Below, in pieces: positions 1-64,000 of a DNA stretch of 64,000 nucleotides. This DNA comes from Pseudomonas sp. LS44 (GTDB lineage: Bacteria; Pseudomonadota; Gammaproteobacteria; Pseudomonadales; Pseudomonadaceae): positions 2,666,001 to 2,730,000 of the forward strand of contig NZ_CP102830.1 of the NCBI RefSeq assembly GCF_024730785.1, given 5' to 3'. Below the pieces are notes generated by a model. It did not search any database, was not told the DNA's origin, and saw only the letters and a program-made list of their open reading frames with translations. Numbering within the stretch: the stretch's first letter is position 1; each line of letters starts with the position of its first letter. A program made the position numbers and the translations under genes.

Positions 1-1
1 G

Positions 2-736
2 CTGGCAGCGATCATCCTCACGGTGATAATGCGCCCCTGGCGCGCCCACCTGACGGCGAGCTCCTGCCGTTCGCTGCTGGCTTACGGTGTCTCCCTGGGC
101 GGCATGAACCTGCTCTTCTATATGTCGCTGCAAACCGTGCCGCTGGGGATTGCCGTGGCGCTCGAGTTCACCGGGCCGTTGACGCTGGCCCTGCTGTCGT
201 CGCGGCGCTGGCTGGATCTGTTGTGGATCGGCATAGCCGCGTTTGGAATTTGGCTGCTGCTACCTATCACCCAGACCCAGACACCCATCGATCCGCTAGG
301 CATGGCCTATGCGCTCGGTGCCGGCCTGTGCTGGGCGCTGTACATCATCTTTGGCCAGAAAGCCGGCGCCGAACATGGAGGACAGACCGTGGCGCTGGGC
401 ACCATCGTGGCGGCTGCGGTGGTGTTCCCGATTGGCTTGGTACATACCGGCGACGCGCTATTCAGCTGGTCACTGCTGCCCATCGCCCTTGGCGTGGCGG
501 TGTTGTCCTCGGCCCTGCCCTACAGCCTGGAGATGGTCGCCCTGACCCGTCTGCCGGCCCGCACGTTCAGCACCTTAATGAGCATCGAGCCGGCCATTGC
601 CGCACTCTCCGGGCTGCTGTTCCTGCATGAGCAACTGAGCCCGGAGCAGTGGCTGGCGATCGCCGCCATCATCATCGCCTCCACCGGCGCGGCGGCAACG
701 GTCCAAGCCAAGGTCAAAGTGCCGCGAGATATCTGA
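2..736 (+). CDS. EamA/RhtA-type inner-membrane exporter, 5' truncated by window edge
   Basis: This is the C-terminal part of a drug/metabolite-transporter-superfamily exporter of the RhtA (threonine/homoserine export) kind. The reading frame is already open at base 2 and runs to a stop at 734-736, so the start lies outside the window; the ATG at 23 falls inside the protein and is probably not the true start. About 244 residues remain, almost all in hydrophobic helices, with two EamA halves: the first ends near a WLLLPIT segment, and the second begins at the GMAYALGAGLCWALY helix. The helix near the end containing SIEPAIAALSGLLFL is typical of the second EamA repeat. The substrate cannot be told from sequence. 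It converges on the ABC exporter gene, 70 bases away. Confidence 0.85.
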   Translation: MAAIILTVIMRPWRAHLTASSCRSLLAYGVSLGGMNLLFYMSLQTVPLGIAVALEFTGPLTLALLSSRRWLDLLWIGIAAFGIWLLLPITQTQTPIDPLGMAYALGAGLCWALYIIFGQKAGAEHGGQTVALGTIVAAAVVFPIGLVHTGDALFSWSLLPIALGVAVLSSALPYSLEMVALTRLPARTFSTLMSIEPAIAALSGLLFLHEQLSPEQWLAIAAIIIASTGAAATVQAKVKVPRDI

Positions 737-806
737 TTTGAGCCGGAGGGCGTGGGTAACCCACAATTGCTAGACGCGGGTTTCACCCGCCCGACCCGAC
801 TCCGGA

Positions 807-2570
807 CTACTCCATGGTGCTGAACTGCAGCTCGGCCAAACGCCGATACAGCGCGTTGCTCGCCACCAACTCCGGATGGGTGCCGATCGCCACCAACCGA
901 CCGTGCTCGACTACCGCAATGCGATCGGCGCTCTGCACGGTAGCCAACCGATGGGCGATCACCAGCGTGGTACGCCCGGCCATTAATTGCGGCAAGGCTT
1001 GCTGAATCAGATACTCGCTCTGCGCATCCAGCGCGCTGGTGGCCTCGTCCAACAATAGGATCGGCGCATCAACCAGCAGCGCGCGAGCAATCGCCAAACG
1101 CTGACGCTGCCCGCCGGACAAGCCCAGGCCGCCATCGCCAAGATGGGTTTGATAACCCTCCGGCATCTGCAGAATGAACTCGTGGGCATACGCCGCTCGC
1201 GCTGCGGCCTCGACTTCCGCTTGGCTGGCGTCGACCCGGCCATAGCGGATGTTGTCCTCGACGCTGCCGAAGAACAGGGCCGGATGTTGCGATACCAAGG
1301 CGAAGCAGCGGCGCAGATCGCGGGGATCGAGGCTGGTTAACGGCAAGCCATCGACCAAAACCCGTCCGCCCTGCGGATCGAAGAAACGCAGCAGCAGATC
1401 GAACAACGTCGACTTGCCCGCGCCGGATGGCCCGACCAGCGCCAAGGTCTCGCCTGGCGCCACGCTCAGGGTCAAATCGTCGATGGCATTGCGCTCCGGA
1501 CGACTCGGATAGGCGAAGCGCAGGTGTTCGAGCACCAGGGCACCGCTGACTTGCGCCGGTAAGCGCGCCACTTCGCCAGCCGGTGGAGTGATTTCATTGC
1601 GCGCCTGCAACAGCTCGGCGATCCGCTCGGCAGCACCGGCGGCCCGTTGCAGCTCGCCGATCACCTCGCTCAAGGTACCAAAGGCCATGCCGACGATCAG
1701 GCTGTAGAACACGAATGCCGCCAGTTCGCCGCCGGAAATGCGCCCGGCGATCACATCCATGCCACCGACCCAGAGCATCACTGCGACCGCGCCGAGTACC
1801 AGGACGATCACCACGGTAATCAGCCAGGCTCGTTGGCCGATGCGCTTGCGCGCCGTCTCGAAGGCACTTTCCACTGTGCCGGCGAAGCGTTGTTTGTCCT
1901 GATCCTGATGGTTGTAGGCCTGTACCGTCTTGATCTGCCCAAGCGCCTCGCCGACATAACTGCCAACATCGGCGATGCGGTCTTGGCTTTGCCGCGACAG
2001 GCTGCGCACGCGCCGGCCGAAAATCACAATCGGCGCGATCACCAACGGTAACGCGGCGATAACGATGGCCGACAACTTGGCGTTGGTGATGAACAGCAGA
2101 ATCACCCCGCCGACCAGCATCAGTGCGTTACGCAGCGCCATCGATAGCGACGAGCCAATCACCGTCTGCAGCAACGTGGTGTCGGCGGTCAACCGCGACT
2201 GGATTTCCGAGGCGCGATTGCTTTCGTAGAAGCCCGGATGCAACTCGATCAGATGATCGAACACCCGCTTGCGGATATCCGCAACGAAGCGCTCGCCGAG
2301 CCAGGAAACCAGATAGAAACGGCTGAAGGTACCGACCGCCAGCGCCACCACCAGCAGCATGAATAGGCCAATCGACTGATTGAGCATGGCCGGCGATTGA
2401 GTGGCCAGGCCCTTGTCGACCAGCAGCTTGATGCCCTGACCGATGGACAGGGTAATCGCCGCAGTGAACAACAACGCCAGCAGCGCACCGACAATCTGCC
2501 AGCGATAAGGCGCGACAAAACGCCGGGCCATGCGCAGCGCATTGCGTTGACGGGAAGACAGCAAAGACAT
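807..2570 (-). CDS. MsbA-like ABC exporter (fused permease and ATPase)
   Basis: 587-residue half-transporter. The N-terminal half (about residues 20-310) has six predicted membrane helices of the ABC type-1 exporter fold. The C-terminal half is the ATPase, with Walker A GPSGAGKST near residue 380, the signature LSGGQRQR near 490, Walker B ILLLDEATSALD near 505 and the H-loop IAHRL. It should work as a homodimer moving a hydrophobic substrate (lipid, drug or peptide) across the inner membrane; the family is too broad to name the cargo. The start has a GAGG-type ribosome site and lies 8 bases after the GFA gene, so the two are probably cotranscribed. Length is normal for the family. Confidence 0.88.
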   Translation of the reverse strand: MSLLSSRQRNALRMARRFVAPYRWQIVGALLALLFTAAITLSIGQGIKLLVDKGLATQSPAMLNQSIGLFMLLVVALAVGTFSRFYLVSWLGERFVADIRKRVFDHLIELHPGFYESNRASEIQSRLTADTTLLQTVIGSSLSMALRNALMLVGGVILLFITNAKLSAIVIAALPLVIAPIVIFGRRVRSLSRQSQDRIADVGSYVGEALGQIKTVQAYNHQDQDKQRFAGTVESAFETARKRIGQRAWLITVVIVLVLGAVAVMLWVGGMDVIAGRISGGELAAFVFYSLIVGMAFGTLSEVIGELQRAAGAAERIAELLQARNEITPPAGEVARLPAQVSGALVLEHLRFAYPSRPERNAIDDLTLSVAPGETLALVGPSGAGKSTLFDLLLRFFDPQGGRVLVDGLPLTSLDPRDLRRCFALVSQHPALFFGSVEDNIRYGRVDASQAEVEAAARAAYAHEFILQMPEGYQTHLGDGGLGLSGGQRQRLAIARALLVDAPILLLDEATSALDAQSEYLIQQALPQLMAGRTTLVIAHRLATVQSADRIAVVEHGRLVAIGTHPELVASNALYRRLAELQFSTME

Positions 2571-2578
2571 GGGCAGCC

Positions 2579-2986
2579 TCAGGCTTTGGGCGGATAGTCC
2601 GCGGGAAATTGCGGCAGGCCATCATTCAATGCCCACCAATTGGCCTTGGAGGCCACATGAAAATGCACCGCCGGCCGCGTTTCCAACTCTCCATCCAGGC
2701 TGCCGGCGCGGAGGCGCACAACCCCTGGGGTCTTGGCATTACGACTAAACACTGGCGACCCGCAACGGCTGCAGAACACTCGTTGTTTACCGGGTGAAGA
2801 CTCAAATGCCGTGAGCGACTCGGCACCCTGCAACAGATGGAAATCCGCCTCGGACACCGGAATGTTGGTCGCGAATGGCGCGCCTTGGGCCTTGCGGCAC
2901 TGGCTGCAATGACAGACCTGAATCGGCGCCAACTCGCCTTCAACCCGATAACGCACTGCGCCGCATAAACAGCTGCCGAGATTCAT
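2579..2986 (-). CDS. GFA-family zinc protein (glutathione-dependent formaldehyde-activating-like)
   Basis: 135-residue protein with the cysteine pattern of the GFA (CENP-V/GFA) fold: CLCG at residues 6-9, CHCSQC around 25-30 and CSRCG near 72-76, which bind structural and catalytic zinc in characterised members. The founding member was described as binding glutathione in formaldehyde metabolism, but most members have no assigned reaction, so the name indicates the fold only. It has a good GGAGCG ribosome site before the ATG at 2986, and the ABC exporter follows 8 bases downstream. The NAD-kinase-like gene lies 85 bases upstream on the same strand. Confidence 0.85.
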   Translation of the reverse strand: MNLGSCLCGAVRYRVEGELAPIQVCHCSQCRKAQGAPFATNIPVSEADFHLLQGAESLTAFESSPGKQRVFCSRCGSPVFSRNAKTPGVVRLRAGSLDGELETRPAVHFHVASKANWWALNDGLPQFPADYPPKA

Positions 2987-3071
2987 GGCTCGCTCCTAAT
3001 AGGGTTTGAACACCATCAACGCATACACCGCTAGCATCGCCAGACCACGGTAGCCGCAACTGGCGAAAAAC

Positions 3072-4187
3072 TCAGTGCCCAACCGGATACAGCAACTCTT
3101 CCTTATATCCGGCCCACACTCGTAGCGCATCGGGGAAAGCGGCGTCCAGCGTGGGGTCGCCGCTGTCGACCAGCAACGGGCGGCCTTCGAGAGTGCGCAG
3201 CTTGCGTTTGCTGGCGACGACGCGCAGATGGTCGAAGCCGATGGCACGCAGCACCCGCGGGCTGATCTGCTGGTTACCGCGACCGATGATGTGGCCCTGG
3301 CCGCCGATGGCGGTGACTAGCAGACGGGCTGGGTAAGCGTCGACCAAGGTGAACAGCTGCGCTTCGGTAACATCGGTGGCGATCAGGCGACCGTTTTCGA
3401 GCACATCGACGCCCAGCAAGGTGGTCTCCAAGCCCAGGTTGCGGGCCACGCCGTGCAAGGTCGAGCCTGGGCCGAGCACATAGCGCACATTGGTTTCCCA
3501 GCTGTCCTCCAGCCAGGCCGCCAATTCGGCGAGCACCAGTTCTTCCGATTCGACGCCGGCTTGTTTGACCTGCTGGACGAAGCCGCCCTCCTCCGGCACG
3601 GTCAGCTCGCCGTACCAGCGTGCGGCGACGCGCCCCTCGCGCAGCGCCGCCTCGTCGAGATCGCGCACCTCGCCGCTAGCCAAACGCACCAGGCCGCCTT
3701 CGACCAAACGCTTGGTCAGCTCGCCGGCAGCCCGCGGGCTGATCGCATAGACCCCGGAATGAATCTTCACCCCGGCGGGAATACCCAGCACCGGCTGGCC
3801 TTCGCGCACCGCCGCGCAAACGTCCCGCGCAGTGCCGTCGCCGCCGGCGAAGAGAATCAGCGCCACCCCCGCCTCCTGGAGCTGCTGCACGGCGCGGCGG
3901 GTGTCTTCGGCGCTGCTGATTGCGCTTGTCGGTTCGCCAAGCAGACGGTGCGCAAAGCCCATTTCGCTGAGCAAGTCGCCACCCATCGCGCCGGGCAGAG
4001 TGAGAAATTCGATGCGTTCAACCAGCGGCCGCAGATGTTCGAGGGCAATCCGCGTGCGCTGCGCGGCCCGTGGCTCGGCACCGAGCGCCAGCGCCTCTGC
4101 GGCGACCCCGTCACTGCCTTTGAGGGCCGCTGGCCCGCCGAGTCCGGCCAGTGGATTGATGATCAAGCCCAAGTGAAAACGCGACAT
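3072..4187 (-). CDS. ATP-NAD kinase-like protein (AcoX/NadK fold)
   Basis: 371-residue cytoplasmic protein related to NAD kinases. The diagnostic nucleotide-binding motif FAGGDGTARDV is present near residue 110, preceded by an N-terminal INPLAGLGG segment. It is longer than the essential NadK and belongs to the side group of ATP-NAD/AcoX kinases whose substrate is usually unproven. An in-frame ATG lies nine codons upstream at 4214, but the ATG at 4187 is preceded by GAGGTG at proper spacing and begins MSRFHLGLIINP, so I use it. It is transcribed divergently from the 58-residue protein gene, 189 bases away. Confidence 0.8.
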   Translation of the reverse strand: MSRFHLGLIINPLAGLGGPAALKGSDGVAAEALALGAEPRAAQRTRIALEHLRPLVERIEFLTLPGAMGGDLLSEMGFAHRLLGEPTSAISSAEDTRRAVQQLQEAGVALILFAGGDGTARDVCAAVREGQPVLGIPAGVKIHSGVYAISPRAAGELTKRLVEGGLVRLASGEVRDLDEAALREGRVAARWYGELTVPEEGGFVQQVKQAGVESEELVLAELAAWLEDSWETNVRYVLGPGSTLHGVARNLGLETTLLGVDVLENGRLIATDVTEAQLFTLVDAYPARLLVTAIGGQGHIIGRGNQQISPRVLRAIGFDHLRVVASKRKLRTLEGRPLLVDSGDPTLDAAFPDALRVWAGYKEELLYPVGH

Positions 4188-4376
4188 GCCCACCTCATTA
4201 ATGTTCTGCGGCAACGCAACAAACCGCTCGGACGAAACGCTTATCCCGTGGCACAGAGCCTGCTAGATTTCAGAGCGGGTCCGCCACATTTCGCTGACGC
4301 TCCCGCTATTTTCACTGTCATCGCGCATTCATCTGGCTTTTTTAAACTGCGCAAACCGCTGACAAAGGAGACCGCC

Positions 4377-4553
4377 ATGAGCTTGCACAACATTCCCCCG
4401 CAGCCGCGCGTGACACCCCCTCCGCCACAGCAGGTGGTTGGTGGCTCGATCATCGATGCGCAGGGACGGGAAATTCCGATCACCGAACAGATGATTCAGC
4501 GCGCCTGCCAGGAGCTGGACAAGGGCTGGGTGCCCGCACCCAAGCACGACTGA
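4377..4553 (+). CDS. Small proline-rich conserved-type protein (58 aa)
   Basis: Short gene starting at the ATG at 4377, behind a strong AAAGGAG ribosome site. The product is soluble and has a proline-rich stretch (RVTPPPPQQV) followed by an apparently structured part (REIPITEQMIQRACQEL). The open frame continues far upstream without a stop, but only the part from 4377 has a ribosome site. The rest lies antisense to the NAD-kinase-like gene and looks like GC-driven noise. Short proteins of this kind occur in pseudomonads without known function, and none can be assigned. The confidence reflects the ribosome site and the protein-like C-terminal half. Confidence 0.65.
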   Translation: MSLHNIPPQPRVTPPPPQQVVGGSIIDAQGREIPITEQMIQRACQELDKGWVPAPKHD

Positions 4554-4653
4554 TCGTCAGCCACACAGCACACCGCTTGCCCCTCGATAGACCTCGGCAG
4601 GCGCGCATGCACAAAAACCATGCATGCGCGCCGGGCCAGCAATCGCTCGAACC

Positions 4654-5784
4654 TCAGATCAACGTCGCTCCTAGCGCACGCACCAGTTGCGCCAATTGCG
4701 GTGCATCACCATCCAGCGTTACCCGCAGGCCGTCGATTTCCCGGCGTGGCGGATAGTGTTTGCGTAAAGCATCGAACGCGCTGCGCCGCGTACCGACGTC
4801 ACCGGCCAAACTGCGGCGAAAATCCGCATCGTCACGACGTGGGTCATACACCGCGCGGCACAAGCTCGCCAGCGCCCAAGCGGGCGGTGTATCGGCGTGC
4901 AAGGTCAGCTCGGAGAGCCAGGCCGCCGGCATCAGTTCATCCAACTGAATCGGCGCATCCAGACCGGCGTAGGCGCAATAGGCCTGGTAGATCTGCGCCG
5001 TGCCGCGCAACTTACCTTCCAGGCTATAACCGGCGATATGCGGCGTCGCCAGCCGGCACAGCGGGGCCAATTCAATATCTACCTGCGGTTCGCCCTCCCA
5101 GACATCCAGCACCACCTCAAGGTCGGCACGCCGTTCCAGCAGTTCGCGCAGGGCTGCGTTGTCCACCACCGCGCCACGGCTGGCGTTGATCAGCCAGGAT
5201 TTGGGCTTCAGGCGCGCCAAGCGCTGGGCGTCGAACAGATGGCGGGTGCTGGCGTCCAGCGGTGTGTGCAGGCTGATGGTGTCGCACTCGGCCAGCAGCG
5301 TATCGAGGCTGACGAACTCGCCACCCTCAAGCGCCTGCCGCGGTGGATCGCAGACCAGCACGCGCCAGCCCAGACCGCGCAGCACCTCGACCAAGCGGCC
5401 GCCCACTTGGCCGGCGCCGATCACGCCGTAGCAACGCTGGCTCAGATCAGCGCCGTGTACATCGGCCAATGCCAGCAGGCTGCCGAGCACGTAATCCACC
5501 ACGCCACGGGCATTGCAGCCGGGCGCGCTGGCCCAACCGATGCCGGCTTGCTGGAAATAATTGAGATCCAGATGATCGGTGCCGATCGTGCAGGTGCCGA
5601 CGAAACGCACCGCGCTACCTTCCAGCAGAGCGCGATCGACCTGGGTGACCGAGCGCACCAGCAGCACTTGCGCATCGGCCAGCGCGGCCCGATCGATGGA
5701 GCGCCCAGGTAGCCCGCGAATGTCGCCGAAGCCACCGAAAAAGGCCTCTACCAGGGGAATATTTTCATCGGCAAGAATTCGCAT
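4654..5784 (-). CDS. pdxB: Erythronate-4-phosphate dehydrogenase
   Basis: 376-residue cytoplasmic NAD-dependent dehydrogenase that oxidises 4-phosphoerythronate in the DXP-dependent pathway to pyridoxal 5'-phosphate. It has the D-2-hydroxyacid dehydrogenase architecture. The N-terminal catalytic domain opens with [20 protein letters not shown], the usual PdxB start. The Rossmann motif [11 protein letters not shown] sits near residue 120, and the [13 protein letters not shown] segment near 205 carries the family's substrate/NAD region. The C-terminal extension of about 90 residues matches the PdxB-specific dimerisation domain. The start at 5784 has a CAGGAG ribosome site. It is a single-gene unit, divergent from the MATE exporter. 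Confidence 0.95.
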
Positions 5785-6065
5785 CGCTATCTCCTGAGCA
5801 GACCGCCATTCTAGGGGCTGACGGACACCCAGCCCAGCTCCGCTGTCTTTAACCTTCCCTGGATTTCATCCAGGCTACGCGTTACGGCAAACGCATTCGC
5901 GCCCCGTCCCACACCACCCCATCGTTCAAGCGCTCGACCGCCGCGTCTTTCCTGACTGCCCTGTCAGGTCTAGACTAGCGGCCACCCCTGCAAGTCCTGC
6001 CGCTCGGCGGCACGAGTGCCCGGAACGCACTGCCGTCACAGTGCCACTCGAATCTGGATGGACCC

Positions 6066-7451
6066 GTGTCTCTTCCCCTTTCCCGCTTCGCCCGTATTCG
6101 CGGCGAGCTGCATGCGCTATTGAGCCTTGCCACCCCGATCATGATTGCCCAGCTGGCACTTGCCGCCATGGGCTTTGTCGATGCAGTGATGGCTGGGCGT
6201 GTGAGCCCGCGCGACCTGGCCGCCGTCGCGCTGGGCAACTCGATCTGGGTGCCGGTGTTCCTGCTCATGACCGGCATTCTGCTGGCTACTACCGCCAAGG
6301 TCGCCCAGCGTTTCGGCGCCGGCCAGCGCGAAGAAATCGGCGCCCTGGTACGCCAGGCCATATGGCTGGCATTGGCAGTCGGACTGGCCGGAGCGGCCTT
6401 GCTCGCCTGGGGCGCCGAGCCGGTGCTGCGCTTGATGGGTGTGGAGGCCGAACTGATCGCGCCAAGCATGGGCTATCTGTACGGCATCGCCATGGGCTTT
6501 CCGGCGGTAGCGCTGTATCACGTACTGCGCTGTTTCAGCGATGGCTTGGGGCGTACCCGACCGAGCATGCTGCTGGCCGTCGGCGGCCTGCTGCTGAACA
6601 TCCCGCTCAACTATGTACTGATCTACGGCCATCTTGGTTTCCCGGCACTCGGTGGGGTTGGCTGCGGTTGGGCCAGTGGCACGGTGATGTGGTTCATGTT
6701 CCTCGGCATGTTGGCCTGGGTGCGCTGGGCGCCGGCGTACCAGTCCAGTCAACTGTTCAGCCACTTCGAATGGCCGAAATGGGAACCGATCCAGCGCCTT
6801 ATCGGTATTGGTCTGCCGATCGGTATTGCAGTGTTTGCCGAGTCGAGCATTTTCGCGGTGATCGCCCTGTTGATCGGCGGGCTCGGCACCACGGTGGTCG
6901 CCGGTCACCAGGTCGCGCTGAACTTCAGCTCGCTGACCTTCATGATTCCCTACTCGCTGAGCATGGCCATCACCGTGCGCGTCGGCCAGGCGCTGGGACG
7001 CCGCGAACCACGCGAGGCGCGTTTTTGTGCCGGGGTAGGGATCGTCACCGCCCTGTCCTATGCCTGCTTGTCCGCCAGCCTGATGCTGCTGATGCGCGAA
7101 CCGATCGCGCGCATCTATACCCCCGACCCGACGGTGATCGCTGTGGCCGCGACACTGCTGGTGTATGCCGCACTATTTCAGTTCTCCGATGCCATTCAAG
7201 TCAGCGCCGCCGGCGCCTTGCGCGGCTATCAGGACACCCGCATGACCATGCTGCTGACCCTGTTTGCCTACTGGGGCATTGGTCTGCCGGTGGGTTACGC
7301 CCTTGGCCTGAGCGACTGGCTGGGCGCGCCACGGGGGCCGAGCGGCTTGTGGCAGGGATTGATCGCCGGGCTAACGGTCGCGGCGTTGATGCTGTTCATC
7401 CGCCTGGCCCGCAGCGCGAAGCGGCATATCCGCTTGGCTGCGACGCCCTAA
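6066..7451 (+). CDS. MATE-family multidrug efflux transporter (NorM-like)
   Basis: 461-residue inner-membrane protein with about twelve hydrophobic helices in two similar halves, as in MATE antiporters, which expel cationic drugs in exchange for Na+ or H+. Diagnostic stretches are ATPIMIAQLALAAMGFVDAV near the N terminus and VSAAGALRGYQDTR in the second half. The start codon is GTG at 6066, preceded by GGA at suitable spacing; no ATG lies nearby in frame. It may be equivalent to the NorM/PmpM proteins of Pseudomonas, but the exact orthology cannot be shown here. The gene converges on tusA, and a short hairpin (arms 7441-7447 and 7456-7462) spans the stop codon but lacks a T-run. Confidence 0.9.
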   Translation: MSLPLSRFARIRGELHALLSLATPIMIAQLALAAMGFVDAVMAGRVSPRDLAAVALGNSIWVPVFLLMTGILLATTAKVAQRFGAGQREEIGALVRQAIWLALAVGLAGAALLAWGAEPVLRLMGVEAELIAPSMGYLYGIAMGFPAVALYHVLRCFSDGLGRTRPSMLLAVGGLLLNIPLNYVLIYGHLGFPALGGVGCGWASGTVMWFMFLGMLAWVRWAPAYQSSQLFSHFEWPKWEPIQRLIGIGLPIGIAVFAESSIFAVIALLIGGLGTTVVAGHQVALNFSSLTFMIPYSLSMAITVRVGQALGRREPREARFCAGVGIVTALSYACLSASLMLLMREPIARIYTPDPTVIAVAATLLVYAALFQFSDAIQVSAAGALRGYQDTRMTMLLTLFAYWGIGLPVGYALGLSDWLGAPRGPSGLWQGLIAGLTVAALMLFIRLARSAKRHIRLAATP

Positions 7452-7478
7452 GTCAGGCGTCGTAGCGGGCCGAAATCC

Positions 7479-7733
7479 TCAGCCTTCGGTTTTCTTGCGA
7501 ATCCAGTACAGATAGGTGCCGGCCTGTTCTTGCTGATCGAGCAGCTCGTGGCCGAGAAACATGCAGAACTTGGGGATATCGCGACGTGTCGAGGGATCGG
7601 TGGCGATCACCTTGAGCACACCGCCGGCGACCAAATCACGCACTTTGTTGTGCAGCATCATCACCGGTTCGGGACAGTTAAGACCGCTCGCATCGAGGAT
7701 GGCATCGGCCGTCAAGGCATCGGGTTGGGACAT
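7479..7733 (-). CDS. tusA: Sulfurtransferase TusA
   Basis: 84-residue TusA/SirA-family protein. The [12 protein letters not shown] motif carries the conserved active cysteine (Cys20) that accepts persulfide sulfur from IscS and passes it to TusBCD for tRNA 2-thiouridine synthesis. The ATG at 7733 has a GGAG ribosome site and gives the usual family length. An in-frame ATG nine codons upstream lacks one, so the shorter form is used. It is monocistronic and convergent with the MATE gene. Confidence 0.92.
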
Positions 7734-8276
7734 GGGCAGGCTCCGAAAACAGGCGGCCATTGTCGCGCAAACTTGACCCTCAGGTCACGTTAGCTCGGTC
7801 GGAGCAGTATCAACCATTCATCAGGCCGCCATTCCTGACTCAAACGTACCTTTCGTCCATGCACCAAATCTGACTGATTGGACAGCTTAAATCGCCAGAC
7901 ACACGGCGCCTATTGGGCGCCTTTGTTATTGGCTATGTCCCAATAGCGTGTTGAGGCGTGCAAGCCCGGTAGGTGATGCCTGAGACGATGATTCGAGCGT
8001 AGGCGTAACCCACCGAGCAGGCTGGATGCATATGTCCAGGGCGCGTCGCTGGTAGGTTACGCCGCTATGCGGCTAACCCACCCTACAAAAGCGCGGCGCA
8101 ACACTTATCCGATACAAAGCCTTTTTATTGGCTTGATTTACCCATGCGGGCTCATGTCTCGGCCTCGGCACAGCGCATAGAAAATTATATTTCACTCGTC
8201 ATGTAAATAATGGATGATGACTGTAATCCTAAATACAAAAACGCTTCTGCTCGACCAACCAACGAGGAAACCTGTC
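7734..8276. other. Gene-free stretch with palindromic repeat debris
   Basis: No convincing gene in 543 bases. Several inverted repeats are visible. CTATTGGG and its complement lie at 7910-7917 and 7939-7946. Another palindrome at 8050-8088 (GGTAGGTTACGCCGC facing GCGGCTAACCCACC) is a dispersed-repeat form, with a related GGCGTAACCCACC half at 8002-8014. The last 100 bases are AT-rich and probably hold the promoter of the thioesterase-thiolase unit. Confidence 0.5.
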
Positions 8277-8816
8277 ATGTCCACCTCAACCCGCGAAGAC
8301 AAGCTGGCCAGCTGGCTGGCCGCCGAACAGGCGATGCGCGCGCGCCTTGCCGCCCCAGGCACGCTGTCGTTGCCCCAGGTCAGCGAGCTATCGCCGCAAG
8401 AGTTTTTCGATCGCATTGGCAACGGCGAACTGCCCTGCCCGCCGTTCGGTGATCTGATCGACTTCATCCCGTTGGAATGGGCGTCCGGCCGCTTCGTCTT
8501 CCAGGGCACGCCCGATGCGCGGCACTACAACCCGATGGGCAGCGTGCACGGTGGCTATGCCGCGACGCTGCTCGATTCGTGCATGGGCTGTGCGATTCAT
8601 ACCCAGCTGCAAGCGGGTCAGGGTTACACCACCACCGACCTGCGCATCAGCTATGTCCGTGGCCTCACCGCCAGCACCGGGCCGGTTCGCGCCGAGGGCC
8701 GCATCGTGCATATCGGCCGCTCGACTGCCCTGGCCGAGGGGCGCATCTACGACGTCGATGACCGTCTCTACGCCGTGGGTTCCACCACCTGCTTGATCCT
8801 CAACCTGTCGAAGTGA
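8277..8816 (+). CDS. PaaI-family hotdog thioesterase
   Basis: 179-residue hotdog-fold acyl-CoA thioesterase. The core motif GSVHGGYAATLLDSCMG matches the PaaI/YdiI family, in which the HGG turn and the acidic residue on the central helix form the active site. The C-terminal strand region, RAEGRIVHIGRSTALAEG, is also typical. The start used is ATG 8277, with ribosome site GAGGAAA. An in-frame ATG at 8214 would add 21 residues without homology-like character. The interrupted thiolase gene starts 16 bases downstream, so the two were probably cotranscribed and linked in acyl-CoA metabolism. The physiological acyl chain is not predictable. Confidence 0.85.
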   Translation: MSTSTREDKLASWLAAEQAMRARLAAPGTLSLPQVSELSPQEFFDRIGNGELPCPPFGDLIDFIPLEWASGRFVFQGTPDARHYNPMGSVHGGYAATLLDSCMGCAIHTQLQAGQGYTTTDLRISYVRGLTASTGPVRAEGRIVHIGRSTALAEGRIYDVDDRLYAVGSTTCLILNLSK

Positions 8817-8832
8817 CCTCAGGAGCAAAATC

Positions 8833-9969
8833 ATGCGTTCCATCGTTATCGCCGGCTTCAGCCGTTCGCCCTTCCACTTCGCAAAGAAGGGCTCGTTGAT
8901 CAATATCCGCCCGGACGACCTGGCCGCGCTGGTACTCAAGGGCCTGGTGGCAAACCTCGACCTGGACCCCGCCAGCATTGAAGACGTGATCATGGGCTGT
9001 GCCTATCCAGAGGCCGAACAAGGCATGAACATCGCGCGCATCGCCAGCTTCCGTGCCGGATTTCCGCAGACTCTCGGCGGCACCACGGTGAACCGCTTCT
9101 GCGGCTCGTCGATGACCGCCGTGCATTTCGCCGCAGGGTAAATCCTCCTCGGCGCCGGCGACGCGTTCATCTGCGCCGGGGTCGAGTCGATGACTCGCGT
9201 GCCCATGGGCGGTTTCAATATCTCCCCGAATCCGACGCTGATGGCGAGTTTTCCGCAGGTATATATGTCGATGGGTCATACCGCCGAAGAAGTCGCCACG
9301 CGTTACGCGATCAGCCGCAGCGATCAGGAAGCCATGTCCGTGGAATCCCATGCTAAGGCCGCCAGCGCGCGGGAGCGCGGCTTGTTCAGTGACGAAATCC
9401 TGCCGATCGAAACGTCTGATGGACTGATCAGCGTCGACGGCTGCATCCGCCCCGGCACCAATGCCGACGCGCTGGCGCAGTTGCAACCGGCCTTCGGTGG
9501 CAGCGTCACCGCGGCCACCTCATCACCGTTGACCGACGGTAGCGCCGCCGTGCTGGTGTGCAGCGAGGACTTCGCCCGTAGCCACAACCTCGAGATTTTC
9601 GCGCGTATCAAGGCCGTCGCCGTCGCCGGTTGCGCACCGGAAATCATGGGCATGGGCCCGCTGCATGCGACCCGCAAGGTACTGCAACGCGCGGGCCTGG
9701 GCATCGCCGATATCGACTTGGTGGAAATCAACGAAGCCTTCGCCAGTCAATCGCTCGCCTGCGTTCGCGAGCTGGGCCTGGATATGGCCAAGGTCAATCT
9801 GGACGGCGGCGCCCTGGCCCTCGGTCACCCACTCGGCGCTACCGGCGCACGGATCACCGGCAAGGCGGCGAGCCTGCTGCGGCGCACCGGCGGACGCTAT
9901 GCCATCGCCACGCAATGCATCGCCGGCGGTCAGGGTGTCGCCACCTTGCTGGAGGCGGTCGAGGGGTAA
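8833..9969 (+). pseudogene. Acetyl-CoA acyltransferase (thiolase) with one in-frame stop
   Basis: A full-length thiolase frame, about 378 codons, broken by a single TAA at 9139-9141; both sides stay in the same frame. Codon 90 is the nucleophilic cysteine in VNRFCGSSM. After the stop the frame resumes with ILLGAGDAFICAGVESMTRV and carries the other active-site elements, GGALALGHPLGATGAR and ATQCIAGGQG. Codon 103 would probably be glutamine (CAA) in the intact gene, so one C-to-T change explains the break. Translation could restart at ATG 9190, but that product would lack the catalytic cysteine. The cause may be a recent nonsense mutation, a sequencing error or, less likely, readthrough. The rest of the frame shows no decay, so the event is young. 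Confidence 0.9.
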
Positions 9970-9995
9970 CAGGGGATCGTGCCCAGCAGCAGGCT

Positions 9996-10042
9996 TTGGG
10001 TATCGCTGCGCTCCGGCTAGGCGCCCCCACCCATCCTGCGGG
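9996..10042. repeat. Dispersed palindromic repeat, family D
   Basis: Contains TGGGTATCGCTGCGCTC followed by ACCCATCCTGCGGG. This is the same short element seen, in longer palindromic forms, at 17989-18025, 26596-26630 and 37480-37570. It lies between the thiolase stop and the shared terminator. Confidence 0.6.
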
Positions 10043-10059
10043 TCGAGGTTCTTCCCAAT

Positions 10060-10098
10060 AAAAAACGGCATGCGCCCATTCAGCACATGCCGTTTTTT
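10060..10098. terminator. Bidirectional intrinsic terminator
   Basis: Perfect 13-base inverted repeat (10060-10072 and 10086-10098) with AAAAAACGGCATG as the left arm, so both strands end in a T-run. It separates the convergent thiolase (+) and RTX peroxidase (-) genes and can serve both. Confidence 0.85.
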
Positions 10099-10132
10099 GT
10101 GGAGCAGTCGCAGCCCTCGCTGCGCTGCTACC

Positions 10133-13100
10133 TCAAGCCAACTGGAAGTCCGCGACAGTCACATCGGCGGCGTTCACCCCCACCAGGCGGATGCTGTCTC
10201 CGCCGATGGTGATCAGCGTATCGACCACATCGGCGGCAATGCTCACGTTGCCGGCGGAGATCGCGGCGGCGAAGGTCGCGGCGGTGAAGCCATAGCTGGC
10301 GACATTGAGCAGGTCCTGACCACCGCCGGCGACGGCATCGAAGCCGGTGATCATGTCCTGACCGAAACCGGCACTGAAGTGGAAGATGTCGTTGCCGCTG
10401 TCGGCCACCATGATGTCGTTGCCGGCACCGCCGGTGACGGTATCGTTGCCGGCGCCACCATCGAGCATGTCGTCACCGTCGCCGCCGTCGAGCACGTCAT
10501 TGTTGGCTCCGCCGGCGAGCTCGTCGTTGCCGGCCCCGCCCACCAGCAGGTCATCGCCGGTGCCGCCATCCAGGGCGTCATCGCCGGCACTACCGAGCAG
10601 GGTATCGTTGCCCGTGCCGCCGTTCAGGCTGTCATGGCCCTCGCCGCCATCCAGGTTGTCGTTGCCGGCATCGCCATTGAGGGTATCGTCACCCAAACCA
10701 CCGAGCAGCGCGTCGTCACCGCCGCCGCCGAGCAGCGTGTCGTTGCCGGCCTGACCATTGAGGCTGTCGTTGCCGGTGCCGCCGTTGAGGGTGTCGTCAC
10801 CCGCCCCGCCAAGCATGTTGTTGGCCAACGTATTGCCGACGGCGAAGGTCGCGCCGCCGAGCTGCACGAAGTTCTCCAGGTTAGCGGCCAGGGTGTAGCT
10901 AGCGCTGGTCGAATACACGGTGTCGGTGCCAGCACCGGCCGCTTCGACCAACACGTCGGTGGCGACGTCGATGTAGTAGCTGTCATCGCCGGCGCCGCCG
11001 ACCAGGCGGTCATTACCCAAGCCACCGTCGAGCACATCGTTGCCGGCGCCACCGGTGAGGGTGTTGGCTAGGGCATTGCCGATGCCGGTGAAATTACCGC
11101 TGCCGACATACGTCAGATTCTCGACGTTAGCCGTCAAGGCGTAGAGGTCCAGGATGGTCTGCACCGTGTCGGTCCCTTCGCCTACCGCCTCGTTGACCAG
11201 ATCGCCGATATCGTCCACCACATAGCTGTCGTTACCGGCGCCACCAGTCATGGTGTCGGCTCCGGTACCGCCATTGAGGGTGTCGTTACCCGCACCGCCG
11301 AGCAGGGTATCGACACCGGCGCCACCGAGCAGCGTGTCGTTGCCGATGCCGCCGTCGAGCAGGTCGTCACCAGCCAGACCGTTGAGCACGTCATTGCCGC
11401 CATTACCGAAGGCGATGTCGTCACCGGCAGTCAGCGCCGGGCCGTTAGCCGCCGCAGTACCTTGGTAGAAATCGCCCACCACTGTGGTGGGTGCCGAGAT
11501 CAGGGTCTCCGCGTAGCCGCCATCGTCGATGTAGCTGACCAGCGCACGTAGTTGCAGGCCAACCTGCGCCTGGGCGGGGGTGAACTGCTCGGCCGTGGCG
11601 CCAGCGATATCGGTCCACAATCCTGCCACCAGCACCTGCCACTGGAAGGTGAATGTAAAGGCCGAAGTGGACGTGCCGTTAGGATCGAAGAAGTTCAGCG
11701 CCACGGTTAGTTGCTGACCCTCGGTCGGCTGCAGATCGTCGATATCCAGGCTGCCCACCGGGGCCTGATTGGTCAGCCACATGAGCTGATCGGCAAACTG
11801 CAACTGCTCGATATTCAGCAACCGGTCCGTACCATCGGAGAACACCGCGCCCTCGCCCACCGCATTGGTCGGGTCGACCGTCACATGCTGCACCGTCCAG
11901 CTGCCGTCAGCGTTGCGGAAAATGTCGTAGTTTTCGCGCAGATCCCAGTACACCGCGGTGTCGATGTCACCTTCCTGGCCGCCGTCGAGAATCTCGCGGA
12001 CGATCTTCAACTGACTCGGGTTGATCTCCCGATTGAGCATGCGCGCCTGCAGCTCGGTCATGTTCTCCACCGAGAACAGCTCGACACTCGGATCGTTGGG
12101 GTCGCGCACGCTGATACGCACGTTGAGCCAGGAGTCGCCGTCGATGATGTCGTCACCGCCGCGGCCCATGATGGTGTCGCTGCCGCCACCGCCGAGAATG
12201 ATGTTGCCGGCGTTGTAGACCAGCGCATCAGGATCGGCCAGTGCCTCGCCGCCGACCATGGCCTGCAGCCCGCTGATGCGGTCGACGCCGGCCTGGGTCA
12301 GCTCGTGGTTGAGCAGGGTCAGCAGCTCGGGCTCCAGTTCCGGATCGTTGCTGCGGTTGTCGCCGAGCAGCACGTCGTCGTGCTTCCAGCCGGACAGGCC
12401 TTCGACCTGATCGAAGCGGTCGCGCAGGATATCCGCCTCCACCGTGGTGAAGATTGGCGTATTGAGGTCACTGTAGGCGCCGAGCGGGTCGTTCTTGTGG
12501 ATCGCCCAGTCGAAGCCGAACATGCCCTCGTTGCGCTGGATACCCAGGCCCTGGACCATGATGTCGTCGCCGGTCTCGCCGTCGTAGTCGGTGTCGTTGC
12601 CGTTACCGTCTAGCACGTCATGACCAACGATCGGGCTGTTGAAGAACAACTCGGAGTTGTCGCCGGCCAGGGTATCGAAGCCCTCGCCGCCCTCCATCCA
12701 GTCATCGCCCTCATTGCCGAGCAGGAAGTCGACACCGCCGCCGCCACGAATGAAGTCGTCGCCGCGGCCGCCGAACACTTCCTTGCCATCCGGCCCGGCG
12801 ATGACGAAGTCGCTACCGTCGCCGGCGAAGATCAAGGTCAGGCCGTTACCAGCATGGATCACATCGTTGCCGCCATCGCCGTGAATCAGCGCCGTGGCGC
12901 CGATATCGGTACCGGCATCGGTAATGATGTCGTCGCCCTCGCCGCCGTGGATGATGTCGACGCCAAAACCACCTTCCAGGGTGTCGTCGCCGCCATCCCC
13001 CCACAGCGTGTCGTCGCCGTCGCCACCAATCAGGGTGTCGTTCTCCGCCGAGCCGCCGAGTACGGTGTGTTCGCCACCGCGGAACTGCAGCAGGTCGATA

Positions 13101-16100
13101 TCGCCGTCGCCATCCAGATCCTGGCGCACTACCTTGGAACTCAGCGCCTGGCGGATCGGATCGTCCCAGGTCGGGTCGGCACCGATCTGCCGCTGGGTTT
13201 CGATCTCGAGAATATGATCGACATTGGCGAACAGCAGCCCCGGCAGGTGCGAGGAAGTCGGATCGCCGAGGTCGGTATTGCGCATCACCAGGTTGGAGAA
13301 CGAGTTGGCTTCCAGTTCGTTGAGCAGGTTGGTGCCCTGCAGCCGGCTCAGGTAGTACAAACGGTCGCCGTTCTGCAGATTCTCGATCTGCAATTCGAAG
13401 ACGAAGTTGAAGGTCGAGCCGAGCATGCCGCCGAACGGCATCTTCTGCTCGGCCAGGCCGCCGATCCAGAAGTCGATGCTGTTCAGCCCGCTGTTGGCCG
13501 CGTTCCAGGCACCGGTGCTGTTGAGGAAGGCCTCACGGTCAGCCGGTGCGCCCGTGCCACCGATCACCAGCAGGGTGGCTGCGGCGCGTTTCTCTTCCAG
13601 GGTGTCGGCATCAAGGATGCTCTGGTGCTTGCCGTAGGCGGCGATGAAGTTGATCACCGAAGCCGGGGTCTTGATGTGCATTGCGAAATCGACCCAGCTC
13701 ACATACGGCTTGAGCTGGCTGTCGCCGGTCAGTTCAAAGAACTGTTCGCGCGCCGCATTCAATGACGGCACCCCGGTATCCCGAGCCCGAGCGATGTTGA
13801 TCGCCGCCAGATCGAGCGGCAGGCCGACCAGGTTGTTGCGCAGGGCCTCGGTGATAAACTCGTCGATTTCGTTGCCGACCTGGCGAGTCATACCGCGAAT
13901 GATTGCCCCCGCCGCTTCCTCGGCAGTCAGTCCGCTGGAAGCAAACGCCAGCGGGTTGAGGAAACCCTCGATCAAACCGATCTGGTCGTTCGCGCCGATG
14001 CTGCCATCCGGATTCATGCCGATGCGGTCTATCGTTTCGCGCAACATCGAGTGGCCGAAGCGATACACCACGTGGGCGAACTCGGCAAAGATCGCCGGAT
14101 CGATATCCGCGGTGTTGGAGAACACGAAGGCATCGATATTCGGCTGCACGGTGCGCGCGAACTCTTCGAACACCATGTGCTGGTACTGCATCTCGTTGAC
14201 GTAGCGCGCGGCCTGGAACAGCCGTTCGCCGTCCCATGCCAGCGCGGCGATGGCGGCGTCACCCGTCGGTATTTCAGCAACATCGACCAGCAGCCATTCG
14301 TTAAGGAAGGCCAGATCGCCGGAGTCGAGGATGGTTTGCTTGTTGGCGTCGACCAGGCGGTTGTGCTCGGCGTGGAACACATGGTGCACGGCGGTCAGAC
14401 CGATGTTCTCGTTGCCGCGCCCGTCGCCGGTGATGTAGTGGGCGTCGAGCAGTTCGTTGTCGTACTGGGTGTTGTTGCCGCGCGCGTCGGCCGGCACCGG
14501 GTTGCCAGCGATGTCATCACCATCGGCAGCCAGCTGACCGTTGGCATTGAGCACCGGTTTGGCGGTGTGGGCGATATCGTCGAGGAAGGCGTGGCCGGTG
14601 CGGATGGCCAGCTGGGTGCTGATCGGCGCCGCCGGATCGCCTTCGACGATGGCGATGCCCAGCAGATTCTCCGCGGTCGGGGTGACCCGCACGTAGAGCT
14701 GCGGGAAGCCATTGTCGCCACGGATGAACTCGCCATAGGGGTCCATCAGCAGCATTGGCACGTTGGTCACGTCCCAGTCGGCGAGGTCGATGCCCAGCAT
14801 TTCGCGGGCCTGCGCCTTGATGTCGGCCCAGGTCGCCAGGCCGCCGTTCTGGCCATCGAGCATGTGCCCGGTGGCCATGGGTTTACCGTCGACCAGCATG
14901 TATTCGCGCAGGAACGCCTGATGCGAGGCGTTGGAGGTATAGGTCTGATTCTGGTCGATGTACGGCGTGGTCTGGTTGATGTGCTCGTGGACGTCGTCGG
15001 CGGTGCCCAACACGCCGTCTGCGCCGACCTGGTTGGTGGCACGGGTCAGCACCATGAAGTTGGTCGGGCTGCCGGGCACGTAGAGCGGGTCGTCCGGCAG
15101 CAGCGGGATGAGCACGGTGCCGCTGCCGCCCTTGTTGACCAGATCCAGGCCGTGATCGAAGAACTGGCCGAACAGGGTCATCCAGGAGTTGAACGGCGCG
15201 GTCAGCCCTTCATCCGCCGAAACGTTGGGGTTCACCACGGTGTCGTTTTCTACCGTCAGCCCGGCGTTGGTGAGCAGGGTGTCGAGCTGGGTCTGCGGGC
15301 CGGCAGCCGCGGCGTCGGCGGCATCGCTCTGGGCGACCAACGCAGCGTGAGCGGTCGAGGCCGTGGCCAGTTGCTGACTGGTAGCCTGGGATGCCGCGTC
15401 GGCAGTGGCAGTGGCCGCGCTGGCATCCTCGGCGGTTTGGGCGAGCGTGGCGGCATTGGCATTGGCGCTCTGGGACGTCGCGAGGGCTGCGTCGTACTGG
15501 GCCTGCGCCGCCGGATCTCCCGGACTGTTCGTCAGGTTGGCATCGGCCGCCGCCAGAGCGGCACTCGCGTCATTGGCAGCGACTTGGGCGGCAGCGGCAT
15601 CTGCGGCAGCCTGAGTCGCCGCGACCTGCGCCGCGGCGGCATTGGCCGCGGCCGTGACGGCTGCGGCCTGGGCAGCGGCCAGCTGAGCAGCGCTGGCCGC
15701 CTCGGCCTGGTTGGCTGTCGTGGCCGCCGCCAGCAGGGGTTTGAGCGCCGCGTACTGGTTGGCGATTGCCGTCCCGGTCGTGTAGGCATTGGCCACACCC
15801 AGCGCCTCGAGCGCGGCAATGATCGCCACCGGGTTGTTCAGCGACTGATCGACGATCAGGTTGCTGATGGTGCGTGGCTGCGAGTCGAAGACGAAACCAA
15901 TAGCCTGCAAATAGCTGCTGAGCGGACCCGCCGGCAACGGACCCGTCCCATCCGGGTCGAAGCCTTCGGCGGTGTTGAACGCAGGATCGAGCAGACGGCG
16001 CATCAGCTGATCGGCCGAACCGTATAGCTCCTGTCCCGGCACCAAGCTGTTGAGCGAGCCGTTGACCGTACGCAAACCTTCCGGCAGCAGCGGGCTCTCG

Positions 16101-16240
16101 ACCATGGTGCGCAGGAATTCGGATTGTTCGGCCAGCGTGGCGTTGGGGTTGGCGGCCATAAATGCCGAGTGCGCTTCGGCAATTTCGATTTGCTTGAGGA
16201 TGTACTGCAGGTCTGCTTGGTTGACAGTTAAGGTAGCCAT
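10133..16240 (-). CDS. Giant secreted animal-type heme peroxidase with RTX repeats (MopA-like)
   Basis: 2035-residue protein. After an N-terminal region (1-175) comes an alanine-rich, coiled-coil-like insert (about 176-335), then an animal heme-peroxidase domain. [11 protein letters not shown] carries the distal histidine (H363) beside the calcium aspartate, [12 protein letters not shown] follows, and [10 protein letters not shown] carries the proximal histidine (H730). RTX calcium-binding nonapeptides of GGxGxDxLx type occur at about 1057-1213, 1607-1670 and 1808-1953. An Ig-like segment lies near 1500-1590, and a C-terminal segment ending VTVADFQLA looks like a type I secretion signal. There is no Sec signal peptide. 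MopA of Mn-oxidising Pseudomonas and alphaproteobacteria shares this peroxidase-plus-RTX design, so Mn(II) oxidation is possible but inferred. ATG 16240 has a GAGGAAAG site. No type I secretion genes are nearby. Confidence 0.88.
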
Positions 16241-16990
16241 TATTGCTTTCCTCGCTACAGCTCGATGAGAAAACCACATGCAGCCGAATACGCTGCAACG
16301 ACGTGGCTGAAACGTTGTCGTTAATCAGGTTTGTTCGGGCAATACAGCCACCGCGCGCCAGAATCGAGCCGGAGCGTTGTCAGTGCCGGTAGCGGAAAAA
16401 ACAGCCCTATCAATCAGCAGCAGATCGCACGACCTGGACTGCTGTCAGGCTGTTGGTGGTCCGTGGAGTTGGACCGGTGACAAGCTCCCATGGAAGGGAG
16501 CAGTGATGAGGCGTTCCATGAGCTTTCTCCCTGCTGGCGACCCAGGGAACAAACCGTTTCCGGTTCAAGCCTGGTCCGCGGTAACGCTCTCAATTAAGTC
16601 CTCGCCCAACCCATAGTCAAGGAAACGTCGCCTCACTTAGCCTCCCCTAACTCAAATCACAACCTATTGATATTTAATGATTTGCACGAAACATCAGACC
16701 AAAGTCTGACCCTCTAGCATGCGGCTGTAAGCCTATTCACCCAGATGTTTCTAAATGTGTATTCATCTTTTAATCCGACCAAACGACAAAAATGTTCTCG
16801 CCGCCACTCGCCAGGGACAATGCGCCCAGCAATAAAACATGGGGACCAGGTTTGCTATGCGCGGCGACCAGGCGTCCCAATCGCGAGCAGCGATGGAATG
16901 GTGATCAGCTCATGCCTACGAAACGCCGGTAATCAGAGCGATACCTTGCTCATTTTTCTTGCTCATAGCAGAGCGCCATGCAGAGGCATG
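16241..16990. other. Long AT-rich non-coding stretch upstream of the RTX peroxidase gene
   Basis: About 750 bases with no supported gene, more AT-rich than its surroundings. Two structures stand out: a hairpin with GCTCCC/GGGAGC arms near 16485-16502, and a perfect palindrome TCAGAC-CAAA-GTCTGA at 16694-16709 that could be an operator. It probably contains the promoter and a long leader of the minus-strand peroxidase gene. Confidence 0.5.
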
Positions 16991-17013
16991 AAAAAAGGCG
17001 CCCGCGGGCGCCC
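16991..17013 (-). terminator. Intrinsic terminator of the binding-protein gene
   Basis: A perfectly self-complementary GC core, GGCGCCCGCGGGCGCC (16997-17012), followed on the minus strand by six T's. It lies 17 bases past the stop of the substrate-binding protein gene. Confidence 0.85.
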
Positions 17014-17030
17014 CTGTTTTCGTATGCCAG

Positions 17031-17858
17031 TCAGTTGCTGCTTTGCGGTTGTTCCTTGGCACGCTGGCGCTTGATGAAATCGACCTTCCATTGCTCCACG
17101 CCAAGGAATTCTGAGTTGATGTTTTCCTCGACACGATACTGAGTCTTGAGCGCTGCTACCTCGCCACTGTGCTCGTTGAGAAAGCGATTGAAACGCTCGA
17201 CCAGTTGCGGCTGCTTGATAGTCGACAAGTGATAACTGCCGCGGCTGTAAGGCAGTCTGGAGTCGAACACCAGCGCATTGGGCGAACTGCTGCGATAGTT
17301 GAGGTAATGGATCGCCACTTCGATGTTGTAATAGGCACCGTCGGCCTGCTTCTTCAGAGTGCTACGAATCATCTCGCGCAGGTTGGCGCTATCCACGCGA
17401 GTGACATGTCCGGAAGCGATAGAGTCGCGGTACTGCTCGGGCGTCCATCCCTGGACCACAGCCAGGCGCTTGAGCAACTGAATGCTCTTGCCCTGATGAG
17501 TCGGCGCGACCATCACGCCATCGATGAATTCAACCACTGCACTGCTATAGGTCAGTTTTTTCTCGGCTTTGCGTTCCTTGGCCCAATAGGGACTGTCAGG
17601 GAACTTCAAATCGACTCGGCCTTTTAGTAAGTCATCCAGCAATTCCGCTGGTGCCACCGCCTTGTACGTCAAGGTGATACCTGCATCGCGAGCGAAACGA
17701 TCAAGCAAATCGCGGGTAAAACCCTGGTAGTTGCCTTGCGCATCAACGCTGAAATAAGGCTCAAAGTCGGCCTGCTCAACGCCAACCACGTAGGTTTCAG
17801 CATGGGCGGCGACAGGCAACAGACCGGCAAACAGACAGTAACGAAACAAGGACTTCAC
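17031..17858 (-). CDS. Periplasmic solute-binding protein (SBP family 3-like)
   Basis: 275-residue exported protein. The N terminus MKSLFRYCLFAGLLPVAAHA is a clear Sec signal peptide, cleaved before ETYVVG. The mature part has the family 3 binding-protein layout: the PYFSVDAQGNYQGFTRDLLD segment, then TYKAVAPAELLDDLLKGRVD. GTG at 17858 is preceded by GGAGAG at good spacing, so I prefer it to the ATG at 17870, which has no ribosome site. No permease or ATPase is adjacent, so it may be an orphan receptor or share a transporter encoded elsewhere. The ligand, likely an amino acid or similar small polar compound, is not predictable. An intrinsic terminator follows. Confidence 0.8.
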   Translation of the reverse strand: MKSLFRYCLFAGLLPVAAHAETYVVGVEQADFEPYFSVDAQGNYQGFTRDLLDRFARDAGITLTYKAVAPAELLDDLLKGRVDLKFPDSPYWAKERKAEKKLTYSSAVVEFIDGVMVAPTHQGKSIQLLKRLAVVQGWTPEQYRDSIASGHVTRVDSANLREMIRSTLKKQADGAYYNIEVAIHYLNYRSSSPNALVFDSRLPYSRGSYHLSTIKQPQLVERFNRFLNEHSGEVAALKTQYRVEENINSEFLGVEQWKVDFIKRQRAKEQPQSSN

Positions 17859-17988
17859 GGGACTCTCCATAGTGGTGAATGTCGCGCGGTAACACTGGGC
17901 GACGTGACAACGAACACCATCAAGATTCGCGCCAGTTTCTGACTACTCGGACAGTTTTTTTGAAGTGGTCGGGCCACCCAGTTTGAGC

Positions 17989-18025
17989 GCAGCGATACCC
18001 ATCGACTACCCATGGGTATCGCTGC
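17989..18025. repeat. Dispersed palindromic repeat, family D
   Basis: Perfect 14-base inverted repeat GCAGCGATACCCAT facing ATGGGTATCGCTGC, separated by 9 bases, in the gap between the binding protein and deaminase genes. It is related to the copies at 9996, 26596 and 37480. Confidence 0.75.
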
Positions 18026-18038
18026 TTAACCATCTACC

Positions 18039-19397
18039 TCACTCGCCGCTGACCAACTGGTGGGCCAGGCGGTTATGCCGCTCCAGCACCCGCGGCAGAT
18101 CGACTGTGGCGAGATGGCCATCGCGCACCACTACGCGGCCGTTGATCACACTGTGCGAGACCTGCGCCGGGGCGCAGAACACCAGTGCCGCGAGCGGATC
18201 GTGCAAGGCGCCGGCAAAGCCGATCTGATTGAGGTTGAAGGCCACGAAGTCAGCCGCCATGCCCGGCGCCAGAGCGCCGATGTCGTTGCGGTTGAGCACC
18301 TTGGCACCGCCGAGGGTGGCGATCTCCAGCGCCTCGCGGGCGGTCATCGCATCCGGACCGAAGCCGACGCGTTGTAGCAGCAAGGCCTGGCGCACCTCGC
18401 CGATCATGGTTGCGCCATCGTTGGACGCCGAGCCGTCGACACCAAGGCCAACCGGCACGCCGGCGTCACGCATCTTGCGGATCGGCGCGATGCCCGAGGC
18501 CAGACGCATGTTCGAGCACGGGCAGTGGGCGACGCCGGTGCCGGTGCGGGCGAACAGGTCGATACCGTGCTGGTCAAGTTGCACGCAGTGGGCGTGCCAC
18601 ACGTCATGGCCGACCCAGCCGAGATCCTCGGCGTACTCGGCCGGGGTCATGCCGAACTTCTCGCGGCTGTAGGCGATGTCGTTGACGTTCTCGGCCAGGT
18701 GGGTGTGCAGCGACACGCCGTACTGGCGCGCCAGCACCGCCGCCTCGCGCATCAGGTCGCGGCTCACCGAGAACGGCGAGCATGGCGCGACGACTACGCG
18801 CAGCATCGAGCCGTGGCTGGCATCGTGATAGTCCTCGATCAGGCGCTGCGACTCCTTGAGGATGTCGGCCTCCTTCTCCACCACCGAATCTGGCGGCAGG
18901 CCGCCCTGGCTGCGCCCGACACTCATGCTGCCGCGTGCAGCGTGAAAACGCATGCCGATCTCATTGGCAGCATGGATGCTGTCGTCCAGCTTGCAGCCGT
19001 TGGGATAGATGTACAGGTGGTCGCTGGAGGTGGTGCAGCCGGAGAGGATTAGCTCGGCCATGGCTGTCTGGGTCGACACCGAAATCATCTCCGGGGTCAG
19101 CCGCGCCCAGATCGGGTACAGGTTGGTCAGCCAGTTGAACAGCTCGCCGTCCTGCGCCGCCGGCACCACGCGGGTCAGGCTCTGGTACATGTGGTGGTGG
19201 GTGTTGACCAGCCCGGGAATGACGATATGGCCTTTAAGATCGATTATCTCATCGGCCGTCTGCGGCAGCTCGGCACTGGGGCCGACCTGCTTGATCAGGT
19301 TGTCCTCGATATACAGGCCGCCCTGTTTGATCTCGCGGCGACCGCCGTCCATGGTCACCAGCAGGTCGGCATTTTTCACCAGCATTGTCTTGGGCAT
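18039..19397 (-). CDS. 8-oxoguanine/guanine deaminase-type amidohydrolase
   Basis: 452-residue cytoplasmic metal-dependent amidohydrolase. The HxH metal motif appears as VNTHHHMYQS near residue 70. Later metal and catalytic residues lie in SLHTHLAENVND, VWHAHCVQLD and GLGVDGSASNDG. The VDGSASNDGA stretch and overall length match bacterial 8-oxoguanine deaminases (cyd group 8), which open the purine ring's amino position to give uric acid; related enzymes act on triazines. ATG 19397 follows AAGGAG at good spacing. The upstream open frame is a translated repeat (family A) and is excluded. The neighbouring moaA and glyoxylate genes fit a purine-catabolism context, but that link is inference. Confidence 0.82.
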   Translation of the reverse strand: MPKTMLVKNADLLVTMDGGRREIKQGGLYIEDNLIKQVGPSAELPQTADEIIDLKGHIVIPGLVNTHHHMYQSLTRVVPAAQDGELFNWLTNLYPIWARLTPEMISVSTQTAMAELILSGCTTSSDHLYIYPNGCKLDDSIHAANEIGMRFHAARGSMSVGRSQGGLPPDSVVEKEADILKESQRLIEDYHDASHGSMLRVVVAPCSPFSVSRDLMREAAVLARQYGVSLHTHLAENVNDIAYSREKFGMTPAEYAEDLGWVGHDVWHAHCVQLDQHGIDLFARTGTGVAHCPCSNMRLASGIAPIRKMRDAGVPVGLGVDGSASNDGATMIGEVRQALLLQRVGFGPDAMTAREALEIATLGGAKVLNRNDIGALAPGMAADFVAFNLNQIGFAGALHDPLAALVFCAPAQVSHSVINGRVVVRDGHLATVDLPRVLERHNRLAHQLVSGE

Positions 19398-19448
19398 ACG
19401 TAGGCTCCTTGGCCCTTGGCGGGCTATCGAAAGGGTTGGTTCGGAAAG

Positions 19449-19550
19449 TCCCCTCTCCCATTCATGGGAGAGGGCCAGGGAGAGGGCCGCTGCAATGGGG
19501 CACGAACGCCCCTCTCCCCCGTCCCCTCTCCCGCACGCGGGAGAGGGGTG
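19449..19550. repeat. Dispersed palindromic repeat, family A (full copy)
   Basis: Two back-to-back palindromes: CCCCTCTCCC with GGGAGAGGG at each end, and CAGGGAGAGGGC in between. The same design recurs at 24660-24755, partly at 40175-40213 inside lhr, and in decayed form at 42354-42405. It fills the gap between the moaA-like gene and the deaminase. Confidence 0.8.
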
Positions 19551-19558
19551 GAAAGGCA

Positions 19559-20554
19559 TCAGCCGCCGGTCATGCTCATGAAACGCACTACCTGCACCTG
19601 TTCGTTGGCATCGAAGAAATGCCGCTCGGGCTTGAGCCGCAGCGCCTCGATCAGCGCGCCACGCAGCCGCTGATTATCGCCAGGATGGCGACGGATCAGC
19701 GCCTTGAGGTCGAGCGCGCCCTCATGACCGAGGCAGAGCACCAGCTTGCCCTCGGCGGTGACGCGCACGCGGTTGCAGTCGCCGCAGAAGTTGCGGCTGT
19801 GCGGGGAGATGAAACCGACCTGGGTATCGCTGCCAAGCACCTGCCAGTAGCGCGACGGCCCGCCGGTGCGGTGGCTGCTCGGCAGTAGCTCGAAGCGCTG
19901 CGCCACCCGCTCGCGCACCTCATCACTGGTGCACAGGGTGACCTTGCGTTCGTGGCTGGAGATGCTGCCCAGCGGCATCTCCTCGATGAAGCTGATGTCG
20001 ATGCCCTGCTCCACCGCGAAGGCCACCAGCTCCTGCACTTCGTCGTCGTTGCGGCCCTTCTGCACCACGGTATTCAGCTTGATGCGGCGGAACCCGGCGT
20101 GGCGCGCCACGGCGATGCCCTCGAGCACCTGGTCGAGAGCATCGCGGCGGGTGAAAGCGGCGAAGCGCTCACGTTGTAGCGAGTCGAGGCTGATGTTCAG
20201 GCGGGTGACGCCGGCGGCGCGCAGGTCGGCGGCCATGTGCGCCAGCTGCGAGCCGTTTGTGGTGATCGCCAAATCGTCCAGCTCGCTACGCGTGCCGAGG
20301 CGGCCGAGCAAGCTGAGCAGGTTCTTGCGCACCAGCGGCTCGCCGCCGGTGATGCGAATGCGTTTGACGCCGAGACCGATAAAGGCGTCGGCCACGGTAT
20401 AGAGTTCTTCCAGGGAAAGGATCTGCGCCCGCGGGGCGAAGACCATGTCCTCGCTCATGCAGTAGGTGCAGCGAAAGTCGCAACGATCGGTGACCGACAG
20501 CCGCAGGTAGGTGATGCGCCGGCCAAAGGGGTCGAGCAAAGCCTTGTCTTGCAT
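19559..20554 (-). CDS. moaA: GTP 3',8-cyclase MoaA (paralogue)
   Basis: 331-residue radical SAM enzyme for the first step of molybdopterin synthesis, converting GTP to 3',8-cyclo-7,8-dihydro-GTP. The N-terminal cluster motif CDFRCTYC (CxxxCxxC) is followed by IRITGGEPLVR. The C-terminal second iron-sulfur motif is FCGDCNRVRVTAEGKLVLC, and the expected end is GG (SMTGG). The start is ATG 20554; an in-frame ATG 16 codons upstream has no ribosome site. In P. aeruginosa a second moaA copy sits beside the same TetR-gcl region, so this is probably that paralogue, perhaps serving xanthine dehydrogenase. A TTGTATACAA operator lies 85 bases upstream. Confidence 0.93.
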   Translation of the reverse strand: MQDKALLDPFGRRITYLRLSVTDRCDFRCTYCMSEDMVFAPRAQILSLEELYTVADAFIGLGVKRIRITGGEPLVRKNLLSLLGRLGTRSELDDLAITTNGSQLAHMAADLRAAGVTRLNISLDSLQRERFAAFTRRDALDQVLEGIAVARHAGFRRIKLNTVVQKGRNDDEVQELVAFAVEQGIDISFIEEMPLGSISSHERKVTLCTSDEVRERVAQRFELLPSSHRTGGPSRYWQVLGSDTQVGFISPHSRNFCGDCNRVRVTAEGKLVLCLGHEGALDLKALIRRHPGDNQRLRGALIEALRLKPERHFFDANEQVQVVRFMSMTGG

Positions 20555-20638
20555 GGTGGAATTCTGCCGCAGCACGCACCGGAAGGAAGGCTTCGGCGGC
20601 ATGGACGGATGGCCGAATAAAAACAGAAAAGAACAATT

Positions 20639-20648
20639 TTGTATACAA
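20639..20648. promoter_or_regulatory. Putative TetR-family operator, copy 1 (TTGTATACAA)
   Basis: Perfect 10-base palindrome in the divergent gap between moaA (-) and the TetR gene (+), within the 12-base TTTTGTATACAA shared by all three copies. The other two lie at 22686 and 22837, before glcG-like and gcl. The location suits regulation of moaA and autoregulation of tetR. Confidence 0.65.
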
Positions 20649-20766
20649 GTTTTCCGCCCATTGCCCCTGACGCATCACACCGGGCTGCGGTTGAGGCTCC
20701 GGAAGAGCCGGTGCTACCATGCCGACCGCCTATTTGCTGCCTTTTGCGGCATGAAACACGGAGCCT

Positions 20767-21414
20767 ATGAGGCTTATGAGCAGTATTCGCGAGCGCAATA
20801 AAGAACAAATCCTGCGCGCGGCCAGTGAAGAATTCGCCGACAAGGGCTTCGCCGCCACCAAGACCAGCGACATCGCGGCCAAGGCCGGCCTGCCCAAGCC
20901 CAACGTTTATTACTACTTCAAGTCGAAAGAAAATCTCTATCGCGAAGTGCTCGAAAGCATCGTCGAACCGTTGCTGGCGGCCTCCCTGCCGTTCAACGAA
21001 GAAGGTCACCCGGCGCATGTACTGAAGGCCTACATTCGCTCGAAAATTCGTATTTCCCGCGAACTACCCTCCGCCTCCAAGGTATTTGCTAGCGAGATCA
21101 TGCACGGCGCGCCGCACCTCTCCAGCGAGCAAACCGAGCAGCTCAACCTCCAGGCCAAGCACAATATCGACTGCCTCCAGCGCTGGATCGACCAGGGCCT
21201 GATGGCCAAAGTCGATCCGCATCATTTGCTATTCAGTATCTGGGCGGCGACCCAGACCTATGCCGACTTCGACTGGCAGATCTCCTCGGTCACCGGCAAG
21301 GCCAAGCTCGACGACGCCGACTACGAAGCCGCCGCGGAAACCATCATCCGCCTGGTGCTCAAGGGCTGCGAAGTCGCCGAGCCGAGCGCCAGCGAACACA
21401 TCGGAAGTGTTTGA
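20767..21414 (+). CDS. TetR/AcrR-family transcriptional regulator of the glyoxylate cluster (RutR-like)
   Basis: 215-residue repressor. The N-terminal helix-turn-helix (residues 10-60) includes ILRAASEEFADKGFAATKTS and LPKPNVYYYFKSKENLY, the hallmark of the TetR DNA-binding domain. The C-terminal part (FASEIMHGAPHL, SIWAATQTYADFDWQ) resembles the RutR/YcdC ligand-binding domain. RutR of E. coli senses uracil and thymine; the ligand here is unknown. The likely operator TTGTATACAA occurs in its own promoter region and twice upstream of gcl. The start may be ATG 20767 (GGAG site) or ATG 20776. A bidirectional terminator follows the stop by 24 bases. Confidence 0.88.
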   Translation: MRLMSSIRERNKEQILRAASEEFADKGFAATKTSDIAAKAGLPKPNVYYYFKSKENLYREVLESIVEPLLAASLPFNEEGHPAHVLKAYIRSKIRISRELPSASKVFASEIMHGAPHLSSEQTEQLNLQAKHNIDCLQRWIDQGLMAKVDPHHLLFSIWAATQTYADFDWQISSVTGKAKLDDADYEAAAETIIRLVLKGCEVAEPSASEHIGSV

Positions 21415-21437
21415 AAAACTTCGTTGTGCTTCGCCAT

Positions 21438-21467
21438 AAAAAAGCCCCGCTCGATGCGGGGCTTTTT
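21438..21467. terminator. Bidirectional intrinsic terminator
   Basis: Stem AAAAAGCCCCGC / GCGGGGCTTTTT with a 5-base loop, and A/T runs on both sides. It serves both the TetR gene (+) and the glycine/tyrosine-rich protein gene (-). Confidence 0.88.
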
Positions 21468-21477
21468 CTTGCCAGTC

Positions 21478-21885
21478 TTACCAGCCGCGACCGTAGCCGT
21501 AACCATGGCCGCGATCATGTCCGTAGCCGCGACCCCGATCATCGTAATAGCGCGGCGGTCCGTAGTAACGCGGTGGACCGTAATAGCGCGGCGGCGCGAC
21601 GATGACGACGGGAGGCTGATAGACCGGATAGGTCTGGTAATAAACCGGTTGCGGCGGCGGGTAATAGGCCTGCGGCGGCGGATAGTAAGCCGGTGCCGGC
21701 GCGTAGACGACCGGCGGCGGCCCATATACCGGCGCAGGATTCGACCCGGCCACGATTGCCCCACCGATCACGGCACCAACAACTGCGCCAATGGCGGCGG
21801 CATCGCTATTGCTGCTTGCCGCCGCGTGTCCGGCAAGGACCAGCGAGCCGCACAGCAGGACAAATTGGGGAGCACGGCGAAGCAT
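21478..21885 (-). CDS. Exported proline/tyrosine/glycine-rich protein of unknown function
   Basis: 135-residue secreted or envelope protein. Residues 1-23 form a signal peptide (LCGSLVLAGHAAA). Next comes a glycine/alanine helix, AIGAVVGAVIGGAIVAG, that resembles a glycine-zipper membrane segment. A repetitive tail rich in YYPPPQ, PPRYYG and RGYGHDRGHGYGYG units follows. The ATG at 21885 has a perfect AGGAGGTG ribosome site; the upstream open frame does not. Low-complexity proteins of this kind are common in pseudomonads without known function. It lies between two terminators, so it is its own unit. Confidence 0.78.
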   Translation of the reverse strand: MLRRAPQFVLLCGSLVLAGHAAASSNSDAAAIGAVVGAVIGGAIVAGSNPAPVYGPPPVVYAPAPAYYPPPQAYYPPPQPVYYQTYPVYQPPVVIVAPPRYYGPPRYYGPPRYYDDRGRGYGHDRGHGYGYGRGW

Positions 21886-22010
21886 GGGGCACCTCCTGAG
21901 AACCGGCGCTATGCCGGTATCTATCTGACAGCCGGCCTGAACAAATCGTAACGCCGCCTCGGTAAAGGTTATGTAAAAGCCGCCGTGCGGTAGGCCCATG
22001 CGCAGGCAAC

Positions 22011-22040
22011 AAAAAAGGGCGCGATTGCTCGCACCCTTTT
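22011..22040 (-). terminator. Intrinsic terminator of the GlcG-like gene
   Basis: On the minus strand GGGTGCGA and TCGCGCCC pair through an 8-base stem (one G-T pair) with a 4-base loop, followed by six T's. It lies 64 bases past the stop of the GlcG/HbpS-like gene. Confidence 0.8.
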
Positions 22041-22104
22041 GCACAGTTCAATGCCCGCAGGCAGCGGCTTTGTCCGCCTGCGCCCCTGCCCTACAGTTTG
22101 ACCG

Positions 22105-22545
22105 TCACGCCGAAACGCCAGCGTCGGCTTTCAGGCCCTCGGCCTCGACCCCGCTGATCGCACATTGCTCGTCGATGTCCGAGGTATCGCCGCTGATGCC
22201 GATGGCACCGATCACCTCACCGCGCGGATCACGGATCAGCACGCCACCCGGTGCCGGCACCAGGTTGCCATCAGCCAGGTTATTCACCGCACCGATGAAC
22301 GCCGGGCGCTGCAGGGCATCGGCAGCGATCAGGCGCGAGCCCTTGCCCAAGGCGACGGCGCCCCAGGCTTTGCCGATGGCGATCTGCGGACGAAGCATGC
22401 TCGCGCCATCTTCACGCAACAGGCTGATCAGGTGGCCGCCGGCGTCGAGCACCGCGATGGTCAGCGGCGCCGCGCTCAACTCGCGACCGGTGGCCTGGGC
22501 GCGCTGGGCGATGCGGGTGGCGGTTTCCAGATTCAACGTACTCAT
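22105..22545 (-). CDS. GlcG/HbpS-family heme-binding-like protein
   Basis: 146-residue protein of the GlcG/HbpS (DUF336) fold, usually found beside glycolate, glyoxylate or propanediol genes. Typical segments are IAVLDAGGHLISLLREDGA, GGVLIRDPRGEVIGAIGISG and the terminal DIDEQCAISGVEA. HbpS binds heme in Streptomyces; the GlcG role is unsettled. ATG 22545 gives the normal length, and upstream residues in the open frame do not fit. It is divergent from gcl, with two TTGTATACAA palindromes in the shared gap, which suggests coregulation by the TetR protein. Confidence 0.85.
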   Translation of the reverse strand: MSTLNLETATRIAQRAQATGRELSAAPLTIAVLDAGGHLISLLREDGASMLRPQIAIGKAWGAVALGKGSRLIAADALQRPAFIGAVNNLADGNLVPAPGGVLIRDPRGEVIGAIGISGDTSDIDEQCAISGVEAEGLKADAGVSA

Positions 22546-22685
22546 CGTTTTATGCCTTTTGTAGTGGATAAGAACTGTTGCGATGTACAAATCGCCGGCT
22601 GTAGTGAGCAGGCGTTGACCAAGCGTAGCGGCACTATCTCATCTAAAACAAAAAACTCAATAGTCACGTACATTTTTGACTGTTT

Positions 22686-22695
22686 TTGTATACAA
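22686..22695. promoter_or_regulatory. Putative TetR-family operator, copy 2 (TTGTATACAA)
   Basis: The most symmetrical copy: the palindrome extends outward with T-rich and A-rich flanks (TTTTTGTATACAACAAAA). It lies in the glcG-like/gcl gap, 140 bases from the glcG-like start. Confidence 0.65.
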
Positions 22696-22836
22696 CAAAA
22701 CAATTCAGCATCTACTTGGATACTCAAAGCCCCACACAAACGCCCGTTTTAAAAGAGTTACGCGCCTTCAAAACCGTATACAGAAATTTTCTTGACCACC
22801 AAGTCGAGTCCTGCCTAGAATCCGGCCAAAGCAGTT

Positions 22837-22846
22837 TTGTATACAA
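22837..22846. promoter_or_regulatory. Putative TetR-family operator, copy 3 (TTGTATACAA)
   Basis: Third copy, in TTTTGTATACAA context, immediately upstream of the gcl ribosome site. Probably the main repression site for the gcl operon. Confidence 0.65.
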
Positions 22847-22872
22847 TCTCATAACAAAAGAGGCACAAATTT

Positions 22873-24648
<1,776 letters not shown>

Positions 24649-24659
24649 CGCAGGGACTG

Positions 24660-24755
24660 TCCCCTCTCCCACTTGTGGGAGAGGGCTAGGGAGAGGGTCG
24701 CGCGAGTCAGCCCCGCCCTCTCCCCCGACCCCTCTCCCGAAATCGGGAGAGGGGA
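24660..24755. repeat. Dispersed palindromic repeat, family A (full copy)
   Basis: Same double-palindrome design as 19449-19550: CCCCTCTCCC-ACTTGT-GGGAGAGGG, a spacer, then CCTCTCCCGAAATCGGGAGAGG. It begins 12 bases after the gcl stop. Confidence 0.8.
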
Positions 24756-24768
24756 GACAAACCCAGAC

Positions 24769-24828
24769 CGTAGCCCGGATGCAATCCGGGAGTACCGATA
24801 CACCATCCCGGAGTGCATCCGGGCTACG
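24769..24828. repeat. Dispersed palindromic repeat, family B
   Basis: CGTAGCCCGGATGCAATCCG faces its complement (CGGAGTGCATCCGGGCTACG) across a short loop. Similar copies lie at 29766-29825, 42227-42289 and 51390-51444. It sits 15 bases before the hyi ATG, so it is transcribed within the operon and may fold in the gcl-hyi mRNA. Confidence 0.8.
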
Positions 24829-24843
24829 ACAAAGGAGCATCCC

Positions 24844-25626
24844 ATGCCCCGTTTTGCCGCCAACCTGTCCATGCTGTTCACCGAAGTGGACTTCCTGGAC
24901 CGCTTCGCCGCCGCCGCCGATGCTGGCTTCGCCGGCGTCGAGTACTTGTTCCCCTATGACTTCCCGGCCGCGGAAATCAAAGCCCGCCTGACCACCAACA
25001 AGCTCGAGCAGGTGCTGTTCAACCTGCCGGCCGGTGACTGGGCCAAGGGCGAACGTGGCATCGCCTGCCACCCGGATCGCGTCGAGGAGTTCCGCGAAGG
25101 CGTGGACAAGGCCATCGCCTACGCCCAGGTGCTCGGCAACCGCCAGATCAACTGCCTGGCCGGCATCCGTCCGCAGGGCTACGACTGCGCGACCGTGCGC
25201 CAGACCTTCGTCGACAACCTCAAGTACGCCGCAGGCAAGCTCGAGGCCGCCGGAATCAAGCTGGTCATGGAAATGATCAACACCCGCGACATCCCCGGCT
25301 TCTACCTGAACACCACGAAGCAGGCCCTGGAGATCCGCGAAGCGGTCGGCAGCTCCAACCTGTTCCTGCAATACGACATCTACCACATGCAGATCATGGA
25401 AGGTGACCTGGCGCGCAGCCTGGAAGGCAACCTGGCGGTGATCAACCATGTGCAGCTGGCCGACAACCCCGGGCGCAACGAGCCGGGTACCGGCGAGATC
25501 AACTACCGCTTCCTGTTCGCCCACCTGGACCGCATCGGCTACCAGGGCTGGGTCGGCTGCGAGTACAAGCCGCTGACCACCACCTCCGCCGGCCTCGGCT
25601 GGCTGAAAACCCATAACGCGATCTGA
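24844..25626 (+). CDS. hyi: Hydroxypyruvate isomerase
   Basis: 260-residue TIM-barrel isomerase interconverting hydroxypyruvate and tartronate semialdehyde. It begins PRFAANLSMLFTEVDFLDR and contains GNRQINCLAG, MEMINTRDIPGFYLNT and LFLQYDIYHMQIMEGDL, which carry the metal and catalytic acidic residues of the Hyi family. ATG 24844 follows AAAGGAG; the upstream open frame is repeat sequence. It is the second gene of the gcl operon, separated from gcl by repeats A and B. Confidence 0.95.
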   Translation: MPRFAANLSMLFTEVDFLDRFAAAADAGFAGVEYLFPYDFPAAEIKARLTTNKLEQVLFNLPAGDWAKGERGIACHPDRVEEFREGVDKAIAYAQVLGNRQINCLAGIRPQGYDCATVRQTFVDNLKYAAGKLEAAGIKLVMEMINTRDIPGFYLNTTKQALEIREAVGSSNLFLQYDIYHMQIMEGDLARSLEGNLAVINHVQLADNPGRNEPGTGEINYRFLFAHLDRIGYQGWVGCEYKPLTTTSAGLGWLKTHNAI

Positions 25627-25689
25627 TCCATCTGGGCTCCCGCGCTCGCGAGGAGCCAATGAACAACCCAGATTCAGGAGAACTTCCTC

Positions 25690-26580
25690 ATGGCAAAAAT
25701 CGGATTTATCGGCACCGGCATCATGGGCAAGCCCATGGCTCAGAACCTGCAGAAAGCCGGCCACACCCTGTTCCTCTCCGAGCACCACGACCCGGCCCCC
25801 GCCGACCTGATCGAAGCCGGCGCCATCGCCCTGGCCAACCCGAAGGAAGTCGCCCAGGAAGCCGAGTTCATCATCGTCATGGTCCCGGACACTCCGCAGG
25901 TCGACGACGTGCTGTTCCGCAAGGACGGCGTGGCTGAAGGCGTCGGCGCCGGCAAGGTGGTGATCGACATGAGCTCGATCTCCCCGACCGCGACCAAGGT
26001 CTTCGCCGAGAAGGTCAAGGCCACCGGCGCCGCCTACCTGGACGCCCCGGTGTCCGGCGGTGAAGTCGGCGCCAAGGCCGCGACCCTGAGCATCATGGTC
26101 GGCGGTTGCCCGAAAGCCTTCGAGCGCACCCTGCCGCTGTTCCAGGCGATGGGCAAGAACATCACCCACGTCGGCGGCAACGGTGACGGGCAGACCGCCA
26201 AGGTCGCCAACCAGATCATCGTCGCCCTGAACATCCAGGCGGTCGCCGAAGCCCTGCTGTTCGCCGCCAAGAACGGTGCCGATCCGGCCAAAGTGCGTGA
26301 AGCGCTGATGGGCGGCTTCGCCGGCTCGAAGATCCTCGAAGTGCACGGCGAGCGCATGATCAAGGGCACCTTCGATCCGGGCTTCCGCATCAGCCTGCAC
26401 CAGAAGGACCTCAACCTGGCGCTGGCCGGCGCCCGCGAGTTGGGCCTCAACCTGCCCAACACCGCCAACGCCCAGCAAGTGTTCAGCACCTGCGCGGCGA
26501 TCGGCGGCAGCAACTGGGACCACTCGGCGCTGATCAAGGGCCTGGAGCACATGGCAAACTTCTCGATTCGCGAGAAGTAA
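25690..26580 (+). CDS. glxR: 2-hydroxy-3-oxopropionate (tartronate semialdehyde) reductase
   Basis: 296-residue beta-hydroxyacid dehydrogenase reducing tartronate semialdehyde to D-glycerate with NAD(P)H. The N-terminal Rossmann motif IGFIGTGIMGKPMAQNL is followed by the substrate signature YLDAPVSGGEVGA near residue 120 and the catalytic lysine region GDGQTAKVANQIIVALN near 170. Length and ends match GarR/GlxR. An AGGAG site precedes the ATG. Confidence 0.95.
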   Translation: MAKIGFIGTGIMGKPMAQNLQKAGHTLFLSEHHDPAPADLIEAGAIALANPKEVAQEAEFIIVMVPDTPQVDDVLFRKDGVAEGVGAGKVVIDMSSISPTATKVFAEKVKATGAAYLDAPVSGGEVGAKAATLSIMVGGCPKAFERTLPLFQAMGKNITHVGGNGDGQTAKVANQIIVALNIQAVAEALLFAAKNGADPAKVREALMGGFAGSKILEVHGERMIKGTFDPGFRISLHQKDLNLALAGARELGLNLPNTANAQQVFSTCAAIGGSNWDHSALIKGLEHMANFSIREK

Positions 26581-26595
26581 GCCCAAGACCTCTTT

Positions 26596-26630
26596 GTAGG
26601 ATGGGTTAAGCGAAGCGATACCCATCCTAC
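26596..26630. repeat. Dispersed palindromic repeat, family D
   Basis: GTAGGATGGGT and ACCCATCCTAC (perfect 11-base arms) around TAAGCGAAGCGAT, 15 bases past the glxR stop. Confidence 0.75.
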
Positions 26631-26951
26631 GAGGCAAGACTGGCAGGCAACGCGAAGGGACCGTCTACCCCCAACTCGCTGTCGACCGGCCCCGGTCACA
26701 AGCCGGGTGTTTCAAACCGTGGGAAAGGAGTGGCACAGCAAGATCGGCCAGGTGCTTCGGCACTTGGCCACGAGTTCCGGAAAGCTCGGCTTGCACACCA
26801 CACCGATCTCGCGGCACCCCTTTCGACCTCCCGGCCGGCGGTGTCACGGCCTGCCGGACGGGCTGGTCGATTCCAACCCTCAGCGCTTGCCAAGCCGAGC
26901 CCTGAGGATTGCAATCGGCCCATACACGCAATAACAACACTGGAGCCTCCC
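26631..26951. other. Long non-coding spacer inside the glyoxylate operon
   Basis: About 320 bases, without a supported gene, between glxR and the glycerate kinase gene. The kinase frame stays open upstream to 26730, but only the ATG at 26952 has a ribosome site (TGGAG). The composition is GC-rich, unlike a typical promoter. It may hold an internal promoter or an RNA element; I recognise none. Confidence 0.45.
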
Positions 26952-28226
26952 ATGTCCCTCGATCCGCAAGCCCTGCTCCGCGACCTGTTCGCCACCGCCA
27001 TCGCCGCCGCCCATCCGCGCCAGGTACTGGCCGACCACCTGCCGGCCGACCGCAGCGGGCGGGTCATCGTCATCGGCGCCGGCAAGGCTGCCGCAGCCAT
27101 GGCCGAGGTGATCGAGCGCGAGTGGCACGGCGAGATTTCTGGACTGGTGGTGACCCGCTACGAGCACGGCGCCAACTGCCAGAAGATCGAAGTGGTGGAA
27201 GCCGCCCACCCGGTGCCGGATGACGCCGGCGAGCGCGTCGCCCGGCGCGTGCTGGAACTGGTCAGCAACCTCTCGGAAAGCGACCGGGTGATCTTCCTGC
27301 TCTCCGGCGGCGGCTCCTCGCTGCTGGCCCTGCCCGCCGCAGGCATCGGCCTCAAGGACAAGCAGGCGATCAACAAGGCGCTGCTCAAATCCGGGGCGAC
27401 CATCGGCGAGATGAACTGCGTGCGCAAGCACCTCTCGGCGATCAAGGGCGGGCGCCTGGCCAAGGCCAGTTGGCCGGCCACCGTGTACACCTACGCGATT
27501 TCCGACGTGCCCGGCGACGAGGCCACGGTGATCGCCTCCGGCCCCACCGTGGCCGACCCGACCACCTCGGCCGAGGCGCTGGCGATCCTCGCCCGCTACG
27601 ACATCGAAGTGCCGGCGCACGTGCGTGCCTGGCTGCTCGACCCGCGCTCGGAGACGGTCAAGCCCGGCGACCCGTGCCTGGAGCGCAGCCATTTCCAGCT
27701 GATCGCCACGCCGCAGCAGGCGCTCGACGCCGCCGCCGCCAAGGTCCGCGCCGCCGGCCTGACGCCGCTGATCCTCGGCGACCTGGAGGGCGAATCAAGC
27801 GAAGTGGCCAAGGTGCACGCCGGCATCACCAAGCAGATCATCCTGCACGGCCAGCCGCTAGCGGCGCCGTGCGTGATCCTCTCCGGCGGCGAGACCACCG
27901 TCACCGTGCGCGGTAACGGCCGTGGCGGGCGCAACGCCGAGTTCCTGCTCAGCCTCACCGACAGCCTCAAGGGCCTGCCCGGTGTCTATGCCCTGGCCGG
28001 CGACACCGACGGCATCGACGGCTCCGAGGACAACGCCGGGGCGATCATGACCCCGGACAGCTATGCCCGCGCCGGCCGCCAGGGCCTCTCCGCCCGCGAC
28101 GAGCTGGACAACAACAACGGCTATGGCTACTTCGCCGCCCTCGATCAACTGATCGTCACCGGCCCGACCCGTACCAACGTCAACGACTTCCGCGCCATTC
28201 TGATCCTCGAGGCACCTGCCAAATGA
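26952..28226 (+). CDS. ttuD: MOFRL-family glycerate 2-kinase (often annotated hydroxypyruvate reductase TtuD)
   Basis: 424-residue cytoplasmic enzyme of the GckA/TtuD family. The name hydroxypyruvate reductase is historical; characterised members phosphorylate glycerate to 2-phosphoglycerate. There is no dehydrogenase Rossmann motif. Family stretches are VIGAGKAAAAMAEVIE near the N terminus, FLLSGGGSSLLALPA, and the C-terminal MOFRL domain with GRGGRNAEFLLSL and YALAGDTDGIDGSEDNAGA. The kinase role also fits the neighbours: its product needs only enolase to become the substrate of the adjoining pyruvate kinase. It overlaps pyk by 4 bases (ATGA), implying translational coupling. Confidence 0.9.
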   Translation: MSLDPQALLRDLFATAIAAAHPRQVLADHLPADRSGRVIVIGAGKAAAAMAEVIEREWHGEISGLVVTRYEHGANCQKIEVVEAAHPVPDDAGERVARRVLELVSNLSESDRVIFLLSGGGSSLLALPAAGIGLKDKQAINKALLKSGATIGEMNCVRKHLSAIKGGRLAKASWPATVYTYAISDVPGDEATVIASGPTVADPTTSAEALAILARYDIEVPAHVRAWLLDPRSETVKPGDPCLERSHFQLIATPQQALDAAAAKVRAAGLTPLILGDLEGESSEVAKVHAGITKQIILHGQPLAAPCVILSGGETTVTVRGNGRGGRNAEFLLSLTDSLKGLPGVYALAGDTDGIDGSEDNAGAIMTPDSYARAGRQGLSARDELDNNNGYGYFAALDQLIVTGPTRTNVNDFRAILILEAPAK

Positions 28227-29638
28227 CTCCGAACAAAAAGGTAAAAATCCTCGCCACCCTCGGGCCGGCGATCAACGGCATCGACGATATCCGCCAGCTG
28301 GTGGAGGCCGGGGTCAACATCTTCCGCCTCAACTTCAGCCACGGCGAGCACGCCGACCACGCCCTGCGCTACCAGTGGGTGCGCGAGGTAGAGCGCCAGC
28401 TGAACTACCCGATCGGCATCCTCATGGACCTGCAAGGGCCAAAGCTACGCGTCGGCCGCTTCGCCGAGGGCAAGGTGCAGCTCGCCAAGGGCCAAGCCTT
28501 CCGCCTGGACCTGGACGCCACGCCGGGCAACGCCCAGCGCGTAAACCTGCCGCACCCGGAAATCATCGAAGCGCTGCAGCCGGGCATGAGCCTGTTGCTT
28601 GACGACGGCCGCCTGCGTTTCGAAGTGACCGCCAAGCATGCCGACGCCATCGACACCCGCGTGATCGCCGGTGGCGAGCTGTCCGACCGCAAGGGCGTCA
28701 ACGTGCCGGAAGCGGTGCTGCAGCTCTCGCCGCTGACCGCCAAGGATCGCCGTGACCTGGACTTCGGTCTGCAGCTGGGCGTCGACTGGGTGGCGCTGTC
28801 GTTCGTGCAGCGCCCCGAAGACATCGTCGAGGCGCGCGCGCTGATCCAGGACAAGGCGTTCCTGATGGCCAAGATCGAGAAACCTTCCGCGGTGCAGCAC
28901 TTGGAAGCGATCGCCGAGCTGTGCGACGCGATCATGGTGGCGCGCGGCGACCTCGGCGTGGAAGTGCCGGCGGAGAACGTACCGCGCATCCAGAAAGACA
29001 TCATCGCCACCTGCCGCCGTCTCGGTCGCCCGGTGGTGGTCGCCACGCAGATGCTCGAATCGATGCGCTTCTCCCCCGCCCCGACCCGCGCCGAAGTCAC
29101 CGACGTGGCCGCCGCCGTGGCCGAAGGCACCGACGCGGTGATGCTCTCGGCGGAGACCGCCTCCGGCGACTACCCGCTGGAAGCCGTGCAGATGATGAGC
29201 AAGATCATCCGCCAGGTGGAAAACGGCCCGGATTACCAGGCCCAGCTCGACGTCAGCCGCCCGCAGGCCGAGGCCACCGCCTCCGACGCGATCAGCTGCG
29301 CGATCCGCCGGATCAGCTCGATCCTGCCGGTGGCCGCGCTGGTCAACTACAGCGAGTCGGGCGCCTCCAGCCTGCGCGCCTCCCGCGAGCGGCCCAAGGC
29401 GACCATCCTCAGCCTGACCCCGAGCCTGCACACCGCACGCCGCCTGACCGTGGCCTGGGGCATCTACTCGGTGGTCAATGCGCGGTTGAGCAAGGTCGAG
29501 GAAGTCAGCAGCACCGCGCTGGAAATCGCCCAGGCCCAGGGCCTGGCCAAGAAAGGCGACACCGTAGTGATCACCGCCGGTATCCCCTTCGGCCAGCCGG
29601 GCACCACCAACACGCTGCGCATCGAGACGCTGTCGTAA
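28223..29638 (+). CDS. pyk: Pyruvate kinase
   Basis: 471-residue glycolytic enzyme converting phosphoenolpyruvate and ADP to pyruvate and ATP. N-terminal KILATLGPAINGIDDIRQLV and FRLNFSHGEH are the usual start. The catalytic motif with lysine and metal-binding acid is FLMAKIEKPSAVQHLEAI, followed by MVARGDLGVEVP and VATQMLESM. The C-terminal regulatory domain ends in GQPGTTNTLRI. It is the last gene of the gcl operon, coupled to the glycerate kinase by ATGA overlap, and is therefore a second, pathway-dedicated copy rather than necessarily the main glycolytic enzyme. Confidence 0.95.
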   Translation: MTPNKKVKILATLGPAINGIDDIRQLVEAGVNIFRLNFSHGEHADHALRYQWVREVERQLNYPIGILMDLQGPKLRVGRFAEGKVQLAKGQAFRLDLDATPGNAQRVNLPHPEIIEALQPGMSLLLDDGRLRFEVTAKHADAIDTRVIAGGELSDRKGVNVPEAVLQLSPLTAKDRRDLDFGLQLGVDWVALSFVQRPEDIVEARALIQDKAFLMAKIEKPSAVQHLEAIAELCDAIMVARGDLGVEVPAENVPRIQKDIIATCRRLGRPVVVATQMLESMRFSPAPTRAEVTDVAAAVAEGTDAVMLSAETASGDYPLEAVQMMSKIIRQVENGPDYQAQLDVSRPQAEATASDAISCAIRRISSILPVAALVNYSESGASSLRASRERPKATILSLTPSLHTARRLTVAWGIYSVVNARLSKVEEVSSTALEIAQAQGLAKKGDTVVITAGIPFGQPGTTNTLRIETLS

Positions 29639-29668
29639 CCGTACTACGGAGGATGCCGTTGCCGGTTG

Positions 29669-29735
29669 ATCGCGGATAAATCCGCTCCTACGAAAAGCGT
29701 TCTGCGGCGTCTGTAGGAGCGAATTCATTCGCGAT
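29669..29735. repeat. REP doublet (REPIN-like), family C
   Basis: Two inverted Pseudomonas-type REP sequences: ATCGCGGATAAATCCGCTCC at 29669 facing GTAGGAGCGAATTCATTCGC at 29713, separated by about 20 bases. Each is itself partly palindromic. A single copy of the same element is embedded in lhr at 40266-40288. Confidence 0.8.
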
Positions 29736-29765
29736 AACCAGCATCACCGACCGCAAATCGTAGCC

Positions 29766-29825
29766 CGTAGCCCGGATGCAATCCGGGAAACCGGAAGACT
29801 CGGCCCGGATTGCATCCGGGCTACG
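29766..29825. repeat. Dispersed palindromic repeat, family B
   Basis: CGTAGCCCGGATGCAATCCG facing CGGATTGCATCCGGGCTACG. The left edge carries a 7-base duplication (GTAGCCCGTAGCCC). Confidence 0.8.
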
Positions 29826-29897
29826 TTCGGGGAGAGGGCAACAGCCACCACCGCGTCCGTCTCACCCACCAAATCCCATCTGGCTATTGCCAGCTTT

Positions 29898-29932
29898 AGG
29901 CGACCTGCCCCTTCAACGGTCGCCTCTTTTTT
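29898..29932 (+). terminator. Intrinsic terminator at the end of the gcl-pyk operon
   Basis: 8-base perfect stem AGGCGACC / GGTCGCCT with a 12-base loop, then C and six T's. It ends only 11 bases before the urea transporter ATG. Confidence 0.85.
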
Positions 29933-29943
29933 ACTGCCGAACC

Positions 29944-30831
29944 ATGCCTACTCGACTCCTGCATTTATTCCAAACCCTGCTCAACGGCTGCAGCCAGATC
30001 TTCCTGCAACAACAGGCGCTGTGTGGCGCGCTGATCTTCCTGGGCATCGCCGTGAACGATCTGGCCCTGCTGCCCGGCACGTTACTCGGCGCACTCGCCG
30101 GGCTGTTGATCGCCCGCGGTCTGCGCTACGAAACCACTGATCTCGCGGCCGGGCTGTACGGCTATAACGCCACGCTGATCGGCCTGTTGTTCGCCAGCCA
30201 TTTCCATTGGTCGCTACCGATGGCGTTGTTGCTGTTCGCCAGCGCGGTGCTGGCCACCGCGCTGCTGCATGCGCTGCTACGTCGCGGCCGGCTGCTCGGC
30301 GGCCTGCCGGTGTACACCCTGCCCTTCGTGCTGTTCGGTTGGCTGAGCCTGGCCACTGCCAACCTTTTCGGCCTGGAGGCGCGCAACGTCGGCGAGCTTG
30401 TCCTACATGGCGATGCACTCGGCCTCGCCGCCGCGCTGTTGCGTAGCTTCGGTCAGGTGATCTTTCTCGACTCGCCGCTGGCCGGCGCCTGCGTGTTCCT
30501 CGGCCTGTTGATCGCCGACTGGCGCGCCGCCGCTTGGGCGCTGTTCGCCGCGCTCGCCAGTCTGAGCTTGGCGTTGACGCTGGGCGGAACGGAACCCGCC
30601 GCGCTGCTCGGCCTATATGGTTACAACCCGGTGCTCGTCGCCATCGCCCTCAACCACACCCCGCGTCGGCCTTGGGCGCCACTGGCCGGCATCCTCTTAT
30701 GCCTGGCCCTGCAACCCTGTTTCAGCGCGCTCGGCCTGCCGCCGTTGACCGCACCGTTCATCCTCGCCTGCTGGCTGGTGCTCGCCATCAGCCGCGCTGG
30801 GCAGATCACTTCTACAGCCGAAACCACCTGA
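29944..30831 (+). CDS. Urea transporter (UT family)
   Basis: 295-residue inner-membrane protein with about ten hydrophobic helices in two similar halves, as in the UT family of passive urea channels. Paired family motifs appear in LYGYNATLIGLLFA and, in the second half, LYGYNPVLVAIALN. ATG 29944 gives normal length, but no clear ribosome site precedes it, and an intrinsic terminator ends 11 bases upstream. The true promoter and start are therefore uncertain, and a leaderless or downstream start is possible. It adjoins chrA on the same strand, 96 bases away. Confidence 0.85.
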   Translation: MPTRLLHLFQTLLNGCSQIFLQQQALCGALIFLGIAVNDLALLPGTLLGALAGLLIARGLRYETTDLAAGLYGYNATLIGLLFASHFHWSLPMALLLFASAVLATALLHALLRRGRLLGGLPVYTLPFVLFGWLSLATANLFGLEARNVGELVLHGDALGLAAALLRSFGQVIFLDSPLAGACVFLGLLIADWRAAAWALFAALASLSLALTLGGTEPAALLGLYGYNPVLVAIALNHTPRRPWAPLAGILLCLALQPCFSALGLPPLTAPFILACWLVLAISRAGQITSTAETT

Positions 30832-30927
30832 CCGCGAGCGCATGACTCTGGCTGCAACCATGCGATCGATTCGGTATAAAGCCAGTCATCTGCTGGAGCT
30901 TCCCAGCGCCATTCTGCCCGAGGCCCT

Positions 30928-32259
30928 ATGCCTGAGCCTGTCGTCCGCCCTCAGCCGGTCACCCTGCGCGAAGCCCTGCGTTTCTGGTTGAAGCTCGGTT
31001 TCATCAGCTTCGGCGGTCCGGCCGGGCAGATCGCTCTGATGCACCGCGAGCTGGTCGAGCAGCGCCGCTGGATTTCCGAGAAACGCTTCCTGCACGCGCT
31101 GAACTTCTGCATGTTGCTGCCCGGCCCGGAAGCGCAGCAGCTCGCCACCTACCTCGGCTGGCTGCTGCATCGCAGCTGGGGCGGCGTGTTGGCCGGCGTG
31201 CTGTTCGTGCTGCCCTCGCTGTTCATCCTGATCGGCGTGTCCTGGCTGTACATCGCCTTCGGCCACCTGCCGCTGCTGGTCGGCCTGTTCTACGGCATCA
31301 AACCGGCGGTGACCGCGATCGTGCTGCAGGCGGCGCTACGCATCGGTGGGCGAGTGCTGAAAAACAGCTGGTTATGGGGCATTGCCGCCGCGGCCTTTGT
31401 CGCCATCTTCGCCCTCGACGTGCCCTTCCCGCTGATCGTGCTGGGTGCTGCGCTGCTCGGTTACCTGGGCGGGCGATTGGCGCCACAGCAATTCAGCCCG
31501 GGCGGCGGCCATGCAGCGGCCAATGCCGACTACGGCCCGGCGTTGATCGACGACGACACGCCGCCACCTGCGCACGCACGCTTTCGCTGGCCACGCCTGG
31601 CGCTTCTGCTACTGATCGGCGCCGTGCTGTGGTTGCTGCCGATGGGCCTGCTCACCGCGTTGTTCGGTTGGCAGGGCACGCTGACGCAAATGGCCTGGTT
31701 CTTCAGCAAGGCCGCGCTGCTCACCTTCGGTGGCGCCTACGCGGTGCTGCCCTACGTCTACCAGGGCGCGGTCGGCCACTACGGCTGGCTCACCCCGACG
31801 CAGATGATCGACGGCCTGGCTCTCGGCGAAACCACGCCGGGGCCGCTGATCATGGTGGTCGCCTTCGTCGCTTTCGTCGGTGCCTACCTGCAGCCGATGT
31901 TCGGCACCGACCAGGCCTTCCTCGCCGGCGCCGTGGCGGCCGCCCTGGTCACCTGGTTCACCTTCCTGCCGTCGTTCCTGTTCATCCTCGCCGGCGGCCC
32001 GCTGGTGGAGTCCACCCACGGCGAACTGCAGTTCACCGCCCCGCTCACCGCCATCACCGCCGCGGTGGTCGGGGTGATCGTCAACCTGGCGCTGTTCTTC
32101 GCCTACCACGTGCTCTGGCCGCAGGGCTTCGCCGGCAGCTTCGACTGGCCGTCGGCACTGATCGCCCTGGGCGCGGCACTGGCGTTGCTGCGCTTCAAGG
32201 TGGGGGTGGTGCCGGTGCTGATTGGCAGCGCGCTGGCGGGATTGGTGGTTCGGCTGTAG
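30928..32259 (+). CDS. chrA: Chromate transporter ChrA (long form)
   Basis: 443-residue inner-membrane protein of the CHR family, which exports chromate. It has two homologous halves: the first with FGGPAGQIALMHRELVEQRRW and LLPGPEAQQLATYLGWLLH, the second with FFSKAALLTFGGAYAVLPYV and GLALGETTPGPLIMVVAFVA. The halves are separated by a hydrophilic, proline-rich loop around residues 190-220. The GGPxGQ and PGP motifs are family hallmarks. The ATG at 30928 follows GAGG. No chrB regulator or other resistance gene is adjacent, so the physiological substrate is uncertain. Confidence 0.9.
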   Translation: MPEPVVRPQPVTLREALRFWLKLGFISFGGPAGQIALMHRELVEQRRWISEKRFLHALNFCMLLPGPEAQQLATYLGWLLHRSWGGVLAGVLFVLPSLFILIGVSWLYIAFGHLPLLVGLFYGIKPAVTAIVLQAALRIGGRVLKNSWLWGIAAAAFVAIFALDVPFPLIVLGAALLGYLGGRLAPQQFSPGGGHAAANADYGPALIDDDTPPPAHARFRWPRLALLLLIGAVLWLLPMGLLTALFGWQGTLTQMAWFFSKAALLTFGGAYAVLPYVYQGAVGHYGWLTPTQMIDGLALGETTPGPLIMVVAFVAFVGAYLQPMFGTDQAFLAGAVAAALVTWFTFLPSFLFILAGGPLVESTHGELQFTAPLTAITAAVVGVIVNLALFFAYHVLWPQGFAGSFDWPSALIALGAALALLRFKVGVVPVLIGSALAGLVVRL

Positions 32260-32519
32260 GACGGCCGTTGGAGGTCCACGGTGGGAATGGACAGGCTAGT
32301 GGCACATTGGTAGCGTCGGCTGGCGGTGCAGAATTTTACGACAATGGAGCTTAGTGCTGTTTAGGCCATATTTTTGGCTGGAATGTCGCATGTGTTACGA
32401 CTCCTACCAGCCAAGCAAAGGCTTATTAGGACGACAAGGAACGTTATGGGACATAGATGTCGCTGATAAAGGCGAAATCTATGTCGCATAACAATAGTTA
32501 GATCTCACTAGGAGAACCA

Positions 32520-33065
32520 ATGCGCGCCTTTACCATTTCTATGTTTATTTCTGCTGTAGCGTGTAATACCAGCCTTGCAAGCGATGCTGAAAATCAAGCT
32601 AAATCGTTCGCAACTATCTACGCATCTCTCTGCATGAAAAACCTTTCTAACTTAGAAGGACTTCGGGCAAAGTTGAAGGACATGCCAAAGCTCCCGCCAG
32701 AAAAATCCATTCAATTCTTATCAGGAAATCCGGGAGATGCATGGCCAGTCCCTGACAAAAACGGGACGTTCGTCCTTGCCCTTCCTAGCAACAAAAACAT
32801 TTGTATGGTTTATGCGCGGAGAGCCGATGCAACGAAAGCAGAAGAGATGTTTGTAGGATTAGTCGGAAATTCACCTGCCCCTCTGATTTCGCGGCTAGCA
32901 AAAGATGAGCGAGCACAAACAATTGCCAACGGCCCAACTCATACCATCTCTTACGAATGGTCAGTCCCAAACGCAGCAAGAACAATGTTGTTTACGCTCA
33001 CGACTGCCAGTTCCAACAATGCACAACTTCAAGCACTCGGTTCGGCGACAATCGTGGACAATTGA
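32520..33065 (+). CDS. Cassette-borne exported protein of unknown function
   Basis: 181-residue protein with a signal peptide (MRAFTISMFISAVACNTSLA, cleaved before SDAEN). The mature part has two cysteines and segments such as FATIYASLCMKNLSNLEGLR and GPTHTISYEWSVPNAARTML. I do not recognise the family with confidence; it looks like a small periplasmic protein. The AGGAG ribosome site just upstream of the ATG lies next to the cassette boundary, as usual for cassettes. Base composition is far richer in A and T than in neighbouring chromosomal genes, indicating transfer. The stop codon lies 1 base before attC1. Confidence 0.72.
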   Translation: MRAFTISMFISAVACNTSLASDAENQAKSFATIYASLCMKNLSNLEGLRAKLKDMPKLPPEKSIQFLSGNPGDAWPVPDKNGTFVLALPSNKNICMVYARRADATKAEEMFVGLVGNSPAPLISRLAKDERAQTIANGPTHTISYEWSVPNAARTMLFTLTTASSNNAQLQALGSATIVDN

Positions 33066-33066
33066 A

Positions 33067-33137
33067 ATCTAACAAACGGTTCAAGTCGTTCGCTTACTCG
33101 GGGCCGCGTTCCGCGCCCCCTTAACCAAACGTTAGGC
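33067..33137 (+). mobile_element. attC site 1 (canonical)
   Basis: 71-base recombination site. The outer boxes are ATCTAAC (33067-33073) and GTTAGGC (33131-33137), matching RYYYAAC and GTTRRRY. The inner boxes GGTTCAAG and CTTAACC pair perfectly except for one unpaired base, the extrahelical base that orients integrase on folded attC. Size and structure are those of a functional site. Confidence 0.85.
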
Positions 33138-33141
33138 AACC

Positions 33142-33819
33142 ATGCTGGAATTCATACTAAAGCAAAGAGCCCTGCTTGCAGTGCTATCAATAGCCATACT
33201 ATGGTCCGTATTATTTACAATATGGACTAAATGGATAAGAACAATTCCTCTAAATGAAGAAATCACACTGATCGCGGGAAGCACTATTGAAAAAGAAGTG
33301 CGCATCGTTATTCCAGAGCTCTACAGAGTTAACTTTCTTTTTGATCGCACGGGCGCCCCTGATAAAGACCTGAGATCTCTTGTTGGAAATTGGGGGGCTC
33401 TTAGAGGGAAAGTCATACCTTCTGGAGTAATTATCCCTATCCAGTGGTCACTGCACTCATCAAAAAATGGTGCAGTAGTTGCGACAGACACAATCAACTC
33501 TTTCGGCTCAGCAGGTTACACATCTAATAATTTCTATCGTCCGGCCGGACACTTCAAAGCCCCCACTGGCAGATATTTTTTCAAGGCTACAATACTGCGG
33601 GACGTACCGGAATTTAAGAACATTAAAACCAGGATCTCACTGGAGCCAATTCCAGGCTTCTCTTCCACATGGCAACTCACGCTGGCGTTTTGGGGCGACA
33701 TCGTTACAGTTTTACTGGTCTTACCTATAGCGTTAGTTCTTGGACTGCTATTACTCTGGCGTGCAAGCCGAGCATTCTATGCTAGGAATATCTCTACAAG
33801 CGGCGCCCCAAAAACGTGA
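33142..33819 (+). CDS. Cassette-borne membrane protein of unknown function
   Basis: 225-residue protein anchored at both ends. A hydrophobic helix spans residues 10-31 (LLAVLSIAILWSVLFTIWTK), a roughly 150-residue hydrophilic middle follows, and a second helix lies near residues 185-207 (IVTVLLVLPIALVLGLLLLW). The middle (IPLNEEITLIAGSTIEKEVR, YRPAGHFKAPTGRYFF) looks beta-rich and probably faces the periplasm. No family recognised. The start lies 4 bases after the attC1 core, as expected for the next cassette. Low GC and many A/T-ending codons set it apart from the host genes. Confidence 0.7.
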   Translation: MLEFILKQRALLAVLSIAILWSVLFTIWTKWIRTIPLNEEITLIAGSTIEKEVRIVIPELYRVNFLFDRTGAPDKDLRSLVGNWGALRGKVIPSGVIIPIQWSLHSSKNGAVVATDTINSFGSAGYTSNNFYRPAGHFKAPTGRYFFKATILRDVPEFKNIKTRISLEPIPGFSSTWQLTLAFWGDIVTVLLVLPIALVLGLLLLWRASRAFYARNISTSGAPKT

Positions 33820-33821
33820 AT

Positions 33822-33953
33822 CGGTTTAAGCTTCGAGAATTTAATCGAGCAACCGACTCGTCACATCGCTCCGGCTAGGTGGTAGGTACTTGTTTAGTCA
33901 CCTCGCCACAGGTTCGGGACCGCGTATCACGCCCCTCAACCTAAGCATTAGCG
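33822..33953 (+). mobile_element. Degenerate attC-like site 2
   Basis: Begins just after the stop of the second cassette gene. The left inner box CGGTTTAAG can pair with CTCAACC at 33935-33941 with one mismatch and one extra base. The right core reads ATTAGCG (33947-33953) instead of GTTRRRY. The central GGGACCGCGTATCACGCCCC resembles the same region of sites 1 and 3. At about 130 bases it is long, like the larger attC sites. It is probably decayed. Confidence 0.5.
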
Positions 33954-33967
33954 TAAATCAAGGAATC

Positions 33968-34552
33968 ATGATGGCTTTATTATGGGAAAACGGCGCGACT
34001 ACGAGCCAGAAAATATCTGGCCAATTATTGCTCCTATTAGCAATATCCACCCTGATTTATTTTATGTTTTTCAAAGACTTTCTTCCCAGCCAAGCGACAT
34101 CTATTGCCTCTTTATACTCCAGCGCAGGGGCAACCACGCTCACATTAATATGGATAGCACTCCAACTCCACAAAAATCACTGGAAGCCCAACAACCCAGA
34201 ATGGGGCAGAATGAGCACAATCAAAAAAGTAGCCACTATTATTATTTGCCCATTTATTTTATTTTTCATCTTCTGGATAAACTTAAACTATGCAATACCA
34301 CGCACCATTGCAATAACAACCGGCCATACCACAACAACTGAAGATGATTTATTAAAAACCATAAATCACACACGATACTCTTGCGACTTCAGGTTAAAAA
34401 GCGAAAAATTTAAGGGCTTTCTTTTTGAATTATGTGTAAGCGAAAGTTTTTTTAACAAACTTCCACAAGGCTTATTCAAAGCCAAACTGGAGATAGTGGA
34501 ATCCCCAGTAGGTATCGTTTTTAGAAGAATTGCGCAGTTAGAGTCACGTTAA
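33968..34552 (+). CDS. Cassette-borne multi-span membrane protein of unknown function
   Basis: 194-residue protein with three hydrophobic helices: residues 19-36 (LLLLLAISTLIYFMFFKD), 48-67 and 89-107 (VATIIICPFILFFIFWINL). A hydrophilic C-terminal domain of about 85 residues with two cysteines follows. No family recognised. ATG 33968 (immediately followed by a second ATG) has an AAGGA site; the frame is open upstream to 33890 but without one. Very low GC. The stop codon TAA is embedded in the first bases of attC-like site 3, a typical cassette feature. Confidence 0.68.
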   Translation: MMALLWENGATTSQKISGQLLLLLAISTLIYFMFFKDFLPSQATSIASLYSSAGATTLTLIWIALQLHKNHWKPNNPEWGRMSTIKKVATIIICPFILFFIFWINLNYAIPRTIAITTGHTTTTEDDLLKTINHTRYSCDFRLKSEKFKGFLFELCVSESFFNKLPQGLFKAKLEIVESPVGIVFRRIAQLESR

Positions 34553-34621
34553 CAATGCGCCCAAATCGTTCACTTCGCTTGCTGGGACCGCGTACCGGGG
34601 CCCTTAATTTAATCGTCAGTC
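34547..34621 (+). mobile_element. Degenerate attC-like site 3, end of cluster
   Basis: 75 bases aligning along their whole length with attC1: AACAATGCGCCCAAATCGTT against AACAAACGGTTCAAGTCGTT, then TGGGACCGCG against GGGGCCGCG, and CCCTTAAT against CCCTTAAC. The outer boxes have decayed (CGTTAAC and GTCAGTC), so it is probably inactive. GC-rich chromosome resumes immediately after. Confidence 0.55.
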
Positions 34622-34715
34622 TTGTCGAAAAAGCGCGGCCTGACGCTGCGCACTTGGGTATTCACCACCTCTCGCTTTAGGCTGTTGCCAGCCACTCCCT
34701 CAGAAGGTTTCGCAC

Positions 34716-35288
34716 ATGGATTTCCCCATACTGGTCGTCCCCGGCATCGGCAACTCGGGCCTTGAACATTGGCAGAGCCGTTGGCAAGCAGCGCATCCCG
34801 CCTGGCAGCGACTCGAAGTCGAGGATTGGGAGCGGGTCCGTTGTGCTGATTGGGTAGCGGCCCTCGAACGACAGATCACCGCGCTCGGCCCGCAGACGCT
34901 GCTGGTCGCCCACAGTCTGGGCTGTCTGGCGATTGCCCACTGGGCGGCGCGCTCCGACCTCGCCGCGCAGATTCGTGGCGCGTTGCTCGTCGCTGTGCCC
35001 GACCCACAGTCCGCAGCCTTTCCTGCCGTGGACGCCACGGGCTTTACCCCGTTGCCGCAGACGCGCTTGCCCTTCCCCGCGTTGATCGCCGCCAGTAGCG
35101 ATGACCCGTACGGCAGCCTCGCCCATGCCCGCCGCTGCGCCGAGGCGTGGGGCGCGCAGGTGTGCGAGATGGGCGCCAAGGGCCATCTGAACTCGCAAAG
35201 CGGCCTGAGCGACTGGCCCGGGGGCTTGCAGTTGCTGCGCCGCCTGGCCGATGAGCCGCACGCGACACTGGTGCCGGGACTAAACTGA
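34716..35288 (+). CDS. RBBP9/YdeN-family serine hydrolase
   Basis: 190-residue small alpha/beta hydrolase. It opens with PILVVPGIGNSGLEHWQSRW, the signature start of the RBBP9/YdeN (Ser_hydrolase) family. The nucleophile is Ser67 in LLVAHSLGCLA, the acid is Asp129 or Asp130 in ASSDDPYGS, and the base is His157 in KGHLN. No signal peptide, so cytoplasmic. The natural substrate is unknown for nearly all bacterial members. It is the first host gene after the cassette cluster, with an AGAAGG ribosome site. Confidence 0.88.
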   Translation: MDFPILVVPGIGNSGLEHWQSRWQAAHPAWQRLEVEDWERVRCADWVAALERQITALGPQTLLVAHSLGCLAIAHWAARSDLAAQIRGALLVAVPDPQSAAFPAVDATGFTPLPQTRLPFPALIAASSDDPYGSLAHARRCAEAWGAQVCEMGAKGHLNSQSGLSDWPGGLQLLRRLADEPHATLVPGLN

Positions 35289-35548
35289 CGGCGTTTCCTG
35301 CAAGGGGGAAACGCCCCGCTCCGTCCTTGTCAGCGAGCGCGTAGAAGCCGTGCCGGCACGCGCCCAGGCAAGACCCGCGAGGCCACTCCACAGCAGTCCC
35401 GCCGGTGCATCCAGGGCAATCCGCACCGGCGCGCATCAGCAGGCGATTCACCGGCACATCGCGTTTCCGCTGTCACCTTGTTCATCGACTCGACCACCGC
35501 CACGCAGCGGCGCGCCCTGGGCGCCGGCCGCGGGCAGGAGGACAGGCA

Positions 35549-36595
35549 ATGGACGAAGGCAAACTCAATGATTTCATGGGCAAGCTGGTTTCCGACATGG
35601 GTGGCGCGGCGATGCTCGCCAACATCATCCTCGGCGACGAGCTGGGCCTGTACCGCGCAATGGCCGACAGCCGCGCCATCAGCCCCGAAGAACTGGCCGG
35701 CAAGACCGGCTGCAACGCCCGCCTGCTGCGCGAGTGGCTGAGCGCCCACGCGGCGTCCGGCTACATGGAGCACAGCGACGGCAAGTTCCGCCTGCCCGAG
35801 GAACAGGCGCTGGCACTGGCGATCGAGGATTCGCCGGTCTACGTGGCCGGCGGCGCGGTGGTAGTCGCGGCGCTGTTCCATGACAAGGACAAGCTGGTCG
35901 CCGCCATGCGCGGCAACGGCGCGCTGGCCTGGGGCGATCACCATCCGTGCATGTTCAGCGGCACCGAGCGGTTTTTCCGCCCCGGCTACCGCACGCACTT
36001 GGTCGCCGAATGGCTGCCGGCGCTGGACGGCGTGGTCGACAAGCTCAAGGCCGGCGCCAAGGTGGCCGATGTCGGCTGCGGACACGGCGCCTCGACGGTG
36101 ATCATGGCGCAGGCCTTCCCGGCCTCGCACTTCGTCGGCTTCGACTACCACGCGCCATCCATCGACACCGCCACGCAGCGCGCCCAGGAAGGCCAGGTGG
36201 CCGAACGGGTGAGCTTCGCCCAGGCCACGGCGAAGAACTACCCCGGCAACGACTTCGACCTGGTCTGCTACTTCGACTGCCTGCACGACATGGGCGATCC
36301 GGTCGGTGCCGCGCGGCATGCCTACCAGTCGCTCAAACCGGACGGCACGGTGCTGCTGGTCGAGCCGTTCGCCAATGACAAGCTGGACGACAACCAGACC
36401 CCGGTGGGCCGGCTGTTCTATGCCGCCTCGACGTTCATCTGCACGCCCAACTCGCTGTCCCAGGACGTCGGTCTGGGCCTCGGCGCGCAGGCCGGCGAAG
36501 CGCGCCTGCGTCAGGTGTTCAGCGAGGCCGGTTTCAGCCGCTTCCGCCGGGCGGCGGAAACCCCGTTCAACCTGATCCTCGAGGCGCGCAAGTAG
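35549..36595 (+). CDS. Class I SAM-dependent methyltransferase
   Basis: 348-residue two-domain methyltransferase. An N-terminal winged-helix-like domain (residues 15-100, GDELGLYRAMADSRAISPEE and NARLLREWLSAHAASGYME) resembles the dimerisation domain of O-methyltransferases. The Rossmann SAM-binding domain starts near residue 170, with motif I VADVGCGHGAS, then VGFDYHAPSID and DLVCYFDCLHDMGDP. The ATG at 35549 has a perfect GGAGG site; the upstream open frame is excluded. The acceptor substrate is unknown. 260 bases upstream are non-coding. Confidence 0.85.
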   Translation: MDEGKLNDFMGKLVSDMGGAAMLANIILGDELGLYRAMADSRAISPEELAGKTGCNARLLREWLSAHAASGYMEHSDGKFRLPEEQALALAIEDSPVYVAGGAVVVAALFHDKDKLVAAMRGNGALAWGDHHPCMFSGTERFFRPGYRTHLVAEWLPALDGVVDKLKAGAKVADVGCGHGASTVIMAQAFPASHFVGFDYHAPSIDTATQRAQEGQVAERVSFAQATAKNYPGNDFDLVCYFDCLHDMGDPVGAARHAYQSLKPDGTVLLVEPFANDKLDDNQTPVGRLFYAASTFICTPNSLSQDVGLGLGAQAGEARLRQVFSEAGFSRFRRAAETPFNLILEARK

Positions 36596-36673
36596 GTCTC
36601 GGCCGATAACCGGCTAGAGCGTCAGTTATATGAACCGCGGTGGCTAAACGCGAATGCGCAGGCTGAGTGAGGC

Positions 36674-37360
36674 TTACGCGCCGCTGCCATTGGCAAACTT
36701 GCGCCATTCGCTTGCGTCGACCTTGCCGAGAATGCGCACTTTGCCTTGGCTGTCCTCGGCAACAAACAATGCGCTGGCATAGGCGCTTGAGCGTTCAATG
36801 CCTGGCACGTTCAATTGCTTCTCCAGTTGGGCGATGCAGCCGCTGTGTGTCACCAGGATCAGGTTATGCGCGCTTCTCTTGTGCTTGAAGGCGGCATTGG
36901 CGAAGGTGCGATCACATTGCTCCAGCCAGTCTTGCGTGGCGATCGCCTTGCCGAACATGAAGTGGGCAGTCTGCCGGGTCCGAACCTGCGGACTGCTCAA
37001 CACATCGGTCATTCCCAGCCCCAGGCGCAGGATGCCCTTACCCACGTCGGCAGCCACCTGACTGCCCTGAACGGTAATTCCGGTTGGGTCATTCAAGCAG
37101 GCGTTGCGCGAACGATCACAGCGTTCGCCATGGCGAACCAGCACAACAACTTCACCTTTTGCCCAGTGCGAATAGACCCCGCTGTAGCGCAGCTGCTGCA
37201 CAGTGTTCAGGTTCGCGACCTGAGTTCGCGTTGCAAACCATACGGCTACCAGAAGCAGCACTAGCAGCACACCCAGGCCCCTTGTCAGCACTCTGGCCGA
37301 GGGCAGGTACTGCTTTAAGCGAATGGGGGCTCGGGAATCTTCGATGACACCTTGCGGCAT
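36674..37360 (-). CDS. Membrane-anchored histidine phosphatase-family protein
   Basis: 228-residue protein with one N-terminal membrane helix (residues 26-43, TRGLGVLLVLLLVAVWFA) and a periplasmic histidine-phosphatase domain. The catalytic histidine lies in VVVLVRHGERCDRS (RHG at 76-78). Later family residues appear in DVLSSPQVRTRQTAHFMFG and LILVTHSGCIAQLE. The general layout recalls the lipopolysaccharide-heptose phosphatase Ais/PmrG, but the substrate cannot be assigned. ATG 37360 has a GGAG site; a longer frame upstream is not supported. Confidence 0.8.
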   Translation of the reverse strand: MPQGVIEDSRAPIRLKQYLPSARVLTRGLGVLLVLLLVAVWFATRTQVANLNTVQQLRYSGVYSHWAKGEVVVLVRHGERCDRSRNACLNDPTGITVQGSQVAADVGKGILRLGLGMTDVLSSPQVRTRQTAHFMFGKAIATQDWLEQCDRTFANAAFKHKRSAHNLILVTHSGCIAQLEKQLNVPGIERSSAYASALFVAEDSQGKVRILGKVDASEWRKFANGSGA

Positions 37361-37479
37361 GCTGCACTCCGACGGAGAGATAGCGGGTAGCTGCCCCACC
37401 CGAAGATGCCGGCACTTATTCCACAGCGTGTCACGGCGCGGGTTCGGAAAGACTGATGTGCATCGAGTGTGCAGCTTCA

Positions 37480-37570
37480 TAGGATGGGTCGAGCCGCGCA
37501 GGTCGAGCGCAGCGATACCCATCGGCTTGAGGGCGATGGGTATCGTCGCGTTGCTCCTCGACCCATCCTA
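37480..37570. repeat. Nested dispersed palindrome, family D
   Basis: Outer arms TAGGATGGGTCGAG / CTCGACCCATCCTA (perfect, 14 bases) enclose inner arms GCAGCGATACCCATC / GATGGGTATCGTCGC. This is the longest member of the family in the window. It lies between the ends of the phosphatase upstream region and lhr. Confidence 0.8.
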
Positions 37571-37601
37571 CGGGCTGCGAAGGGCCGCTCCTGCAGGGCC
37601 T

Positions 37602-42167
<4,566 letters not shown>

Positions 42168-42226
42168 GCCACTCACTATGGTGGCGGGCTTGACCCCTCT
42201 CAAGGCCCGCTGATCGCGGCGAATAT

Positions 42227-42289
42227 GTAGCCCGGATGTAATCCGGGGCACTTCCGGGTGGTCTATTCCCGGATTGCATCCGGGCTACG
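42227..42289. repeat. Dispersed palindromic repeat, family B
   Basis: GTAGCCCGGATGTAATCCGG facing CGGATTGCATCCGGGCTACG, upstream of the lhr start. One arm carries a T in place of C (GATGTAATC). Confidence 0.8.
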
Positions 42290-42353
42290 GCGGACACGCG
42301 CCCCATTAACAGAGAGGCGGGCCAACCAGGGAATATCAGTAATCCACGAACAG

Positions 42354-42405
42354 CCCCCTCTCCCATTTATGGGGGTACGCCTAGTGGAGAGGGTTGGAGA
42401 GAGGA
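42354..42405. repeat. Decayed family A repeat
   Basis: CCCCCTCTCCCATTTATGGG followed by an interrupted GGAGAGGGTTGGAGAGAGG. Compared with the copy at 24660, a short run (GGTACGCCTAGT) breaks the second arm. Confidence 0.6.
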
Positions 42406-42432
42406 CTAACCCGCAACACTGCCCCGAATCCC

Positions 42433-42870
42433 CTACTCGCCAATATCCTCATTCCACAATTGCGGACTGCGGGCGATGAACTCGCGCATCAGCGTCACGC
42501 AACGCTCGTCCTGCACGACGTCCACCTGCACCCCACGCGAACGCAGCCACTCTTCCTCGCCCATGAAGGTCTGGTTCTCGCCAACCACAATCCGCGGAAT
42601 GCCATACAGCAGAATCGCCCCCGAACACATCGAGCAAGGCGACAGCGTGGTGTATAGCACCGACTCCCGGTAAACCTCCGCTGGCTGGCGACCGGCACTC
42701 TCGAAGGCATCCATCTCGCCATGCCGAATCGCACTGCCCTGCTGCACCCGACGGTTATGACCCCGACCGATGATGACGCCGCGATGGACGATCACCGAAC
42801 CAATCGGAATCCCGCCCTCGGCCACACCCAACTCGGCCTCGTCGATTGCCGCTTGCATGAAAGGGTCCAT
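42433..42870 (-). CDS. Yeast-type zinc cytosine deaminase-like nucleobase deaminase
   Basis: 145-residue CDA-fold deaminase. Zinc ligands and catalytic acid are in IRHGEMDAFESAG (H50, E52) and TTLSPCSMCSGAILLYGIPR (C79, C82). The body resembles fungal cytosine deaminase closely, including YTTLSPC, GIPRIVVGEN, DERC and the ending EDIGE, which in the yeast enzyme closes over the active site. Cytosine to uracil is therefore the best guess; guanine or another base is possible. It is soluble, with a GGAG site before ATG 42870. It is unrelated to the amidohydrolase-type CodA of E. coli. Confidence 0.82.
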   Translation of the reverse strand: MDPFMQAAIDEAELGVAEGGIPIGSVIVHRGVIIGRGHNRRVQQGSAIRHGEMDAFESAGRQPAEVYRESVLYTTLSPCSMCSGAILLYGIPRIVVGENQTFMGEEEWLRSRGVQVDVVQDERCVTLMREFIARSPQLWNEDIGE

Positions 42871-42964
42871 GGGGTTGCTCCTTAATCTGGGTATCGGATT
42901 GGATTGGCAGGCTGGCTAGACGCATCCAATTTTCAGGCCATCCAATGGCGATGTGGATAGCCGC

Positions 42965-43357
42965 TCAGCTTTCGGCCGCATGACAGACGACACACAGCTT
43001 ATTGCCATCGGGATCGCGAAAATAAGCCCCGTAGTAGTTCTCGTGATACTCAGGACGCAAGCCAGGCGCACCTTCCGAAGTCCCGCCGTTCGCAAGCGCG
43101 ATTGCGTATGCGCTATCCACTTGCGCACGGCTCTGCGCCAACAACGCAACCATCTGACCATTTCCGGGATGGTGAGCCTCTTGGTCGAATGGCCTGCCAA
43201 TCAGAAACAGCGGCCGCACCTCCTCCCCCTGCCAACCCGCCCAAGGGCGCGACCAGTCGCAGAAGCGGGGCTTGAGCCCTAGGCAGTTCATCAAAGCGCT
43301 GTAGAACGCGAACGCCCGCTCGAAGTCGCCGATGCCTATAAAGATGTGCGAGAGCAT
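42965..43357 (-). CDS. VOC-superfamily (glyoxalase/bleomycin-resistance-like) protein
   Basis: 130-residue single-domain VOC protein made of two beta-alpha-beta-beta-beta modules. It starts MLSHIFIGIGDFERAFAFYS, with the first metal-type histidine at residue 4, and ends with ENYYGAYFRDPDGNKLCVVC, the classic VOC closing strand. Enzymatic role unknown. An AGGGAG site precedes the ATG. Upstream lie a truncated frame and a cassette-like motif (43462-43468). Confidence 0.85.
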   Translation of the reverse strand: MLSHIFIGIGDFERAFAFYSALMNCLGLKPRFCDWSRPWAGWQGEEVRPLFLIGRPFDQEAHHPGNGQMVALLAQSRAQVDSAYAIALANGGTSEGAPGLRPEYHENYYGAYFRDPDGNKLCVVCHAAES

Positions 43358-43462
43358 GAGTCTCCCTGAATAACTCCGTTGACCAGCTTGAACCGCTTGT
43401 TATTTTGGCGGGCCTACCCTCGGGACATATTGGGGATTGAACTTGAGCCCATATATGAATTG

Positions 43463-43718
43463 TTAGGCCTCAGCACGCGAATGCCTAAGGCCTCTTAACG
43501 AAAGAGCAAACAAGACGCTCTGGCCAGACCCTATGCGCACATATTCCGCCACCGGGCCGTGCGGGTCCGTGTCCTCGATATACCGAACAACGTCGGTTGT
43601 GTGGTGCTTGGCCAAAAACCGCCGCCCCAACTGGACGCATACCGCGGCGAGCCGCGGCCAAACTGAGTCTACCTGGCTAATGGAATTGCCAGCAGCCAAC
43701 TCGGCCAAAGACCGAAAA
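43463..43718 (-). pseudogene. Truncated reading frame of unknown function
   Basis: An open frame of about 85 codons on the minus strand, with protein-like content (VWPRLAAVCVQLGRRFLAKH, DVVRYIEDTDPHGPVAEYVR), no ATG and only a TTG at 43708. Its 5' side runs straight into the MITE-like element at 43715, where the frame soon closes, so the element appears to have cut off the true start. Its stop codon lies inside GCCTAAC (43462-43468), the left outer box of many attC sites, suggesting it may once have been a cassette gene. Family unknown. Confidence 0.45.
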
Positions 43719-43807
43719 GGGGACAGACTTATTTATCCAACTCCTCTCAGGGCTGCCATCTTTTTGACTAGCCTGCATAAGGCTAACAAATAAATCTGTC
43801 CCCTTTT
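43715..43807. mobile_element. MITE-like element with 20-base terminal inverted repeats, family E
   Basis: 93 bases bounded by AAAAGGGGACAGACTTATTT (43715-43734) and, inverted, AAAAGGGGACAGATTTATTT (43788-43807), which match at 19 of 20 positions. No transposase inside. The AAAGGGGACAGATTTATTT sequence is familiar from bacterial intergenic elements near REP-type transposases; that link is recall, not shown here. Confidence 0.72.
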
Positions 43808-43837
43808 TATTCACTACTTGCGTGGCCAGGAGGCAAC

Positions 43838-44446
43838 ATGAGTCCTCGGAAAAACATTGTCTGGCTCCTGCTGGCGACACCACTGCCCGTGCTGGCCCAG
43901 GGGGATGCCCCGTCCTTCGATTGCGGCAAGGTCGACGCCGGCAGTATCGAGGCGCTGGTCTGCGAGAGCCCTGCCCTAGCCAAGCTGGACCGGCAGTTGG
44001 CAGCGGTCTACAAGCAGGCCTCGGCCAAGGCCGTCAATGAGCACCCGCCGATGCCGAAAGCCGAGCAACGCGGCTGGATCAAGGGACGTGACGACTGCTG
44101 GAAGGCGGACGACAAGGCCCAGTGCGTCACCGACAGCTACCGCCAGCGCATCGCCGAATTGCAGGCGCGCTACCAACTGATCGAAGGCACCGGCCCGGTG
44201 CGCTACGAATGCGATGGGCAGCCGGCGAAGGAAGTGGTGGCCACCTTCTACCCCACTGACCCGGCGAGCGCCGTTGTCGAGTTCGGCGACAGCACTTCGC
44301 TGATGTACCAACAACCGGCCGCCAGCGGTGCTCGATACCAGAGGAACAATGAGTCGTTCTGGGGACATCACGGCGAGGCCACGGTGGTCTGGGGCTACGA
44401 GGCGCCGGAAATGAAGTGCAAGATCCGCCAACCTTCTTCGCCCTGA
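43838..44446 (+). CDS. Exported LprI/MliC-type lysozyme-inhibitor-like protein
   Basis: 202-residue protein with a signal peptide (NIVWLLLATPLPVLA, cleaved before QGDAP). The first part (residues 27-110) has an LprI/DUF1311 pattern: FDCGKVDAGSIEALVCESPA, LDRQLAAVYKQA and WIKGRDDCW, with four cysteines. The second part (residues 120-198) resembles the MliC C-type-lysozyme-inhibitor domain: VRYECDGQPAKEVVATFYP near its start and ATVVWGYEAPEMKCKI at its end. A combined periplasmic lysozyme inhibitor is the likely role. AGGAGG site before ATG 43838. Confidence 0.8.
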   Translation: MSPRKNIVWLLLATPLPVLAQGDAPSFDCGKVDAGSIEALVCESPALAKLDRQLAAVYKQASAKAVNEHPPMPKAEQRGWIKGRDDCWKADDKAQCVTDSYRQRIAELQARYQLIEGTGPVRYECDGQPAKEVVATFYPTDPASAVVEFGDSTSLMYQQPAASGARYQRNNESFWGHHGEATVVWGYEAPEMKCKIRQPSSP

Positions 44447-44562
44447 ACCGCCGAGCCACGGTGATGGATACCCAAAGACCTCCCGAGACGCCCGTCCACC
44501 CCGTCAGGCCCCCGTGGACGGAGGCACTTCAGGGTAGGACAAGCGTCGTCGGTCCCGCCCCC

Positions 44563-45228
44563 ATGCGAATCGCCCTGCTGCTGGCTCTCGCCCTGTTTGG
44601 CTGCGCCGCCACTCCACCTGGCCCGCCACCGGCTCCGCTGGACTGCAACGCGGCCGCGACCTTTCATGTGGTGAGTCACGGCTGGCATACCGGAGTGGTG
44701 GTCGCCGCCGCCGACCTGCTAGTGGTGCTTCCGGCCCTCGGCGAGGACTTCGCCGACGCGGAGTTCATCGAACTCGGCTGGGGCGACGAAGGTTTCTACC
44801 GGGCCCCGCAACCCGGCATCGGCCAGGCGCTGCGCGCGCTGTTCGGGTCCGGCGACAGCGCCCTGCACCTGGTCCGGCTACCCGGCGAGCCCGTGCGTTA
44901 CTTCCCTGCGGCTGAGGTGGTTGCGCTGACGGTCGACGCCAATGGCTATCAACGCCTGCTGGCCTTCCTCGTCGCGAGCTTCGCCCGTTCCCCGACCGGC
45001 ACCCTGCAACCGCTCGGTCCTGGCCTGTATGGCGACAGCCGCTTCTATCGGGCGACCGGCCGCTATTCGCTGGCCAATACCTGCAATACCTGGGTCGCCG
45101 AGGCAGTGGCCGCGAGTGGCTTTCCCATCGCGTCGACCTCGGTACAGACAGCCGGCGCCGTCATGTCGCAACTGCGGCAGGCGTCGGCGGTCGCCAGCTG
45201 CCAGGTCGAAACTGTCGATAATGACTGA
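44563..45228 (+). CDS. DUF2459/TIGR02117-type lipoprotein
   Basis: 221-residue protein. The lipoprotein signal MRIALLLALALFGC places the acylated cysteine at 14. The mature domain has FHVVSHGWHTGVVVAAADLL, FIELGWGDEGFYRAPQP and SLANTCNTWVAEAVAASGFP, which match the DUF2459 family; conserved histidine and cysteine residues recall NlpC/P60-like peptidases, but activity is unproven. The start is taken at the lipoprotein ATG; the frame is open further upstream without a ribosome site. Confidence 0.78.
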   Translation: MRIALLLALALFGCAATPPGPPPAPLDCNAAATFHVVSHGWHTGVVVAAADLLVVLPALGEDFADAEFIELGWGDEGFYRAPQPGIGQALRALFGSGDSALHLVRLPGEPVRYFPAAEVVALTVDANGYQRLLAFLVASFARSPTGTLQPLGPGLYGDSRFYRATGRYSLANTCNTWVAEAVAASGFPIASTSVQTAGAVMSQLRQASAVASCQVETVDND

Positions 45229-45338
45229 CGACGTCCGGCGCTTCTCGCCGCACAGTGGTCGCGATGCTGCTGCGGTACAAAACCTACTCGCGGCCCTGAC
45301 CAGGGCGTTTGCAGTCGGATCGGCGGGAGCCACCGCCC

Positions 45339-45746
45339 CTACTGCGCGTAGCGCTTGCTCAAGCCCGGCGGCACGCCGCTGCTGTCGGTTTCTTGCCAGG
45401 GGCCTTGTGGGCCGTTGGACCAGTACCAGCCGCCATCCCAACGGTAATAGGTGCGCTCGCGGTAGAAGACGTCGCGCTCTTTTTCCAGCACATAAACGCC
45501 CAGGCTGTTGTCCCAGTGGCAATTGCCGCCAGGCGGCGGGGCGTAGCGTGGGTGGGCTTTCATCGTGGTGGGCGGCTTAGGTACCGGTTGCACGGGCGGC
45601 AACGGGGGGCGAGGTAGCGGCGCTTGTTTTGGCGCGCTAGGTGGCGATTGCGGAAGCGGCGGCAGGTCTGGCGCCGGGGCCTGCGCCGCGCAACCGGCCA
45701 AACCGACCAGCAAGCCCAGAGCGATGATATGCAGGGTCGGTTTCAT
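45339..45746 (-). CDS. Proline-rich lipoprotein of unknown function
   Basis: 135-residue lipoprotein: signal ALGLLVGLAGC with the lipid cysteine at 19, a proline-rich linker (PPLPQSPPSAPKQAPLPR, PPVQPVPKPP), and a small tryptophan/tyrosine-rich domain (HWDNSLGVYVLEKERDVFYR, YYRWDGGWYWSNGPQGPW). It starts 11 bases after the ccmI stop and may be the last gene of the ccm operon. No function known. Confidence 0.78.
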   Translation of the reverse strand: MKPTLHIIALGLLVGLAGCAAQAPAPDLPPLPQSPPSAPKQAPLPRPPLPPVQPVPKPPTTMKAHPRYAPPPGGNCHWDNSLGVYVLEKERDVFYRERTYYRWDGGWYWSNGPQGPWQETDSSGVPPGLSKRYAQ

Positions 45747-45757
45747 GGCGGTACCTC

Positions 45758-46963
45758 TTACTTATCGGGACTGTCGATGCTGAGTTGTTGCAGGTCGCGG
45801 GTGCTGCTGGCCAGCGGTTGGCTGCGGCCGATCCATTCACCGTCGGTGGCTTTGCCGGAGCGGGAAATGCGTGCCACCAATTGAACCTGCGGGAAAGCGG
45901 AAAGTTTCAGCTGGGGCATCATCGCGTCGGCATCGCTCAACTCGACTTCGGCCGGTAGGTCGGCAACCGTCATGCGCTTGACCGCCAGCGGCATCGGCGG
46001 GCCGTTGCTGGCACGGGCGAAGACGAACACGCTGTCGCCCGGCTGGACTTTGTCTTTCAGGCTCGCGTCCAGTTCGACACGCACTTTGAGAGTAGCGCCG
46101 CTGGCGACCGCTGCCGTTGCCGGACGTTCGACCTGGCCGGCTTCACCCAGTTTGCCGCGCGCCCGCTCTACTCCGCCCTGGATCGCCGCACGCGAGGGGT
46201 CGTCTGCCGGCAATACGGCGATCAAGCGCTCCCAGTAGCCAATGGCATCGTTATAGCGCTGCTCTTCGAATGCGCCAATCCCGAGCAAGCCGAGGCTGGT
46301 GACTTCCTCGGCATCGGCCTTGAGCGCTTCGTCAGTCAGCGCCTGGACCTGCGGCGACCATTTACGCTCGCTGGCGAAATACAGCGCTTGGGCCCATTGG
46401 CCGAGGACTTCGGGCTGCCGATCAGACAGGCTCGCGGCGCGCTCGAAGGCCGGCACGGCGTCAGCGGCGCGTTGCTGGGCCATGTAGGTACGGCCGAGGA
46501 AATGCCAGGCTTCGGCGGAATCCGGTTGGGCTTTGACCGTTTGCTCCAGGCGCGTGGTCATGTCCTCGATGCTGCCCGGTGCCTGGCGGAATTCGCGGGC
46601 CAGTTCGACTTTGTCACTGGCGCCCCAATGCAGATACAAGCCAAGGCCGAGCAGCGGTACCAACACCGCTGCGACCAGCGGGATTACCCGGCCCAGCCGC
46701 GAGTGACGCACACTCTGGGTGCCTTCGGTATCGGCGAGCAGTTCACGGGCCGCTTCGGCGCGACCGCTTTCCAGCTGAGCAGACGTCAGCACCCCGGCTT
46801 GCTGCTGGCCTTGCAGCTCACTCAGACGTTCCTGATAGAGGGCGACGTTGAGCGCCGTGCGGTCTTCTTCGGCCTGGGCGCGACGACCGCGCAACACCGG
46901 GACCAGCAGAACAGCCAGGGCCACCAGCAACATCAGGCCGGCAGCGAGCCAGAAATCAATCAT
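45758..46963 (-). CDS. ccmI: Cytochrome c maturation protein CcmI
   Basis: 401-residue inner-membrane chaperone delivering apocytochrome c to the CcmF/H ligation complex. Two N-terminal helices (residues 3-24 and about 95-115, [20 protein letters not shown]) flank a cytoplasmic loop ([18 protein letters not shown]). A periplasmic TPR domain follows ([40 protein letters not shown]), then a C-terminal beta domain typical of pseudomonad CcmI ([20 protein letters not shown]). It overlaps ccmH by 8 bases. Confidence 0.93.
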
Positions 46964-47444
46964 TCGTAGTTTTATCCGCAGGGGTGGATTTCAGCAGGCT
47001 ATCGAGGCGTGCGCGTTCGTCAGCCGAGAGTTCAGTCGAGGCGCTGGCAGTAGAGCCGCGCCGGCGCAGGACGATCACGCCAAGCACCAGCAGACCGCCA
47101 CCAAGCAGCACGAACGGGCCGTACCAGAGCAGCCAGGTGCGCGCGTTAACGGCCGGCTTATAGCGCACGAAGTCGCCGTAGCGGTCGACCATGAATTCGA
47201 CGATCTGCTCGTCGCTCTGGCCTTCGCCGAGCATGCGATGGATCTCGCGGCGCAGGTCGGCGGCGATCGGCGCGTTGGAGTCGGCGATGTCCTGGTTCTG
47301 GCACTTCGGGCAGCGCAGTTCCTTGGTCAGCTGGGTGAAGCGCTCGCGCTGCGCGTCGTTGGCGAATTCGTAGGTGTCGATAGCGGCCTGGGCGACGCCG
47401 AGCAGACTCAGGCCAAGCGCCGCAGCGGCGAGCAGGCGTTTCAT
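46956..47444 (-). CDS. ccmH: Cytochrome c maturation thioredoxin-like protein CcmH
   Basis: 162-residue periplasmic protein with a signal peptide ([17 protein letters not shown]) and a C-terminal anchor ([20 protein letters not shown]). The redox motif [19 protein letters not shown] carries the CxxC pair that reduces apocytochrome cysteines before heme attachment; most relatives read LRCxxCQNQ. It corresponds to the short CcmH (CcmL/CycL) form, with CcmI as a separate gene. It overlaps ccmG by 4 bases (ATGA). Confidence 0.94.
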
Positions 47445-47977
47445 TGGCCGGCCTCGTCGAGGAGTTTCTGATAGACCGGCGCCAACTTCTCGCGCCATAC
47501 GGTCTGGTCGATCACGCCGACGTATTTGTCGCGAATCACGCCTTTGGCATCGATGAAGAAGGTTTCCGGCGCGCCGTACACGCCCAGGTCCAGGCCCAGG
47601 CTGCCTTGCGCGTCGTTGATGTTGAGCTGGTAGGGGTTGTGGAACTCCTGCAGCCACTTCTGCGCGTCGGCGTTGTCGTCCTTGTAGTTGACCCCGACGA
47701 TGCGCACGCCCTGCCCGGCCAGCTTGTTGAGCACCGGATGCTCGACCCGGCAGGCGATGCACCAGGTGGCCCAGACGTTGAGCAACGCTGGCTTACCGAG
47801 CAGATCGGCCTGGGTCAGCGTCTTGTCGCCCTGCACGGACGGCAGCGAGAAGGCCGGCACCGGCTTGCCGATCAGCGCCGACGGCAACAAGGACGGATCC
47901 TTGGACAGCCCGCTGTAGAGGAACACGGCGACGCCGATGAAGATCGCCAAAGGAATTAGCAACACCAGACGTTTCAT
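47441..47977 (-). CDS. ccmG: Thiol:disulfide interchange protein CcmG (DsbE)
   Basis: 178-residue membrane-anchored periplasmic thioredoxin. The anchor is residues 5-22 (LVLLIPLAIFIGVAVFLY). The active site is NVWATWCIACRVEHP, with the CxxC and the adjacent glutamate-containing stretch of the DsbE family. GVNYKDDNADAQKWLQEF and VYGAPETFFIDAKG complete the fold. It transfers electrons from DsbD to CcmH/apocytochrome. ATGA overlaps join it to ccmF and ccmH. Confidence 0.95.
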   Translation of the reverse strand: MKRLVLLIPLAIFIGVAVFLYSGLSKDPSLLPSALIGKPVPAFSLPSVQGDKTLTQADLLGKPALLNVWATWCIACRVEHPVLNKLAGQGVRIVGVNYKDDNADAQKWLQEFHNPYQLNINDAQGSLGLDLGVYGAPETFFIDAKGVIRDKYVGVIDQTVWREKLAPVYQKLLDEAGQ

Positions 47978-49983
47978 GCTTGCGCTCCCGCCAGACCCAG
48001 GGCTTCACGCACTTTGGCGCGGACTTTGACGCGATAGCGTCGGTCGAACGCCGCGAGCAAGCCGCCGAAACCCGTCAACAGGCCGCCGAACCAGATCCAG
48101 CGCACATAAGGTTTGACGTGCACGCGTACCGCCCAGGCGCCGTCGCCCAGCGACTCGCCGAGCGCGACATAGAGGTCGCGGGTGACCCCGGCGTCGATTC
48201 CGGCTTCGGTCATCACCGACTGCTGCACGGTGTACAGACGCTTCTCCGGGTGCAGCACGGCGATTTCTTCGCCGTCTTCGATGACCCGAATGGTGCCTTT
48301 ATCGGAGGTAAAATTCGCGCCCTCGAAGTGCTTCGCACCTTCGAAGACGAATTGATAGCCGGCCAACTCCAGCGACTCACCCGGCGCCAGGCGTAAGTCA
48401 CGCTCCGCACTACCCTGGCTGGACAGCACCACGCCGAGGGCACAGACGGCGATGCCCAGATGCGCCAGTTGCATGCCCCAGTAACTGCGGGTCATGTTCG
48501 GCAGGCCTTTGAGCAAACCGGTGTGACGGGTCTTGTCGAGCAAATCGCGGAAACCGGCGAGTACCACCCAGGCAGCCAGCAGGCACGCGGCGAGCACCGC
48601 CCAATGGAAATCGCCGAGCAGGAACGACGCCAGCACGCCGAGCGCGACGCTACCGAGCAGCACCGGCGTGAGCATGTTCGCCAGCCATTTGAGCGGGGTG
48701 TCCTTCCAGCGTACGGTCACGCCGACTGCCATGACCACCATGAGGATCGCCATCAGCGGCAGGAACATCGCGTTGAAGTACGGCGGGCCGACCGACAATT
48801 TGGCGCCGCTCAGCGCATCGAGCACCAGCGGGTAAAGGGTGCCAAGCAGGATCATTGCCGCGGCCACCACCAGCACCAGATTGTTGACCAGCAGCAGCGT
48901 TTCACGCGACCACAGGGCGAAGCCGACCTGGCTCTTGACCACCGGTGCACGCACGGCGAACAGCGTCAGCGAACCGCCGACCACCAGCAGTAAAAACGCG
49001 AGAATGAACACGCCGCGCTCCGGATCGGAGGCGAACGCGTGTACCGAGGTCAGCACTCCGGAACGCACCAGGAAGGTCCCGAGCAAGCTGAGCGAGAACG
49101 CGGCGATGGCCAGCAACACGGTCCAGCTCTTGAACACGCCGCGTTTCTCGGTCACCGCCAGCGAGTGGATCAGCGCGGTGCCGACCAGCCACGGCATGAA
49201 CGAGGCGTTTTCCACCGGGTCCCAGAACCACCAGCCGCCCCAGCCCAACTCGTAATAGGCCCACCAGGAGCCGAGGGTGATGCCGATGCCGAGGAAGGCC
49301 CAGGCGACGATGGTCCACGGCCGCGACCAGCGCGCCCAGGCAGCATCCAGGCGCCCGCCGAGCAGCGCGGCAATGGCGAAGGCGAAGGCCACCGAGAAAC
49401 CGACGTAACCCATGTACAGCATCGGTGGATGAACGATCAGGCCGATGTCTTGGAGCAGCGGATTGAGGTCATTGCCATCCATCGGCGCGTTGGGCAGCAA
49501 GCGCGCGAACGGGTTGGAGGTAACGATCAGGAACAGCAGGAAGCCGATGCTGATCATGCCCATCACCGCCAGCACACGAGCGAGCATGTCTTCGGGCAGT
49601 TGCCGGGAGAAGATCGAGACGGCGAAGGTCCAGCCGCTCAGGATCAACGCCCAGAGCAACAGCGAGCCCTCATGGGCGCCCCATACGGCGCTGAATTTGT
49701 AATACCAGGGCAGCGCGCTATTGGAGTTACTGGCCACATAGCGCACGGAAAAATCGTCGACCATGAACGCCCAGGTCAAACAGGCGAAGGCGAACACCAG
49801 AAAGGCAAACTGGCCCCAGGCGGCCGGCTGCGCCAGGCTCATCCACTGGCGATCGCCGCGCCAGGCGCCGATCAACGGCAGCGTGGCCTGAACGATGGCG
49901 AAGCACAGGGCGAGGATCATCGCCAAGTGGCCCAATTCTGGAATTATCAAAGCAGGAATCATCTGGGTTGCGCTCATCTTCAA
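47974..49983 (-). CDS. ccmF: Heme lyase subunit CcmF
   Basis: 669-residue inner-membrane protein with about fifteen helices, the core of the heme-attachment complex. The tryptophan-rich heme-handling motif is [20 protein letters not shown] near residue 245. Conserved histidines flank it, as in [15 protein letters not shown] and [16 protein letters not shown] regions. A periplasmic C-terminal loop ([20 protein letters not shown]) precedes the last helix. Length is standard. Start and stop overlap ccmE and ccmG by 4 bases each. Confidence 0.96.
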
Positions 49984-50426
49984 CCCTCCTTCGGCGGCAT
50001 TTGGCCGCTGTCTTTGAGGGCCTTGGTGACTTCCGGTGGCATGTACTTCTCGTCGTGCTTGGCGAGGACTTCATCGGCGATCAGTACGCCATCGGCATCC
50101 AGCTTGCCGAGGGCAACAATGCCCTGCCCTTCTCGGAACAGGTCGGGAAGAATCCCCTGGTACTGAATAGTCACATCCTTGGCGAAATCGGTAACCACGA
50201 AGCGCACCACCAGCGAATCCCCCGAGCGCTCCAGAGAGCCCTTGCGAACCATGCCGCCGGCGCGGATGCGCGTGTCGTGCGGCACTTCGCCATTGGCGAT
50301 CTGCGTGGGCGTGTAGAACAGGTTGATGTTCTGCTGCAGGGCACTCAGCGCCAGGGCCACGGCAATGCCGACGCCGGCGAGGATGCCGAGGATGATGAAC
50401 AGACGCTTTTTGCGCAGCGGATTCAC
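49980..50426 (-). CDS. ccmE: Heme chaperone CcmE
   Basis: 148-residue periplasmic heme carrier anchored by an N-terminal helix (residues 8-29, [20 protein letters not shown]). Heme is bound covalently through the histidine in [16 protein letters not shown] (His124), conserved with the downstream tyrosine. GVVRK-type start of the OB fold: [14 protein letters not shown]. The start codon is GTG, overlapping the ccmD stop, which supports it despite the absence of an ATG. Confidence 0.96.
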
Positions 50427-50599
50427 GACTTGCTCTCCCGGCGCAGACGGCGCGCCTCTTCTTGCAGATAACGACGTCGGGCCAGCAGCGGCAACGCGAC
50501 GTTGAGGACGAGGACGCTCAGGCTGATGCCGTAGGCAGTCCAGACATACAGGCCGTGATGGCCCATGGCGAGGAATTCGCCGAAGGAAGCGAAACTCAT
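50423..50599 (-). CDS. ccmD: Heme exporter protein CcmD (58 aa)
   Basis: A small gene between ccmC and ccmE. The product starts [20 protein letters not shown] and has one membrane helix ([20 protein letters not shown]) followed by a basic cytoplasmic tail ([17 protein letters not shown]). It overlaps ccmC by ATGA at the start and ccmE by GTGA at the end. CcmD holds CcmABC together and helps release holo-CcmE. Length, position and topology all match. Confidence 0.93.
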
Positions 50600-51351
50600 T
50601 TTACGCCTCCCAAGTGCTTGCCGATCTCGGCTTTTACCCAGCTGCTGCGCGCCTCGCGCTTGAGCACTTCAAGGCGCATGCGCATAAGCACCACGGCGCC
50701 GAAGAAGCAGTAAATGCCGAGCACCATGACCAGCAGCGGCAGCCACATTTCCACCGGCATCGCCGGTTTCTCGGTGAGCGTGAAGGTCGCCGGCTGGTGC
50801 AGGGTGTTCCACCACTCCACCGAGTATTTGATGATCGGGATGTTGATCACCCCGACGATGGCCAGCACTGCGCAGGCCTTGGCCGCGCTGTCGCGGTTGC
50901 TGATCGCCTGGCCGAGGGCGATCACGCCGAAATACAGGAACAGCAGGATCAGCATCGAAGTCAGGCGGGCGTCCCACACCCACCACGAGCCCCAGGTCGG
51001 TTTGCCCCAGATGGCCCCGGTAAGCAGCGCGATCACCGTCATCCAGGCGCCCAGCGGCGCGGCCTGCTGCACGAAGACATCGGCCAGTTTCATCTTCCAC
51101 ACCAGGCCAACCACCCCAGCCACCGCCAGCATGATGTAGCAGGACTGCGCGAGGATCGCTGCCGGCACGTGGATATAGATAATGCGGAAACTGTTGCCCT
51201 GCTGGTAATCCGGTGGCGCAAACGCCAGGCCCCAGACCAGACCGACGCCGAGCAACAACGCGGCGGCGACTGCCAGCCAGGGCAGCCAACGCCCGCTGAT
51301 GTCATAGAACCACTTGGGCGAGCCAAGTTTGTGAAACCAAGTCCAGTTCAT
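50596..51351 (-). CDS. ccmC: Heme exporter protein CcmC
   Basis: 251-residue inner-membrane protein with six helices that presents heme to CcmE. The tryptophan-rich motif is [20 protein letters not shown] near residue 125. Conserved histidines lie in the loops [15 protein letters not shown] and [19 protein letters not shown]. Standard length. The ATG at 51351 starts [12 protein letters not shown]. It is separated from ccmB by 123 bases containing a family B repeat, the only real gap in the operon. Confidence 0.96.
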
Positions 51352-51389
51352 CGATCAACTCATCATCATGCGGGGAGCGGCACTTCAGC

Positions 51390-51444
51390 CGTAGCCCGGA
51401 TGCTATCCGGGGAATCAGCAGACCCGGATTGCATCCGGGCTACG
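51390..51444. repeat. Family B repeat between ccmB and ccmC
   Basis: CGTAGCCCGGATGCTATCCG facing CGGATTGCATCCGGGCTACG with a short loop. It lies inside the ccm operon, where the other junctions overlap, so it would be transcribed and could act as an RNA hairpin. Confidence 0.8.
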
Positions 51445-51474
51445 TGCGCGCATCCTCGCTCCACAGTTCGTTAT

Positions 51475-52146
51475 TCATTCGCCGACGCTGATGGTCAGGC
51501 CGGCGGCAATGGCAAAAGGTGTCAGGGTTACCGCCAAGGCGGTCAGGCTGGCCAGCCACAACAAGTGGCCGACCGCCGGCAATCCTTGCAGGGAAGCTTG
51601 CAGCGCACCGCTGCCGAGAATCAGCACCGGGATATACAGCGGCAGAATCAGCAGCGCCAACAACAGGCCGCCACGCTTCAGACCGACGGTCAGCGCCGCG
51701 CCGACCGCACCGAGCAGGCTGAGCACCGGCGTGCCGAGCAGCAGCGACAACAGCAGCACCGGCAGGCAGCGCGCCGGCAAGCCGAGCATCAGCGCCAGCA
51801 GCGGCGCCAGCACCACCAGGGCCAGACCAGAAAACAGCCAGTGTGCCAGCACCTTGGCCAGAACCAGAAGAGGCAGGGGGTGCGGCGAAAGGACCCACTG
51901 CTCCAGCGAGCCGTCTTCAAAATCGCTGCGAAACAGCCCGTCCAGCGATAACAGCACCGCCAGCAAGGCGGCGACCCATACCAGGCCCGGCGACAAGGTT
52001 TGCAGCAACTGGGTTTCCGGACCGACGGCCAGCGGAAACAAGGCGACCACGATGGCGAAGAACACCAGCGGATTGGCCAGCTCGGACGGACGGCGGAACA
52101 GCAGGCGGGCTTCGCGGGCGATCAACAGGCTGAACACATTACTCAT
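51475..52146 (-). CDS. ccmB: Heme exporter permease CcmB
   Basis: 223-residue inner-membrane permease with six helices that partners the CcmA ATPase. It begins [20 protein letters not shown] and contains [20 protein letters not shown] and [20 protein letters not shown], characteristic of CcmB. It overlaps the ccmA stop region by 4 bases. Confidence 0.95.
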
Positions 52147-52793
52147 GCAGCGCGCTCACTCGCCAACAGTGCGCCTAGATCGAGCTCGCGATAGCCGCTC
52201 GGCTTAGCCGCCAGCGTGTGATGGGTGGTCAGCACCACCAAGCCGCCCTGCTCGCAATGAGCGGCCAAATGCGCTTCCAACTGGGCCACACCCTGCTTGT
52301 CCAGCGCGGTGAACGGCTCGTCGAGGACCCACAGCGGCGGCGCTTGCAGATACAGACGCGCCAGGGCCACGCGGCGCTGCTGGCCGGCGGACAAGGTATG
52401 GCAAGGGACATCCTCGAAACCACGCAGGCCAACCGCCTCCAGCGCCTGCCAGATCGCCGCACGCTCGGCGGGTTGATGCAAGGCGCAGAGCCAAGCGAGG
52501 TTTTCTTCGGCGCTGAGCAAACCTTTGATTCCGGCCGCGTGGCCGATCCACAACAGATTGCGCGCCAGTTCACCGCGCAATTTGTGCAACGGCTGGCCAT
52601 TCAGGCGAATTTCACCGGCGGTCGGCTGCATCAAGCCCGCGAGCAGGCGCAGCAAGCTAGTTTTGCCACTGCCATTCGGCCCACTGACCTGGAGCATCTC
52701 GCCGCCGCTTAGGCGCAAGTCGAGTCGCTCGAACAGCAGACGCCAGTCCCGCTCACAGGCGAGCGCCACGGTTTCAAGGACAGGGCTGGTCAC
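52143..52793 (-). CDS. ccmA: Heme exporter ATP-binding protein CcmA
   Basis: 216-residue cytoplasmic ABC ATPase releasing holo-CcmE from CcmC in an ATP-dependent way. Walker A is [18 protein letters not shown], the signature region is [17 protein letters not shown], and Walker B is [13 protein letters not shown]. No ATG is available in frame near the N terminus. GTG 52793 ([17 protein letters not shown]) fits other pseudomonad CcmA starts as I recall them; TTG 52808 would add five residues. First gene of the ccm operon, divergent from the fliK-like gene. Confidence 0.93.
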
Positions 52794-52943
52794 GGCATGC
52801 TTATCCAAAGGCGCTCAAGTCTGGAGGGTGTCGGCCGCTATACTGGCATACGCAAAATGCACGGTCGGCGCGACCGGGGCGGCATTATACATGCCCGGCC
52901 CGACTAGCCGCAGCGGCCAATTTCAACAGGTTGTAACCCCTTC

Positions 52944-54482
52944 ATGAGCGAAATCAGCAGCTCTCGCCCGCTACCCGCCAGCCCGCCACCGACGCGTCCC
53001 AGCCAGGTGGCCGAGCAGGCGCTCAAGCTCTTGCAGCCGCTCGATGGACTGCTGGCCAGTGGCGAAGCCGCCAAGGCCGAAGTGATCGCGGTGCGCGAGG
53101 CGGTGGCGCAGAGCTTTCAGGTGCTGCTCAAACTGACCCTGGCCAACGGCAGCCACGCCACGCTCCAGGCCAGCAGCAACCAGCCGCTCAGCCAAGGCAG
53201 CCTGCTCAATGTCACCGCGCTTTCCGACACCCGCCTGGCGATGGTCCTGCAGAACGCCGGCGCCGCCGCGCTGACCAAGCTCGATCTGGATTTGCTGCCG
53301 GTCGGCACGCTGATCCAGGGCAAAGTCGAGGCACGTGAACAGATCGCCCAACTCAAGGCTCAGCAGGCGCTGTTTCGGGTAGTGGTCAATTTGCTCAATA
53401 CGCCCATGGCCGGCAGCAAGCTAAGCCTGGAAACCCCGCACGCCCTGCCGGTCGGCAGCCTGCTGACCGCCCAGGTGCAGGGCAACCAGGCGCTGAGTTT
53501 CCTGCCGCTGAGCAGCCGTCTCGACCAACTGGAAGTGAGCCAGCAGTTGCTTGGCCAGCAGAACCGCCAAGGCTCGCTCGAAGGATTGTTCAAAGCGCTG
53601 CACAGTGTGAATGGCGATGCCCTGCCGGAAGGCCTACGCAATAGCGTCGAGCGACTGCTTGGCGGCCTGCCGGAAGCGACGCAACTGAGTGATGCCAAAG
53701 GCCTGGCCAAGGCTCTGGAAAACAGCGGCATGCAGCTCGAAGCCAAATTGCTGGGCGGGCACACCGGCACCCTGCCGCAAGACCTCAAAGCCAATCTGCT
53801 GCGCCTGATCGGCCAGTTGCTGCCGCAGCTACCTGGCGCGGCGCCACTCAGCGCTGGTGCGGCCGGCGCTCTGGCGCAAGCACTGCCGGCCTTTGCGCGC
53901 AACACCTTGGGCGCTCTCGGCCAGGGCAGCAGCCGACAACAAGCGCTGGGATTTCCGCTGCCTTCCAAATTGCTTCAGGCGATGGATGAGGAAGTCGATC
54001 TGGAGGCCCTGCTGAAACTCGCCGCGGCAGCCGTCTCACGCCTGCAGACACATCAGTTATCGAGCCTGGCGCAGACCCAGATGACGCCCGAAGGCAACCT
54101 GCTGACCACCTGGCAGATGGAAGTGCCGATGCGTAACCAGGAGGATCTGGTGCCGCTGCAGCTCAAACTGCAGCGTGAGGAGCAGGCCAAACAGGGCAAG
54201 AACGAGCAGCAGGAAATGCTCTGGCGCGTCGAACTGGCATTCGATCTCGCCCCGCTCGGGCCACTGCAAGTGCAGGCCCAGCTGGCCCATGGCAGCCTGT
54301 CTGGCCAGCTGTGGGCCGAGCGCTCGGCCACCGCCGCAATGATCACTGGCGAACTGGACAACCTGCGTGAGCGTTTGCTCGCCGCCGGGCTTAGCGTCGG
54401 CGCGCTGGCCTGTCGCCAAGGCACACCACCGCAAGGTCCGCGGACCTCTCTGGAACAGCGCTGGATCGACGAAACCGCATGA
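52944..54482 (+). CDS. Flagellar hook-length control protein FliK-like
   Basis: 512-residue protein with an alanine/leucine/glutamine-rich, low-complexity N-terminal and middle part, and a C-terminal FliK-type domain beginning near residue 375 (LLTTWQMEVPMRNQEDLVPL, VELAFDLAPLGPLQVQAQLA, SGQLWAERSATAAMI). FliK measures hook length and switches export specificity through FlhB. This is a second, non-canonical FliK homologue in pseudomonads, paired with a stand-alone FlhB C-terminal-type protein (ATGA overlap). Its exact role is not established. Divergent from ccmA. Confidence 0.83.
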   Translation: MSEISSSRPLPASPPPTRPSQVAEQALKLLQPLDGLLASGEAAKAEVIAVREAVAQSFQVLLKLTLANGSHATLQASSNQPLSQGSLLNVTALSDTRLAMVLQNAGAAALTKLDLDLLPVGTLIQGKVEAREQIAQLKAQQALFRVVVNLLNTPMAGSKLSLETPHALPVGSLLTAQVQGNQALSFLPLSSRLDQLEVSQQLLGQQNRQGSLEGLFKALHSVNGDALPEGLRNSVERLLGGLPEATQLSDAKGLAKALENSGMQLEAKLLGGHTGTLPQDLKANLLRLIGQLLPQLPGAAPLSAGAAGALAQALPAFARNTLGALGQGSSRQQALGFPLPSKLLQAMDEEVDLEALLKLAAAAVSRLQTHQLSSLAQTQMTPEGNLLTTWQMEVPMRNQEDLVPLQLKLQREEQAKQGKNEQQEMLWRVELAFDLAPLGPLQVQAQLAHGSLSGQLWAERSATAAMITGELDNLRERLLAAGLSVGALACRQGTPPQGPRTSLEQRWIDETA

Positions 54483-54808
54483 AACGCCAAGCTCCGCGCC
54501 AAGCCATCGCCCTCACCTACGACGGCCAGAACGCCCCCAGCCTGAGTGCCAAGGGTGACGACGAACTAGCCGAGGCGATTCTCGCCATCGCCCGCGAATA
54601 CGAAGTGCCTATCTACGAGAACGCCGAGTTGGTCCGCCTGTTGGCGCGCTTGGAGCTCGGCGATGCGATTCCCGAAGCGCTGTATCGCTGCATCGCCGAA
54701 ATCATCGCCTTCGCTTGGCACCTGAAAGGCAAGTATCCCGTGGGGTTCGACCCCAATTCCCGTGACGAGCCGGAGTTGCCACTGCTCGAAGGCCCGAAAG
54801 ACACCTGA
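54479..54808 (+). CDS. FlhB/YscU C-terminal-domain-like small protein
   Basis: 109-residue soluble protein equal to the cytoplasmic C-terminal domain of FlhB/YscU export-switch proteins: AIALTYDGQNAPSLSAKGDD, ILAIAREYEVPIYENAELVR, YRCIAEIIAFAWHLKGK. It lacks the four FlhB membrane helices and the self-cleaving NPTH site. In characterised flagella a similar lone C-terminal form can stand in for the cleaved FlhB fragment. The overlap with the fliK-like gene suggests that the two products act together at the export gate. Confidence 0.87.
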   Translation: MKRQAPRQAIALTYDGQNAPSLSAKGDDELAEAILAIAREYEVPIYENAELVRLLARLELGDAIPEALYRCIAEIIAFAWHLKGKYPVGFDPNSRDEPELPLLEGPKDT

Positions 54809-54812
54809 GTCG

Positions 54813-55154
54813 TCAGTCGACGATAAACAGGGTCACCCCCACCTGCGTCGATGAACGATGCGCCTCGGCATTGTCGCCGACCTGATAACTCATGCCCGGC
54901 CTGAGCGTGAAACGCCGGCCATCTTCCAACTCGGTATCCAGCTCACCGTTCAGACACAGCAACGCGTGGCCTTTGTGGCACCAATGGTCTGCCAGATATC
55001 CAGGGGAATACTCGACCATACGCACCCGAACGCGCTGTTGCTGCGGGCCGAAATGAGCGGTGCGCCAGCGCGCCACGCCCTGTTCGCCCGCGTGTTCGGT
55101 CGGCGCCACCTGCACCCAATTGGTGATACCAAACGGAAATGCCGCCAGCTCCAC
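54813..55154 (-). CDS. Small cupin-fold protein (DHCW-motif type)
   Basis: 113-residue beta-barrel protein. LADHWCHKGHALLCLNGELD carries histidines of the cupin first motif, and LRPGMSYQVGDNAEAHRS carries the second. The family is named after a DHCW motif; here the order reads DHWC. Function unknown. It converges on the FlhB-like gene, with 4 bases between stops. Confidence 0.75.
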   Translation of the reverse strand: MELAAFPFGITNWVQVAPTEHAGEQGVARWRTAHFGPQQQRVRVRMVEYSPGYLADHWCHKGHALLCLNGELDTELEDGRRFTLRPGMSYQVGDNAEAHRSSTQVGVTLFIVD

Positions 55155-55264
55155 TGCTGCTCTCCTGCCAGTTTAATAGTTGGCCGGAGTATCTCCCGGG
55201 CAGCGGCCAGCGCCTCGCGAAAATTCGCGGGAATGCCTATGAAGGAAACTAATGCAGTGGGATA

Positions 55265-55666
55265 TCAGGCCTTCGGGCGGCCCTGATTGAGCTTGCTGAT
55301 CAGCTCGGCCTCGGCGCGGCTAAGACCGCAGGACTGCGTCAGATCGTCGACGCTGGCACCCAGTCCGACCAGGCGCGCAGCCTGGGTGAATGACAAGCTA
55401 GTAGGGTCGCGCTGCTCGATCTGGCTGAGCTTGTCGGGCAGCGGCGCCACCACCCGGCGTACCTCCTGCAGCTCTTCGCCCATGCGAATGCTGCCGGTCA
55501 GGTAGGTATCCAGGCGCTTGGACAATTCCTTGATGCGTTGGTCGCGGGCGGCATCGCGCGTGGCCTGCCCCGCCGCCTGCTCACGCAAGCGCCGCGTCAA
55601 CGTCCAGCAGAACACCACCAGGGCGACGCAGACAACGGCAAGGACCAGCAGCGCGATTTCGATCAA
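55265..55666 (-). CDS. DUF2802 membrane-anchored protein linked to chemotaxis genes
   Basis: 133-residue protein with one N-terminal membrane helix (IALLVLAVVCVALVVFCWTL), a coiled-coil-like middle (RDQRIKELSKRLDTYL, GEELQEVRRVVAPLPDKL) and a C-terminal conserved domain (ARLVGLGASVDDLTQSCGLS, AEAELISKLNQ). DUF2802 proteins sit at the end of che clusters in pseudomonads; no function is established. One base separates it from cheW. Confidence 0.85.
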   Translation of the reverse strand: MIEIALLVLAVVCVALVVFCWTLTRRLREQAAGQATRDAARDQRIKELSKRLDTYLTGSIRMGEELQEVRRVVAPLPDKLSQIEQRDPTSLSFTQAARLVGLGASVDDLTQSCGLSRAEAELISKLNQGRPKA

Positions 55667-55667
55667 C

Positions 55668-56147
55668 TCAGATGTTCTCCAGCTCCGACCATTCTTCTTC
55701 GCTCATCATCTTGTCGAGCTCGACCAGAATCAACAGTTCGCCATTCTTGTTGCAGACGCCCTGGATGAACTTGGCGGACTCATCGTTACCCACATTCGGC
55801 GCCGTTTCCACCTCGGACTGACGCAGATAGACCACTTCGGCCACGCTGTCGACGAGAATACCGACCACTTGCTTGTCGGCCTCGATGATCACGATGCGTG
55901 TGTTGTCGCTCACCGGCGCCGGAGCCAGACCGAAGCGTTGACGGGTATCGATCACCGTCACCACGTTGCCGCGCAAGTTGATGATGCCCAAAACATAGCT
56001 CGGCGCACCCGGTACTGGGGCGATTTCGGTATAGCGCAGCACTTCCTGAACCTGCATCACGTTGATGCCATAGGTTTCGTTGTCCAGGCGGAAAGTTACC
56101 CATTGCAGGATCGGATCTTCAGCACCCTGTATCGACGATTTCTTCAT
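55668..56147 (-). CDS. cheW: Chemotaxis scaffold protein CheW
   Basis: 159-residue CheW adaptor linking CheA to chemoreceptors in polar arrays. The single CheW domain starts at QWVTFRLDNETYGINVMQVQ and includes VPGAPSYVLGIINLRGNVVT, the receptor-binding strand, and IVIIEADKQVVGILVDSVAE. Normal length with little extra sequence. It lies in the cheY-Z-A-B-motCD-parCP-cheW run. Confidence 0.94.
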   Translation of the reverse strand: MKKSSIQGAEDPILQWVTFRLDNETYGINVMQVQEVLRYTEIAPVPGAPSYVLGIINLRGNVVTVIDTRQRFGLAPAPVSDNTRIVIIEADKQVVGILVDSVAEVVYLRQSEVETAPNVGNDESAKFIQGVCNKNGELLILVELDKMMSEEEWSELENI

Positions 56148-56253
56148 TCCCCTACCCTCATCCGAACCCGCTTACGGCGGTGCGCGCGGGTGTGCCCGCT
56201 GTTATTGACACAACTATTGGTACTAGTCCCGCCCAGGGCGCGACAGCAATTCT

Positions 56254-57045
56254 TCAATGCAACTGGCCATCGGCCAGGCGTTTGGCGCCGCCACTGGCGA
56301 TCAGCTCCGCAAGCGAGGCCACATCCAGCAACGCGCACATATGTTCGATCACCGTCCCCGCCAGCCACGGCCGTTGAGTACGCTGGCCACGCCATTTGAT
56401 CTCGGCCGGATCGAGGCGAATCGAGCGGCTGACCTGATGCACCGCCAGCCCCCACTCGTAGCCCTGTACCGAAATCACGTATTGCAGGCCCTCGCGGAAG
56501 TCGGCGCGGTAGCGATCCGGCATCACCCAGCGCGCGGTATCCAGCACTTTCAAATTGCCCGCCTGGCACGGCAGGATACCGAGGAACCAATCCGGCTGAC
56601 CGAACAGCGGCGTCAGCTCTTGGTCAGCCAGCGGGTAGATCGAGCCGAGGCAGACCAGCGGTACCGCGAGGGTCAGGCCGGCAACATCGAACAGCAAACA
56701 TTCGAACGGCTGCTCCGCCCAGCTCGGACGCCCATCGGCGTTGAGCGCCAGAAGCGGTGCCGGCGCATGGCTGGCCTGCAACTCGGCGACCGGCGCCAGC
56801 ACGATCGGTGCTGGCGGCTCTATTGGCGGGGTCTCGACCACTTCAATCACGCGCGGCGCAACCTCGACCACCGGCGCCACGCTGAGCAGACGCGCATCGC
56901 GCACCTGCTCCTCAAGCATCGCCGCCTCGAATTCCTCGTGGCTCACCGACTCGGCCAATTCGGCCGCCGCTTCTTGCAACAGCGCGTCCAGATAGGACTG
57001 CAAGGCCAGCTGTGGGCGCGTGGCGGTGGCGACGGGACGACTCAT
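56254..57045 (-). CDS. CheW-domain protein, ParP-like
   Basis: 263-residue protein. An N-terminal disordered part rich in proline and valine (VVEVAPRVIEVVETPPIEPP) precedes a C-terminal CheW-like domain (CLLFDVAGLTLAVPLVCLGS, FLGILPCQAGNLKVLDTARW). Its position immediately after a ParA-type ATPase in a polar chemotaxis cluster fits ParP, which connects ParC to CheA at the pole. Assignment as ParP rests on this context. It starts 72 bases after the ParC stop on the minus strand. Confidence 0.78.
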   Translation of the reverse strand: MSRPVATATRPQLALQSYLDALLQEAAAELAESVSHEEFEAAMLEEQVRDARLLSVAPVVEVAPRVIEVVETPPIEPPAPIVLAPVAELQASHAPAPLLALNADGRPSWAEQPFECLLFDVAGLTLAVPLVCLGSIYPLADQELTPLFGQPDWFLGILPCQAGNLKVLDTARWVMPDRYRADFREGLQYVISVQGYEWGLAVHQVSRSIRLDPAEIKWRGQRTQRPWLAGTVIEHMCALLDVASLAELIASGGAKRLADGQLH

Positions 57046-57117
57046 GACGGCAACCTGAAAAAATGTACGTGCCTAGCTATCGGCAGGATGGCGACGGGAC
57101 TTGAGCACTCGTGCATC

Positions 57118-57906
57118 TCAAGCCACCTGAGTGGCCGGCAACTGCGCCAGCATGTGCTTGAGCAGCGCCTGATACGCGATGACGCCGCGGCTTTTGCTAT
57201 CGAATTGCGAAGGCGTGACGCCCGCCCGACTGGCATCGCGCAGGCGCGTATCGACGGGAATGTAGGCCGGCCACAGGTGCTGCGGATAGGCATCGCGCAG
57301 TGCCCGCAGAGTACTCAAGGAGGCCTGGGTACGCCGGTCGAACAGGGTCGGCACAATGCTGTAGGGCAAGGCCTGTTTGCGCGAACGATTGATCATCGCC
57401 AAGGTGCTGACCATACGCTCCAGGCCTTTGACCGCAAGGAACTCGGTCTGCACCGGAATCGCCAGCTGCTGGCTGGCCGCCAAGGCGTTGACCATTAGCA
57501 CACCGAGCAAGGGCGGACTGTCGATCAGGGCGAAATCAAACTTTTCCCACAGCTGGCTCAGGCTCTTGGAAACCACCAGGCCGAGGCCATTCTGGCCCGG
57601 CGATTGGCGCTCTAGGGTCGCCAGTGCAGTGCTCGAAGGCAACAAGGCAATGCGTTCGTGACTGGTCGGCAACAGCAGCTGTTGCGGCAAGCCTTGCGGC
57701 ACACTGCCTTGATGGAGGAACAGATCAAAGCAGCTATGTTCCAGGGCATCCGGATCGTGACCAAAATAGCTGGTCATCGAGCCATGCGGATCGAGATCGA
57801 CCACCACTACCCGCTTGCCGGCATCGGCGAGCAGGCCAGCCAGGGCAACGGTCGTCGTGGTTTTACCGACACCACCTTTTTGATTGGCTATTGCCCAGAC
57901 TTTCAT
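57118..57906 (-). CDS. ParA-family ATPase, ParC-like polar localiser
   Basis: 262-residue ATPase with the deviant Walker A VWAIANQKGGVGKTTTTVAL, the VVVVDLDPHGSMTSYFG switch region and FDFALIDSPPLLGVLMVNAL. The family includes plasmid partition ParA, MinD-like proteins and ParC, which places chemotaxis arrays at cell poles. Neighbours motD and the CheW-domain protein make ParC the best call. An upstream extension of the open frame has no ribosome site. Confidence 0.88.
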   Translation of the reverse strand: MKVWAIANQKGGVGKTTTTVALAGLLADAGKRVVVVDLDPHGSMTSYFGHDPDALEHSCFDLFLHQGSVPQGLPQQLLLPTSHERIALLPSSTALATLERQSPGQNGLGLVVSKSLSQLWEKFDFALIDSPPLLGVLMVNALAASQQLAIPVQTEFLAVKGLERMVSTLAMINRSRKQALPYSIVPTLFDRRTQASLSTLRALRDAYPQHLWPAYIPVDTRLRDASRAGVTPSQFDSKSRGVIAYQALLKHMLAQLPATQVA

Positions 57907-57958
57907 GTGTTTCTTCCTTCTGACCCGCATCGCCCGTCGAGAAAAACGGCAACCGGCT

Positions 57959-58825
57959 TCAATGGGCCGGCGACGGAGAATTGACGGCGCCCGCTGCGGG
58001 GCCCGCTGTTGAGGCCTGTGGTGCAGATTGCATGCCAGTACCCATCGCGCTGCCGGCTTTGGTGCTGCCCATGCCGCTGACGGAGCGGCGCACATCGAGA
58101 TTGCGCGAGACCACCAGCACCACGCGGCGGTTGCGGGCGCGCCCCGCCTCGGTGGCGTTGTCGGCCACCGGCTGAAACTCGCCATAGCCAACCGCCGCCA
58201 GACGTCCGGCTTTCACGCCATCCATCTCCAGCATGCGCACCACACTCGCCGCCCGCGCCGAGGACAGTTCCCAGTTGGTCGGGTACTGCGCGGTCTTGAT
58301 CGGCAGATTGTCGGTGAAGCCTTCGACATGCACCGGGTTCTCGTACGGCGCCAGGATCTTGGCAACCTTTTCGACGATAACGAATGCCTGGTTACGCGGG
58401 ACCGCATCGCCACTGGGGAACAACAGGCTCGAACTTAGCTCCAGCTCGACCCACAGCTCATTGCCACGCACCAGGACCTGACCGCTTTCGATCAGCTCGC
58501 CAAACGTCTGGCGCATGCTCTTGGCGATGTCTTCCAGGGCCTCGGCGGACTCGTCGCGGCCATGCGCCACGTCCTGATCCTCCGGACGCTCGGGAGCGGT
58601 GGTCAGCGGGCGCTCTTCGCCGACCGGAATCGGCTTGATCGCCCGATCCGGCTGGTTGAATACGCCGACCAGGGTGTCGGAGAGAATTTTGTATTTGCCC
58701 TCGTTGAGCGAGGAGATCGAGTACATCACCACGAAGAAAGCGAACAGCAAGGTGATGAAGTCCGCGTAGGACACCAGCCAGCGTTCGTGATTTTCATGTT
58801 CTTCCTGATGACGCCTACGGGGCAT
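57959..58825 (-). CDS. motD: Flagellar motor protein MotD
   Basis: 288-residue stator B-type subunit, one of two stator sets in Pseudomonas (the other being MotAB). The single membrane helix carries the ion-conducting aspartate in LVSYADFITLLFAFFVVMYS. A periplasmic OmpA-like peptidoglycan-binding domain follows: VHVEGFTDNLPIKTAQYPTN and AGRARNRRVVLVVSRN. The C-terminal alanine/proline-rich tail is low complexity. A 12-base gap separates it from motC upstream. Confidence 0.94.
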   Translation of the reverse strand: MPRRRHQEEHENHERWLVSYADFITLLFAFFVVMYSISSLNEGKYKILSDTLVGVFNQPDRAIKPIPVGEERPLTTAPERPEDQDVAHGRDESAEALEDIAKSMRQTFGELIESGQVLVRGNELWVELELSSSLLFPSGDAVPRNQAFVIVEKVAKILAPYENPVHVEGFTDNLPIKTAQYPTNWELSSARAASVVRMLEMDGVKAGRLAAVGYGEFQPVADNATEAGRARNRRVVLVVSRNLDVRRSVSGMGSTKAGSAMGTGMQSAPQASTAGPAAGAVNSPSPAH

Positions 58826-58837
58826 GGGCGGACTCCA

Positions 58838-59578
58838 TCAATCCATGAAACCTTGCAGTTTCAGTTCGATGGCGCGCGGGTTCTCGCCCTCGGCGATCGA
58901 CAAGATGCCTTCCAGGAGCATTTCCCGGTACCGCGCCTGACGCTGCACCACGGCCTTGAGCTTGTTGCCGATCGGCAGCAGCAACAGGTTGGCGAAACCC
59001 ACGCCGTAAATGGTCGCGACGAACGCCACGGCAATCCCACTGCCGAGCATGCTCGGGTCGGCGAGGTTGCCCATCACGTGAATCAAGCCCATCACTGCGC
59101 CGATGATGCCGATGGTTGGCGCGTAACCACCCATGCTTTCAAAGACCTTCGCGGCCTGTAGGTCGCGGCTTTCCTGGGTGTACAAATCGACTTCGAGAAT
59201 GCTGCGGATCGCCTCCGGCTCGGAGCCGTCGACCAGCAACTGCAAGCCTTTGCGCGCAAACGGATCGGGCTCGGCATCGGCTACCGCCTCAAGGCCGAGC
59301 AAGCCTTCCTTGCGGGCGGTCAAACTCCAGCCCACGACCCGGTTGATGCCACCGATCAGATCGATCCGCGGGGGAAAGAGAATCCAGCTGACCGTGCTCA
59401 TCGCACGTTTGAACACCCGCACCGGCGCCTGCAGAAAAGCCGCGCCCAGGGTGCCGCCGATCACGATCAACGCCGCTGGACCGTTGAGCAGCGCACTCGC
59501 ATGGCCGCCCTCGAGGTAATTGCCACCGAGAATCGCGACCACCGCGAGAATGATGCCGATCAGGCTGAGGACATCCAT
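58838..59578 (-). CDS. motC: Flagellar motor protein MotC
   Basis: 246-residue MotA-type stator subunit with four helices, including IGIILAVVAILGGNYLEGG and PTIGIIGAVMGLIHVMGNLA, and a cytoplasmic loop of charged residues for torque contact (RYREMLLEGILSIAEGENPR). It pairs with MotD. The ATG overlaps the cheB stop by one base (TGATG), suggesting coupled translation. Confidence 0.95.
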   Translation of the reverse strand: MDVLSLIGIILAVVAILGGNYLEGGHASALLNGPAALIVIGGTLGAAFLQAPVRVFKRAMSTVSWILFPPRIDLIGGINRVVGWSLTARKEGLLGLEAVADAEPDPFARKGLQLLVDGSEPEAIRSILEVDLYTQESRDLQAAKVFESMGGYAPTIGIIGAVMGLIHVMGNLADPSMLGSGIAVAFVATIYGVGFANLLLLPIGNKLKAVVQRQARYREMLLEGILSIAEGENPRAIELKLQGFMD

Positions 59579-60696
59579 CAGCTACACGCCTCGACCAGAT
59601 GCCGGCCGATGTCATCGAGGGAGTACACGGCGTCGGCCAGATCGGCCTTCACCACCGCCATCGGCATGCCATAGATCACACAGCTGGCCTCATCCTGCGC
59701 CCAGACCTGGCTGCCACCTTGCTTGAGCATGCGCGCGCCTTCGCGGCCATCGGCGCCCATGCCGGTGAGGACCACCGCCAGGACTTTGTCGTTGAACGAT
59801 TTGGCCGCCGAGCCGAAGGTGATATCGACGCTCGGCTTGTAATTGAGTCGCTCATCGCCGGGCAGGATGCGCACCGCACCGCGGCTGTCGACCATCATCT
59901 GTTTGCCGCCTGGAGCCAGCAGCGCCAGACCGGGGCGCAGCAGATCACCGTCCTCGGCTTCCTTGACGCGGATCTGGCAGAGCTTGTCGAGGCGTTCGGC
60001 GAAGGCCTTGGTGAAAGCCGCCGGCATGTGCTGGATCAGCAGCAGTGGCGCGGGAAAACTCGCCGGCAACTGGCTGAGCACGCGTTGCAAGGCGACCGGC
60101 CCGCCGGTTGATGTACCGATTGCGACCAGCCGGTAATTCTTGCGTCGGGGCGCAGGGCTGGTCGGCGCAGCAGGCGCAGCTGCCGATGGTTGGGCTGGCG
60201 TCGAGCGGGCCGGCGCCGGACTGGTGCTGCGGTTATAAGCGGTCGCCGAAGTGCTCACCGGAGCAACCGGCGGCAACGGACTGCTGAACTGCCGGCGGTT
60301 GCTGCGCGCGATGCTGTGGACTTTCTCGCACAGCAGCTGTTTGACCTTCTCCGGATTACGCGAGATGTCTTCGAAGTTCTTCGGCAGAAAATCCACTGCC
60401 CCGGCATCCAGCGCATCGAGGGTGACGCGGGCGCCTTCGTGGGTCAGCGAGGAGAACATCAACACAGGGGTCGGGCAGCGCTGCATGATATGCCGCACGG
60501 CCGTGATGCCATCCATCATCGGCATCTCGTAATCCATGGTGATCACATCAGGGCGCAGCGCCAACGCCTGGTCGATAGCCTCGCGGCCATTGGTGGCGGT
60601 ACCGACAACCTGAATGTTGGTGTCGGCGGAGAGAATCTCCGAGACCCGCCGGCGAAAGAAGCCGGAGTCGTCGACCACCAGGACCTTGACTGCCAT
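59578..60696 (-). CDS. cheB: Chemotaxis response regulator methylesterase CheB
   Basis: 372-residue two-domain enzyme. The N-terminal receiver ([19 protein letters not shown], with the phosphorylated aspartate in [13 protein letters not shown]) is followed by a proline/alanine-rich linker and a C-terminal methylesterase. Its serine is in [13 protein letters not shown], its histidine in [18 protein letters not shown] and its aspartate in [12 protein letters not shown]. It removes methyl groups from chemoreceptors. ATG 60696 lies 46 bases after cheA. Confidence 0.95.
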
Positions 60697-60742
60697 AAAC
60701 ACTCCTGCATGCCGCCGCCCGTTGGGGTCGGCGGCCAAATCA

Positions 60743-62956
60743 TCAAATGCGTCGCGCGGCGTAGCGCTTCAGCAAGCTGGGCACGTCGAGAATCAGCGCG
60801 ATGCGGCCGTCGCCGGTAATGGTCGCTCCGGACATACCCGGAGTGCCCTGGAGCATCTTGCCCAGCGGCTTGATCACTACTTCTTCCTGGCCGACCAGTT
60901 GATCGACCACGAAGCCGATGCGCTGGGTACCCACGGAGAGAATCACCACATGGCCTTCGCCCTGCTCTTCGTGAGTGGCGCTCTTGACCAACCAACGCTT
61001 GAGGTAGAACAGCGGCAGGGCTTTGTCGCGGACGATCACCACTTCCTGACCATCGACCACGTTGGTGCGCGACAGGTCGAGATGGAAAATCTCGTTGACG
61101 CTGACCAGCGGGAAGGCGAAAGCCTGGTCGGCCAGCATCACCATCAGCGTCGGCATGATCGCCAGGGTCAGCGGCACCTTGATGACGATCTTGCTGCCCT
61201 GATTCTTGGTCGAGTAGATGTTGATGGTGCCGTTGAGCTGGGCAATCTTGGTTTTCACCACGTCCATGCCAACACCGCGGCCGGACACATCGGAAATCTC
61301 GGTTTTGGTCGAGAAGCCCGGCGCGAAGATCAGGTTGTAGCACTCCGACTCGTTCAGGCGGTCGGCGGCGTCCTTGTCCAGCAGGCCCTTTTCCACGGCC
61401 TTGGCGCGCAGAACGTCGGGATCCATACCGTTGCCGTCGTCGCTGATCGACAGGAGGATGTGATCGCCCTCCTGCTGAGCAGACAGCACGATGCGCCCGC
61501 CGCGGCTCTTGCCTTTGGCTTCACGATCGTCGGGCAGCTCGATACCGTGGTCGACCGAGTTGCGCACCAAGTGCACCAGTGGATCGGCCAATGCCTCGAC
61601 CAGGTTCTTGTCGAGATCGGTCTCCTCGCCCACCAGCTCGAGGTTGATTTCTTTCTTCAGGTTGCGCGCCAGATCGCGGACCAACCGCGGGAAGCGGCCG
61701 AAGACCTTTTTGATCGGCTGCATGCGGGTTTTCATCACCGCCGTCTGCAGATCGGCAGTCACCACATCGAGGTTGGACACGGCCTTGGCCATGCTCTCGT
61801 CGGCGCTGTTGGCGCCCAGGCGCACCAGGCGGTTACGCACCAGCACCAGTTCGCCAACCATGTTCATGATTTCGTCGAGGCGCGCAGTGTCGACCCGTAC
61901 GGTGGTTTCCGCTTCGCTGCTAGCGGCTACTTTGTCGCTCGGCGCTGCTGGCGCGCTACGGGGCGCGAGGGCTTTGACTTCGGCCTGCGGTTCGGATTTT
62001 GGCGTCGCCGGCTTGGGCGCCGCCGGCGCAACCACCGCCGGCTTAGCCACCGCAACGGCGACATCTCCGTCCTCAGCTGGAGCGGTGAACTTGCCCTTGC
62101 CATGTAACTGGTCGAGCAGCGCTTCGAATTCATCGTCGCTGATCAGCTCACCTGCCGGGCCCACTGCTGGTGCTGGCGTCGGCGCTTGCACCGCAGTCGG
62201 CTCTACCACCGCCTCGGCAGCGAACTTGCCTTTGCCGTGCAGTTGATCGAGCAGTGCTTCGAATTCGTCGTCGTTGATTTCATTGCTGACTGCGGCAGGC
62301 GCAACCGGCGCTTCGACGACTGCCGCCGCGGCGGCGGCGAGGCCGGTACCAGCGAACTGGCCCTTGCCATGCAGTTGGTCGAGTAGCGCTTCAAACTCGT
62401 CGTCGCTGATTTCGTCCCCGCAGGCCGCGGGTGCAGTTTCCGGTCGAGCAGGAGGCTCGTCGCCGAGCGCATCGAGCAGTTGCTCAAACTCGCTGTCGGT
62501 GATGTCACCCGTCGGCTCGGCCACTGCCGCAACAGCAGGCGCAGCCACCGCTACCGACGGCGCGGCTTGCGGTTCGGCCAGGCGCGCCAAGGCGGCCAGC
62601 AGTTCCGGCGATGCCGGCGTCAGTTCGACGCGCTCACGCACCTCGGTGAACATGCCGTTGACCGCATCCAGGGCTTCGAGCACTACGTCCATCAGTTCCG
62701 AATCAACGCGTCGCTCACCCTTGCGCAGGATGTCGAAGACGTTCTCGGCGATGTGGCAGCACTCCACCAGTTCGTTTAGCTGGAGAAAACCGGCGCCGCC
62801 TTTGACGGTATGGAACCCGCGAAAGATGGCATTGAGCAGATCCGCATCATCAGGACGGCTTTCCAGCTCGACCAGTTGCTCGGATAACTGCTCCAGAATC
62901 TCGCCGGCCTCAACCAGGAAGTCCTGGAGGATTTCTTCATCGGCGCCGAAGCTCAT
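60743..62956 (-). CDS. cheA: Chemotaxis histidine kinase CheA
   Basis: 737-residue kinase. The Hpt domain carries the phosphorylated histidine in [13 protein letters not shown] (His49). Dimerisation, ATP-binding ([41 protein letters not shown]) and CheW-like domains fill residues 355-737. Between them is a long linker holding three near-identical copies of [16 protein letters not shown] (about residues 185-300), and a looser fourth ([13 protein letters not shown]) near 155. The linker repeats are unusual for textbook CheA and take the place of a recognisable P2 domain. Confidence 0.95.
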
Positions 62957-62967
62957 TCACGTGCTCC

Positions 62968-63756
62968 CTAAAAACCTAGGCTGGATAGCAGATCGTCGAC
63001 ATCGTCCTGACCGGATACAACGTCATCACGCTTATCGGCATGAATCTGCGGACCTTCACCCCGGGATGAATTTTTTTGTTGTTTTTGTTCGGCACGGACA
63101 GTGTCGACGCTGTGTTCGATGCCGGCGAAACGGTCGACACTGCTGGCCATCAGCATCAGTTTGAGCAGATCGGCCTCGACTTCGGTCACCAGTTGCGTGA
63201 CGCGCTTGATCACCTGACCGGTGAGGTCCTGGTAGTCCTGCGCCAACATGATGTCGTTGAGATTGGCCGAGAGCTTTTGCGTATCACGCTCGCTGCGCGC
63301 AAGGAACAGCTCGATACGTTTGGCCAGTTCGCGGAACGCATCGGCGCCCAACTCGCGGCGCATGAAACGCCCCCAGTCGGCACTCAAGCTCTGCGCTTCG
63401 TCGCCCAGATCGTTGACCAGCGGCGCGCTCTGCTCGACCAGGTCCATGGTGCGGTTGGCCGCCCGCTCGGTCATGGTCACCACGTAGTTCAGACGCTCGG
63501 TAGCGTCGGTGATCTGCGAGACTTCCTGGGCATGCGGCATGCGCGGGTCGAGCTGGAAGTTGACGATCGAGTTGTGCAACTCGCGCGTCAGCTTGCCGAC
63601 CTCCTGGTACAGGCCGCGATCGCGCGCCTTGTTGAGCTCGTGAATGAGCTGCACGGCGTCGCCGAAGTTGCCTTTTTCGAGACTTTCGACCAGCTCGCGG
63701 GCATGGGTTTTCAGGGTCGACTCAAGGTCACCCAGTGGGGATTCGTTGTGATCCAT
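62968..63756 (-). CDS. cheZ: Chemotaxis phosphatase CheZ
   Basis: 262-residue protein that dephosphorylates CheY-P. Long helical segments dominate: YVVTMTERAANRTMDLVEQS and NLNDIMLAQDYQDLTGQVIK, the latter holding the conserved glutamine of the CheZ active loop (QDYQDLTGQ). The C terminus ends DDVDDLLSSLGF, the CheY-binding tail. 11 bases to cheA and 19 from cheY. Confidence 0.95.
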   Translation of the reverse strand: MDHNESPLGDLESTLKTHARELVESLEKGNFGDAVQLIHELNKARDRGLYQEVGKLTRELHNSIVNFQLDPRMPHAQEVSQITDATERLNYVVTMTERAANRTMDLVEQSAPLVNDLGDEAQSLSADWGRFMRRELGADAFRELAKRIELFLARSERDTQKLSANLNDIMLAQDYQDLTGQVIKRVTQLVTEVEADLLKLMLMASSVDRFAGIEHSVDTVRAEQKQQKNSSRGEGPQIHADKRDDVVSGQDDVDDLLSSLGF

Positions 63757-63775
63757 AGTGCCCTCGCGGCGAAGA

Positions 63776-64000
63776 TCAGCCGTTGACGCGCTCGAAGATC
63801 TTTTCGATCTTTTCCTTCAGGACTTGAGCCGTGAACGGTTTGACGACATAGCCGTTTACCCCGGCCTGGGCCGCCTCGATGATCTGATCGCGTTTGGCTT
63901 CGGCCGTGACCATCAGCACCGGCAGGTGCTTGAGGCGCTCGTCGGCGCGTACCGCGCGTAGCAGGTCGATGCCAGTCATGCCCGGCATGTTCCAGTCGGT
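63776..64000 (-). CDS. cheY: Chemotaxis response regulator CheY, 5' truncated by window edge
   Basis: C-terminal 74 codons of CheY; the start lies beyond the right edge. Visible are the phosphorylation-site flank [18 protein letters not shown], the threonine switch [11 protein letters not shown] and the conserved lysine in [20 protein letters not shown]. It heads the visible chemotaxis run on the minus strand. Confidence 0.95.

Follow-up and report, generated by a model that had tools for sequence, protein, structure and literature searches.

An attI-like site heads an integrase-less cassette cluster beside chrA in Pseudomonas sp. LS44 and suggests satellite cassette capture

The cassette cluster beside chrA

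The DNA analysed is a 64-kb window of the genome of Pseudomonas sp. LS44, which is a single contig of 4,461,138 bases. Within the window, a 2.1-kb block (32497-34621) has a GC content of about 38-49%, compared with about 65-70% for the genes on either side, a chrA-family transporter gene before it and a serine hydrolase gene after it. The initial annotation had described this low-GC block correctly, and had read it as three genes, each closed by an attC-like site, that were almost certainly assembled by integron recombination. The features are listed below in window coordinates.

30928..32259, plus strand: chrA-family transporter gene, left chromosomal flank, outside the array (PF02417, E 2.3e-74; TIGR00937)
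32384..32388, plus strand: TGTCG repeat, 49 bp before the attI core, the commonest offset among intI-linked and orphan attI sites
32433..32501, plus strand: attI-like site without intI, crossover GTTAG at 32497-32501 (pattern match; collinear with a sister-species site)
32443..32492, plus strand: inverted repeat within the attI-like site, 21-nt arms at 32443-32463 and 32472-32492
32498..33131, plus strand: cassette 1, comprising the P1 gene and attC1, inserted into the attI-like site (left junction complementary to the R'' box of attC1)
32520..33065, plus strand: P1, 181 aa, exported, NMCC_0638 (lipo)protein family (NF047650, E 1.8e-52)
33067..33137, plus strand: attC1, well-formed (R1, 66.7 bits, E 5.4e-16)
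33142..33819, plus strand: P2, 225 aa, DUF5625 between two membrane helices (PF18539, E 1.6e-11)
33880..33953, plus strand: attC2, decayed, 3' half (about 33916-33953) alone recognisable (R1, 11.5 bits, E 2; repeat D1)
33968..34552, plus strand: P3, 194 aa, small membrane protein with a soluble C-terminal part, no described family
34547..34621, plus strand: attC3, diverged, R' box GTCAGTC (R1, 38.4 bits, E 5.1e-8)
34716..35288, plus strand: serine hydrolase gene, right chromosomal flank (PF06821, E 4.3e-54)

The attC sites were scored with a covariance model, R1, which was run across the whole 64-kb window with filters off; the 24 attC sites behind it all come from other members of the genus and none from the host genome. 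The model recognizes the first and third sites as attC but rejects the second as a whole site, which scores below an unrelated match in the window. That match (43368-43405, minus strand, 13.7 bits, E 0.47) is weak and probably due to chance. The 3' half of the second site scores 36 against attC 3' halves. No block shuffle among 2000 reaches this value (the highest scores 30), nor does any of 2509 further 100-nt stretches in the window when compared with 8 of the 24 halves (highest 27), and the site is therefore read as a decayed attC. P2 and P3 may consequently now move as one unit only, if at all, and with attC2 decayed and attC3 diverged the array looks old. The first and third sites are 79-85% identical in DNA sequence to attC sites of an array at 3.05 Mb in the same genome. 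At its left junction cassette 1 reads GTTAGAT (32497), which is complementary to ATCTAAC, the R'' of attC1 (33067), as in the junction of a cassette circle. Two model-supported attC sites and this junction support assembly by integron recombination.

The statement that the encoded proteins match no family holds for P3; P1 and P2 both have families, matching NF047650 at 177.4 bits (curated cut-off 28) and PF18539 at 45.1 bits (curated cut-off 26.9). P1 has many relatives (172 proteins at E ≤0.001, P1 included, of which the best 120 are listed) and an AlphaFold2 model with a pLDDT of 89; a PsbP/Mog1/DcrB-like fold is possible for it. Relatives of P3 are few, and an alternative upstream TTG start of its gene, at 33890, is also open. 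Speculation about defence or toxin functions finds no support for P1-P3 in Pfam, NCBIfam, PADLOC or PHROGs; the sole PADLOC match, of P3 to a 2TM effector model, is not significant (E 0.074). A DNA match to P1 (66%) was found in one of 119 genomes of the genus, G022, with no chrA match adjoining. None of P1-P3 was found in 16 chrA-flank stretches from relatives (one of them just 1.5 kb long).

The 5' edge of the cluster had been missed. Position 32497, given as its start, is the crossover of an attI-like site, GACAAGGAACGTTATG...ATAGTTAG (32433-32501), whose form and spacing are those of the attI beside the integrase gene of the host genome. A strict pattern, GACAAGGAANGTTATN{44,66}TAGTTAG, occurs twice in this genome, here and 68 bp from the start of the IntI gene. 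The sequence pattern and spacing identify 32433-32501 as an attI-like site of the Pseudomonas chromosomal integron type. When the two attI sites of the genome are simply aligned, the score does not go beyond shuffles, a result that counts for chance likeness and against the interpretation favoured below; the spaced pattern was tested on 398 genomes for that reason. The two sites also differ in type: that of the window has TGTCG repeats and that of the resident integron GGTGT repeats, so the resident IntI may not be cognate to the window site and may not have filled its array.

Integrase genes and attI-like sites elsewhere

In keeping with the initial annotation, tblastn of IntI over the 64 kb found no integrase (best E 0.39). 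The host genome has a single match to TIGR02249 above the cut-off, at 3,051,718-3,052,659 (489.5 bits, no stops), about 350 kb from the window array and divergent from its own attI region and cassette array. The usual definition of a CALIN, at least two attC sites with no integrase nearby, thus covers the locus, the attC sites at 33067-33137 and 34547-34621 being 1.4 kb apart, and to this extent the earlier interpretation is partly supported and the cluster itself is real. The description is incomplete, because an attI-like site of its own heads the cluster and an integrase gene lies about 350 kb off. The locus is not a complete integron: the approximately 170 bp from the chrA stop to the attI-like site hold no intI match.

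Over the whole host genome R1 finds nine sites at E ≤0.001: the complete integron at 3.05 Mb accounts for six and the window for two, and a lone one lies at 3,429,732-3,429,799; run on the fetched stretch of the 3.05-Mb array it finds seven. A cassette gene of the main integron (L009:11543-12208) matches the RiboL-PSP HEPN domain just above the cut-off (E 1.3e-6) and is a candidate nuclease or defence gene. The lone site marks a third cassette place (C1:3429732-3430699, locus L226), with one attC (56.1 bits), one gene of 277 aa, which has no Pfam or PADLOC match, and a degenerate attI-like stretch of the GGTGT type. This stretch scores 35 against the attI of the host genome, the maximum of 300 shuffles being 26. 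A neighbouring gene is, we presume, sulfite-reductase-like. By eye, the start of the L226 gene nearly equals the start of the first cassette at the orphan site L112.

The pattern scan of 398 genomes of the genus found 37 sites in 26 genomes, and a reversed-pattern control found none in the same 398. The named genome collection gave 71 stretches with the pattern, nearly all from Pseudomonas, Stutzerimonas, Atopomonas or MAGs filed near them. Once duplicates and three further stretches were removed, 80 distinct attI-like sites were left; the search was for an exact pattern, so these counts are lower bounds and biased to well-kept sites. Linkage to intI was called by tblastn with the IntI of the host genome. 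Thirty sites lie beside a full or nearly full intI, ten beside a partial one and two beside an intI cut by the record edge. No intI was detected at the other 38, 35 of which have at least 1 kb of upstream sequence (orphans, below) and three less. At least one R1 attC is present in the fetched sequence of 29 of the 35 orphans (18 of 19 from the 398-genome scan and 11 of 16 others). None was found at L140 (6 kb downstream searched), L143 (3.4 kb) and L195 (1 kb), or within the fewer than 500 bases searched at each of L144, L165 and L206.

Both intI-linked and orphan sites carry TGTCG repeats at offsets of about -49 and -71 relative to the core. At least two motif types, with TGTCG or GGTGT repeats, occur among the 80 sites, possibly one for each integrase lineage. 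By a simple motif rule the TGTCG type accounts for 28 of 35 orphans, compared with 15 of 30 sites beside a full intI. An inverted repeat is present in a single register in 16 orphan sites, that of the window included, with 88.8% of cells paired (shuffled mean 82.9). Six of its 14 pairs have changed on both sides, which 7 of 500 shuffles reach, and none of 500 reaches its covariation score; when the partner is slid by 1-3 columns, pairing drops to 18-52%. The aligned rows are related, so the covariation is support and not proof; by the look of these sequences the orphan sites appear to be maintained. At 10 of 18 orphans, window included, the junction of the first cassette is complementary to its own R'' over at least 3 nt; shuffles give 2.7 such sites on average and 10 at most (p 0.0002). 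Where a full or partial intI is present, 9 of 15 sites have the same complementarity.

In the 398-genome set, an IntI match at E 1e-60 or better is present in 13 of the 18 genomes that have an orphan attI, always elsewhere than the orphan, compared with 34 of the 380 others (Fisher p 9e-10, a statistic that ignores kinship). Five (G027, G012, G233, G240 and G392) have no match at thresholds from E 1e-40 to 1e-60; among these G027 is 98% complete, G240 is 77% complete and G392 has a partly deleted intI. The intI-linked array and the orphan array of genome G377 begin with the same cassette (311 bp, 94%), and the two arrays of G166 have one in common (470 bp, 85%). In the fetched stretches of the other eight of ten genomes compared there is no match above 110 bp between arrays. 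The host genome is among these eight, which counts against the interpretation favoured below, and G240 is hardly testable, only 44 bases following its intI-linked attI.

Two strains each have four attI-like sites with an intI match beside one only: Pseudomonas ullengensis UL070 (L158, L202, L209, L211) and Pseudomonas sp. F(2018) (L174, L199, L205, L208). On a viral contig of 14.7 kb (IMGVR_UViG_3300025309_000071, L227) an attI-like site at 10492-10559 is followed by an attC at 10921-11002 (53.6 bits), with no IntI match on the contig; this is a possible orphan attI on viral or proviral DNA.

Shared junctions and the origin of the cluster

One comparison is with a sister-species genome, G027, which is probably Pseudomonas insulae UL073. 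The two genomes have in common 1481 bp upstream of attI at 88% identity. The spacer of about 170 bp between chrA and attI aligns end to end with small gaps and no room for intI, so that inheritance is the simplest account of the intI-less junction. The three cassettes that follow it in G027 have nothing in common with P1-P3. The two attI sites are 74.6% identical, below the identity of the flanks, which counts against the satellite interpretation given below. An orphan attI also follows chrA in two MAGs (L127 and L185). Six groups of orphan sites share upstream flanks, five of them containing pairs without a common first cassette.

Group chrA: window and L048; no common first cassette
Group M: L111 and L118, flanks 89% identical over 1501 bp; no common first cassette
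Group M: L166 and L199, flanks 90% identical over 1500 bp, attI 95.5%; no common first cassette
Group Y: L114, L117 and L130; contains pairs without a common first cassette
Group Z: L134 and L208; no common first cassette
Group U: L174 and L197, with only 412 bases upstream for L197; no common first cassette
Group F: L115, L184 and L195; first cassette common

R1 attC sites are present at all sites of the differing pairs listed. Further group M comparisons, among L118, L140 and L143, combine attI sites that are 97-100% identical with different first stretches; L140 and L143 have no R1 attC and count for less. A precise change at the attI junction is the work of an integrase, and none is encoded there, so either integration and excision occurred in trans or arrays so made elsewhere were imported. 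Most simply, the cassettes at these shared junctions would have changed after intI was already absent, by means of an integrase acting in trans.

These comparisons suggest that satellite capture sites, filled by an integrase encoded elsewhere, recur in Pseudomonas-type bacteria. The locus beside chrA is probably (at roughly 70%) one such satellite platform of a split integron, with an attI but no integrase gene, whose cassettes would have been captured through an IntI encoded elsewhere. We infer that an integrase acted in trans, and likewise which integrase it was. The source of IntI would be a distant complete integron, today the one at 3.05 Mb, about 350 kb off. By recombination the enzyme would join a circular cassette, through its folded attC, to the attI at the G^TT point (32497); cassettes would thus enter beside chrA and could leave again.

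The strongest competitor, that a complete integron once stood behind chrA, lost its intI by deletion and left attI and array to decay without function, is unlikely as a full account, though loss of intI may well be how such sites begin. Many orphans retain the intI start codon and about five codons next to attI, where their likeness to intI-linked sites stops, and this suggests an origin through intI loss with a regulatory or binding stretch kept; the window site and L048 are without it. The decay of attC2 and attC3, the partial intI genes beside 10 of the 80 sites (with two more cut by the record edge), and the five orphan-bearing genomes without an IntI match, G027 among them, all fit a relic. 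Decay explains an origin, however, but fails to account for cassettes that have changed at shared junctions without intI, and it leaves the register-true covariation of the inverted repeat unexplained.

Less probable still is that whole arrays were swapped by homologous recombination through conserved flanks, all integrase work having been done in other genomes. At several loci the flanks of different genomes are about 85-96% identical, and loci of this kind could recombine within species. The swap nevertheless requires donor arrays behind intI-less attI sites with the same flanks, so that integration in trans must have occurred somewhere, and single cassettes are also common to different positions, as in some group M pairs; such swapping is compatible with a satellite platform. 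A plain CALIN, formed by off-target insertion at an arbitrary attG-type point and resembling attI by chance, is highly improbable and largely refuted by the pattern control and sister-species collinearity: IntI1 reportedly inserts at attG points (Loot et al. 2024, as cited in PMC12901181) and the plain attI alignment would allow it, but the site agrees with the pattern at all 21 fixed bases and in spacing, and it lies precisely where the cassettes are inserted.

The wider proposition, that many Pseudomonas chromosomes run a distributed integron in which one integrase gene serves several inherited intI-less attI docking sites beside unrelated host genes, seems to us evenly balanced. If it is true, cassettes are captured and exchanged at separate loci, a part of annotated CALINs are working capture platforms and not debris, and surveys that seek attI only beside intI miss capture sites, for which the 80 sites are a starting set.

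Relation to known systems

CALINs are common, and the origins proposed for them are relics, off-target insertion and integration in trans. The window locus resembles them in having attC sites and cassettes with no integrase nearby. It differs in that it begins with an attI-like site of its own, at a chromosomal place common to other species whose cassettes there are different; it would be a variant of the CALIN, and more than a plain one. An attI that heads a CALIN and is common to species whose cassettes differ points to integration in trans as the CALIN's origin. Pseudomonas stutzeri and P. alcaligenes have sedentary integrons in their chromosomes, reportedly described by Holmes in 2003. Three Stutzerimonas stutzeri records (L141, L162 and L175, one cut by the record edge) share the attI architecture, beside intI, whereas the window locus is without intI.

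CALINs are described as mobilisable in trans, and in Xanthomonas they recur at fixed chromosomal loci (PMC12444791, available passages). The Xanthomonas CALINs are like the window locus in occupying recurrent places away from intI; the same passages mention no attI for them. Delta-attI cassettes of mobile integrons carry attI-derived sites that recombine (PMC12901181, available passages), but these are part of mobile cassettes in resistance integrons, whereas the window attI has a fixed chromosomal place ahead of the array. The available passages of PMC3108266, PMC4405911 and PMC12901181 make no mention of orphan attI sites on chromosomes. No description of orphan attI across Pseudomonas chromosomes was found in the available passages of the open-licence PMC literature, a scope that makes this absence weak evidence.

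One precedent was found for a CALIN headed by attI. The Shewanella prophage M16-3 contains a CALIN and a complete integron, each headed by the same attI type (PMC9892861, available passages). As described there, M16-3 is a single case in a cryptic prophage, whereas the sites considered here are many chromosomal loci in Pseudomonas-type genomes, at which shared sites were compared.
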